In this document: in pieces, positions 1 through 38,857 of the stretch
Position numbering within the stretch: position 1 is the first letter of the stretch
Layout of the letters: the number at the start of each line of letters is the position of its first letter
From: Alphaproteobacteria bacterium
Lineage (GTDB): Bacteria > Pseudomonadota > Alphaproteobacteria > UBA8366 > GCA-2717185
NCBI GenBank assembly: GCA_028822585.1
Contig: JAPKDL010000019.1
Coordinates: forward strand, 1 to 38,857
Length of the DNA stretch: 38,857 bases
Direction: 5' to 3'
Made by a program: the position numbers and the translations under genes
Notes under the pieces: generated by a model
The model's database searches: none
What the model saw: only the letters and a program-made list of their open reading frames with translations
What the model was told of the DNA's origin: nothing

Positions 1-275
1 TTGTTGTTTATTGTAGGGCTTACCTATTGTTTTAATTATTTATTGCGTACGAAAAATTTTCCTTTACGTTCGTTACTTCCCTTAATTCTAGCAACCTTTG
101 TGCCAAATTAATTAATTTATATAAAATAGATAACAGAATTATGGTGTTGGCTTACTGTCGTGTCTTTTTGGAAGGCTTGGGCGGGCGCGAGTGAAAGACG
201 AGGCGCGGATCTTGCCCTTACCAAGGCGTGCCGGAAGACTGTTACTTTTACCCACTCTAAGGTGCCCGTAGGGCC
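1..275. other. AT-rich stretch without a recognisable gene
   Basis: The first 150 bases are strongly AT-rich, including runs such as ttaattaatttatataaaa, unlike the GC-rich coding DNA that follows. I see no ORF with a plausible start, ribosome binding site or familiar protein here. A short imperfect hairpin (GCCC-gta-GGGC with partly paired flanks, about 260-279) lies at the rmuC stop codon. It lacks a T-run in the rmuC direction, so I do not call it a terminator. Confidence 0.5.
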
Positions 276-1796
276 TTATTTCTGGGGTCCTAATTGTTTT
301 ACCACGTCATCGCCTGAAAAATCTAGGTCACGGTCAGTGCGGACCTCACGAATGTCGGTTTCCAGGGGGGTAAGGTCATCAATGGCTTTGCCCGCGTCTT
401 CGACGTCCAGTTCGGTAAATTTTCGCGCTTGCGGCATGACCTGAGATTCCAGACTTCCAACGAAGGTGTTGTAGCGTATAGACGCGGTTTTAATCGCGCC
501 CCCAAGACCCTTCACGTGGTTGCCCATAATGGAGAGTCGTTTGTACAAATCGCGACCAAGTTCGGAAATATGTCGGGCGTTTTCCGCCACTTTTTCCTGC
601 CGCCATCCAAAGGCGACGGCCTTAGCCAAGGCGATTAAGGTTGTCGGTGTCACGATAATGACCTGTTTGGAGATCGCGTCTTCGAACAGAGCCGGGTCTC
701 GCTCCATGGCGGCGGCGAAGAAATTGTCTCCGGGTATGAACATAGCGACGAAGTCTGGCGTGACGGTCAGACCATCGTGATAGGACTTAGACGCCAACTG
801 GCCCATATGGGTGCGAATTTGTTGAGCGTGTTTGGTGAGAAAGGCTTCACGCTCGGTGTCGTCGGTCGCGTCGATGGCGTCCATATAAGCCGATGTCGAT
901 GTTTTGGCGTCGACGACGATGGAGCGGTTGCCAGGCAGGTGGATGATGACGTCAGGGCGCAGGCGACCGTCTTCGGTGTCGAAGCTTTTTTCGGTGGTGA
1001 AGTCGCAATGCTGCGACATACCGGACATTTCCATGACGTTCTTCAATGTTTCTTCGCCCCATCGCCCGCGGGTCTTCGGCGCAGCGCGCAGGGCGTTCAC
1101 CAATTTGCTGGTCTCGGTACGCACGTCATGTTGCGTCTGGATGACCGTTTGCAATTCCTTCGACAGATTTCCATAGGATTCGTGACGTTCTTTCTCCGCC
1201 ACATTCAGGTTTTTTTGGTATTCCTCAAGGGTCGTGGAAATCGGTTTTAACAGGTTCTGGATTGATTCCTGACGTTTCTCCAAATCGCCAGACGCAGCTT
1301 CCTTGTGTTTATCCAGCACCTGATTGGCCATTTCCAGAAAAGATGTCTGGCTGGATTTTAACGCGTCGCTGGCGAGGTTTTTAAAATCCTTTTCAATTTC
1401 GGCTCTGATCGCCGTCAAGGCTTTGGTTTTTTCTTCATGCGCTTTGGCCTGGTTTTTCAGGGACGCTGAAAGCTCACTTTTTTCCGATGTGAGCGCTGTG
1501 ACCTTGTCGTTCAACGTTGCGACTTGGCGTTCCATTTCAGCGGTGCGGTTGGTTTTTTCCTCCAGCAAGCTGCGCGCTGTCTCTTTTTCGATTTCGGCTT
1601 GTTGCCGACTATTCTGTTGCGCTTCAGAATCGGATTTCGATTGAGTAAATTCAGTTTGCATGATTTCGGTGGCTTCGGTTAACGCGTTGATTTTCGCTTC
1701 GAGTACGGCCTGTTCGGCGCGTTTCAGCAGGTGCATGAAGACCGCGCCGACGCTCAATCCAGCGGCGGCGATTGCGGCAAATATTAACCAATCCAT
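276..1796 (-). CDS. rmuC: DNA recombination protein RmuC
   Basis: A 506-residue protein with the standard RmuC layout. Residues 4-24 form one N-terminal membrane segment. About residues 25-230 are a long, charged, Glu/Lys/Gln-rich region predicted to be coiled coil. A conserved RmuC core starts near RWGEETLKNV (245-254). The core contains PDVIIHLPG (281-289) and IVVDAKTS (293-300), an arrangement like a PD-(D/E)xK nuclease with D282, D296 and K298. RmuC is known to limit inversion at short inverted repeats and is thought to be a membrane-anchored nuclease. Length is normal for the family. It is monocistronic here and separated from the LLM oxidoreductase by about 150 bases. The family call is secure; nuclease activity is inferred from the family. 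Confidence 0.95.
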   Translation of the reverse strand: MDWLIFAAIAAAGLSVGAVFMHLLKRAEQAVLEAKINALTEATEIMQTEFTQSKSDSEAQQNSRQQAEIEKETARSLLEEKTNRTAEMERQVATLNDKVTALTSEKSELSASLKNQAKAHEEKTKALTAIRAEIEKDFKNLASDALKSSQTSFLEMANQVLDKHKEAASGDLEKRQESIQNLLKPISTTLEEYQKNLNVAEKERHESYGNLSKELQTVIQTQHDVRTETSKLVNALRAAPKTRGRWGEETLKNVMEMSGMSQHCDFTTEKSFDTEDGRLRPDVIIHLPGNRSIVVDAKTSTSAYMDAIDATDDTEREAFLTKHAQQIRTHMGQLASKSYHDGLTVTPDFVAMFIPGDNFFAAAMERDPALFEDAISKQVIIVTPTTLIALAKAVAFGWRQEKVAENARHISELGRDLYKRLSIMGNHVKGLGGAIKTASIRYNTFVGSLESQVMPQARKFTELDVEDAGKAIDDLTPLETDIREVRTDRDLDFSGDDVVKQLGPQK

Positions 1797-1948
1797 TGTA
1801 GTCTCCGACCGCCACTGATTTCATCTTGCCTACAGGGGTAGGAGTCTAGGGATGCGCCGGAGCGCTGGGGTTCCGGCCTCCACAGGAATGACGGCGAGGG
1901 GATAATCGAAGACGTATAAAAATTTGAATTCATGTTTTCTTCCGCTCC
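1797..1948. other. Intergenic spacer with a possible degenerate REP-like palindrome
   Basis: Between rmuC and the LLM gene the text around 1865-1900 reads ttccggcctccacaggaatg. It resembles the short 'ttccc...gggaatgac' extragenic palindromes scattered through many alphaproteobacterial genomes. The arms TTCC and GGAA pair, but the interior does not pair well. One copy cannot establish a repeat family. The spacer would also hold the rmuC promoter. Confidence 0.25.
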
Positions 1949-2977
1949 CTATAGTCCCTGTTCCACCTTCGGCATGACGTCTTCTTTGAATCTCGTCAGG
2001 TTCTCTAGCACCAGGCTTTGCGGCATGCCGATCCAGTGAAAGCCAAGGATCAAGACGTTGACGCCAAGACGTTTCCCATGCGCGATGACCTGTTCTGCAA
2101 CTTCGTCGGGCGAGCCCAGTATAAACCGGTCTTCCAGTAATTCGTCATAGGCGAGGTCTAAATTGTTGTCGCCTTCGGGCATTGCTTTGTCTTGGCCCCA
2201 TTGGTGATAAATTTTATATTTCGCTTCGAGAAATGGCTTCGCCTGCCGGATGGCTTCCTCTCGGCTGTTGGCGACAAAGACTTCGCGCGCCGCCGGGAGT
2301 TCGTCGGGGAAAGGTTTGTCCGCGTCGTCCAGCGCGCGTTTGTACAATTCAAGCTGTTGTTCAATGGTGTCCAGGCGCTGGTGCGGGTTGATGAACCAGG
2401 CGTCCGACATTTTCGCCGCGCGTTTTATAGCAGCGTCGGCGTTGGCGCCAATCCAGATCGGTGGCATGGGCTTTTGTTGTGGTTTTAGGGATAGGCGAGT
2501 TTTATCCAATTCGAAATGAGACCCCTTCATGGACACTTCGTCTTCGGTCCATAGGCGTTTGATCGCGTTTAGGTTTTCTTCGAAGCGCGAGACGCGGTCT
2601 TTCTGCGTCGTGCCAAAACCCTTGAATTCAACCTCACGATACCCCAGACCGCAGCCGAAGGTCAGCCGTCCGCCCGACATGACATCGATGCTGGCCAGTT
2701 GTTCGGCCATATCCAGGGGCTTGTGCAACGATAAGAGCGTCACCCCGGTCAACAGGCGCATGTTCGGCGCTTCCGACATGACCCGGCCTAGGAACGGTAG
2801 TTGCTGGAATTCCTGCAACGGATAGCCTGCTAGATGGGAGCTTTTCATCAAGATGTCGTAGCCCAATGCGTCAGCGACACGCGCCTGTTCCATCTGTTCG
2901 GCGAAGGCGACATTCATATCAGCGCCGGCGGCGTATTGGGTGCGCATGCCGATGCCGTATTTCATTTTTCGAGCCAT
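1949..2977 (-). CDS. LLM-class flavin-dependent oxidoreductase (copy 1)
   Basis: A 342-residue member of the luciferase-like monooxygenase (F420/FMN, TIM-barrel) superfamily. Family blocks include DVMSGGRLTFGCGLGYREVEF, the RFEENLNAIKRLW helix, PPIWIGANADAAIKRAA and a late LGSPDEVAEQVI. Members use reduced FMN or F420 to oxidise organic substrates; the substrate cannot be read from sequence. It is the last gene of a minus-strand run and lies 13 bases after the next LLM gene. By eye it is more than half identical to that neighbour over its full length, so the pair looks like a tandem duplication. Both share LSLHKPL, FGTTQ and WGQDKAMP. Annotation beyond the superfamily is not supported. Confidence 0.88.
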   Translation of the reverse strand: MARKMKYGIGMRTQYAAGADMNVAFAEQMEQARVADALGYDILMKSSHLAGYPLQEFQQLPFLGRVMSEAPNMRLLTGVTLLSLHKPLDMAEQLASIDVMSGGRLTFGCGLGYREVEFKGFGTTQKDRVSRFEENLNAIKRLWTEDEVSMKGSHFELDKTRLSLKPQQKPMPPIWIGANADAAIKRAAKMSDAWFINPHQRLDTIEQQLELYKRALDDADKPFPDELPAAREVFVANSREEAIRQAKPFLEAKYKIYHQWGQDKAMPEGDNNLDLAYDELLEDRFILGSPDEVAEQVIAHGKRLGVNVLILGFHWIGMPQSLVLENLTRFKEDVMPKVEQGL

Positions 2978-2990
2978 AATCAGATCCTAT

Positions 2991-4016
2991 CTAAACGCCT
3001 TGCCGGACTTTCGGGAAGACTTCTTCGGCCAGCAAATGCATCGCGTCCAAGGTTTGATTCTGCGCCATGCCGGGCCATTGCATGCTGGCAATAATGTGGT
3101 TGGCGCCGGTGCGTTTGTTCAATTTTATCACCTGTTCCGCCACATCGTCCGGTGACCCAATCAGGAACCGGTCGCGTTGCAAATCTTCAAAGGCCTGGCC
3201 CAAATCATTGTCGCCGTCGGGCATGGCCTTGTCCTGACCCCATTCGTGATAAACTTTGTATTTAAGCGATAAATAAGGTTCGGCGATACGGAAGGCTTCT
3301 TCGGTGGTTCGCGCTACGAATACCTCGCGGCGGATCGGAAATTCGACTGGGAACGGTTTGTCGTATTCATCCAGCGCGCTTTTATAGATGTCCAATTGAC
3401 GTTCGATGGTGTCAATGCGGACATGCGGGTTCATGTACCAGCAATCGCCCAATCGCGCGGCGCGCCGAATCGCTGGATCTGCGTCGGCGCCAATCCAGAT
3501 GGGGGGGTGTGGCCTTTGGATCGTCTTGGTATTGGCTGACGCGTCCATTAATTCGAAATGGGACCCCACCATGTTGACCTTTTTTTCGGTCCACAACCTT
3601 TTGATGGCCAGCAAATTTTCTTCAAAGCGCTGGACGCGTTCCCTTTGCGTGGTGCCGAACGCCTTGAATTCGACCTCGCGATAGCCGAGCGCTGCGCCGA
3701 AGATCATGCGACCGTCGGACATGACATCCATGGTCGCGATTTGTTCGGCGATCTCCAATGGCTTATGCAGCGACAACAGGACGATCCCGGCGTTGAGCCG
3801 CAAATTCGGCGCTTCCGCCATGACGCGGGAGAGGTAAGGAATTTGCTGGAAATCCTGAAGCGGATAGCTGCTGTAATGCGACCCTTTGGTCAGGCTAGAG
3901 AATCCCAGCTTGTCGGCGGTGCGGGCCTGTTCCATCAACTCCTTGAAACGCACGCGAATGTCGTCTTTTTCTTCGAACTGCCCCCGGGTCATCAACCCGA
4001 ACTGTATGTCGGTCAT
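2991..4016 (-). CDS. LLM-class flavin-dependent oxidoreductase (copy 2)
   Basis: A 341-residue luciferase-like monooxygenase family protein, colinear with its downstream paralogue. It shows DVMSDGRMIFGAALGYREVEF, RFEENLLAIKRLW, PPIWIGADADPAIRRAA and IGSPDDVAEQVI. The two copies differ most at the N-terminus and in the insert after GSHFEL, a region that often shapes substrate choice in this fold. It starts 15 bases after the stop of the enolase-superfamily gene, so cotranscription is likely. The pair may act on related substrates, or one copy may be a diverged specialist; sequence alone does not decide. FMN or F420 dependence is also not resolved. Confidence 0.88.
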   Translation of the reverse strand: MTDIQFGLMTRGQFEEKDDIRVRFKELMEQARTADKLGFSSLTKGSHYSSYPLQDFQQIPYLSRVMAEAPNLRLNAGIVLLSLHKPLEIAEQIATMDVMSDGRMIFGAALGYREVEFKAFGTTQRERVQRFEENLLAIKRLWTEKKVNMVGSHFELMDASANTKTIQRPHPPIWIGADADPAIRRAARLGDCWYMNPHVRIDTIERQLDIYKSALDEYDKPFPVEFPIRREVFVARTTEEAFRIAEPYLSLKYKVYHEWGQDKAMPDGDNDLGQAFEDLQRDRFLIGSPDDVAEQVIKLNKRTGANHIIASMQWPGMAQNQTLDAMHLLAEEVFPKVRQGV

Positions 4017-4031
4017 AGTGTGTCTATCCGC

Positions 4032-5114
4032 TTATTTAACAACGTGGTTTGAAAGGATTTCCGGTTTGAACCGCAGGCCATGACCGGGTTTTTCCGGCGC
4101 GGTGATGAAGCCGTTGACTGGTTTCGCCCAGTCGTCCCACACATCGCTCATCATGCCCATGTCTTCGATGATCAGCCCGTTCGGGATCGACGCCATCAGT
4201 TGAATCATCAATTCCGGATACAGATGCGGTGCCATCTGCAAGCCCCAGGTGTCCGCGATGGCGGCGATTTTGCGCAAATCGGTCAAGCCGCAGCGCATGA
4301 CGTCGGGTTGCAGGATAGGGATTTTCGGGTTTTCGAAGAACGGCTTCAGATCATAGCGGGTGAAATGGCTTTCTCCGCCGACTACGCGGGTGTCCAAGGC
4401 GTCGGCGACACGGAAATATCCGGCGAAGTCGTCTGGCATGACTGGTTCTTCCAGCCAGTAAATATCGTATTCCTGTAATTTTTTGCCCATGATGATGGCT
4501 TTGTCGGCGGTCCAGGCCATGTTGACGTCGACCATGATGTCTACCTCTGGACCCACCGCTTCGCGAACCCGGCGCACATGATCCATGTCTTGGGCGTCGG
4601 TCCAGGTATGGCCAACCTGCATCTTGATGGCGGTGAATCCTTCGTCGATGAAGCGCTTGGCTTTTTCCACCATGCGGTCACCGCCAAGGCCGCGCCAGAC
4701 GCCGGAGCCATAGACCGGAACCTTGTCTGTATAATGCCCCCACAGGCGGTGCAGCGGCATGTTAGCTTTCTGGCCAACGGCGTCCCACAGCGCCACATCA
4801 ATGATCGACAACGCCAGCAATTGCGCGCCGCCGCGGCCATCCGCCAGGGTGGATTTCCACAGGTCGCGCCAGATGCCTTCGACCTCGGTGGCGTCGCGGC
4901 CTAAGATGCGTGGGATCATTAATTCCTCCAGACACGCCTTGGTCGTGCGGAAGCCTTCGCGCAGATAGAGTTGGTAGCCCATGCCGATAATGCCAGATTG
5001 CGTTTCGATTTCCACAACCAGAATATCCCGGTCCCGGTCATACCCTGCCTGCAAGGCCGGTTGTTCGACGAAGGGCACGGTGAGCAACGTAATCTTGACG
5101 TCTTTGATGATCAT
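4032..5114 (-). CDS. Mandelate racemase/muconate lactonizing enzyme family protein (enolase superfamily)
   Basis: About 360 residues if translation starts at the ATG at 5114, which has GAGGT eight bases upstream. A longer in-frame ORF extends to 5258, but its extra N-terminus looks non-native. Metal ligands of the enolase fold are visible: D196 (MVDVN), E222 (WLEEP) and E248 (GGESH). The D271/H297 dyad (QPDV, APHLYPE) is also present. The usual KxK pair is K164-M-Q166, so the second lysine is glutamine. Numbering happens to match mandelate racemase closely. With one base face lost, an acid-sugar dehydratase-like reaction is more likely than racemisation; that is inference. It sits between an MFS transporter and two LLM oxidoreductases, which suggests a small catabolic operon. 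Confidence 0.88.
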   Translation of the reverse strand: MIIKDVKITLLTVPFVEQPALQAGYDRDRDILVVEIETQSGIIGMGYQLYLREGFRTTKACLEELMIPRILGRDATEVEGIWRDLWKSTLADGRGGAQLLALSIIDVALWDAVGQKANMPLHRLWGHYTDKVPVYGSGVWRGLGGDRMVEKAKRFIDEGFTAIKMQVGHTWTDAQDMDHVRRVREAVGPEVDIMVDVNMAWTADKAIIMGKKLQEYDIYWLEEPVMPDDFAGYFRVADALDTRVVGGESHFTRYDLKPFFENPKIPILQPDVMRCGLTDLRKIAAIADTWGLQMAPHLYPELMIQLMASIPNGLIIEDMGMMSDVWDDWAKPVNGFITAPEKPGHGLRFKPEILSNHVVK

Positions 5115-5212
5115 GGAACTACCTCTGTTGATGTTGCGGGCGCGCAGAAGGCTTTGATTATTGCGCAGTACGGAATGGCCGACAATACGCGCTGGTGTCG
5201 AAGGTGCGGAAC

Positions 5213-6433
5213 CTAATGAATACTGGCGCGTTCCTTGTAGCGGAACTTCAACACGCACAGGCCGACGGCGACGATCCCCGCCGTCACCAGCCAGCCATCG
5301 GCGAATCGCCCTGTCATATCGACCACCGCGCCAAACAGCGGTGGGCCCGTCATGGCGCCAATCGACGTGCCGATCATGATACAGCCAATGGCCGAGCCGG
5401 TTTGCGTCCGAGGGACCGATTCAACCGCAACCGTTTGCAGCACCGAGGCATAGGCGGCGATCGTCATGCCCAGCCCAACGGCCAGTGCCATGCCGATTAT
5501 GATGCCCCAACTGGGCCCGACAACCGCCATCAACGCCAGGAATATTGAGGCCGCCGTGCAGATCAACAGGGTCAATATCTTGCGGCGGCCCTGGAACATC
5601 GTGTCGGCGATATATCCCCACCCGATGCGCCCGAACGCGCTGGCGGCTTGGGCTGCGCCCAGGACGATGCTGGCAGTTTCCTGACTGGCCAGAGCGACGT
5701 CACGCATGAACAGCGTCAGATAGGTGAAGAAATTATACTGGCCGATGTTGAAGATTCCACTGGAGGTCGCCAACATCAGAAAGTTCCGGTCTTTAGCCAA
5801 TTGGATGACGCCGCTGAGCACGCTGGGCTTTTCCACGCCGTCGTCTGCCTTTGCGACGTCGCGCGGTTCAATCAGATACAGGCAGAGCAGACCACCCGCC
5901 GTGGTTAACACCGAAATGATCAGCATGATGTCGCGCCAATCGATCAACACGGCGAGCGCCAGGGTGCCCGCTGCCAAGACGCCCCCAATGGGCACGCCGG
6001 TTTGTTTGACGCCCATTGCGGTCGCCCGCCTTCCTTGCGGAAACCATTCCAGTACGCCACGCGCCGTCGCTGGGTTCATGATGGAATACCCCCAGCCCAT
6101 CATCAGCAACGCGAACAGCGCCATGGCGAACCCGTCCGCCGCATAGAGTATGGTGCCGCCCAGGGCCAGAATTAAATGGGCCGAGATCAACGCCCGGCCC
6201 ACGCCCACCCGGTCTACCAGCACGCCAGCAGGAATGGCGCCGGTAACCTGTCCGGCGGAATAGGCGGTCATCAACAGGCCGAATTGTGTGAAGGATAAAG
6301 CCAAATCGGGACGGATAACCGGCCCCAGCGCCAACACGGAGATACTATGCAGCGACCCCAACGCATGCGCCATCGTCAACAGGGATAGTCGCGCCTGCCA
6401 GGACTTGGCACTCACGCCGGTTTTAGATTCCAA
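5213..6433 (-). CDS. MFS transporter, 12 membrane segments
   Basis: A 406-residue major facilitator superfamily protein. It has about twelve hydrophobic segments in two halves and a loop rich in charged residues in the middle (EPRDVAKADDGVEK). Motif-A-like text follows TM2 (GVLVDRVGVGRALI), and the second half has a related segment (WGYIADTMFQGRRKI). The TTG at 6433 overlaps the end of bioA by 11 bases and has AAGG about nine bases upstream; a GTG at 6415 is an alternative start. Biotin uptake usually uses BioY, so the neighbouring enolase and LLM genes are a better clue to substrate: uptake of a small organic acid or similar compound. Substrate is not readable from the sequence. Confidence 0.88.
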   Translation of the reverse strand: MESKTGVSAKSWQARLSLLTMAHALGSLHSISVLALGPVIRPDLALSFTQFGLLMTAYSAGQVTGAIPAGVLVDRVGVGRALISAHLILALGGTILYAADGFAMALFALLMMGWGYSIMNPATARGVLEWFPQGRRATAMGVKQTGVPIGGVLAAGTLALAVLIDWRDIMLIISVLTTAGGLLCLYLIEPRDVAKADDGVEKPSVLSGVIQLAKDRNFLMLATSSGIFNIGQYNFFTYLTLFMRDVALASQETASIVLGAAQAASAFGRIGWGYIADTMFQGRRKILTLLICTAASIFLALMAVVGPSWGIIIGMALAVGLGMTIAAYASVLQTVAVESVPRTQTGSAIGCIMIGTSIGAMTGPPLFGAVVDMTGRFADGWLVTAGIVAVGLCVLKFRYKERASIH

Positions 6434-7739
6434 CGTTGACGCCTTGGAGGGTCGACCATTCGCCGATCACCTTGACCATGGCGTTGGTCAAATGGGTCAG
6501 GTCGTCCAGTTCGATGACGAATGGCGGCATGACATAGATGATGTCGCCAAACGGGCGGATCCATACGCCTTCTTCCACGAAGCGCTGCTTCAACCATTCG
6601 ACCCGCGTTAATGTATCGACCTGCACGACGCCAATGGCGCCTTTCGCCCGCACGTCGATAACGCCGGGCAGTGCGCGGCACGGTTCCAGCGCGTTGCGCA
6701 AATGTGTTTCGATGGCCGCGACTTGTTCAAGACGTGGTTCTGATTCAAACAAATCTAGCGAGGCGTTGGCGGCGGCGCAGGCCAGTGGATTGGCCATATA
6801 GGTCGGGCCGTGCATCAGGGCGGCTTCGGGTTTGTCGGATTGGAATGCGGCGAAGATGTGCTCGCGCGCCACCGCGGCGGACAGCGCCATGGTCCCGCCG
6901 GTCAGCGCCTTGGACAAGGTGATGATGTCGGGTACGACGCCTGCTTCTTCACATGCGAACATCGATCCGGTGCGGCCAAACCCGGTCATGATTTCATCCA
7001 GGATCAACAACACCCCGTGACGTTCGCCGCATTCCGCGATGCGCGCCAACACGGTGGCGTCGTGAAATTTCAAGCCGCCCGCGCCTTGCACCAACGGTTC
7101 CAGAATGATCGCAGCGCAGTCTACGGCGTTTTGTGTCAGAAACGACTCGAACACCTCAAACTCTGCATTGGTTCGGGGCAGGGAAACAATATGTTGTTCC
7201 GCCAATAATCCCTTGAACAGCGCGTGCATACCTTCTTCCGGGTCACAGACCGACATCGCGCCGATAGTGTCGCCGTGATAGGCGTATTGGAATGCGATGA
7301 ATTTACGCCGCGTGGTGTTTCCCTGGTTGATCCAGTATTGCACCGCCATTTTCATCGCCACTTCGACTGACACCGACCCAGAATCGGCGAAGAAAACGCG
7401 GTTCAAATCGCCGGGCAGCATATCCGACAACCGGCGCGCCAGCGTTAGCGCGGGCGGGTTCACCAGGCCACCGAACATCATATGCGGCATTGTCGTCATT
7501 TGGTTGGCGATGGCGGTGCGAATATGTGGGTGATTGTAGCCATGGCAGGCCGTCCACCAGGACGACACGCCGTCAATCAGTTCCCGGCCGTCGGCCAGTT
7601 TTAACCGCACACCATCGGTCGCGGCGACCGCCAGCGGCGCGGGCGTGGTCTGCATCTGCGTATAGGGTAGCCAGATATGATCAATTCCGGCGTTGTACCA
7701 GTCCGGGTGCCCGTCCGGTGAGTTGGAGCCGTGGGTCAC
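6423..7739 (-). CDS. bioA: Adenosylmethionine-8-amino-7-oxononanoate aminotransferase (BioA)
   Basis: A class III aminotransferase of 438 residues, normal for BioA. It transfers an amino group from S-adenosylmethionine to 8-amino-7-oxononanoate, giving 7,8-diaminononanoate. Visible features are IWLPYTQM near residue 22, [13 protein letters not shown] (59-71) typical of Bio[15 protein letters not shown] with PLP-binding D248, and [10 protein letters not shown] with Schiff-base K277. The stop overlaps the following MFS transporter start. The start lies five bases after the bioB stop, so bioB and bioA are almost certainly one transcript. The SSWW motif and the bioB/bioF/bioD context separate it from other class III aminotransferases. 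Confidence 0.96.
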
Positions 7740-7744
7740 GGCCT

Positions 7745-8797
7745 TTAATCCAGCGCGTGCAGGCCCAACCGGTCGAACAGGGCGGCGTCATGGTCCGGCG
7801 TTGGGTTGTTCGTGGTTAACAGCTTCGGCCCGACAAAAATTGAATTCGCCCCCGCCATGAAGCACAGCGCCTGGGTTTGATCGTTCATCGATTCCCGGCC
7901 CGCCGACAGTCGCACAAAGGAGTGCGGCATGGTGATGCGCGCCACGGCGATGGTGCGGATGAATTCAAATGCGTCCAGGTCGCCGGCGTCGCCGCCCGAG
8001 GAATCGCCAACGGGTGTGCCTTCGATCTTCATCAGCATGTTGATTGGCACGCTTTCGGGATGCTGGGGCAGATTCGCAAGGGTCAAGATCATGCCCGACC
8101 GGTCGCGCCGGGATTCGCCCATGCCGACAATGCCGCCGCAACATACGTTGATGCCTGCGTCGCGCACATGGGCCAAGGTGTCGAGCCGATCCTGGTAGGT
8201 TCGGGTAGTGATGATGTCACCGTAGAATTCTTCTGAGGTGTCGATGTTGTGGTTGTAGTAATCCAATCCAGCGTCGTTCAACTTCGTAGCCTGTTCCGGC
8301 GTCAGCATGCCGAGCGTCACGCAGGTCTCCATGCCCATCTCGCGGACACCTTCGATCATTTCGCACACCTTACCCAGATCGCGATCTTTCGGGCTGCGCC
8401 ACGCAGCCCCCATGCAATACCGCGTCGATCCAGCGTCCTTGGCGAGACGAGCTTCCGCCAGTACCGCATCCACGTCCATCATTTTTTCCGCCTTCACGGG
8501 AGCATCGTTATGGGCGCTTTGGGAACAATACCCGCAGTCTTCGGGACATCCGCCGGTCTTGATGCTCAAAAGAGTCGACAACTGAACCGCATTGGGGTCG
8601 AAATGCGCCCGGTGTATCGTCTGTGCTTGAAACAGCAAATCGTTGAACGGCGACGCAAACAACGCTTCGATCTCTCCCACGCTCCAATCATGACGAAGGC
8701 CGTCATCGGATGACGTCCGCGTTCCGGGTTCTAAAGCGCCCTGTAAGGGGACTGCGGAATGAAGGGCGTCAGGCGTGTCGTGGGTCTCAATACTCAT
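7745..8797 (-). CDS. bioB: Biotin synthase (BioB)
   Basis: A radical-SAM enzyme that inserts sulfur into dethiobiotin. With the ATG at 8797 (AAGGAT about ten bases upstream) it has 350 residues. An in-frame extension to 8875 encodes a hydrophobic, non-family N-terminus and is unlikely. The SAM cluster motif is C84-x3-C88-x2-C91 ([15 protein letters not shown]). The YNHNIDTS block, the [10 protein letters not shown] segment and [15 protein letters not shown] are all standard BioB. It is the first gene of the minus-strand run and diverges from bioF across 436 bases, which probably holds the promoters for both arms. Confidence 0.97.
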
Positions 8798-9233
8798 CAG
8801 TGAAAATCCTTGGTGACAGGGCCGCACGAACTTAACCGAGCGCGCAGCAAAATATAGCAAAGCAAAGCAGAGCATAAGCCCATGGCCGGGTTGGTCAAGA
8901 ACGGTGGGAATGTGGGGAGCCTAAATCACTAAGGAAGCTTTATAGTTCCCCAGATCCACACAGAGTGTCGAGTCGATATAAAATCGCGGTTTTTCTATTT
9001 TCACGGCGTCGGCTTGTTTGTCCGTCTTAATATTTATCGTTATAGGGTAAATTCGAGGCGACATTGTCTTTCGCCTCTGCGGTGTCACGACGCCCATTTC
9101 GTCCTGCAACCTTATACCAATAATAGGCTTGCGCATAGCTTCGTTCGGCGTACATCGCGCGCCGCGTTGACTCATAACCCTCGTTGTCTCAGTCTCGGCA
9201 GCATTGGAACCATAGGGAATAATTAAGGCCGTC
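8798..9233. promoter_or_regulatory. Divergent bioB/bioF intergenic region
   Basis: This 436-base gap separates the two biotin transcripts and should contain both promoters. It is more AT-rich than the genes; the stretch around 9028-9050 (taatatttatcgttatag) is the most promoter-like. I looked for the alphaproteobacterial BioR operator (TTATMKATAA); the closest text, TTATCGTTATAG, does not match it. A 104-codon minus-strand ORF (8921-9235) fills much of the gap. It has no recognisable family and its start overlaps the bioF start, so I do not call it. Confidence 0.5.
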
Positions 9234-10400
9234 ATGAAGTCTCTGGATGAATACGCCCGCGCGAAATTGTCGTCGATGGAGCAACGTCAGTTGCGCCGCA
9301 CCTTAGTGGAAACCGACCGTCAGGATGGCGCCATCGCCTATCGCGATGGGCGGCGCATGGTGTCGTTTTCGTGCAACGATTATCTGAACCTGTCGCACCA
9401 CCCGGATGTTATTCGTGCCGCGAACGAGGCGAATGTGCGCTATGGGGTTGGGTCCGGCGCATCGCGGTTGATTACCGGCAACCACCCACTGTTTCGCGAC
9501 TTGGAATTGCGACTGGCGCGGTTGAAGGGCGCAGAGGATGCGTGCGTGTTTGGGTCCGGTTATCTGGCTAATATGGGCATCATTCCCACCTTGTTGGGCC
9601 CTGGTGATTTGATTTTGGCCGATGAATTGAGCCATTCCTGCATCCTGGCGGGGAGCGATATCAGCAAGGCGGACACGTTCATTTTTCGCCACAACGATCT
9701 GGACCATGTCGCTGCGCTGCTGGCGGAACATCGGGCCGGGCATTTGCGTGCGATGATTGTGACCGATGGGGTGTTTTCGATGGATGGCGATATGGCACCG
9801 GTATCGGCCCTTGCGGATTTAGCGGAGGAATATGACGCCTGGTTGATGACCGACGATGCGCATGGGGTCGGCGTTGTGGGCGACGGGCGCGGCAGCACCC
9901 ACGCCCTGGGCGCTGCGGGGCGCGTGCCGTTGCAAATGGGCACGTTGTCCAAGGCCATCGGCGGGTATGGCGGGTATCTTTGCGCCGACAAGACGGTGAT
10001 CGATCTCATGAAGACGCGCTCTCGGACGTTCATTTATTCCACTGGCTTAGCTCCCGCCGCCGCCGCCGCCGCCATCGCCGCAATTGATGTCATTGAGACT
10101 GAACCGGATTACGTGGCGCTGCCGCTAGCCAAGGCATCATTATTTGCAAAACTGGCGGGATTGCCCGCGCCGGAGAGTTGTATCGTGCCGATTGTGTTAG
10201 GCGATCCGGCGCGCACTTTGGCGGCGTCGAAACTGCTGGACGACGCTGGGTATATTGTCACTGCGATCCGCCCGCCGACCGTGCCGCCAGGCACCGCACG
10301 GCTGCGGTTCACCTTTACGGCGGGTCATGACGATGTGGATGTGCGGCGGCTGGCTGACTTAGTCGTTACCCGGATTTTGGCGTCTCGGGATATGGCTTAA
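9234..10400 (+). CDS. bioF: 8-amino-7-oxononanoate synthase (BioF)
   Basis: An alpha-oxoamine synthase of 388 residues. It condenses a pimeloyl thioester with alanine to form 8-amino-7-oxononanoate. Family features are SFSCNDYLNLSHHP (44-57), GVGSGASRLITGNH (71-84), the PLP-binding TDDAHGVGV (206-214) and LSKAIGGYGGY with Schiff-base K240. The ATG at 9234 has TAAGG about eight bases upstream. It starts the plus-strand biotin arm, and bioD follows three bases after its stop. The biotin setting and length separate it from 5-aminolevulinate synthase and 2-amino-3-ketobutyrate CoA ligase, which share the fold. Confidence 0.96.
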   Translation: MKSLDEYARAKLSSMEQRQLRRTLVETDRQDGAIAYRDGRRMVSFSCNDYLNLSHHPDVIRAANEANVRYGVGSGASRLITGNHPLFRDLELRLARLKGAEDACVFGSGYLANMGIIPTLLGPGDLILADELSHSCILAGSDISKADTFIFRHNDLDHVAALLAEHRAGHLRAMIVTDGVFSMDGDMAPVSALADLAEEYDAWLMTDDAHGVGVVGDGRGSTHALGAAGRVPLQMGTLSKAIGGYGGYLCADKTVIDLMKTRSRTFIYSTGLAPAAAAAAIAAIDVIETEPDYVALPLAKASLFAKLAGLPAPESCIVPIVLGDPARTLAASKLLDDAGYIVTAIRPPTVPPGTARLRFTFTAGHDDVDVRRLADLVVTRILASRDMA

Positions 10401-10403
10401 GCA

Positions 10404-11081
10404 ATGGCGACTTGGTTTGTCACTGCCACGGGCACTGATATCGGCAAGACCGTTGTCACTACAACGTTGTGTCGGGCGTTGAGCCAGCAAGGGTTGTTGG
10501 TGCGGGCTCTGAAGCCGTTGATCAGCGGGTATGCGCCGGAAGATATGGCCGACAGCGACAGCGGTCAGATATTGGCCAGTCTGGGGGAGGCGCCCAGCGA
10601 TTCGGCGATTGCATCGATTACTCCCTGGCGTTTCACGGCACCGTTGTCGCCGGACATGGCGGCGGCGCGCGAAGGCCGGGAGATTGATTTTGACGCGCTG
10701 GTGGATTTTTGCGCGTCCGGCGAAGAAGACGTCTTGTTGATCGAAGGGGTCGGGGGCGCGATGGTTCCGTTGACGGACCGGGAAACCGTTCTGGATTGGA
10801 TTCTGGCGGTCGGCGCGCCAGCATTGGTGGTCGCGGGCAGCTATCTGGGGACGATCAGCCACACCCTGACGACAGTCGCGGCCATGCGGACACGTGGCGC
10901 GGTGGTCGCTGCCGTAGTGATTAGCGAGTCGGTGGAAAGTCCGGTTCCGGTGGATGAGACGGTTGAAACGTTGCAACGGTTTTTGGGCACCGTTCCGGTG
11001 TATAGTATGGCGCGGGCCGACGCCCCCAGGGCGAGCGACGAATTGGTCGCGCATTTGACGAAACAAGCCATAGGAGGATGA
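10404..11081 (+). CDS. bioD: Dethiobiotin synthetase (BioD)
   Basis: A 225-residue P-loop ATP-dependent carboxylase-type enzyme. It closes the ureido ring of 7,8-diaminononanoate with CO2 to give dethiobiotin. The N-terminus FVTATGTDIGKTVVTTTLC contains the BioD P-loop with K15 and T16. K37 in RALKPLISGY and VLLIEGVGGAMVPLT (about 112-126) are also typical. It begins three bases after bioF with no strong ribosome binding site, suggesting translational coupling. Its stop region, GGAGGATGA, supplies the AGGAGG for the next gene, so the DUF427 gene is probably coupled to it. Confidence 0.95.
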   Translation: MATWFVTATGTDIGKTVVTTTLCRALSQQGLLVRALKPLISGYAPEDMADSDSGQILASLGEAPSDSAIASITPWRFTAPLSPDMAAAREGREIDFDALVDFCASGEEDVLLIEGVGGAMVPLTDRETVLDWILAVGAPALVVAGSYLGTISHTLTTVAAMRTRGAVVAAVVISESVESPVPVDETVETLQRFLGTVPVYSMARADAPRASDELVAHLTKQAIGG

Positions 11082-11085
11082 GAAT

Positions 11086-11496
11086 ATGCCAGAAGGTATG
11101 AATAGTGCACCGGGATTCGCCAAACATCCGCATTACGAACTCGTCAGCGCCGCCGTCTCGAAACGGGTGAGCGCGACGATGGGCGGCGCCGTCATCGCTG
11201 ACAGCGACAGGGTCCTGGTGTTGCGCGAAACGGGACACGGCCCCGTCTATTACTTTCCACGCGAAGACGTGGCGATGGACCGCCTGACGCGCACAGATCA
11301 TGCCTCCCATTGCGGCTTCAAGGGCGATGCATCGTATTGGTCGATCACGGGTGGCGGCGGCGCCGGGCAAAACGCGGTGTGGAGCTATGAGGCTCCCTTC
11401 GATGAATTCGTGGAATTCAAGGGCTTTCTCTCCTTTTATTGGGACAAATTGGACGAATGGCGCGAAAATGGCGCGGTTGTGACCGCGCCAAGTTGA
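11086..11496 (+). CDS. DUF427 domain protein
   Basis: A 136-residue protein whose central part, VLVLRETGHGPVYYFPREDV followed by a charged helix and DASYWSI, matches the DUF427 family, a small beta-rich domain of unknown function. The ATG at 11086 follows AGGAGG by about eight bases, and that site overlaps the bioD stop. This is a strong sign that it belongs to the bioFD transcript. The N-terminal 25 residues are less typical. No catalytic motif can be assigned. A link with biotin metabolism rests only on this position. Confidence 0.8.
   Translation: MPEGMNSAPGFAKHPHYELVSAAVSKRVSATMGGAVIADSDRVLVLRETGHGPVYYFPREDVAMDRLTRTDHASHCGFKGDASYWSITGGGGAGQNAVWSYEAPFDEFVEFKGFLSFYWDKLDEWRENGAVVTAPS
11469..11490. 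terminator. Hairpin at the 3' end of the bioFD-DUF427 transcript
   Basis: TGGCGCGGT and ACCGCGCCA form a perfect nine-base-pair stem around a four-base loop, ending three bases before the DUF427 stop codon. It lies between convergent genes (the DHA2 transporter ends at 11506). No T-run follows on either strand, so efficient intrinsic termination is doubtful; mRNA 3'-end protection is an alternative. Because it lies within codons, it may also be chance. Confidence 0.35.
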
Positions 11497-11505
11497 ACTG
11501 ACTCG

Positions 11506-13005
11506 TTAGTCTTTGTCTGACGCGCCTTGCCGGAAGGCCATGGTCAACGGCACGCAGATCGCGGCGGTCACGGCGAACAAATAGAAGGCGTTGACGTAAC
11601 CCACCATTGACGCTTGGCGAACGATTTCGGCACTCAATGCGGACAAGCCGTTTGGCGTCGATAGCGACCAGTCGCCACTGATATGAGGGGTCGAAAATAT
11701 CGTGTTGAACGGCGTGATTCCGTCGCGCAGGCCAACATAACCCTCCGCTGTGCTACGGGTGATGATGACGAAGGAAATGGAGATAAACAAGACGCTGCCG
11801 AAGTGGCGCATAAGATTGAACAACGACGACCCATCGACCATCAAACGCGCGCGCAGCGTGGAAAACGCCAATACTGACATGGGCGTGTAAGCCATGCCAA
11901 ACCCGAACCCTTGCAGGAGGTTGGTCCAGAACACGTCCTGGCTGGTGACGTTGATGTCGAATTGCGCCATGGCGGCGCCCGCTACCGCTTGGCACGCCAG
12001 TCCGAAGATCAGGCAGAGTTTGGCGTTGTAGCGGGTGCATTGGACGACGAGAAAGAAACTCAACCAGTTACCGATGCCTCGTGCGGTCAAAATCTGGCCA
12101 ATGATCGATTCCGGGTAGCCGCCGATTTCCTTCAACATCGGAGGAAATAGGACAATGGGCGTATAGCTCAACATGCCCATGATCAGCGACAGGACCAGCC
12201 CGATTACGAAGTTTCGGTCGTGGAATAACACCCTTTCGAACAAAGGGTTGTCGGCGGTCATGGTGTGAACGAGGTAGATATATAAGCTGATGATCAGGAC
12301 GGCGGCTTCGATAATGGGTTCGGGTGAATCGAACCAGTCCAGCTGCTGGCCCCGGTTCAACAGCAAGGTCGCCGCTCCAATCGCGCAAGCGAGTGCGATG
12401 TATCCCGGCAAATCTATGGCGCGGGCGCTGTCGCGTTCATGGTCGCTCAGTGCATACCAGCCGCTGACCATGCCTAGAATTCCAAACGGCACCATGGCGA
12501 AAAACGCCCAGCGCCAGTTGATCGCTTCCGACACAAATCCACCGATCACCGGCCCCAACACCGGACCGAACACGCCGCCAATGCCCCACATCATCAACAC
12601 CAGCCCGTGCAGGTGTTTGGGGAAGCTGGCCATCAACATGCCTTGACCCAGTGGCATCAACGGCGCGCCAAAAATACCTTGCAGAATGCGGAAGAACACC
12701 AGCATTTCCAGCGAGGTCGAAAGCCCACAAAAAACGGTGGCCAGCGTGAAGCAGCCTATGGACCCCACCAGCAAGTTGCGCCATCCCAACCGCGTCGCGA
12801 GCCAACCGGTCAGCGGTATCGCGATGGCAGTGGCGACCAGATTAAATGTGATGGTCCAGGCGATCTGGTCCTGGGTTGCCGATAACGCGCCTTTCAATTG
12901 CGGCATCAGTACCGAGACGACGGTCACCGTCATGCCAAACAACATCGTCGCCAATTGCACGGTCACCACTAGCAATAAGCGGCGGAAAGTTAGATATTGG
13001 AGCAT
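11506..13005 (-). CDS. DHA2-family (EmrB/QacA-type) multidrug efflux MFS transporter
   Basis: A 499-residue proton-coupled exporter with about fourteen membrane segments. The N-terminus QLATMLFGMTVTVVSVLMPQ is followed by GWLATRLGWRNLLVGS (motif A, loop 2-3). FFRILQGIFGAPLMPLGQ matches the DHA2 motif and GGVFGPVLGPVIGGFVSEAI is antiporter motif C. The long loop after TM13 and a final membrane segment near AFYLFAVTAAICVPLTMAF are typical of EmrB. EmrB proteins normally pair with an EmrA membrane-fusion protein and an outer-membrane channel, but neither is adjacent. Upstream on the same strand is only a metE-like pseudogene. Substrate is unknown. Confidence 0.9.
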   Translation of the reverse strand: MLQYLTFRRLLLVVTVQLATMLFGMTVTVVSVLMPQLKGALSATQDQIAWTITFNLVATAIAIPLTGWLATRLGWRNLLVGSIGCFTLATVFCGLSTSLEMLVFFRILQGIFGAPLMPLGQGMLMASFPKHLHGLVLMMWGIGGVFGPVLGPVIGGFVSEAINWRWAFFAMVPFGILGMVSGWYALSDHERDSARAIDLPGYIALACAIGAATLLLNRGQQLDWFDSPEPIIEAAVLIISLYIYLVHTMTADNPLFERVLFHDRNFVIGLVLSLIMGMLSYTPIVLFPPMLKEIGGYPESIIGQILTARGIGNWLSFFLVVQCTRYNAKLCLIFGLACQAVAGAAMAQFDINVTSQDVFWTNLLQGFGFGMAYTPMSVLAFSTLRARLMVDGSSLFNLMRHFGSVLFISISFVIITRSTAEGYVGLRDGITPFNTIFSTPHISGDWSLSTPNGLSALSAEIVRQASMVGYVNAFYLFAVTAAICVPLTMAFRQGASDKD

Positions 13006-13024
13006 TCAGGTCGGCTTGGTTTGT

Positions 13025-13512
13025 TTAATTAGCTGTTCCGAAAATCTCATTACGGACAACTTTAACGCCCGCGACCATGGCCTGCAACTTTCCAAACGCC
13101 ACGTCCTGCGGCAGTTATTTCATGCCGCAGTCGGGCGCTGCAATCAGACTATCGGGCGAGATGTGGTTCAGCGCGCCGTAAAGTTGATCAGCGATGTGTT
13201 CTGGGGTTTCTGCTGCCGGGTTGTCCAAGTTTAAGGACGCCAAACAGGGAGCGCGTTGGCGAACCGGTTGAAATAGCTTTCGCGGCGAATTTCACCATCG
13301 CTTAGGGGATCAATCCTGGCGCGTTCCTGGTTGTGCCGGGCTATCAGGGCGGCGTCGTCTTGTGCCTCCTCCAGATCCTCTTCCGAGGGACGCCACACTT
13401 CGCGTACCCGCACGCGTGGTGGCGATTTTTTCAACAGTTTGTCTTTGTTGACCCACTAGGACGGTTGCGGATAACTGGCGACCAGCGTGGCGGGGATGAG
13501 TTTGCCGAACAT
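13025..13512 (-). pseudogene. Gutted cobalamin-independent methionine synthase (MetE C-domain)-like gene
   Basis: Reading the minus strand from the ATG at 13512 (GGAG eight bases upstream) gives LIPATLVASYPQPS, a TAG at 13456-13458, then WVNKDKLLKK, PRVRVREVW and DGEIRRESYFNRFANAL. This is the N-terminus of the vitamin B12-independent methionine synthase family. The reading frame then breaks and about 200 codons are missing. The C-terminus resumes in a shifted frame with NPAAETPEHIADQLYGALNH and APDCGMK, a TAA (13115-13117) where Tyr is usual, then LPQDVAFGKLQAMVAG. The cysteine in DCGMK is the expected zinc ligand. A large deletion plus nonsense codons make this a true pseudogene. Confidence 0.85.
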
Positions 13513-13695
13513 GAGTTTTCTCCGATTATTGGCGACACAGAGACGGGAGACGCTATCATAGCGTTCCGGGCGAGCGCTTGTACAAACGACAAGGTATAAC
13601 CGACAGGTGCCTATGGCCGGCACGACTGATGCACAGTAAGGTTGGCATTTGTATAGCAGCGGAAATTGGCGCTGGAACCTAGGGAGAGACGCACC

Positions 13696-14487
13696 ATGAT
13701 CGTCGAACAAATTTGGACAGGGAACGCTTATCGTAATTTTAACTACTTGATTGCGTGCCCGGAAACCGGAGAAGCTATGGCGGTTGATCCGCTGGACCAT
13801 GAAAAATGTCTGGCGAAGGCGAAGGAGAAAGGCTGGACGATCACTCAAATTCTCAACACTCATGAACACGGCGATCATATTGGCGGCAACGCGGATGTAG
13901 TGTCGGCGACCGGCGCTTCTATCATCGCGCACAAAAATGCGGCGGCGAAAATTCCCGATATGGCGCGCGGTTTGGGCGCAGGCGACGTGATCAAAATTGG
14001 AACTTCGGTGGAGTTGGAAGCGCTGGATACGCCGGGGCACACCATGAGCCATGTTTGCTTGATCTCACGCACCGACCAACCGTCGCTGTTTTGTGGGGAC
14101 ACCTTGTTCAACGCGGGTGCCGGGAATTGCCATAACGGTGGCCACCCGAACGAGTTGTACCACACGTTTTCCACGCAACTGGCGAAACTGCCGGACAACA
14201 CCTTGATCTATCCGGGCCATGACTACATCGAAGGCAATCTGGGTTTTACTCTGGACCGTGAACCCGACAACGCTCGCGCCATGGCGCTGCTTGAAGATGT
14301 GCAAGATCAAAATACGGATAATGCGCTGGTGTCCACCTTGGGTTTAGAGAAGGAAATAAACGCCTTCTTCCGATTGCAAAGCCCAACGGTCATTGCGCGG
14401 CTGCGAGAGTCATTTTCGGACTTACCGGAAAATCCCGACGCGAAAACGGTGTTTGTTAAACTGCGTCAGTTGAGGAACGATTGGTGA
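13696..14487 (+). CDS. gloB: Hydroxyacylglutathione hydrolase-type metallo-beta-lactamase fold protein (glyoxalase II)
   Basis: With the ATG at 13696 (GGGAGAG seven bases upstream) it has 263 residues, as expected. A longer in-frame reading from 13666 adds ten unlikely residues. The dinuclear metal motif is THEHGDHIGGN with H56, H58, D60 and H61. LDTPGHTMSH, LFCGDTLFNAGAGN and YPGHDYIEGNLGF supply the remaining ligands, in the normal glyoxalase II order. The enzyme hydrolyses S-lactoylglutathione to lactate and glutathione. It overlaps the next gene by four bases (GTGA), so it heads a four-gene operon. In that setting it may hydrolyse another glutathione thioester, but that is speculation. 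Confidence 0.9.
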   Translation: MIVEQIWTGNAYRNFNYLIACPETGEAMAVDPLDHEKCLAKAKEKGWTITQILNTHEHGDHIGGNADVVSATGASIIAHKNAAAKIPDMARGLGAGDVIKIGTSVELEALDTPGHTMSHVCLISRTDQPSLFCGDTLFNAGAGNCHNGGHPNELYHTFSTQLAKLPDNTLIYPGHDYIEGNLGFTLDREPDNARAMALLEDVQDQNTDNALVSTLGLEKEINAFFRLQSPTVIARLRESFSDLPENPDAKTVFVKLRQLRNDW

Positions 14488-15503
14488 GCGATGTTCACCT
14501 AACGCTGTCGGAAGGCCACGCATTCGCCATGCGGGGGCTGACGCGTGCGGGTTTGTCGGCGGAAAACGCGAAGCCCATCGCAGACGTCATGATGAGCGCC
14601 GAACGCGACGCGTGCCAATCACATGGCTTGTTCCGGATGCCTGGTTTCTGTGCGGGCGTGTCCTGCGGTCGAATTGAGGGCGTGACCCGGCCTGACGTGA
14701 AAGACGCGGCGCCGGGTGTAGTACAGGTGGACGCCAATAACGGCTATGCGGCGCCGGCGATCGAAGCGGGCATGCCTATGTTGATTGAAAAGGCGCGGGC
14801 GCAAGGCATTGCGTCCATGGCGATTATTCGCTCGCATCATTTTTCGACTCTGTGGTGCGATGTGGAGCATCTGGCGGAACACGGGCTGGTCGGATTCGCC
14901 TTCGTTAATTCGCGCAGTTTTGTGGCGCATCCCGGCGGTGTTCGACCGACCTATGGCACCAATCCCATGGCGTTTGGCTGGCCCCGACCCGATAGTCCGC
15001 CGCTGGCGTTCGATCAGGCGTCCAGCGTGGCGGCGCGGGGCGAGATGCAAATTCATTTGCGTGACGGTAAACCAATTCCTGAAGGCTGGGGCATTGGGCC
15101 GGATGGCGCGCCAACGACAGACCCGGCGGTGGCGTTGGCGGGCGCGCAATTGCCGTTTGGCGACTATAAAGGTGCGGCGTTGGCGATGATGATTGAACTG
15201 CTGGCGGTCGGGCTAACCGGCGGCAAATTTGGCATCGAATCCGCGGTGGACGACAACAGTGACGGTGGCCCGGCGATAGGCGGCCAGTTTTACATTGCTG
15301 TCGACCCGGAAAAATTTGCGCCGGGCGGCGATGTTGCGGCGATTCTAGCGCATTCAGAATCGTTGTTCGATTATGTGTTGGAGGAAGACGGCACAAGACT
15401 ACCTGGCGACCGGCGTCACGGGGCGCGCGAACGCACACCGGTGGACGGGTTTACAATACCGGAATCGCTGTATGCAACGATTTTGGGACTGTGTGGGGAT
15501 TAA
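14484..15503 (+). CDS. Ldh family (malate/L-lactate/ureidoglycolate dehydrogenase) oxidoreductase
   Basis: A 339-residue NAD(P)-dependent dehydrogenase of the Ldh2/MDH2 fold, distinct from classic lactate dehydrogenase. Family landmarks are the N-terminal AENAKPIADVMMSAERDACQ, VDANNGYAAPAI, SHHFSTLWCDVEHLAEHG, TYGTNPMAFGWPRP and FGDYKGAALAMMIELL. The GTG at 14484 overlaps the preceding TGA; the in-frame TTG at 14481 is a less likely start. Known members oxidise 2-hydroxy acids, ureidoglycolate or delta-1-pyrroline/piperideine carboxylates, so the exact substrate is open. Operon position between a glyoxalase II-like thioesterase and an SDR suggests action on a short hydroxy or oxo acid. Confidence 0.87.
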   Translation: MSDVHLTLSEGHAFAMRGLTRAGLSAENAKPIADVMMSAERDACQSHGLFRMPGFCAGVSCGRIEGVTRPDVKDAAPGVVQVDANNGYAAPAIEAGMPMLIEKARAQGIASMAIIRSHHFSTLWCDVEHLAEHGLVGFAFVNSRSFVAHPGGVRPTYGTNPMAFGWPRPDSPPLAFDQASSVAARGEMQIHLRDGKPIPEGWGIGPDGAPTTDPAVALAGAQLPFGDYKGAALAMMIELLAVGLTGGKFGIESAVDDNSDGGPAIGGQFYIAVDPEKFAPGGDVAAILAHSESLFDYVLEEDGTRLPGDRRHGARERTPVDGFTIPESLYATILGLCGD

Positions 15504-15522
15504 GGCAATTCAGGGGGGGACT

Positions 15523-16287
15523 ATGGGCCGATTACAGAATAAGGTCGCGGTGGTGACCGGCGGCGCGATGGGGCTAGGACAGGCGGTTGCGGAGCGGTTT
15601 GCAGCGGAAGGCGCTAAATTGGCGCTGGGCGATATCAACGCGGACGCGCTGGAGGCGACGGCGGCAAAGATTGCCGCGTCCGGTGCGGAGGTAACCACAT
15701 TGGTTGGCGATGTCACGGAGGAGGCGAACGCCATCCAGTTGATTGAAGACGCGGTCGCGCATTACGGGCATATCGATATTTTGGTTAATGTCGTGGGCGG
15801 CAGCCGTAACACGAAAATCTGGGAAATGTCGGTGGAAGATTGGGACCATGTCATGCGACTAAATTTGCGCGGCACCTTCCTGTGCACCCGTCAGGCATCC
15901 CAACACATGATGAAACGTCGCCAGGGTAAGATCATCTGCTTTTCATCTGGCGCCCGTGAAGGCACGCCATGGTCCGCGTATTACAGCGGCGCGTCCGCTT
16001 ATTCGACCGTGAAGGCTGGGGTGCACGGGTTTATACGCGACGTTTCGATGGAATTGGCGGAATATAACATCAACGTAAACGCGGTGGCGCCGGGGCCCAT
16101 TAATACCGAACGCGTGGGCGCAGGCCTGCAACGACTGAATGAGACCGTCGAACGCAGTCCCAACATGATGACCCCTATGGGGCGTCTTGGCGAACCGTCG
16201 GAAGTGGCGGACGCCGTCCTGTTTTTAGCGACCGACGAAGCGTCTTACATTTCCGGGCACACTATTGCGGTGGCGGGTGGGCGCTAG
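15523..16287 (+). CDS. Short-chain dehydrogenase/reductase (SDR)
   Basis: A 254-residue classical SDR starting at the ATG at 15523, which has a G-rich site (GGGGGGAC) just upstream. The Rossmann glycine motif is TGGAMGLG (12-19). Asp37 at the end of beta-2 (LALGDIN) suggests NAD(H) preference. VNVVGG (89-93) replaces the usual NNAG, a modest deviation. The catalytic set is Ser141/142, Tyr160 and Lys164 in YSTVK, and the PGPINTE loop and C-terminal YISGHTIAVAGGR are typical. Its stop TAG overlaps the GTG start of the PLP enzyme, and it begins 19 bases after the Ldh gene. The substrate is probably an alcohol or ketone of the same pathway. Confidence 0.9.
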   Translation: MGRLQNKVAVVTGGAMGLGQAVAERFAAEGAKLALGDINADALEATAAKIAASGAEVTTLVGDVTEEANAIQLIEDAVAHYGHIDILVNVVGGSRNTKIWEMSVEDWDHVMRLNLRGTFLCTRQASQHMMKRRQGKIICFSSGAREGTPWSAYYSGASAYSTVKAGVHGFIRDVSMELAEYNINVNAVAPGPINTERVGAGLQRLNETVERSPNMMTPMGRLGEPSEVADAVLFLATDEASYISGHTIAVAGGR

Positions 16288-17534
16288 TGACGCGCCCCGC
16301 CTTGCCGCAACACGGCGTTTCCTGGGGTCGGTTGAAGCCCCGGATGGAATCTTTTGCGGAAGGTGATTTTGACTGGCGTGCAGGCCGGCTGGCGCTTTAC
16401 GTTTTTGACGCAGGGGATGAAGTCCGCGCAGTGGCGAAAGACGCGTACGCCATGTTCATGACCGAAAACGGTCTGGGTCCGGCGGCGTTTCCCAGTTTGC
16501 GTCGCATGGAGGATGACGTTGTCGGGTTCGGCCTGTCCCTACTCGGCGCGCCCGAAGGCGCGTGTGGCGACATGACGTCGGGCGGCACCGAAAGCATCCT
16601 GATGGCGGTGAAGACCTGTCGCGACTACTGGCGAGCGAAAGACGAGGCGAAGCGCACCGAAATCGTCGTGCCGCAATCCGTCCATCCCGCGTTCAACAAG
16701 GCGGCGGAATATCTGGGTCTGACGGTGAAGCGCGTGCCCGTGGCGGGTGACTTTACTGCTGATGTTAACGCGATGGCGGCGGCAGTGGATGAGCACACGA
16801 TGATGGTGGTCGCCTCGGCACCGTGTTTTCCCTATGGCGTCATCGATGATATCGAAGGTTTATCCCAGCTCGCAATCGACCGGGATATCTGGCTGCATGT
16901 GGACGCCTGCGTCGGCGGTTATTTCGCCCCGTTTGCGCGCATGAACGGCGTCAATTTATCTCCCTTCGACTTCGCGCTGCCCGGTGTGCGGTCGATGTCC
17001 GCCGACCTGCATAAATACGGCTATGCGGCCAAAGGCGCATCCACGGTGTTTTACCGGTCCGCTGCGTTGCGCAAGTATCAAATTTTCCGCTTTGGCGATT
17101 GGCCCACCGGCGATATGGTCACGCCCACCTTGGCGGGCACAAGACCCGGCGGTGCCATCGCAGCGGCCTGGGCGGTGATGAATTATCTGGGTTGCGATGG
17201 GTATCGGGACAAGGCGCGGATAGTTGTCGAGACCCGCGAAAAATATCAACGTGGGTTGGAGGCGATTGGTGGGTTCCAATTTTTCGGACAACATCAGCTG
17301 GGCCTGTTGGCGTTCGGGTCGGATGAATTCGACATGCACGCCGTGTCGGAAGGCATGCGCGACCGCGGTTGGATGTCCGCCGGTGTTCGTGAGCCTAAGG
17401 GCATGCATCTGATGCTATCGCCGGGCCACGCGGATGTAGTGGAAGACTATCTCGCGGCGATGGCTGAGACCGTGATCGAAGTCCGTGCCGGTGAACGCGT
17501 GGCGGTGGCGGGCGGCGGGGCGCGATATAGCTAG
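16287..17534 (+). CDS. PLP-dependent group II decarboxylase / sphingosine-1-phosphate lyase-like enzyme
   Basis: A 415-residue fold-type I PLP enzyme. MTSGGTESILMAVKTCRDY (96-114) binds the cofactor phosphate. HVDACVGGYF contains D206, which contacts the pyridine nitrogen. SMSADLHKYGYAAKGAS carries Schiff-base K243. This arrangement and length match the sphingosine-phosphate-lyase/tyrosine-decarboxylase-like group; automatic pipelines may call it an aspartate aminotransferase family protein. The GTG start overlaps the SDR stop by one base, so translation is coupled. A retro-aldol or decarboxylation step feeding an aldehyde to the SDR is a reasonable inference. A membrane anchor, present in eukaryotic S1P lyase, is absent. 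Confidence 0.88.
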   Translation: MTRPALPQHGVSWGRLKPRMESFAEGDFDWRAGRLALYVFDAGDEVRAVAKDAYAMFMTENGLGPAAFPSLRRMEDDVVGFGLSLLGAPEGACGDMTSGGTESILMAVKTCRDYWRAKDEAKRTEIVVPQSVHPAFNKAAEYLGLTVKRVPVAGDFTADVNAMAAAVDEHTMMVVASAPCFPYGVIDDIEGLSQLAIDRDIWLHVDACVGGYFAPFARMNGVNLSPFDFALPGVRSMSADLHKYGYAAKGASTVFYRSAALRKYQIFRFGDWPTGDMVTPTLAGTRPGGAIAAAWAVMNYLGCDGYRDKARIVVETREKYQRGLEAIGGFQFFGQHQLGLLAFGSDEFDMHAVSEGMRDRGWMSAGVREPKGMHLMLSPGHADVVEDYLAAMAETVIEVRAGERVAVAGGGARYS

Positions 17535-17583
17535 GCAGGCGTTTCTTGATTAAGTACCAGCGCTTTCTGCAATGTTCTTTTGT

Positions 17584-17907
17584 TTAACCCCGCGAGACAA
17601 TTAGGTGGAGTTCACCTAGGTACGATTTCAAACCGTCGTTGGATAGACCCGGTTCGTTATAGTGTTGGACCCACTTCATGCCGCGTGATCCTAGATTGGG
17701 TGCCGGGCGCAGTCCGGGTTGTTCCCGCGGGGTTTCATAAGCGAGTTCGGAGACCTTGAAGGTCACGCGCGCATATTTTATGTCGCCCCACCGGCTAATA
17801 ACAAAGGCTTTGCCGCCCACTTTCCAGACCTGGGAGCCGCGCCATTGAACGACATGGGTTGTCGCGGGCAGGGAGTAGCAGAAGTCTTTGTAGTTTCGGA
17901 GTACCAT
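17584..17907 (-). CDS. MmcQ/YjbR family small protein
   Basis: A 107-residue protein with the YjbR pattern: a short N-terminal helix ending CYSLPATTHVVQW, then VWKVGGKAFVI, a central strand region (ARVTFKVSELAYE) and the late block LGSRGMKWVQHY. YjbR-like proteins have a double-wing fold and are annotated as DNA-binding by analogy; their biochemical role is poorly defined. It converges on the PLP operon and has no obvious partner. Its ATG at 17907 has no strong ribosome binding site that I can see. Family assignment rests on pattern recall, not a search. Confidence 0.75.
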   Translation of the reverse strand: MVLRNYKDFCYSLPATTHVVQWRGSQVWKVGGKAFVISRWGDIKYARVTFKVSELAYETPREQPGLRPAPNLGSRGMKWVQHYNEPGLSNDGLKSYLGELHLIVSRG

Positions 17908-17997
17908 TATTCAGAACCAGGATTTTTCGATGCGAGATTCAAATTACTTAATTGCCAATAAAAAATATAATTTGGTAATTATGTAGAGGTGGGGTTT

Positions 17998-18247
17998 ATG
18001 GCAAAGAATACATCAGTGGCCCTCGGGAAGCATTTCGAGAGCTTTATTAGCATTCCGGTTGGGAAAGGCCGTTTCGCGCCGCTAGCGTGGTTGTTCGCGC
18101 CGGATTGCTGTTACTTGAAGAACACGAAGTTAAACTTGATGCGCTTTGCGCGGCGTTAATAGCGGGGAGGAAAGTGGCCCTGCAAAGCCCTTTGATAACG
18201 ATGATTTTTTGAAGGAAACGGGGAAGAAGCATGCCGAGAAGCCCTAA
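17998..18247 (+). pseudogene. parD: Frameshifted ParD-type antitoxin remnant
   Basis: An ATG at 17998, preceded by GAGGTGGGG, begins MAKNTSVALGKHFESFIS, the signature N-terminus of ParD antitoxins. After GKGRF (about 18072) the frame slips by one. It resumes as ASVVVRAGLLLLEEHEVKLD and ALCAALIAG, the ribbon-helix-helix to linker region. A second one-base slip near 18170 restores ESGPAKPFDNDDFLKE, the toxin-binding tail, ending at TAA 18245-18247. Two independent one-base losses in a gene of about 80 codons make it non-functional as read. The ParE remnant follows directly. Confidence 0.85.
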
Positions 18248-18254
18248 AGTTGAC

Positions 18255-18614
18255 ATGCTTTTCCCGCTTGCTCGAGCTGACCTCGAAGAGATTTGGCTTT
18301 ACACCTTCAACACTTGGTCGTTCGGTCAAGCTGAAAGCTAATTCGGAAAAGATCGTTAAGAGATTTGACGCCATAGCAGAAGTAACCCAAACGGGACGAA
18401 GGGCGGATTATATCCGTTCAGTCTATTTCCGGGTTTTTGTTGGGTCGTGTATATTTTTTATCGGAAACTATGTTCTGAAATTGCAATAATCCGAATCGTT
18501 CATCGCCGAATGAATGTTACCTTTCATGATGATGACGTCGAATATTGCATTCTCGCTACCTCTTCGCCGCCAATCCCTCTGTTTTTTATGTCCTATACCG
18601 GGCGGAAATTTTAG
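18255..18614 (+). pseudogene. parE: Frameshifted ParE-type toxin remnant
   Basis: Starting eight bases after the ParD remnant, one frame gives ARADLEEIWLYTFNTWSFGQ, the ParE N-terminal helices. An extra base near 18341 shifts to ANSEKIVKRFDAIAEVTQTG and RADYIRSVYFRVFVGS. A missing base in a run of six T (about 18451) shifts again to FYRKLCSEIAIIRIVHRRMN, the conserved ParE C-terminal strands. The end is uncertain because the frame runs on to a TAG at 18612-18614, while normal ParE proteins stop soon after HRRM. Intact ParE poisons DNA gyrase. Loss of antitoxin function is tolerable only if the toxin is dead, which fits both being broken. Confidence 0.82.
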
Positions 18615-18880
18615 GTGGCGTAGAATTCGGTGGAGAAGCCACCCTAGGCTGATTTTTCGATCGCGAGGTTGACTTCGCGTAGGCGGTGGGTAGATACGCG
18701 GAGCGTCACCACTTGACCGACCCCCATCATGACGTTTAGGGACGCTACCTCGATGCCTTCGGGCGAGCACATTTCCCTAAATTTGGTTTAGGCGTGTTTA
18801 GCGTTGATTTCAGCCAGGCTCTTGGTTTAATTCTGCTTCAGAAATGCCGTCAATAAAATTTTATCGATTTGGTCGGACAT
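18611..18880 (-). pseudogene. Decayed small ORF with three in-frame stops, family unknown
   Basis: From the ATG at 18880 the minus strand reads MSDQIDKILLTAFLKQN, then a stop, then SLAEINAKHA, a stop, and FREMCSPEGIEVASLNVMMG continuing through VTLRVSTHRLREVNLAIEK. A third stop and GGFSTEFYAT follow before the final TAA. The frame is kept for 90 codons despite three nonsense codons (TAA, TAA, TAG), and the translated text has normal protein composition. I do not recognise the family. The 3' end overlaps the end of the ParE remnant by four bases. Confidence 0.5.
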
Positions 18881-19041
18881 AGCTTGCGTTCCCCTGTGTT
18901 TGCTTGCGAAAATGAGAACCTGTCGAATAAAATGAATAATGCGGTGGCGCGAGGGAATCCGACTCGCTTTTGCGACACTGGCGCTACCTAACTCTAATTA
19001 GGCCCGAGGGGCCTTCCTTTCACCTGAACACGGAGCAGCCC

Positions 19042-22000
19042 TTGTATTTCGACCGCCGTCTTTGGCAATTCACCACAGGTGTCCGCTGGCGGATTTTCTG
19101 GTCGGTGTTCATTGGTTTGTTGTCGGCGGCGGTTGGCGTCGCCCGCTTGGCCCTGCTGGGCTGGGTGTTGGCGAAAATATTCCGAGGCGACACGCTGGAA
19201 TCGCTGATCGAGCCGTTCATCCTCGTCGCGGCGATCATGGTGTTGCGCGGCGTTCTGGAATACGGACGCAATATGGTCGCGCACAAGACGGCGGCCAAGG
19301 TGCAGCTGCATCTGCGGGAAAAACTATACGCCAAGGTCGTCGAGTTGGGCCCGGCGCATTTTGGGCTGCAACGCACCGGTGACGTGATCCTGTCGCTGGT
19401 CGATGGAGTGGAGCAGCTTGAAACCTATTTCGGGCAATATCTGCCCCAGCTTTTTGTGTCCATTCTGACGCCGATTGGTATCTTTTGTTTCGTTGCCTTC
19501 CTGGATGTGCCGGTCGCCGCCATGTTGACGGTATTTGCTTTGGTCACCTTTGCCGCGCCGCAGCTCTGGCACCGGTGGGATAGCGACAACAGCATGGCGC
19601 GGTCGAAGGCGTATAAAGCGTTCGCGGCGGAGTTTCTGGATTCGATTCAAGGCTTGGGCACGTTAAAATCCTTTGGCCAAAGCGCGGCGCGCACCAAGGT
19701 GTTGGAGGAAAAAGCGCACACGCTGTTCCACAGCACCTTGTGGGTATTGGCGACGAATTCACTGTCACGCGGCATTACCGATGCGGGCATCGCTATTGGC
19801 GTTGCGTCGACCTTGGCGTTGGGGGCGTACCGGGTTGTCGATGGCACCATGAGCGTGCAGGCGTTGCTGATCATCCTCATGATGGGTATCGAAGTGTACC
19901 GGCCCCTGCGCGACATGCGCTCGCTCATGCATCAAGGCATGGTGGGGCACGCGGCGTCAATTGGCATTATGAGTTTGTTCGACTCCAAACCGCCCATTAT
20001 CGGCGATACATCCGGCGTTTCGGTAGGGGAGATTACGCCGACGGTGGAATTCGATCACGTACGCTTCGCTTATCCGGGTGGGCGCGGCGCGGCGCATGAG
20101 GATTTGTCGTTCAAGGTGGGCATAGGCGAACGGATCGGCGTTGTTGGTCCCAGCGGCGCTGGGAAATCCTCCATCGTCAAGCTGCTGTTGCGCACCTATG
20201 ACCCCAACGCCGGGACAATCCGCCTAGGCGGGCATGATCTGCGGGATTTGAGCTTCGCTGATATTCGCAGCCAACTCGCCATTGTCGGGCAGGACACCTA
20301 TCTGTTCCACGGCACGGTTGAGGACAATATCCGCTTTGGGCGCCCGGACGCTAGTCCTGAAGACTTAGACGCGGCGGCGCGCGCGGCGAACGCGACCGTC
20401 TTCATCGAAGAATTGCCACAAGGCTACGCCACAGTCATCGGCGAACGCGGATTGAAGCTATCGGGCGGGCAGCGGCAACGCATCGCCATCGCCCGTGCCT
20501 TGTTGCGCGATGCGCCGATCCTGGTGCTGGATGAGGCGCTGTCGTCGGTGGATGCGGAAAACGAAGCGGTGATTCAGGACGCACTCGACCGGTTGATGAA
20601 GGGCCGCACCACGTTGATCTTCGCCCACCGCCTGTCTAGCGTGATCGGTGCGGATCGGATATTGGCCTTGAACGATGGGCGTATTGCAGAAAGCGGGACT
20701 CATAGCGAACTTATGGCCGCGCGCGGTGTTTATTTCCGGTTGATGGAAGGCCAGGCGGAACAAGCGGAATCGGTTGAACCGTTTCTGCGCGACGAGGATA
20801 TGGGGGCGCAGGAAGCCGAAGTTCCAGGCACCGAAATACGTCGGGTCGAGGCGCCTGCGGAGCCAACCAACTCTATCCTTCGCGCCGAAGGGCTGGGGTG
20901 GGGCGGGGCGATCAAGTCGCTGTTTGGGCATATTGTTCCGTACAAGGCGGAGTTGGTTTTAACCTTTGTTCTGGGCGTCACACGGGTGGCGGCGTTGATC
21001 GGCGTTGGCGCGATAAGCGCGTTGATCGTCGCGTCGGTGAAGCGGGGCGAGTCGTTCGATACGTTGTTGATTGTGTTGGCGGTCATGGCGCCGTTGGCGG
21101 GAATACTGCATTGGTTTGAATCCTGGACGGCGCATCACATGGCATTCCGATTGCTGGCGGAAATGCGCGTTGCGCTGTTCAAGAAACTCGACCGGTTGGC
21201 GCCGGCCTATCTGGTGCGGCGACGTACAGGCGATCTGGTGTCCATGGCGACCCAGGATGTGGAAACGGTTGAATTCTTCTTCGCCCACACGGTGGCGCCC
21301 GCCTTCGTCGCATTATTGGTGCCCGCGGCGGTGTTGGTGACATTGGCGTCGTTCGGGTGGCAAATGGCGTTGGCGTTGGCGCCGTTTCTGGCCATTGTCA
21401 GCCTCAGTCCGTTTTTTATGCGCGGTCGAATCGACAGGCTGGGATCGCGCGCGAGAGAGGCGCTAGGTGACTTGAATGCGCATAGCGTCGACACGATCCA
21501 GGGCCTTGGCGAAATAACAGCGTTTCAACAGGAAGGCGAACGGGGACGGCAATTTATCGACCGGGTCAAAGCCCACCACGCCTTACGCCTCCCGTTTTTC
21601 AGCGATTTGACGCTGCAGACGTCGATCCTTGAAGCTGCGACGGGACTGGGCGGGCTGGTGGTTGTCGTCACTGGGCTTGGGCTTGTCGCGGACGGCGCGA
21701 TTGACCGGACGATCCTGCCCTTGATGAGCGTATTGGCGATGTCCGCGTTTCTACCGGTGTCCGAAATCGCTAATATTGGCCGCCAGTTGGCGGATACGTT
21801 GGGGTCGACGCGGCGTCTACATGCGGTGGATCAAGAAGACGTGCCGGTCACCGATGGTGCCGGGGTAGATGTTTTGAACAAGGAAACAGGCGGCGTGTCT
21901 TTAAGCCTTGATCATGTGATTTTCGCCTATGCGGGAACAGATAAGCCCGCGCTGGCGGATGTGTCGTTTGAAGCGCCGGCGGGCAGCACCGTGGCGCTTG

Positions 22001-22641
22001 TAGGCCCATCGGGCGCGGGCAAGACGACGACGGCGCATCTGCTGATGCGATTCTGGGACCCGGACACGGGTGTGGTGCGTATGAATGGTTGTGATTTACG
22101 GGACTATGAACTTGACGATTTACGCAACCGCATCGCGCTTGTGGCGCAAGACACCTATTTGTTCAACGACACGTTAGGCGCCAACATCATGATCGCCAAA
22201 CCGGACGCCAGCGAGGCCGAACTTGACGCCGCGTTGGACCGGGCGTCGCTACGAGACTTTGTCGCGACGTTGCCGGAGGGATTGGATACGCCGGTGGGCG
22301 AGCGTGGCATGCGGTTGTCAGGCGGCCAGCGGCAGCGCGTGGCGATTTCCCGCGCTTTCCTGAAAGACGCGCCGGTGCTGATCCTGGACGAAGCGACATC
22401 CCATTTGGACGCGGTCAATGAACAGGCGGTCCGCACGGCGTTGAACGAGTTGATGAGCAACCGGACCACTATCGTCATCGCGCATCGGCTGTCGACGATC
22501 CGCAATGCTGATTTGATTGTCGTCATGGAAAATGGCCGGGTCGCTGAAACCGGCACGCATGACACGTTGCTCGCGAGTCGCGGGCTTTACGCGCATCTGG
22601 TGTCGCGACAGCTTTCGGGACGGCAAGCCGCGGCGGAATAA
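19042..22641 (+). CDS. Fused ABC exporter with two transmembrane and two ATPase domains
   Basis: A single chain of 1199 residues from the TTG at 19042, which has GGAG seven bases upstream; the frame is open to 18970, but that part is not family-like. Order is TMD1, NBD1, linker, TMD2, NBD2. NBD1 has GPSGAGKS (K375), Q-loop VGQDTYLFHGT, signature LSGGQRQR, Walker B ILVLDEA and H-loop AHRLSS. NBD2 has GPSGAGKT (K994), VAQDTYLFNDT, LSGGQRQR, VLILDEAT and AHRLST. Both ATP sites look catalytically complete, unlike many heterodimeric exporters with one degenerate site. CydDC-like or lipid/peptide exporters are possible homologues, but the cargo is unknown. No cyd or biosynthetic genes are adjacent. 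Upstream lies the parDE fossil, so the promoter is probably in 18881-19041. Confidence 0.9.
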   Translation: MYFDRRLWQFTTGVRWRIFWSVFIGLLSAAVGVARLALLGWVLAKIFRGDTLESLIEPFILVAAIMVLRGVLEYGRNMVAHKTAAKVQLHLREKLYAKVVELGPAHFGLQRTGDVILSLVDGVEQLETYFGQYLPQLFVSILTPIGIFCFVAFLDVPVAAMLTVFALVTFAAPQLWHRWDSDNSMARSKAYKAFAAEFLDSIQGLGTLKSFGQSAARTKVLEEKAHTLFHSTLWVLATNSLSRGITDAGIAIGVASTLALGAYRVVDGTMSVQALLIILMMGIEVYRPLRDMRSLMHQGMVGHAASIGIMSLFDSKPPIIGDTSGVSVGEITPTVEFDHVRFAYPGGRGAAHEDLSFKVGIGERIGVVGPSGAGKSSIVKLLLRTYDPNAGTIRLGGHDLRDLSFADIRSQLAIVGQDTYLFHGTVEDNIRFGRPDASPEDLDAAARAANATVFIEELPQGYATVIGERGLKLSGGQRQRIAIARALLRDAPILVLDEALSSVDAENEAVIQDALDRLMKGRTTLIFAHRLSSVIGADRILALNDGRIAESGTHSELMAARGVYFRLMEGQAEQAESVEPFLRDEDMGAQEAEVPGTEIRRVEAPAEPTNSILRAEGLGWGGAIKSLFGHIVPYKAELVLTFVLGVTRVAALIGVGAISALIVASVKRGESFDTLLIVLAVMAPLAGILHWFESWTAHHMAFRLLAEMRVALFKKLDRLAPAYLVRRRTGDLVSMATQDVETVEFFFAHTVAPAFVALLVPAAVLVTLASFGWQMALALAPFLAIVSLSPFFMRGRIDRLGSRAREALGDLNAHSVDTIQGLGEITAFQQEGERGRQFIDRVKAHHALRLPFFSDLTLQTSILEAATGLGGLVVVVTGLGLVADGAIDRTILPLMSVLAMSAFLPVSEIANIGRQLADTLGSTRRLHAVDQEDVPVTDGAGVDVLNKETGGVSLSLDHVIFAYAGTDKPALADVSFEAPAGSTVALVGPSGAGKTTTAHLLMRFWDPDTGVVRMNGCDLRDYELDDLRNRIALVAQDTYLFNDTLGANIMIAKPDASEAELDAALDRASLRDFVATLPEGLDTPVGERGMRLSGGQRQRVAISRAFLKDAPVLILDEATSHLDAVNEQAVRTALNELMSNRTTIVIAHRLSTIRNADLIVVMENGRVAETGTHDTLLASRGLYAHLVSRQLSGRQAAAE

Positions 22642-22647
22642 GTGTGG

Positions 22648-23430
22648 TTACGTGGTAACCTCGGCGAGAAAAATCGATAGAAGCCGGACGCAGTCATCGG
22701 CGTGGGTGGTAATCAGGAAATGGCTGGCGCCGTCAACCACAGCGGGGCGCACATTTGGCAAACTCCTGGTCAACGCATCGGTGATTGCAACCATCGAGGG
22801 GATCGCCAATCCGCCGCGTACCACCAATGCCGGGATGTTGAGCTGAGCCAAGTCTTCGTGATTGATATAAGTGGTTTTAACCGACCGCCAGTCCAGAACG
22901 TTTGAGCCCGCCGTCGTACGGCAATAGCCTTGCGCTGCGTCCTGCATGGCGTCGAAAGATCCTTCACCGCCCCAATAATCAATAATTTGCCTTGCGGCGT
23001 TGCGTTCTCCGGCTTCAAAGTTATCGCTGACCGCCAGCATTTCCTCATATGTCGCGCCCCGGTCGCGCAGGAAAAACCGGGCTGGCCTCGAAGGTTGCGA
23101 TGCTTTTGGTATCCGCAACGTTGGCCAACGCGATCGTCAGCGTAACGGCGCCGCCCAAAGAATGCGCGACCAGATGAAGGGGTGCGTCGATGCGGCGCGC
23201 CACGGCGTCCAGAATTCGAATTTGATACTCTATGAGCGGGTCGTGGAGGGTGCGGGTTTCCTGTGTGCCGCCATATCCGAGAAGACTGGTCCCTACAAAG
23301 CGATAGGTCTGCGGCAGGAGCTTCTGTACGCTGCGCCATGCCGCGGGCGTACAGAAGGAACCCGGTAAAAAACCGCCGAACCGTCACCGGTTTCCTGATA
23401 GTTGATCTCCCCACCCTCCAGTTTCAACAT
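22648..23430 (-). pseudogene. Alpha/beta hydrolase with two frameshifts
   Basis: From the ATG at 23430 the minus strand encodes MLKLEGGEINYQETGDGSAV. A missing T in a run of six (plus-strand A at 23367-23372) then breaks the frame. One frame over comes FLPGSFCTPAAWRS, LLGYGGTQETRTLHDPL and the nucleophile elbow LVAHSLGGAVTL. An extra base near 23075-23080 breaks it again after TFEASPVF. The last frame gives LRDRGATYEEMLAV through VDGASHFLITTHADDC, with the catalytic His in SHFL. Repaired, it would be about 260 residues, a normal hydrolase with Ser and His present. Both slips are next to homopolymers, so sequencing error is a real alternative. It follows the SnoaL-like gene by ten bases in the same direction. 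Confidence 0.8.
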
Positions 23431-23440
23431 GGCGGCGACC

Positions 23441-23899
23441 TTAAACCATTTCCGGGCGGTCGCCGTAAGAGAGTTGGGGGACGTTTTGGTTTAGGGAGAA
23501 ATGCGAATGGATGGCGAGCCAGGGGTCGGATGGCATTGCGCGGCGGAATACGATTGTGGCGCGACCGGGCCGGTCATAGGGGGTCTGGTCTTGGTGGAAC
23601 CCGGTTGATCCCCACGGCACGACGCCGTAGGCGAAGCAACGGTCGGACGACACATCCAATTTTAATTGATCCATCTTGAAGGCGAATTTTTCAATTTTCG
23701 ACCAGACGGAACGCCATTGCTGGGCGATTATATTATCACGGGATACGATCACGTCTTCATAGGTGCCGAATCCGACAGCGTCTTTGTCAAACAAGGGTGT
23801 CGCGGCGGTGAAGTTTACATCCGAGACGTGTTTGTGCATGGTTTCGAACCATGCATGAATCGCCGCTGTGTCGATATCAAATTCGCTGGATGTCGTCAT
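23441..23899 (-). CDS. SnoaL-like / NTF2-fold protein
   Basis: A 152-residue protein with the NTF2-like pattern used by SnoaL polyketide cyclases, SgcJ-type and DUF4440 proteins. It has an N-terminal helix pair (IHAWFETMHKHVSDVNFTAATPLFDKDAVGFGT), then VIVSRDNIIAQQWRSVW and a beta-rich half ending WLAIHSHFSLN. The fold binds or isomerises small hydrophobic compounds, or acts as a ketosteroid-isomerase-like enzyme; no specific catalytic residues can be assigned. It is upstream of the broken alpha/beta hydrolase and divergent from the broken SDR. It may be the surviving member of a small lost catabolic cluster. Confidence 0.75.
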   Translation of the reverse strand: MTTSSEFDIDTAAIHAWFETMHKHVSDVNFTAATPLFDKDAVGFGTYEDVIVSRDNIIAQQWRSVWSKIEKFAFKMDQLKLDVSSDRCFAYGVVPWGSTGFHQDQTPYDRPGRATIVFRRAMPSDPWLAIHSHFSLNQNVPQLSYGDRPEMV

Positions 23900-23989
23900 G
23901 ATGTCCTCAAATGTATTGTAATCCAGACGCAGCGTAACGGAGTCCGCCTGAAAGGAAATTTAAATATTGACGCCAAAGTTGAAAAAAAG

Positions 23990-24746
23990 GTGAATACAAG
24001 CGGGTCATCATCGTCACGGGAGCGGCTAGTGGTATTGGCGCTACCGTTGCGCACGGGCTGGCTGGACCGGGAATTGCCTTTGTTTTGCACACGCGGCGTA
24101 ATGAAGCGGGGTTGACTGCGGTGGGCACAGATGCGCGCGCTGCTGGCGCGGATGTAGTGATTGATTTACGTGACCTGGCGGAAGAAAGCGCGGGGGAGAG
24201 TCTGGTCGAAGCGACTGTCGCGTCGTTTGGCCGAGTCTATCAAATTATCAGCAATGTGGGTTTCGCCGATAAGCGCCGTGTCGGAGACTTCGACTTACAG
24301 GATTATCGGGCGTCTAACGGGACAATTTCAGAGGCATTTTTAGGGCTAACCAGTCCCGCCTTGCCTTATTGGGCGGCAAGCGAACGGGGGCGGGTAGTCG
24401 CAGTCAGCTCTTTTGTCGCGCATATTTTTGGCGCGAACGATGTTATTTTTTCATGACCGCCGCCGTTAAGGGCGAAGTTGAGGCCCTTGCGAAAGCGTTG
24501 GCGTATCAACTGGTGCCGTCCGTCGTTTGTTTCAATTGTGTTGCGCCGGGATATACGCAGAAAGAGGCTGGTACGTATCAAGGTGTTTCCAACGGAGGCT
24601 TGCACCAAGCCGCGGGTTTGGCGCCGATGAAAACCTTGGTGACGCCCGACGATGTCGCGGCGGCGGTGCCGTTCCTGTTAAGCCGGGACACTGCCCGCAT
24701 CATAGGACAGGTAATCCATGTTGATGCGGGGTTGGGCTTACTGTAA
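23990..24746 (+). pseudogene. Short-chain dehydrogenase with two frameshifts
   Basis: A GTG at 23990 starts MNT, then one missing base shifts to KRVIIVTGAASGIGATVAHG, the Rossmann entry with its glycine motif. The frame holds through ADVVIDLRDLAEE, ISNVGFADKRRVGDFDLQDY and VVAVSSFVAHIFGANDV. A missing T in a run of six (24446-24451) shifts to MTAAVKGEVEALAKALAYQL and IIGQVIHVDAGLGLL, the SDR C-terminus. The Tyr of the usual YxxxK appears as Thr in TAAVK, a variant seen in some diverged SDRs. Repaired length is about 252 residues. It diverges from the SnoaL-like gene. True decay or sequencing error are both possible. Confidence 0.78.
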
Positions 24747-24998
24747 ACGGTCTTGTTGTGAACGGGCTTGCTTTAGAAGCGATACCCAGGGCCTATCCAT
24801 CGTCATATAAATTGGAACATTCAGTTGATCGGGAAAGCGATGATTGCGCATGGTGTAAGCTTTTAAACAGGGAAATAGTTTATTATGACCGGCTCTTGTT
24901 TTGGACCTGGGCACAATACATTTTTAATGACCCCTTGAATGTCTTTAAACTATATATAAAAGCATGAGTATATTTTTAATATACAATTGTGGAATAAC
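24747..24998. promoter_or_regulatory. AT-rich promoter region of the XRE regulator with a perfect dyad
   Basis: GTATATT-ttt-AATATAC (24968-24984) is a perfect seven-base inverted repeat 14 bases before the XRE start. Just upstream are TTGAAT (24935) and ctatatataaaa, which could supply promoter elements, although no pair with a standard 17-base spacing is clear. A dyad in this place is the usual site for autoregulation by a dimeric helix-turn-helix protein. The rest of the gap shows no gene. Confidence 0.45.
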
Positions 24999-25394
24999 AT
25001 GGCGAAAGCAAAACGCAGAACAGTGCAAGAGCATGGTGCCCACCCGGTTGATGTGCTTGTAGGGCAACGTGTTCGGATGCGGCGTGTGTTGTGCGGCCTT
25101 AGCCAAACAGTCCTCGCCAATCGCATTGGATTGACCTTCCAGCAGCTCCAAAAATATGAAAGTGGTATGAACCGGATTTCGTCCAGCAAGCTTTGGGCGA
25201 TTGCGTGCGAACTCGACGCGCCGGTACAATGGTTCTTTACGGACGCTGTTGCAGGCAAAGGCCCTGACGTTGAGTTTGGCACGAAGCGCGAAACGCTGGA
25301 ATTAGTGCGCAATTTCATGAACATCGAGTCCGATGAAACGCGTCAATTGTTCCTGTCGTTGATGCAATCGGTCAGCAATCAATCGGCGGCGTGA
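24999..25394 (+). CDS. XRE-family helix-turn-helix transcriptional regulator
   Basis: A 131-residue regulator from the ATG at 24999. The Cro/C1-type domain covers about residues 17-75: VDVLVGQRVRMRRVLCGLSQ, TVLANRIGLTFQQLQKYESG, MNRISSSKLWAIACELDAPV. The helix-turn-helix itself is around LSQTVLANRIGLTFQQLQKYE. After FF the C-terminal half (ETLELVRNFMNIESDETRQL) is a short helical tail probably used for dimerisation. This size and pattern are common in alphaproteobacterial chromosomes. It stands alone, with a broken SDR upstream and a convergent secreted-protein gene downstream. Self-repression through the dyad just upstream is likely but unproven. Confidence 0.88.
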   Translation: MAKAKRRTVQEHGAHPVDVLVGQRVRMRRVLCGLSQTVLANRIGLTFQQLQKYESGMNRISSSKLWAIACELDAPVQWFFTDAVAGKGPDVEFGTKRETLELVRNFMNIESDETRQLFLSLMQSVSNQSAA

Positions 25395-25410
25395 AAAACG
25401 CCGCCGATTG
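25380..25410. terminator. Bidirectional hairpin between convergent genes
   Basis: CAATCGGCGGCGT and ACGCCGCCGATTG form a perfect 13-base-pair stem around a five-base loop (gaaaa). The left arm includes the XRE stop codon, and the hairpin lies 15 bases from the end of the convergent secreted-protein gene. Stem strength and position favour a transcription end signal for both genes. There is no long T-run on either strand, so it may be a weak intrinsic terminator or an mRNA-stabilising structure. Confidence 0.55.
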
Positions 25411-25424
25411 ACCTGGTTCCGGAT

Positions 25425-25937
25425 TTAGTGTCTTGCTCGGGGGTTTGGTTGGGTCGCAGATTGTATCATGAGCGTTGTCATCGTAAATCCGGGGAATGCT
25501 GAGTCCGCGGCTTCGCTGGTTTTTATGCTTGTGCTAATGACTTTAAAACGCTTACCGCTTGCCGCCAAAGATGCGGATCCTTCGTAAATTACTTGGTGCG
25601 GTTGATGTGTCATGGCTGTTGTGACGAAACAAAGCTTGCCGCTTAGAGCGTCTTGTAGCGCCGTCCAATAGGCGTCGTATTCCGGGCTGTTCGCTTTAGC
25701 CCCCTTAACGTAGAAATTATTCGCGCCCCGGGCAATTTTTACAATGAGCCCTTCATGCGAATTCCCACACACCAATGATTTTCCAGGTTCCGTTCGCCAT
25801 TTTTTCAGGGTGATAGGCGCGCTGTCCGCGACGGCTTCACAGCTTATGACGGCAAGCAAGGCGACGCCAAACCAGGTACGAAACAGGGAGCGAAAGAGGC
25901 TGGGGGCGATAGCGGCGAGAGGCGAGCAGTGGGCCAT
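25425..25937 (-). CDS. Putative secreted protein of unknown function
   Basis: A 170-residue protein with an N-terminal signal peptide. Basic residues (FRSLFR) are followed by a hydrophobic stretch FGVALLAVISC and a likely signal peptidase I site after AVA (residue 37). The mature part has only two cysteines, in LVCGNSHEGL and GKLCFVTTA, which could form one disulfide in the periplasm. There is no lipobox at the predicted cleavage site. The ATG at 25937 has AGGAA about eight bases upstream. I do not recognise a domain. Its neighbours do not suggest a role. Confidence 0.7.
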   Translation of the reverse strand: MAHCSPLAAIAPSLFRSLFRTWFGVALLAVISCEAVADSAPITLKKWRTEPGKSLVCGNSHEGLIVKIARGANNFYVKGAKANSPEYDAYWTALQDALSGKLCFVTTAMTHQPHQVIYEGSASLAASGKRFKVISTSIKTSEAADSAFPGFTMTTLMIQSATQPNPRARH

Positions 25938-26094
25938 TATGGGTTCCTATAAAATTCAGCATTCATTATAACCGACCTCCCTTCTAAGTTTCCATTTCAA
26001 TAAATATTCCGTCTGGCGTGACATCGTGCAAATGGCCTATTGTGACGGTTCAGGAACCCAGGATCGCGGGCGTAATTAAGGAGAAATTCAAGCC

Positions 26095-26700
26095 ATGAAA
26101 CTTTACACCACTGCTGTTGCGCCGAATCCGCGCCGTGTTTCGATATTTCTGGCGGAAAAAGGGATCGACATTCCTGTTGAAGAATTGAATCTTGGAAATC
26201 TGGAAAATCTGGCACCTGACTTCGTTGCAAAAAATCCCATGGGCCGGGTGCCGATGTTGGAAATGGATGATGGGACTTATCTTGCGGAATCCTTAGCGAT
26301 TTGCCGTTATTTTGAAGAAATTCAACCGGAACCACCCTTGTTTGGCGTCGGCGCTCAGAACAAAGCCGAGGTTGAAATGTGGAACCGGCGCATGGAGTTC
26401 GAAGTCCTCGGGATGATTTCCCAGTGCTTTCGCAACACCCACCCCTATTGGGAGGGTAAAATTCCTCAGGTGAAAGAACACGGCGAACTTTGCCGCACGA
26501 CGGTGATGCAACGCATGGAATGGTTGGATTCGGAACTGGCCGACCGGGAATTCATCGCTGGAGACTGCTTTACGGTCGCTGATATTACCGCGCATACCGG
26601 ATTCGCATTGGGGCGTATTCCAAAAATTCGTATTGCCGAGGATCAGAAAAACCTGCAACGGTGGTACGACGATGTCGCCGCCCGCCCCAGCGTATCGTAA
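26095..26700 (+). CDS. Glutathione S-transferase family protein
   Basis: A 201-residue GST. The thioredoxin-like domain (about 1-80) begins MKLYTTAVAPNPRRVSIFLA, contains the cis-Pro in GRVPMLEMDDG, and has the glutathione-binding ES in LAESLAICRYFE. The helical domain follows, with DREFIAGDCFTVADITAH matching the N-capping box of GST helix 6. The N-terminal candidate residues are T5/T6 and S17 rather than a clear Tyr, as in many bacterial classes. It starts a plus-strand run followed closely by an alpha/beta hydrolase (15 bases) and a GGT-like gene, so processing of a glutathione adduct is a reasonable inference. The endogenous substrate is unknown. Confidence 0.9.
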   Translation: MKLYTTAVAPNPRRVSIFLAEKGIDIPVEELNLGNLENLAPDFVAKNPMGRVPMLEMDDGTYLAESLAICRYFEEIQPEPPLFGVGAQNKAEVEMWNRRMEFEVLGMISQCFRNTHPYWEGKIPQVKEHGELCRTTVMQRMEWLDSELADREFIAGDCFTVADITAHTGFALGRIPKIRIAEDQKNLQRWYDDVAARPSVS

Positions 26701-26715
26701 AGAGAGGAGTGTCCA

Positions 26716-27597
26716 ATGGCTTTCGCCACAGCCGATGACGGTGTAAATCTTTATTATGAGGAAAGTGGGTCGGGCGTTCCGATTCTGCTCATTCATGAAT
26801 TTGCGGACGATATCCGCGGCTGGGAACCACAAATTGCGCATTTTGGCCGATGGTACCGCTGCATAGCCTATAACGCGCGGGGATTTCCGCCCTCCGATGT
26901 ACCCGGTGCCGTCAGCGATTATTCGCAGATGCGCGCGGTGAGTGACGCAATTACCGTTCTGGATCATCTCGGGATCGAAAAAGCGCATATTGTAGGGTTG
27001 TCCATGGGTGGATTTTGCGCCTTGCATTTTGGTCTGAACCACCCTGACCGGGCGTTGTCGCTGGTGGTTGGCGGCTGCGGGTATGGTGCCGAACCAGGCA
27101 AGAAAGACCAATTTCGCGCGGAAGCCTTGACGACCGCAAAATCGTTCGCCGAATTGGGAATGGACGAGACGTCGAAACGCTACAGCGTCGGGCCGACCCG
27201 CGTGCAGTTTCAAAACAAGGACCCGCGCGGATGGGAAGCCTTCGCCGCGCGATTGGCGTCCCATGACGCCACGGGATGTGAGCTGACCATGCGCGGCGTG
27301 CAGGCGGAACGTCCCTCCTTATACGATTTGGTGGATGATATGACGAAACTGACCGTGCCGACGCTGATCGTTTCCGGTGATGAGGACGAACCATGTCTTG
27401 ATCCGGGGCTGTTGATGAAGCGCACCATCGCAAGTTCAGCGCTGGTGCTATATCCGCGCACGGGCCACGCGTGCAATTTGGAGGAACCGGAATTGTTTAA
27501 TAAGTCGCTGCATGATTTTTTCACTGGCGTTGACCAGGGGCGTTGGGGAATGCGTGACCCTCGCTCGACGATTTCCGGTATAACCGGCATGAAATAA
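26716..27597 (+). CDS. Alpha/beta hydrolase
   Basis: A 293-residue alpha/beta hydrolase. The oxyanion region is ILLIHEFADDIRGWEPQ, where HE replaces the usual HG. The nucleophile elbow is VGLSMGGFCALH with the catalytic Ser. A likely acid lies in LIVSGDEDEPC and the catalytic His in TGHACNLEEPE. GAGGAGTG lies upstream of the ATG at 26716. It sits between the GST gene and the GGT-like gene with short spacing, supporting one operon. Ester, thioester or lactone hydrolysis all fit. The C-terminal 25 residues after the last helix are extra and uninformative. Confidence 0.87.
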   Translation: MAFATADDGVNLYYEESGSGVPILLIHEFADDIRGWEPQIAHFGRWYRCIAYNARGFPPSDVPGAVSDYSQMRAVSDAITVLDHLGIEKAHIVGLSMGGFCALHFGLNHPDRALSLVVGGCGYGAEPGKKDQFRAEALTTAKSFAELGMDETSKRYSVGPTRVQFQNKDPRGWEAFAARLASHDATGCELTMRGVQAERPSLYDLVDDMTKLTVPTLIVSGDEDEPCLDPGLLMKRTIASSALVLYPRTGHACNLEEPELFNKSLHDFFTGVDQGRWGMRDPRSTISGITGMK

Positions 27598-27603
27598 TCG
27601 GGC

Positions 27604-29145
27604 GTGCGAGTAAACTCGGCGGTGACCGCCAGCAGCCCGGAAGCGGCGGCGGCTGGTCTTGAAATTCTCCGGCGCGGCGGCAATGCGATTGACGCTGCCG
27701 TCGCCACGGCGCTAGCGTCCTGCGTCGCTGATCCGGCCAATGTGGGGTTGGGCGGGTATGGCGGTGAACTGGTCGTTCATGACGGGGCCGAGCGTTGCTG
27801 GTCGGTGTCCTTTAGCATGATTGCGCCGAAATCTGTGGATGCCAGCGCGGCCAACCCGGAAGCGGACAACCCGGTCTCTGACAATCAAGATCACAAAACA
27901 GTAGCCTATCCCGATCAAGGTCCAAGCGCTTCTGGTGCGCCTCTGGTGGTCGCTGGATTGTCGCGGGCGCTTGAATCGTTCGGCACAATGTCGTGGGCCC
28001 AGGTCAGCAACCGTGCAATCGTGTTGGCGCGCGACGGGGTGTCCACCACTGGCGCGACGGAACGAGCGCTTACGGCTTTACCCGATACATCCTTTCTCGA
28101 CGGGGTTTTTGACCTCGCGACACCTGGGCGGCTCCGCCAACCGGCGTTGGCGCGGACATTGGGCGATATGGCGATGTATGGGCCGGATTGGTTCTACGAA
28201 GGCCCAATTGGCGCCGCTGCTTCTGCCTCTTTTGCCGAATCCGGCGTGTCCTTAACACCATCGGAATGGATCGATTCGCTGGACCGAGTCGAGATGGTGC
28301 ATGCAACCTATTATGACTTGGGCCATTGGCGCATATTCTCGGCACCGTTACGCACCAGCGGCGCGCCTTGCCTACACGCGACCCTGCGCGCCATGCAAAT
28401 TATTGCGGATGAACAGGACTTTGAATCGAGTGTGGGCCTCGCCGGATTGGCGCAAAAAATGTCGTCCATCTGGCAGTATCGGTTTTCGGCGCCGGAACGA
28501 AACTCTCTGACCCAGGAAACCTTGGCGGATTGGGTGGACGCCGCCGTGTCCTATGATACCGGCGTCACGCGATTGACACCGGCGACCGGACACACCGCAC
28601 ATATTAATGTGGTTGATGCCACCGGCATAACCGTGGCGTTGACCTTGTCCCAAGGGCCTAAATGGTTTGGTGCCCGGTGGGTGATTCCGGAGACAGGCGT
28701 TCTCATGAATAACGGCATGCATTTATTCCGCTGGGAACGACCGGTGGTGCGCCGGGGATTGCACTACGCCCTGACCAATTTGGCACCGGTTGTGGCGGTG
28801 GAATCCGGTGGCGCCAGGGTCGCTGCGGGCGCTCCCGGCGCGCGGCGCATCCCGTCGAATGTTGCGTTGGCCTTGGGGCGCCATATCCTTAATGGCATGG
28901 ACCTGGATCAAGCGGTCGCTGCCGGCCGGGTTCATGCCGAAGATGCGTTGGTCAGTGCGTATGAAAGCGGACGTCTGGAAGCCGGGATAGACCGGGAACT
29001 GTTGCGCGTCTTTCCCCAAATTGATGGCGATGACGATGCCTTCTGCACCGGTCCGTTAACAGTGCTGTCCCGCAACCGGGACGGCATGGTCGCGCTGGGA
29101 CTGGACGACCGGGTAGCCCCCGGCTTTGGCGAGGTGTTGGCGTAG
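27604..29145 (+). CDS. Gamma-glutamyltransferase family protein (copy 1)
   Basis: A 513-residue Ntn-hydrolase of the GGT family, starting at a GTG six bases after the hydrolase stop. The N-terminus (TASSPEAAAAGLEILRRGGN then AIDAAVATALASCVADPANV) is the standard GGT large-subunit entry. No signal peptide is seen, so it should be cytoplasmic. The processing threonine is T331 in GHTAHINVVD, equivalent to the TTH that begins the E. coli small subunit. LMNNGMHLF and GAPGARRIPSNVALALG follow in the normal order, though the usual GSPGG is GAPGA. GGTs cleave or transfer the gamma-glutamyl group of glutathione; short cytosolic members include acylases and oxamate amidohydrolases. Its exact reaction is therefore open. 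Confidence 0.87.
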   Translation: MRVNSAVTASSPEAAAAGLEILRRGGNAIDAAVATALASCVADPANVGLGGYGGELVVHDGAERCWSVSFSMIAPKSVDASAANPEADNPVSDNQDHKTVAYPDQGPSASGAPLVVAGLSRALESFGTMSWAQVSNRAIVLARDGVSTTGATERALTALPDTSFLDGVFDLATPGRLRQPALARTLGDMAMYGPDWFYEGPIGAAASASFAESGVSLTPSEWIDSLDRVEMVHATYYDLGHWRIFSAPLRTSGAPCLHATLRAMQIIADEQDFESSVGLAGLAQKMSSIWQYRFSAPERNSLTQETLADWVDAAVSYDTGVTRLTPATGHTAHINVVDATGITVALTLSQGPKWFGARWVIPETGVLMNNGMHLFRWERPVVRRGLHYALTNLAPVVAVESGGARVAAGAPGARRIPSNVALALGRHILNGMDLDQAVAAGRVHAEDALVSAYESGRLEAGIDRELLRVFPQIDGDDDAFCTGPLTVLSRNRDGMVALGLDDRVAPGFGEVLA

Positions 29146-29257
29146 CCACGAAAAAGGCACGCCGCAACCGGAGCAAGCCTTTCCGTATTTAACTGAATGG
29201 GGCGTTAGAAGCCCGCAGTGTATTTTTTGTTGCCATTAAAGCTCATAATTTTGCCGC

Positions 29258-29440
29258 TCAAGAGGATTTGGACCGGGACTTTGACAGCCTTGACGTTTTA
29301 GCGCCGATCACCTTACCGTGCCCCGGCACCGGCAACACATGACCAGTGTGCTCCCGCGACTGTCAAACCAAATCTGGGTCGATTAGACCCTTCAGCAAGA
29401 CTGCGCCGTCATACTGCTAGGCGCGAATTTCTGCTTTCAT
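29258..29440 (-). pseudogene. Decayed ORF, possibly the N-terminus of a phytanoyl-CoA dioxygenase-like protein
   Basis: From the ATG at 29440 the minus strand reads MKAEIRA, a TAG, QYDGAVLLKGLIDPDLV, a TGA, then SREHTGHVLPVPGHGKV. The middle block resembles the 'DGAV.L.G..D...V' N-terminus of PhyH-type Fe(II)/2-oxoglutarate dioxygenases. It starts 24 bases after the VOC gene stop on the same strand. Two nonsense codons in about 26 codons and the absence of any later PhyH metal motif show a dead fragment. The family call is tentative. Other bases in 29146-29463 show no feature. Confidence 0.4.
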
Positions 29441-29463
29441 AACGTCCCGTATTGGCCCTTGGG

Positions 29464-29862
29464 TCAATCATTGCTGCCCCAGGAATTTGTCGCATAGTCA
29501 TTTGTCACGATGTCGAAGACGACGCCGTTAGGATCCAGGAATTTAACTTCGGTGTCCGATTCGGGCGCGCCAGGTAGGCGCATGTGGTAGGCGCCGCCAT
29601 TGGATTCGATGGCCTTTGTGGAGTCGCCAATATCATCGACGACGAATCCCATGTGGTGAAGGCCGTGGAAATCCTTGCCGCGTTTGTCACCCGCCTGTTT
29701 ATCGGTTTTGAATTTCAAAATCGCCAGGCTGACCACGCCGTCGGAAAGGATGATGGCGATATCTGACTCGCGCGCCCGAATCATGTCAAAGGTTTCTTCA
29801 TAAAACGCCGCCGCTTTTTCCAGATCAGGGACGGTGATAGCGATATGGCGAAGTTTGGACAT
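29464..29862 (-). CDS. VOC (glyoxalase/bleomycin-resistance/dioxygenase) family protein
   Basis: A 132-residue vicinal-oxygen-chelate protein. With the ATG at 29862 it has GGGAGAC upstream; a TTG at 29877 is in frame but unlikely. The two beta-alpha-beta-beta-beta modules are visible: RHIAITVPDLEKAAAFYEET first and LHHMGFVVDDIGDSTKAIES second. Candidate metal ligands are H6 in the first module, the His in LHHMGF, and Glu near TEVKFLDPNG. The end VFDIVTNDY is typical. Lactoylglutathione lyase activity is possible given other glutathione genes nearby, but VOC proteins cover many reactions. Confidence 0.88.
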   Translation of the reverse strand: MSKLRHIAITVPDLEKAAAFYEETFDMIRARESDIAIILSDGVVSLAILKFKTDKQAGDKRGKDFHGLHHMGFVVDDIGDSTKAIESNGGAYHMRLPGAPESDTEVKFLDPNGVVFDIVTNDYATNSWGSND

Positions 29863-29937
29863 GGCGGTGTCTCCCAATTAAATGCATTTCAATAGATGAT
29901 CGTGGGCGGTTGGGCGTCACGCTGTCAAGGAGCACTG

Positions 29938-30162
29938 CTACTGTGGCAATAACATGTCGACGATGATTTGAATAAGCTCGACGAAAGCCTTCATCATTAA
30001 CCCACCGAACGCGCCCAATCCCACTGCGGCAATGAGCCAGCCCCAATGCAGGGCACAGAAAACCATAATGGCTATCGTTGTCGCAATGGGCACCAATGCC
30101 GTCAACACAGTGACCCATTTGCCGTGTTTCACCATAAAGGCGACCGCCGGATAGTTTTCCAT
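29938..30162 (-). CDS. Small membrane protein of unknown function
   Basis: A 74-residue protein. It has a polar N-terminus (MENYPAVAFMVKHGKW), then two or three hydrophobic segments: VTVLTALVPIATTIAIMVFC and LIAAVGLGAFGGLMMKAF, with a weaker IIVDMLLPQ end. AAGGAT lies about nine bases before the ATG at 30162. It lies 75 bases upstream of the VOC gene on the same strand and diverges from the TauD-family gene, sharing its promoter gap. No motif gives a function. Composition and the ribosome binding site make it a credible gene. Confidence 0.65.
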   Translation of the reverse strand: MENYPAVAFMVKHGKWVTVLTALVPIATTIAIMVFCALHWGWLIAAVGLGAFGGLMMKAFVELIQIIVDMLLPQ

Positions 30163-30228
30163 GTGTCTTGATCCTTGCGCCGATATTTCGCATCATAACG
30201 TCATGCGTGAATTATGAAGGAGCTTGTT

Positions 30229-31299
30229 ATGGAAAGCCAATCCTCGGAAAGCTCACTGCAAAGTCGACAACCGTTAGTCGGCCCTGACGTGTGGCGGGGG
30301 GCAGATCTGCCAAACCTTTCGGGCTGGCGGCGACCCTTGGCGGACTCCGAAATTGCCGAACTCGACGCAGCGTTGCGGCATACGCAGGCGCATTGTGCGG
30401 ATTGGCAAGACATTACGGTGGAAAAGTTTAGACTTGATGGGTTTGCAGACATATTGGCCGAAGTGCGGGATGATTTGGAAAATGGCCGCGGCATCGTAAA
30501 ATTTTCAGGCCTTCCGGTGGAACGGTACAGCGAAGACGAACGCCGCCGTATTTTTTTTGGCATTGGCACGCATCTGGGCGTGCCGGTTCATCAGAGCGTG
30601 GGCGGCGAATTGATGGGCGATATTTGCGATGAAGGTGTTGCGGCCGCTCGGCGTGGAGCGCTGACGGATGATGGCGACGGGCAGGCGTTTCTTTCATCGC
30701 GTGCACGGGCGCAAACGACAGCGTTGCTCCGCTTTCACACCGATCGCACCGATGTGGCGGCGCTGCTGTGTATTAGACCCTCCGAAATTGGCGGCGTCAG
30801 CAAGGTCGTCAGTACGCAGGCGATCTATAACGAAATATTGGCGCGTCGCCCGGATTTGCTAGAGGTGTTGCATCAGGACTTCAACCGCTCGCTGCTGGGA
30901 CAGGAAACCGACGGCGGCGAGATTATCCATGCAATGCCAGTGTTCTGTTGGCGTGATGGCAAATTCACCAGCTATTACTCACGTACCTATTTGGAAGCTG
31001 CCGAGAAAATTGACGGCGTCTCGCCCATGACCGATATTCAAATCGAAGCTCTCGACATGCTGGGTGAGGTGGCGGAAGAACTCAGCTACAAAATGCATTT
31101 TCAACCCGGCGACATGCAATTCATCAACAATCACGTCACTTACCACGCCCGCACGACCTTTGAGGATACAGAGGGCGAGGGCCGTTTATTATACCGCTTA
31201 TGGCTGTCGATGTCGAATGGGCGTGCGTTGCCAGAAAGTTTTCGGATTTTGTGGGGAAACATTGAAACAGGCCCCGTCCGTGGCGGCATCGAACAATAG
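30229..31299 (+). CDS. TauD/TfdA family Fe(II)/2-oxoglutarate-dependent dioxygenase
   Basis: A 356-residue dioxygenase. The ATG at 30229 has AAGGAG seven bases upstream; an ATG at 30214 is in frame but would place that site inside the gene. The iron facial triad is H170-x-D172 (LRFHTDRTDV) with the distal His in NHVTYHARTTFED (most likely H306), and the Arg of RLLYRLW would bind 2-oxoglutarate. The N-terminal 80 residues and the FSGLPVERYSEDERRRIFFG helix resemble the TfdA-like branch that includes clavaminate synthase-type enzymes. Substrate is unknown. A decayed TauD gene lies convergent to it, so two dioxygenases once stood tail to tail. Confidence 0.88.
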   Translation: MESQSSESSLQSRQPLVGPDVWRGADLPNLSGWRRPLADSEIAELDAALRHTQAHCADWQDITVEKFRLDGFADILAEVRDDLENGRGIVKFSGLPVERYSEDERRRIFFGIGTHLGVPVHQSVGGELMGDICDEGVAAARRGALTDDGDGQAFLSSRARAQTTALLRFHTDRTDVAALLCIRPSEIGGVSKVVSTQAIYNEILARRPDLLEVLHQDFNRSLLGQETDGGEIIHAMPVFCWRDGKFTSYYSRTYLEAAEKIDGVSPMTDIQIEALDMLGEVAEELSYKMHFQPGDMQFINNHVTYHARTTFEDTEGEGRLLYRLWLSMSNGRALPESFRILWGNIETGPVRGGIEQ

Positions 31300-31320
31300 C
31301 CGATCGCGTAAGAATTTACG

Positions 31321-31500
31321 CTAAACCGGTTGGTCGCCCTTTAAGGTGATGCGGCGCATACGGTGGCGTTTGCCGTGGTCGTCGTCGATGGCGTTGCGCA
31401 GGACGCAGCGATTGTCTCAAAATGTGACGGAAGTTTCACGCTAGCGGAAGCAGCAGATGAATTCCGACTTGGTCGCATGGGCGATCAAAAAAGTCAGCAA
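31321..31500 (-). pseudogene. C-terminal remnant of a second TauD/TfdA dioxygenase
   Basis: Sixty codons in one minus-strand frame give LLTFLIAHATKSEFIC, CFR, a TAG, RETSVTF, a TGA, DNRCVLRNAIDDDHGKRHRM and RRITLKGDQPV. This is the familiar TauD C-terminus, where the two stop positions (31441-31443 and 31417-31419) both normally hold Trp (FRW and FWDNR). G-to-A changes in TGG explain both. Upstream of 31500 the frame breaks and I cannot follow the gene, so the iron-binding HxD is lost. It is not the same sequence as the intact TauD-family gene that it faces. Confidence 0.8.
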
Positions 31501-31841
31501 CGGTTAGCTTTTCGCTGACACGTAGTCCTGCTTGTTCATCGCATACTGTTGAAGCTGCTATATGAGCCTGCCGCCGAGGTTGGACCCGGCAATCTTGCGG
31601 CCTGCATTCGGCCGACTTACTCTGTGGGGGTGCGAGGGCCGCGATCATTGCTTGGGTCATGGTCCGGTCCGATTGGTGCGTCCGATTGGCGGTAAGGTAA
31701 CGCCTAACCCCGAGCCCAGTAATTGTTTTGACCCTGGGCATTGAATTTATTACTTTCGTGCGCCTCGTTTCTTTCGCCATTATATTTTGAATAGGGACCG
31801 CTGTGCCAAAACAGCGCGAATTTGTGGGGGGAGGGAAGTTT
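31501..31841. other. Spacer: lost 5' part of the dioxygenase remnant and promoter of the second GGT-like gene
   Basis: Upstream of the TauD remnant I find no further recognisable dioxygenase text. A minus-strand ORF crosses this stretch (31436-32023) but lacks family features and overlaps the GGT-like gene. The AT-rich part at 31730-31800 precedes the GGT-like gene and probably contains its promoter; no clear -35/-10 pair is evident. A strong G-rich ribosome binding site (GGGGGGAGGG) lies at about 31827-31836. Confidence 0.45.
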
Positions 31842-33452
31842 ATGACGCATGGAATGGTGAGCGCGCCGCAACCGGAAGCTGTTGATGCTGGACTGGACGT
31901 GCTTAAAGCGGGTGGAAATGTCATGGACGCGGCGATTGCCGCGGCTTTGGTGCAGACCGTTGTGGATCCGCAGATGTGTGGCGTTGCGGGGTTCGGGTCC
32001 ATGCAAATCTTTACCGCCGCCACGGGGGAACATGCGTTTATCGATTTCCATGGTCGCGCGCCTCTATCGACGCGATCCGATATGTGGGAATCGCTGGTGG
32101 TACGCGAATGCGATGACGGGTTTGGCTTCGTCCTTAAGGGCCAGGTGAACGAAACCGGTTACACTTCAATGACAACCCCATTGACCATCAAGGCCTTCGC
32201 CGAAGGGTTGGAACGGTTTGGGACGGGGTCGCTCGCCGATCTCATACAGCCCGCCATTGCGTATTGTGAAGATGGCTTCATCGTCCGTCCAAAGGTCAAT
32301 GGATTCTGGCATCAACCAGCCCAAGCCGGGCGGATCGCGCGTCTGCGTGTGGTGACGGATTTACCGGCGACTGCCAAAATATACACTAAGGCGGATGGGA
32401 GCCTATATAATGTCGGCGAGGTTTTGAAAAACCCTGATATGGGTCGCACCTACCGCCGGATCGCCGAGGCTGGGGTTGAGGATTTCTACACAGGAGACAT
32501 CGCGCGTGCCATTGATGCAGATATGCGGGCGAATGGGGGGCACATCACCCTGGCCGATCTGGCGGCGTGCGAGACTGAACATACAGCGCCGTTGATGAGC
32601 ACGTATCGTGGCTATGACGTTGCGACCAACCCGCCGCCAGGCGGGGGATTGATGGTCGTGGAAATGCTGAACATCCTCGAAAATTTTGATCTTGCTGGCA
32701 TGGGGCACAATTCACCGGCCTTCATCGCGACGGTGTCCGAAGCGATGAAGATCGCGACCGTCGATAAAGACCAGCGCATGGGCGACCCGCGCTTTGTGGA
32801 CATCCCCATGGATGAATTAATGTCCAAGGACTACGCTGCAGACATAGCGGCGCGTATCCGTAGCGGTGAGAAATTCCATGTGCCGCGCTTGAATTCCGGC
32901 GCGCCCGAAAGCAAGGAGACAACGCATATTTGTGTGGTGGACGACCGGGGCAATGTCGTCAATATGACCCATTCTCTGGGTTCGAGTTCCGGCGTCGTCA
33001 GCGATGGTCTGGGATTCATGTACAACAATTGCATGATGGTGTTCGATCCCCGGCCTGGAAACCCTGGCTCGCTGGCGCCGGGCAAGGCGCGGTTTACCGC
33101 CCTGTGTCCGACCATATTGCTCAAAGATGGAAAACCGATGTTGGTCTTGGGCGCGCCCGGCGGCACGACGATCACGATGGGTGTGTTACAGACCATCCTG
33201 AATGTGGTGGATTTTGGCATGAGCGCGCAAGAAGCGGTCTCCGCTCCCCGGTTTTGCGCCACCTCCGACACGATAGAAGTTACCAACCGTATCTTGCGTT
33301 CGACTGAACGAGAACTGCAGGCCGACGGTTATCCCACCATGCGCTATGCGGTGAGTTACGCGATGCCAATTGTGCACGCGATCCGGATTGTCGACGGTAA
33401 ATTGGATGGCGGTGCCGACCCTGCCGGGGACGGCATGGCGGCGCAAGTCTAG
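31842..33452 (+). CDS. Gamma-glutamyltransferase family protein (copy 2)
   Basis: A 536-residue GGT-family Ntn-hydrolase. The ATG at 31842 follows a strong GGGGGGAGGG site; the in-frame GTG at 31803 would bury it. The entry THGMVSAPQPEAVDAGLDVL, KAGGNVMDAAIAAALVQTVV, DPQMCGVAGFGSM is typical. The catalytic region is ESKETTHICVVDDRGNVVNM with nucleophile T360, followed by YNNCMMVFDPRPG and LGAPGGTTITMGVLQT. No signal peptide is seen, so it should be cytoplasmic. It differs clearly from the shorter GGT-like protein at 27604, so the two are not a recent duplication. Hydrolysis of a gamma-glutamyl or related amide bond is expected; glutathione is not proven as substrate. Confidence 0.89.
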   Translation: MTHGMVSAPQPEAVDAGLDVLKAGGNVMDAAIAAALVQTVVDPQMCGVAGFGSMQIFTAATGEHAFIDFHGRAPLSTRSDMWESLVVRECDDGFGFVLKGQVNETGYTSMTTPLTIKAFAEGLERFGTGSLADLIQPAIAYCEDGFIVRPKVNGFWHQPAQAGRIARLRVVTDLPATAKIYTKADGSLYNVGEVLKNPDMGRTYRRIAEAGVEDFYTGDIARAIDADMRANGGHITLADLAACETEHTAPLMSTYRGYDVATNPPPGGGLMVVEMLNILENFDLAGMGHNSPAFIATVSEAMKIATVDKDQRMGDPRFVDIPMDELMSKDYAADIAARIRSGEKFHVPRLNSGAPESKETTHICVVDDRGNVVNMTHSLGSSSGVVSDGLGFMYNNCMMVFDPRPGNPGSLAPGKARFTALCPTILLKDGKPMLVLGAPGGTTITMGVLQTILNVVDFGMSAQEAVSAPRFCATSDTIEVTNRILRSTERELQADGYPTMRYAVSYAMPIVHAIRIVDGKLDGGADPAGDGMAAQV

Positions 33453-33467
33453 CTTGTTGCGCTATCC

Positions 33468-34721
33468 TTAAACAACATTCCGGGGGACATCGCGGAACGG
33501 TCGGTCGGTGTCGATGCGGTGTTCTTTAGGCATTTTTAGCACGCGTTCCGAGATGATGTTCTTTTGAATTTCATCTGTCCCGCCCGCAATCGAAATGGCC
33601 GGGGTTGAAATCAGGACCTCTGCGATAACGCCGTCCATGGGGCTGTCGTCGCCGGTGAGCATGGAATCCGCGCCGCTGATCATAGTGTGCACACGGTTGG
33701 CAGCGCGGGCGACGTCGCTATTGGCGAGTTTGCCGATCGAGCCTTCCGGTCCCGGTTCATGTCCTTGCGCTTGTGCGACCCTGGCACGTTGTGCCGTCCA
33801 ATCCGCACAACGCGCCAAGGTTATCAATTTGGCGACTTCTTGCCGCACGACAGGATCGTTAATTTTTCCGGTTTCCCGGGCGCGTTGAAGCACGAGATCA
33901 ACCCGTCCCGCTCGTTGCGCGTACCAGGTGTACGGCGCCATCGCAACGGCGATTTCCTCGGCTTCTTCCTGATAGATTCGCTTCGGGCTTTCGGTTACCT
34001 TGACATTACGCTTCATGGAATCGGCACCGCGGCGTTCGTGCATCAAGGTGGTCGTGGCGATTTTCCAGCCGGCACCTTCTTCCTCCAGCATATATTCGGG
34101 CTCGATTTCGGCGTCGGTGAAGAAGACCTGGTTAAATGACGCGTGCCCGTTCATTTGGCGCAACGGCACGACTTCAACGCCGGGCTGGTGCATATTCAAG
34201 ATAAAAAAACTAAGGCCTTTGTGCTTGGGAACATCCCAATCTGTGCGAGCCAGCAACAATCCATAATCAGCGAGATGGGCACTAGTGGTCCAGACTTTCT
34301 GGCCATTAATCACCCATTTATTCCCCTTGAACTCGGCCCGGGTCGTCGCCCCCGCCAAATCGGAACCGCTGCCCGGCTCGCTGAACAATTGGCACCAGGT
34401 ATCCTCACCGGTCAGGCTGCGGCGCAGGTATTTCTCTCGAAGCATGTCGGTGCCGTGTGCTTGAAGCGTTGCGCCGGTCAGAATCGCAGCGCCTTTTTTC
34501 GCCGTGCCGACGGCCCCGACCCGCTTGAGTTCCTGATCCACGACTGGGATCAGACCCACTGGCAAGTCACGGCCAAACCACGCCTTCGGCCAGGCCGGCG
34601 AGCCCCAACCGGAACACGCCAGCCTATCCCGCCATTCGAACAGGCCAAGGTCTAGGTCCCAGCTGTCATCCAGCCACGCCCGTACGTCCGCGCGAACGCT
34701 CTCCGCCGTGAATTCGCTCAT
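33468..34721 (-). CDS. Acyl-CoA dehydrogenase family protein
   Basis: A 417-residue flavoprotein. The FAD-contacting block LFSEPGSGSDLAGATTRAEF and NGQKVWTTSAHLADYGLLLA, then KGLSFFILNM and the C-terminal AGGTDEIQKNIISERVLKMP, are all acyl-CoA dehydrogenase hallmarks. The first 60 residues, with DLGLFEWRDRLACSGWGSPAW, resemble the FadE-type branch that acts on steroid or branched-chain acyl-CoAs. It passes electrons to ETF in the usual alpha-beta oxidation of acyl-CoA. GGAG lies upstream of the ATG at 34721. No other beta-oxidation gene is adjacent; it converges on the second GGT-like gene with only 15 bases between stops. Confidence 0.92.
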   Translation of the reverse strand: MSEFTAESVRADVRAWLDDSWDLDLGLFEWRDRLACSGWGSPAWPKAWFGRDLPVGLIPVVDQELKRVGAVGTAKKGAAILTGATLQAHGTDMLREKYLRRSLTGEDTWCQLFSEPGSGSDLAGATTRAEFKGNKWVINGQKVWTTSAHLADYGLLLARTDWDVPKHKGLSFFILNMHQPGVEVVPLRQMNGHASFNQVFFTDAEIEPEYMLEEEGAGWKIATTTLMHERRGADSMKRNVKVTESPKRIYQEEAEEIAVAMAPYTWYAQRAGRVDLVLQRARETGKINDPVVRQEVAKLITLARCADWTAQRARVAQAQGHEPGPEGSIGKLANSDVARAANRVHTMISGADSMLTGDDSPMDGVIAEVLISTPAISIAGGTDEIQKNIISERVLKMPKEHRIDTDRPFRDVPRNVV

Positions 34722-34789
34722 ATCGATGTCACTCCAAAATAGCAGCAGGTATTTTAAAACGCTGAAAAAATAATGACAGGCTTAAGAAA

Positions 34790-36841
34790 TTAATCGGGTA
34801 GTAAATCGAAGGCGACAATCAACCGTTCGCCGTCTCCGCGTATCGGATTCGTGTAATGGAAAAGCGAGGAGGGGAATAGAACGATGTCGCCTCGTTGGGG
34901 CTGGTGAAGAAGTTTTGGGTAATCTTCATTTATGATAGGGTAGTCAAATCCATGAAGTTCAAAGACGATGCCGCCGTCATCTGGGTTGTTTGATGCAACC
35001 AAATTTATATAAACAACGCCGCTCAACCAACCGGTGGGATGGATATGGGTGCTTTGATAGCCATTTCTCCGCAGCCTGACCGACCATCCCGTTAAATTTA
35101 AATTCTGGGGCCACAAGGCGATCATGGCGCAGTCTTGGGATTTGAATTTGGTGTGATATGACGAAATCTCCGCCTTGATCACGGCCTCCAAAATCTCAAC
35201 GGTTTTGATTTTTTTTGTGAAAATATCCCCCTGTGTATGAAACCCGTGATTGGTGGTGTGTAGGGTTGGCTCCCATACGGTGGGTTGGAGGGTGAGGTCC
35301 TGGGTGAGTTTCTCTAGAAACAGTTCGGATTCGTCCATGTGTTGGTTGATGTTCCCGAAACTCATGAATTTCAGAGGCTCCGGGCAAAATGTATGCGGGT
35401 TTTCCTGCCCGATTTGGTTTGAAATAAAGGCGCAGGCCGCCGCAACCCAGATATTATTTTTATCGAGCTCCAGGTTTTCGCACACCCTTTCTTTGAATTC
35501 GGGGTATCGCTCAAGTGCATATAAACATATGAGGGCCTCGGACCGGGATTTCGGTGAATCCGCGATATCATAATGTTGCAGCGCATTTTCATATTGTCCC
35601 AGAGATACAAAATTTTCCGCCAGGTTTTCACGCGCTTTGACATAGTCAGGCTTAATTTCCAGCGCGCAGTTGAAGCTCTCCATCGCGAGCGTTAGATCAC
35701 CCGTCGATTTCAAGGCATATCCAAGGTCGTTATGCGCTTCAAACAAGTCTGGTTTTAACAGTATGAGGTGGCGATAATTCTCAATAGCGTCAGTTAAATT
35801 GCCATATTCCTGAAGTGAATTCCCAAGATTGTAAAGCGCCCCGGCAAAGTCTGGATTGATCTGGAGCGCCTGCCGGTAACATTTGATAGCCGCTGCTAAA
35901 TCTCCGGTTTGCCTTAATGCATTGCCAAGGTTGCTATGCGCTTCCGCATAGTGTTCCGACACCTGCAACGCGCAATTAAAGCTTTCTATCGCAGCACATA
36001 GGTCGCCGGTTTCTCGAAGTGTTATCCCAAGGTTATTGTGCGCCTCCGCGAAATTTTTGTTGATTTGTAACGCTCGCTTTAAACTCTCGACTGCAGCGGT
36101 CAGTTCTCCCGTTTCTCGTAACGCATTTCCAAGGTTATTGTGTGCCTCCGCGAAATCCGGTTCGATCAGAATGGCGTTGTTGTAGCTAGTTATCGCCTCG
36201 TGGAATTCACCAATTTCCTGTAACGCGGCGCCGTGATTGTAATGCGCCTCGGCAAAATCCGGGTTCACCTGAACCGCCGCATGATAGCTCTTGATCATGG
36301 CGGGAAGGTCGCCACTTTCCTGTAAGGCGTTGCCTAAATTATAATGTGCCTCGGCATAGTCTGGATCGAGTTGCACCGCGCGACGAAAACTCGCCACGGC
36401 GTCCGTTAGATTCCCGTTATCCTGATAGGCGCTGCCGAGATTATTGTGCGTCCCCGCAAAGTCGGGATTAATCCGCAACGCGCGATGATAGCTTTCAATG
36501 GCGTCATCGAATTGCCGTAGCCCGGCGTTCGCCGCGCCCAGGATGTTAAACAGTATCACTTCTTGCGGGTGTTGACCGACCAGGAATTTTGCATGTTGGA
36601 CGACTTCGGTCAGACGGCCTTCATTGTACAACGCGGTCAAGCCGTTCAATTTGTCTTCTACGGACGATACACGGTCGGCTTCCGGCGGTGGTGTCTGCAG
36701 CGCAGCCAATTCCTTTCGTGCGCGCGTGTTGCCAGGAAACTCATCCAAGATCGTTCGATACAATGCGGCTGCTTCCGCGATATCGCCCTTTTTCGTGTGG
36801 GCTCTGGCTTTTAAAAGCACCTGCCGGACAGACACTTTCAT
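34790..36841 (-). CDS. TPR-repeat protein with C-terminal 2OG-Fe(II) oxygenase-like domain
   Basis: A 683-residue protein with a ribosome binding site AAGGAA eight bases before its ATG. Residues 1-90 are helical. Residues about 95-428 are ten tandem 34-residue tetratricopeptide repeats, many of the form AEAHNNLGNALRETG. The C-terminal part resembles the putative 2OG-Fe(II) oxygenase family (TIGR02466 type), with THIHPTGWLSGVVYINL (His near 598-600), GDIVLFPSSLFHYTNP (His near 662) and an Arg in GERLIVAFDLLP. TPRs normally bind partner proteins or peptides, so a hydroxylase that docks its protein or glycan substrate is a fair inference. TPR-glycosyltransferase fusions are more common, but no transferase motif is seen. 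Confidence 0.85.
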   Translation of the reverse strand: MKVSVRQVLLKARAHTKKGDIAEAAALYRTILDEFPGNTRARKELAALQTPPPEADRVSSVEDKLNGLTALYNEGRLTEVVQHAKFLVGQHPQEVILFNILGAANAGLRQFDDAIESYHRALRINPDFAGTHNNLGSAYQDNGNLTDAVASFRRAVQLDPDYAEAHYNLGNALQESGDLPAMIKSYHAAVQVNPDFAEAHYNHGAALQEIGEFHEAITSYNNAILIEPDFAEAHNNLGNALRETGELTAAVESLKRALQINKNFAEAHNNLGITLRETGDLCAAIESFNCALQVSEHYAEAHSNLGNALRQTGDLAAAIKCYRQALQINPDFAGALYNLGNSLQEYGNLTDAIENYRHLILLKPDLFEAHNDLGYALKSTGDLTLAMESFNCALEIKPDYVKARENLAENFVSLGQYENALQHYDIADSPKSRSEALICLYALERYPEFKERVCENLELDKNNIWVAAACAFISNQIGQENPHTFCPEPLKFMSFGNINQHMDESELFLEKLTQDLTLQPTVWEPTLHTTNHGFHTQGDIFTKKIKTVEILEAVIKAEISSYHTKFKSQDCAMIALWPQNLNLTGWSVRLRRNGYQSTHIHPTGWLSGVVYINLVASNNPDDGGIVFELHGFDYPIINEDYPKLLHQPQRGDIVLFPSSLFHYTNPIRGDGERLIVAFDLLPD
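35557..36559. repeat. Ten tandem 102-bp units encoding TPRs
   Basis: The TPR part of the fusion protein is built of consecutive 102-base units in phase with codons. The strongest DNA similarity is between units 5 to 7 (about 35845-36151), whose encoded 34-mers share AEAHNNLGNALRETGDL. Such units can expand or contract by recombination, so repeat number may vary between strains. They are coding repeats, not a CRISPR or satellite array. Confidence 0.75.
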
Positions 36842-36940
36842 TGGAGTTCCTTCTAAATTCGAACTGGATGCTATTCCCCAGGATCAGGTGTTGAGCCTGC
36901 AAATATCCCGGGGTCTTTAATTAGCATGGTGCCTTGAGTT

Positions 36941-37288
36941 CTAAATAGCTGCGATCACCATGATTTCGATCAACAAGCCTGGCGCTGCGAGTTTGCCTTC
37001 GACAGTGGCGCGGGCGGGGGTGTTCTCGGGGTCGACCCAGGCGTCCCAGACGGTGTTGAAGCGCGCCCAGTTGTTGATGTCGGTCAGCCAGATTTGCGCA
37101 GATAGAAGGTTGGATTTGCTGGTCCCGGCTTGGGCCAACAGCGCGTCAATCTTGTCGACGATTTGCTGGCATTGGACCTCGACTGTCTCGGTGCGGTCAT
37201 CGGCGGTAATGCCGGATAAATAGACGGTGTTTCCATGCACGACCGCTTTGGTCATGCGCGCTGTGGACTCGATGCGATTGATGGACAT
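36941..37288 (-). CDS. RidA family (YjgF/YER057c/UK114) protein
   Basis: A 115-residue RidA-fold protein. Its pattern is VVHGNTVYLSGITADDRTET, VEVQCQQIVDKIDALLAQAG, TSKSNLLSAQIWLTDI and WVDPENTPARATVEGKLAAPGLLIEI. RidA proteins form trimers and hydrolyse reactive 2-aminoacrylate and other enamines made by PLP enzymes. The Arg in PARAT corresponds to the catalytic Arg105 of the archetype. AAGGA lies before the ATG at 37288. It stands upstream of the TPR fusion on the same strand and diverges from the SCP2-like/hydrolase pair. Whether it is a housekeeping RidA or an Rid subfamily enzyme tied to a catabolic gene is unclear. Confidence 0.92.
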   Translation of the reverse strand: MSINRIESTARMTKAVVHGNTVYLSGITADDRTETVEVQCQQIVDKIDALLAQAGTSKSNLLSAQIWLTDINNWARFNTVWDAWVDPENTPARATVEGKLAAPGLLIEIMVIAAI

Positions 37289-37374
37289 AGGGTTTTCCTT
37301 GCGTTGGCTTTGATGCGTGTTCGTTTGAGTTTAGTATAGTTTAAGACTGTTGGAAAAAAGGGGGAAATGCAACG

Positions 37375-37743
37375 ATGATCGACAAGATCATGGACCGAGT
37401 GAACGGAGATGCGGCTTTGGTGCGGCGTGGGCGCTATGTGACGCTGGATTTTCTGGTTGGCGTTGGGGATCAAGACTACATATTTCGTATTGATCGGGGC
37501 CGCATCGACTTCATTTTGCCACGTGACAAGGCCATGAATTCCGGCCATTTCACCATTCGCGCCGGCGCCGATGTCTGGGCGGAGTTCTGGCACCATACGC
37601 CGCGCCGGGATTACCACGATTTGTTTTCTATGTTTGCCGCTGGACGCGCGCAAATCGACGGTGACGTTACGCCATTCATGCAGAATATCCGTTACTTTAA
37701 GGATGTGCTGACGACGCCGCGCGCAACCTCAGGGGAGGCGTGA
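37375..37743 (+). CDS. SCP2 sterol-carrier-like small protein
   Basis: A 122-residue protein. The text from VTLDFLVGVGDQDYIFRID, through HFTIRAGADVWAEFWHHTPR, to MFAAGRAQIDGDVTPFMQNI looks like an SCP2-type lipid-binding domain, in which a late amphipathic helix follows 'I.GD..P.M.N..YFK'. Family assignment is by pattern only. A G-rich site (GGGGGAAA) precedes the ATG at 37375. The stop is three bases before the GTG of the alpha/beta hydrolase and its last codons (GGGGAGG) provide that gene's ribosome binding site, so the pair is coupled. It may present a hydrophobic substrate to the hydrolase. Confidence 0.62.
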   Translation: MIDKIMDRVNGDAALVRRGRYVTLDFLVGVGDQDYIFRIDRGRIDFILPRDKAMNSGHFTIRAGADVWAEFWHHTPRRDYHDLFSMFAAGRAQIDGDVTPFMQNIRYFKDVLTTPRATSGEA

Positions 37744-37746
37744 ATC

Positions 37747-38589
37747 GTGCCGGATTATGAACCCATTACAGGGCGGTATTTCACCATGGATGTGGCGGGA
37801 GAGCCGGTCCGTATTTATGTGGAGGAAGCGGGCGCCGGGACGCCGTTGGTTTGCCTGCACACCGCCGGTGCCGATGGCCGGCAGTTTCGTCATTTGATGA
37901 GCGACCCGGCGGTGACGGATCATTATCGCGTCATCGCGTTTGATATGCCTTGGCATGGTAAATCGAACCCGCCGGTGGGCTGGGAAGACCGCGAATATCA
38001 GCTTACGACGGAACTTTATAAGCAGACCGTGTTGGCGTTTTGCGACGCCATGGCTTTGGACCAGCCGGTGGTCATGGGATGTTCCATGGGCGGGCGCATC
38101 GTTTTGCATCTGGCGTTGGAGCACGCCGACCGGTTCCAGGCGGTGGTGGCGTTGGAAGGCGCGGACAAGCTGGAGGCTTATTACGACACCGAATGGCTGC
38201 ACCGCCCGGATGTGCATGGCGGCGAAGTCGCGGCGGGTTTCGTGTCAGGGCAAGTGGCGCCGCAAAGCCCAGACGAATATCGCTGGGAGACTCTATGGAC
38301 CTATATGCAAGGCGGGCCCGGAATATTTAAGGGCGATTTGTATTTCTACTGGGTGGATGGACATTTCGACGATCGGTCGTCGCGGATCGACACCTCTAAA
38401 TGTCCAGTCTATCTGTTGTCTGGCGAATACGATTCTTCCTGTACGCCGGAACGTACGGAAGCCACTGCCGCGCGCATCAAGGGGTCGAAGGCGACGGTCA
38501 TGCCGGGGATTGGCCATTTCCCAATGTCTGAAAACCCCGACTTGTTCCGAGAGTTTATCCTACCGGTGCTCGACGAAATTCGTCGCTAG
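37747..38589 (+). CDS. Alpha/beta hydrolase
   Basis: A 280-residue alpha/beta hydrolase starting at a GTG at 37747 with GGGGAGG eight bases upstream. The strand-turn region is LVCLHTAGADGRQFRHLM, where HTAG replaces the typical HG. The nucleophile elbow is VMGCSMGGRIVLHLALEH. The acid is likely in LLSGEYDSSCTPE and the His in GIGHFPMSENPDLF. It is translationally coupled to the SCP2-like gene, so ester or acyl-thioester hydrolysis of a lipid-like compound is plausible. It overlaps the convergent glycosyltransferase gene at the 3' end by 30 bases. Confidence 0.88.
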   Translation: MPDYEPITGRYFTMDVAGEPVRIYVEEAGAGTPLVCLHTAGADGRQFRHLMSDPAVTDHYRVIAFDMPWHGKSNPPVGWEDREYQLTTELYKQTVLAFCDAMALDQPVVMGCSMGGRIVLHLALEHADRFQAVVALEGADKLEAYYDTEWLHRPDVHGGEVAAGFVSGQVAPQSPDEYRWETLWTYMQGGPGIFKGDLYFYWVDGHFDDRSSRIDTSKCPVYLLSGEYDSSCTPERTEATAARIKGSKATVMPGIGHFPMSENPDLFREFILPVLDEIRR

Positions 38590-38857
38590 CTGGTCGTAAA
38601 GCGCCAATGTGTCGGCTACCACGCGCGCTTCGCTGAAATCCTTCTCAGCGGTGGTGCGGGCGGCGGCGCCGAATTTGGCGCGCAAGTCGGGATTCTTCGC
38701 CAAGCGTTCTAGCGCATCCGCCAGACGTTCAACTGATTTTAGAGGAACCAGCAGGCCGGTGTCCTCATCGCGACAAATCTCGCGGCAGCCTGGCACGTCT
38801 GTCGCGACCAGAGGCAAGCCTGCGGCGGCGGCTTCCAGCAGTGATTTCGGCAACCCT
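38560..38857 (-). CDS. Glycosyltransferase family 4, C-terminal part (cut by window end)
   Basis: The last 98 or so codons of a GT-B glycosyltransferase, with the gene continuing beyond base 38857. LPKSLLEAAAAGLPLVATDV, PGCREICRDEDTGLLVP and VERLADALERLAKNPDLRAK are the classic C-terminal nucleotide-sugar-binding region; the Glu of KSLLEA is the second Glu of the EX7E motif. GT4 enzymes retain anomeric configuration and often build lipopolysaccharide, capsule or glycolipid. Substrate cannot be read from this part. The stop lies inside the 3' end of the convergent hydrolase gene. Confidence 0.88.
   Translation of the reverse strand, partial: GLPKSLLEAAAAGLPLVATDVPGCREICRDEDTGLLVPLKSVERLADALERLAKNPDLRAKFGAAARTTAEKDFSEARVVADTLALYDQLATNFVEHR

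Follow-up and report, generated by a model that had tools for sequence, protein, structure and literature searches.

A conserved clade of mandelate racemase-like proteins with glutamine in place of the second catalytic lysine, probably acid dehydratases

What chemistry should be expected of an enolase-superfamily protein in which one of the two catalytic lysines of mandelate racemase (MR) is replaced by glutamine? The question is raised by a gene at positions 4032..5114 of a 38,857-nucleotide stretch of an alphaproteobacterial draft genome, the whole of which we call the window; this gene, its codons, and the three neighbors discussed below all lie on the minus strand. An earlier note, made from the letters of the DNA, had proposed that the product carries Gln166 in place of the second lysine of the K-x-K motif, that its metal ligands and Asp/His dyad are intact, and that an enzyme with a base on one face only would favor dehydration over racemization. 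The gene encodes 360 amino acids, and an AGAGG stretch, ribosome-binding-like as judged by eye, stands 7 bases before its ATG. Membership in the MR_MLE group is indicated by matches to both Pfam domains (MR_MLE_C, 1.4e-56; MR_MLE_N, 1.1e-14), by three acidic ligands, and by the fold of an AlphaFold2 model built from 47 sequences (mean pLDDT 95.8, pTM 0.93).

The substitution was confirmed by alignment. When the protein was aligned by phmmer with MR (1mns), the segment AIKMQVG fell over AVKTKIG without a gap, placing Gln166 opposite MR Lys166, where barrel strand 2 (residues 162-166 of the model) ends. The catalytic lysine is thus not shifted, a possibility that the earlier note had itself held against its claim. 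The codons of Lys164-Met165-Gln166 occupy 4617..4625. The remaining catalytic residues are in place, as had been claimed: the metal ligands Asp196 (4527..4529), Glu222 (4449..4451) and Glu248 (4371..4373), and the dyad residues Asp271 (4302..4304) and His297 (4224..4226), the latter being the proposed sole base/acid. Glu317 is also present. Compared with the classical form of the MR subgroup, the protein has the Asp/His dyad, but its barrel strand 2 ends in K-M-Q rather than K-x-K.

Homologs were gathered from three sources: (i) 289 genomes of the class, of which 22 matched at E 1e-60 and 17, including the window's own, carried K-M-Q; (ii) 59 relatives, which supplied 14 further K-M-Q sequences; and (iii) a scan of GTDB contigs, in which 25 of the best 80 loci among the matches listed were K-M-Q. 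The contig scan used two peptide patterns, one of which (YGSG..RG) contains Arg141 (discussed later) and therefore biased the scan for that residue, although not for Gln166; the 30 sequences from the whole-protein searches, other than the window's own, are free of this bias. The resulting K-M-Q clade comprises 56 sequences, 53 of them different, that are about 40-93% identical to the query, and Lys164, Gln166, Asp196, Glu222, Glu248, Asp271, His297 and Glu317 are kept in all 56. Desertibaculum subflavum and a SAR116 cell supply two of the distant members. A tree was built from 125 of the 127 sequences, the aberrant rows L009 and L010 being excluded; in it the K-M-Q rows form one side of a branch with SH-aLRT support of 100 and no other motif inside. 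Such retention makes chance no issue and argues against a lone mutation: as read from these sequences, loss of the second lysine is fixed across a whole clade, beyond one residue in one protein. One member of the clade (L048) is identical in protein sequence to that of a genome of the window's order (G305).

Among the 62 rows that are neither K-M-Q nor K-T-x, 46 have Lys at position 166, 12 have Arg, two have His and none has Gln. A second, rarer group of seven MR-type sequences reads K-T-Q (L004, L078, L081, L083, L114, L118 and L193), with E-D-V at the second ligand, and a K-T-F sequence, L087, groups with them. L004 is a paralog in the window's own genome (G000:C186:10343-11215) that ends at a contig edge. 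Constrained trees were calculated from 79 of the 127 rows, after removal of 34 K-M-Q rows (out of 56) and of 14 rows that were aberrant or sat on long branches. A clade uniting K-M-Q with six K-T-Q rows while leaving out L087 was rejected (p-AU 0.0002); the joint clade that includes L087 was not (p-AU 0.564), so that a single origin of K-x-Q is possible. At E 1e-75 or better two of 398 genomes in a phylum-wide sample matched (the window's own and G066), and the K-T-Q search at E 1e-110 found two of the 289 class genomes (the window's own and G056). Among plasmid records, 201 had a match at E 1e-40; identity stayed below 60% in every one, the best among the matches listed being 36%. No K-x-Q structure was found among the best five or fewer PDB alignments listed per search, where the motifs were K-M-K (2ovl), K-I-K (5xd7), K-L-R (3bjs), K-L-K (2pp0) and K-F-G (3sjn). 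A literature search judged by title turned up nothing on point for Gln replacing the catalytic Lys, although an absence of this kind does not establish that the substitution is new to the literature.

Racemization by MR requires both of its bases, the (S)-specific Lys166 and the (R)-specific His297; that an enzyme with a base on one face would favor dehydration follows from the mechanisms of the superfamily. For L-rhamnonate dehydratase, a syn-dehydration that draws on the dyad His alone has been proposed. We postulate that the K-M-Q protein is a working enzyme of a conserved MR-like subfamily that uses His297 as its single base in the syn-dehydration of a hydroxy acid, a reading to which we assign a probability of roughly 45%; in broader terms, it probably dehydrates an organic acid rather than racemizing one, and the substrate is most likely a sugar acid or a related hydroxy acid. 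In this mechanism, Mg2+ held by Asp196, Glu222 and Glu248 would bind the substrate carboxylate, and Lys164 would contribute to stabilizing the enolate. His297, with Asp271 tuning it, would remove the alpha-proton on one face and go on to assist the departure of the beta-hydroxyl from that same face. Gln166 would merely form hydrogen bonds or shape the pocket, and the reaction would yield a 2-keto-3-deoxy acid.

Conservation across the clade, the SH-aLRT value of 100, the ungapped position of Gln166 and the confident model support this dehydratase reading, as does the ranking of NCBIfam models. The best-scoring equivalog is L-talarate/galactarate dehydratase (NF047820; 201.7 bits, with the cut-off at 500), and the top seven models are all sugar-acid dehydratases; all seven scores lie far under their cut-offs, and in the equivalog search as a whole no cut-off was reached, which weakens the reading. 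The L-rhamnonate dehydratase model scored 121.1 bits against a cut-off of 393. Further support comes from a study of cultured SAR202 bacteria, in which MR-family paralogs are tied to dehydration in non-phosphorylative sugar-acid catabolism (PMC10444878).

Structural comparison placed the model nearest to four solved folds (Foldseek and VIA-align; VIA Z 45.5-48.5). The best match by both sequence and fold (32-33% identity) is a Streptomyces coelicolor protein, 2ovl/3ck5, which differs in having K-M-K and is named merely a 'putative racemase'; a close homolog with an assigned racemase activity, which would have spoken for racemization, was looked for and none turned up. MR itself (1mns, 1mdl and 4hnc) has a like fold (Z 47-48) at 25% identity; Lys164 is aligned, and the D/E/E ligands and Asp/His dyad are also MR features, but its second base is Gln in every K-M-Q member. 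L-talarate/galactarate dehydratase (2pp0, 2og9/3cb3) is close in fold (Z 45.5-46.6) but only 26-29% identical in the fold alignments, with K-L-K in 2pp0. The K-M-Q clade warns against automatic 'mandelate racemase' labels on such genes, and its Gln, standing for a well-known catalytic lysine in every member seen, offers a clean natural experiment for telling reactions that require two bases from those that do not.

The remaining close fold, 3,6-anhydro-L-galactonate cycloisomerase (ACI), weakens the dehydratase reading, because the nearest structure with a named activity (5xd7; 27% identity, Z 48) is a cycloisomerase and not a dehydratase. ACI was a top-three entry in the fold searches and in two sequence searches. 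His297 might abstract the alpha-proton while an internal oxygen, of an ether or an ester, departs from the beta position, the enzyme acting as a cycloisomerase or forming or opening a lactone, as ACI or galactarolactone cycloisomerase does. The 5xd9 chain has Asn where 5xd7 has the His that aligns with His297, consistent with a catalytic role for that His. Conversely, ACI retains K-I-K, and no agar- or lactone-related gene was recognized in the 30 neighbors scanned, nor any gene context common to the two; we regard cycloisomerization as unlikely, although it survives better than the other alternatives.

Arg141 (4692..4694), just after barrel strand 1, bears on whether a second base is truly gone. 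Among the 125 tree rows, column 141 is Arg in 64 of the 67 rows that have neither Lys nor Arg at position 166, and in none of the 58 rows that do. The 64 include all 56 K-M-Q and all seven K-T-Q/K-T-F rows; as judged by eye, L193 has this Arg as well. So conserved a residue leaves room for a substitute second catalytic group: Arg141, perhaps with Gln166, could stand in for Lys166 as the second acid/base and permit two-base chemistry, whether in an epimerase, a racemase or an anti-dehydratase, and to that extent the dehydratase reading is weakened. Against this, the counts reflect few evolutionary changes (4 and 3), the association is not significant (independent pairs, median p 1, a test powerless at these numbers), and three of the rows in which 166 is neither Lys nor Arg (L110, L006 and L007, with K-F-G, K-M-T and K-I-H) also do without Arg141. 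In addition, the loop around column 141 is gapped in the alignment of the K-T-x rows, and the contig scan selected in part for this very residue. On sequence comparison, the link between Arg141 and loss of Lys166 is a lead only, and we think it distinctly unlikely that these are two-base enzymes.

Gene context might be expected to narrow the substrate. The earlier note had named as partners an MFS transporter and two LLM flavin oxidoreductases, in no pathway known to it, and Pfam bears out the families: one MFS_1 protein (5213..6433; start codon uncertain) and two Bac_luciferase proteins, LLM1 (2991..4016) and LLM2 (1949..2977), the latter 59% identical to LLM1. The four genes are co-directional in the order MFS, enolase, LLM1, LLM2, with gaps of 98, 15 and 13 bases. 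The MFS protein scores best in NCBIfam against the D-galactonate transporter subfamily, which lends the dehydratase reading some support although the score is under the cut-off (107.3 versus 395 bits). As an argument about function the partnership is weak, since the order occurs only in the window's genome and two congeneric genomes (L034 and L035), and related LLM arrays elsewhere have no adjoining enolase gene. The order was absent from the other 108 loci searched (53 K-M-Q and 55 not), a result that is only partly informative for the 28 of those 53 K-M-Q loci with 1.5 kb or less on each side. Eighteen wider stretches around K-M-Q genes contained no LLM pair; in one (L141, the same genome as L061), a single LLM gene lies on the opposite strand, some 3.6 kb downstream. 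The MFS/LLM partnership is mostly a lineage-specific gene order. Upstream of the MFS gene, the window carries biotin-synthesis-like genes at 6423-11081 (bioA, bioB, bioF and bioD, named by eye).

Assigning a function from context across the clade was tried and abandoned, as no neighboring family occurred within 4.5 kb in more than seven of 44 neighborhoods. These comprise 43 loci and the window, with at least two genomes entered twice (L048/L130 and L061/L141); genes were called by codon usage, simpler ORF callers being misled by antisense frames in this high-GC DNA. Pfam matches of 30 chosen from the 349 called neighbors were scattered (SelB, dCTP deaminase, UbiA, HMGL/LeuA type, acyl-CoA dehydrogenase, hydantoinase and others), and three of the 30 had none. 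Among the neighbors surveyed in this way no conserved sugar-acid pathway genes were seen, which again weakens the dehydratase reading. So do the hydantoinase genes beside some relatives. Hydantoinase A lies upstream of the K-M-Q gene in five loci, directly in L132 and L133 and with one gene between in L049, L128 and L129; of these, L128 and L129 also have a hydantoinase B gene 30 bases downstream. On this evidence the enzyme might work alongside hydantoinase/oxoprolinase-type enzymes on an acid derived from an amide or lactam, its MFS and LLM neighbors being incidental. The arrangement is confined, however, to five of the 44 neighborhoods, which belong to two sister genera and apparently all to the window's family, and adjacency is less telling where a genome holds 5 to 37 hydantoinase A genes (12 genomes counted); we consider this reading improbable.

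The part of the partner claim that probably does not stand concerns the LLM proteins as ordinary flavin enzymes. LLM1 orthologs elsewhere form tandem arrays of two to five LLM genes. Of 29 genomes searched, 16 had LLM1 matches, and eight of these (G291, G292, G296, G299, G302, G305, G308 and G314) have an F420 ligase gene at a distance of 4-6 kb from the array. In six others (G000, G289, G290, G294, G295 and G297) the ligase gene is on a different contig, in G293 it is more than 300 kb away, and in G298 (family f1) none was found over the cut-off. By Pfam, the G314 locus encodes CofE, CofD, CofC and a radical-SAM/CofH protein. Arrays of LLM1/LLM2 orthologs stand beside an operon of this composition at L168 6984-18303, L171 2415-11167 and L167 8121-16283, its genes being named by Pfam for L168 and by matched gene sizes for the other two. 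The window's genome has a CofE-CofD-CofC-radical-SAM/CofH-type operon as well, on another contig (L192 967-6519), and a gene for an Fno-like F420-NADP oxidoreductase. The proximity of such arrays to cof genes suggests that LLM1 and LLM2 are probably F420-dependent luciferase-like hydride transferases, and makes the cofactor of these neighbors directly testable. The best NCBIfam model for both is TIGR03619, below its cut-off. In a review of F420, luciferase-like hydride transferases are described as widespread in F420 producers, and alphaproteobacterial producers are predicted (PMC8498797). An MFS homolog (55-56% identical) lies 4-7 kb from the LLM arrays in L166 and L167, with other genes between and no enolase gene.

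A bolder combination of these observations would make K-x-Q with Arg141 a new arrangement within the MR group, in which an Arg at the end of strand 1 replaces Lys166, and would place it, in the window's genus, in an F420-linked route: uptake by the MFS protein, F420-dependent oxidation of a hydroxy compound or lactol by the LLM proteins, and dehydration by the enolase-superfamily enzyme. If true, this would tie non-phosphorylative acid catabolism to F420 in a lineage of Alphaproteobacteria that encodes F420 biosynthesis and is rich in LLM proteins, but we regard it as a long shot. That the gene is a pseudoenzyme or decayed copy, as the absence of one canonical catalytic residue might suggest, can hardly be credited, given that the remaining catalytic residues are kept throughout so divergent a clade, the reading frame is open and the predicted fold is confident.

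Returning to the genome as a whole, Bac_luciferase-family matches in the window's 3.8-Mb draft (G000) number 73, and MR_MLE_C matches over the cut-off number 17, some of the latter partial and one with an in-frame stop. A broken paralog may lie at G000:C190:2166-2585, where the MR_MLE match is partial and contains an in-frame TAG. Across 39 genomes (the window's own and relatives), LLM matches number at least 10 per genome in families f1 and f160, with no more than 43 scored in any one genome, and 0-2 in f2 and f161. An F420 ligase over the cut-off was found in 20 of the 39, all of them in f1 and f160, and is thus confined to the two families with the LLM expansion. The numbers of LLM and MR_MLE paralogs in the window's genome resemble the expansions of FMNO (LLM) and enolase paralogs described for SAR202 Chloroflexota (PMC6946804, PMC10444878).

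What the first reader, a model, noticed from the sequence alone, without database searches (positions are those of the whole stretch)
17998..18614. Fossil parDE toxin-antitoxin locus with frameshifts in both genes
ParD (MAKNTSVALGKHFESFIS, then ASVVVRAGLLLLEEHE, then the toxin-binding tail) and ParE (ARADLEEIWLYTFNTWSFGQ through IIRIVHRRMN) can both be rebuilt only by crossing at least two one-base slips each. The order and eight-base gap of a normal parDE pair are kept. It marks a site where an addiction module was inactivated, toxin and antitoxin together.
Basis: partly seen in the sequence, partly recalled or inferred. Interest (0 to 1): 0.6.

Follow-up and report, generated by a model that had tools for sequence, protein, structure and literature searches.

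The report
Decayed parDE toxin-antitoxin gene pair
A marine bacterium's chromosome holds the broken remains of a toxin gene and its antidote gene, wedged between two neighbouring genes that are also decaying; this is a clear but ordinary example of a self-preserving gene pair that has died.

Summary
Frameshift-aware alignment finds ParD (17998-18247) and ParE (18231-~18530), each broken by two one-base slips: -1 near 18076 and 18162, +1 near 18340, -1 near 18448. Scores are 223 and 187, against at most 43 and 39 in 60 control segments. Intact relatives occur in the same bacterial family (63% ParD, 47% ParE identity).

Corrections and additions:
(1) The genes most likely overlapped by 17 bases, as in intact G010 and G007. 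The "eight-base gap" appears only if ParE starts at an internal ATG at 18255 that the aligned relatives lack.
(2) ParE has also lost its stop codon.
(3) The palindrome TACCA-N5-TGGTA, found upstream of parD in all six close relatives, is gone.
(4) The neighbours are dying too. Gene X (18581-18880, minus) has five nonsense codons where relatives are open, and YjbR has lost its C-terminus. Nonsense substitutions next door make sequencing error unlikely.
(5) In a congener, X and yjbR sit about 20 bases apart with no parDE between.
(6) No other ParD or ParE is detectable in this ~96% complete genome.

Whether toxin and antitoxin died at the same time cannot be told. Decayed toxin-antitoxin loci, including a parE pseudogene in Caulobacter, are already documented. 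Interest is low.

The parts
17953..17977 (+). Possible remnant of the parD operator: TGCCA-N15-TGGTA where intact relatives have TACCA-N5-TGGTA
   Evidence: Exact TACCAN5TGGTA lies 17-31 nt upstream of the parD ATG in six of six close relatives; no match with up to 2 mismatches near parD in the window. That this remnant is homologous to the operator is inference.
17998..18247 (+). parD pseudogene (ParD/CC2985-type antitoxin); one-base losses near 18076 and 18162; the unbroken reading frame from the ATG now ends after 53 aa at 18159
18231..18530 (+). parE pseudogene (RelE/ParE-superfamily toxin); one-base gain near 18340 and loss near 18448, native stop lost; the frame from the ATG now ends after 36 aa at 18341
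   Evidence: end coordinate approximate (similarity ends at 18527)
18231..18247 (+). 17-nt overlap of parD end and parE start, as in intact G010 and G007
   Evidence: Sequence
18581..18880 (-). Gene X pseudogene (orthologue of an intact 108-aa conserved protein without a Pfam family); stops at codons 18, 31, 79, 90 and 96
   Evidence: W79 and Y90 are invariant in 80 of 80 intact homologues
17541..17907 (-). yjbR (PF04237) with a nonsense codon that removes its last ~14 residues; the lost tail is still partly readable downstream in another frame; coordinates of the remnant tail approximate
17908..18580 (.). Segment with parDE that stands between X and yjbR here, where congener G001 has about 20 nt between the two coding regions; boundaries approximate

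Best explanation
The locus is a chromosomal type II parDE module that is no longer functional. A ParD/ParE pair related to those of intact alphaproteobacterial systems sat between gene X and yjbR, on the opposite strand to both. It was most likely acquired in this lineage, since the congener G001 has X and yjbR side by side with nothing between. It then lost its function: both reading frames are broken twice, the ParE stop is gone and the autoregulatory palindrome is gone. The neighbouring X gene and the end of yjbR are decaying too, so the module is part of a small relic block of about 1.4 kb between two intact genes. Shown: homology, frameshifts, nonsense codons in X, absence of the palindrome, absence of another ParD/ParE in the genome, the empty site in G001. 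Inferred: acquisition rather than loss in G001, that no functional toxin is made, and that the toxin was silenced before or with the antitoxin (needed for survival).
For: Blind Pfam hits to both ParD pieces; ParD and ParE above Pfam cut-offs when read through; frameshift alignment far above null; intact overlapping parDE in G010, G007, G042 and G086; operator palindrome in 6 of 6 relatives and absent here; X has 3 TAA and 2 TAG where G001, G002 and G025 are open, and more first- and second-position changes than the intact pair (30 of 64 against 17 of 64, Fisher p 0.027); X and yjbR adjacent without parDE in G001; no other PF03693 or PF05016 match in the own genome.
Against: parDE has four indels and no nonsense codons while X has five nonsense codons and no indels (Fisher p 0.008), a contrast a single uniform decay process does not predict. 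Bridged ParD still shows a codon-position pattern like that of intact pairs, so the decay must be recent or the indels partly artefactual. The G001 contig ends about 70 bases into yjbR, so the empty site rests on one MAG contig end.
Confidence: 0.9

Rival explanations
1. The four slips in parDE are sequencing or assembly errors in this draft, many-contig assembly and the module is intact in the living organism.
For: parDE shows only indels and no nonsense codons, which is what indel errors would give; one slip lies in a G4 run and another beside a T6 run; ParD's codon-position pattern is that of a constrained gene; no independent sequence of the species was available.
Against: The adjacent gene X carries five nonsense substitutions, which indel errors do not make. 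The flanking genes 16287-17534 and 18970-22641 are open throughout, so four slips in about 530 bases would need a highly local error. The operator palindrome and the ParE stop are lost as well.
Confidence: 0.07
2. The module is still partly alive: slippage or programmed frameshifting restores some ParD or ParE, or a truncated ParD fragment has a regulatory role.
For: One slip is at a G4 run where slippage is possible in principle; no stops after bridging.
Against: Two slips would have to be bridged in each gene, most not at slippery sites; the operator and the ParE stop are gone; neighbours decay as well.
Confidence: 0.02
3. parDE is ancestral at this site and was cleanly deleted in G001, rather than inserted in the window's lineage (a rival only to the acquisition step, not to the decay).
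For: Only one congener has a readable X-yjbR junction; G002 has the two genes on different contigs.
Against: Intact parDE relatives in the family are not beside X or yjbR, and none of 80 X loci from other genomes has parDE beside it; only G001's own record has yjbR there, which fits sporadic acquisition.
Confidence: 0.15

Closest known systems
Intact chromosomal parDE of G010 and G007 (same bacterial family)
   Same: Gene order, 17-nt overlap, ParD 63% and ParE about 45-47% identical
   Different: Open frames, intact upstream palindrome, unrelated neighbours
Caulobacter crescentus parDE with a parE pseudogene (cited in PMC7354431)
   Same: Chromosomal alphaproteobacterial parDE with a dead toxin
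   Different: There ParD remains as an orphan antitoxin; here both genes are broken
Decaying ccdO157 system in E. coli (cited in PMC2654758)
   Same: A chromosomal toxin-antitoxin module undergoing degeneration
   Different: Different toxin family, followed within the species E. coli; here a single genome
parDE at G029:C2:313657-314185
   Same: Related module, one gene damaged
   Different: ParD intact, ParE with one TAG at the conserved IWLYT tryptophan, palindrome intact

Membership tests
ParD antitoxin (PF03693 / TIGR02606) | Profile match above curated cut-off | tested here: met
   Two unmodified pieces over the Pfam cut-off; read through, 93.8 bits to PF03693 (cut-off 21) and 73.5 bits to TIGR02606 (cut-off 46.2)
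ParD antitoxin (PF03693 / TIGR02606) | Single open frame of about 80 aa | tested here: not met
   Two one-base losses; the frame from the ATG ends at 53 aa. It is a pseudogene of this family, not a working member.
ParE toxin (PF05016) | Profile match above curated cut-off | tested here: met
   Only when read through the slips: 47.8 bits, cut-off 23; the unmodified DNA gives no match at E <= 1
ParE toxin (PF05016) | Single open frame of about 100 aa with its own stop | tested here: not met
   Slips near 18340 and 18448, native stop lost. It is a pseudogene of this family, not a working member.
parDE operon | parD upstream of parE on one strand, genes overlapping or adjacent | tested here: met
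   17-nt overlap as in G010 and G007
parDE operon | Upstream palindrome shared by close relatives (TACCA-N5-TGGTA) | tested here: not met
   Present in 6 of 6 relatives, absent here at up to 2 mismatches
parDE operon | Toxicity of ParE and its neutralisation by ParD | not testable with these tools
   Needs expression in a laboratory strain

The most novel reading that the evidence does not exclude
The insertion of parDE between X and yjbR split an operon and started the decay of both neighbours, so that a module acquired by selfish spread damaged its landing site and then died there, leaving a whole inert block.
Probability: 0.15. Interest if true: 0.35.

Novelty: new member of a known kind. 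Interest (0 to 1): 0.15.

Why it matters
It is a well-resolved case of an addiction module that decayed on a chromosome, with an empty site in a congener and intact relatives for comparison. It fits the view that chromosomal toxin-antitoxin modules can drift to death when not under selection (PMC2654758), and it shows that annotation by open frames alone would miss it. It does not change what is known about parDE.

Tried and rejected
A search of viral contigs with the neighbouring ABC protein found nothing. A codon-bias gene finder gave unusable densities, probably because training sets were too small, and was replaced by an ORF-length measure. Direct or inverted repeats marking the ends of an inserted element were sought at 17850-18650; none was convincing. 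Promoter and terminator scans were near chance level. Plasmid parD genes (296 records) are no closer than the family relatives (best about 60%), so no donor was identified. A wider search of the order gave no closer relative than G010 and G007. In-frame stops first flagged in two X homologues (L136, L139) proved to be their normal termini.

Full report
Observation. The three forward frames of 17950-18650 show ParD in pieces (frame 1: MAKNTSVALGKHFESFIS...; frame 3: ASVVVRAGLLLLEEHEVKLDALCAALIAG; frame 2: GEESGPAKPFDNDDFLKETGKKHAEKP-stop) and ParE in pieces (frame 3: MPRSPKVDMLFPLARADLEEIWLYTFNTWSFGQAES-stop; frame 1: EKIVKRFDAIAEVTQTGRRADYIRSVYFRVFVGS; frame 3: YIFYRKLCSEIAIIRIVHRRMN). A blind six-frame search of the whole genome with PF03693 returns exactly two ParD pieces, both here, and nothing else. 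PF05016 gives no match in the unmodified genome, but the read-through ParE scores 47.8 bits against a cut-off of 23, and the read-through ParD 93.8 bits against 21.

Slips. A local alignment that allows frameshifts, against ParD and ParE of four genomes with open frames, puts two one-base losses in parD (about 18076 and 18162), one gain (about 18340) and one loss (about 18448) in parE; with G010, 51 of 80 and 46 of 100 positions are identical. Scores of 223 and 187 compare with at most 43 and 39 in 60 random 701-base segments of the same window. After bridging no stop codon remains. The frame from the parD ATG now stops after 53 residues and that of parE after 36.

Architecture. In G010 and G007 parE begins 17 bases before the end of parD, in G042 and G086 11 bases. 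The window keeps the same overlap (18231-18247). The ParE stop codon is lost and its frame runs to 18614, into the 3' end of the opposite-strand neighbour. All six close relatives have TACCA-N5-TGGTA 17-31 bases before parD, and among the 211 loci held at the time this pattern occurs only in parDE loci. The window has no such site near parD even with two mismatches; TGCCA-N15-TGGTA at 17953-17977 may be what is left of it (inference).

Surroundings. The gene on the right, X (18581-18880, minus), is an orthologue of an intact 108-residue protein in G001, with relatives in G002, G025, G029 and G042, 80 kept homologues across several phyla and no Pfam match. In the window it has stop codons at positions 18, 31, 79, 90 and 96; W79 and Y90 are invariant in all 80 homologues. 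Compared with G001 it has more first- and second-position changes than G002 has (30 of 64 against 17 of 64, p 0.027). On the left, yjbR keeps its core but ends early by a nonsense codon, with the homologous tail partly readable beyond. The flanking genes at 16287-17534 and 18970-22641 are open.

Empty site. In G001 (MAG SI074_bin63, Rhodospirillaceae) X is followed after about 20 bases by yjbR, where the contig ends. In the window about 670 bases with parDE stand between them. The intact parDE relatives in the family have other neighbours, and X in other genomes has no parDE beside it. Acquisition in this lineage is the simpler reading, though loss in G001 is not excluded.

Artefact or real. 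Indel errors could make four slips but not five nonsense substitutions in the adjoining gene, and the neighbouring 3.7-kb ABC frame has none. Only one slip lies in a homopolymer of four or more, and one is beside T6. The contrast of four indels and no stops in parDE against no indels and five stops in X is curious (p 0.008); numbers are small and I have no explanation beyond chance. Read data would settle it.

Known kind. A parE pseudogene with an orphan ParD in Caulobacter crescentus and a frameshifted YacB toxin in Shigella flexneri are reviewed in PMC7354431; the decay of ccdO157 in E. coli and inactivated hok-sok copies are discussed in PMC2654758. The present locus is another instance, in which both genes and the palindrome are gone. 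Whether toxin or antitoxin was lost first is unknown; since loss of the antitoxin alone should be harmful, toxin first or both silenced is expected (inference). G029 shows a toxin-only stage: intact parD and palindrome with one TAG in parE.

Noticed in passing
window 24004-24746 (+): A short-chain dehydrogenase (PF00106/PF13561) split by a frameshift near 24450: the two halves match adjoining parts of the profile in different frames.
   Followed up: partly
window 22648-23326 (-): An alpha/beta hydrolase (PF12697) that appears to continue in another frame after a stop near 23045, so probably a second frameshifted pseudogene.
   Followed up: partly
window 23540-23899 (-): A SnoaL-like protein (PF13474) whose frame seems to break off near 23540.
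   Followed up: no
G029:C2:313657-314185 (L057): parDE with intact ParD and palindrome but TGG to TAG at the conserved IWLYT tryptophan of ParE: a toxin-only inactivation.
   Followed up: partly
own genome, 159 kb sampled: Coverage by ORFs of 150 aa or more is 0.815, against 0.85-0.91 in relatives sampled the same way, a mild hint of a raised pseudogene load.
   Followed up: partly
window 18581-18880 (-) and loci L124-L203: Gene X belongs to a widely conserved small protein (motif SWYVMMGIGQV...WGxFxTEFYxTYD) found in Proteobacteria, Myxococcota, Acidobacteria and others, with no Pfam family.
   Followed up: partly
window 17998-18530 versus 18581-18880: Opposite mutation types in neighbouring pseudogenes: four indels and no nonsense codons in parDE, five nonsense codons and no indels in X.
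   Followed up: partly
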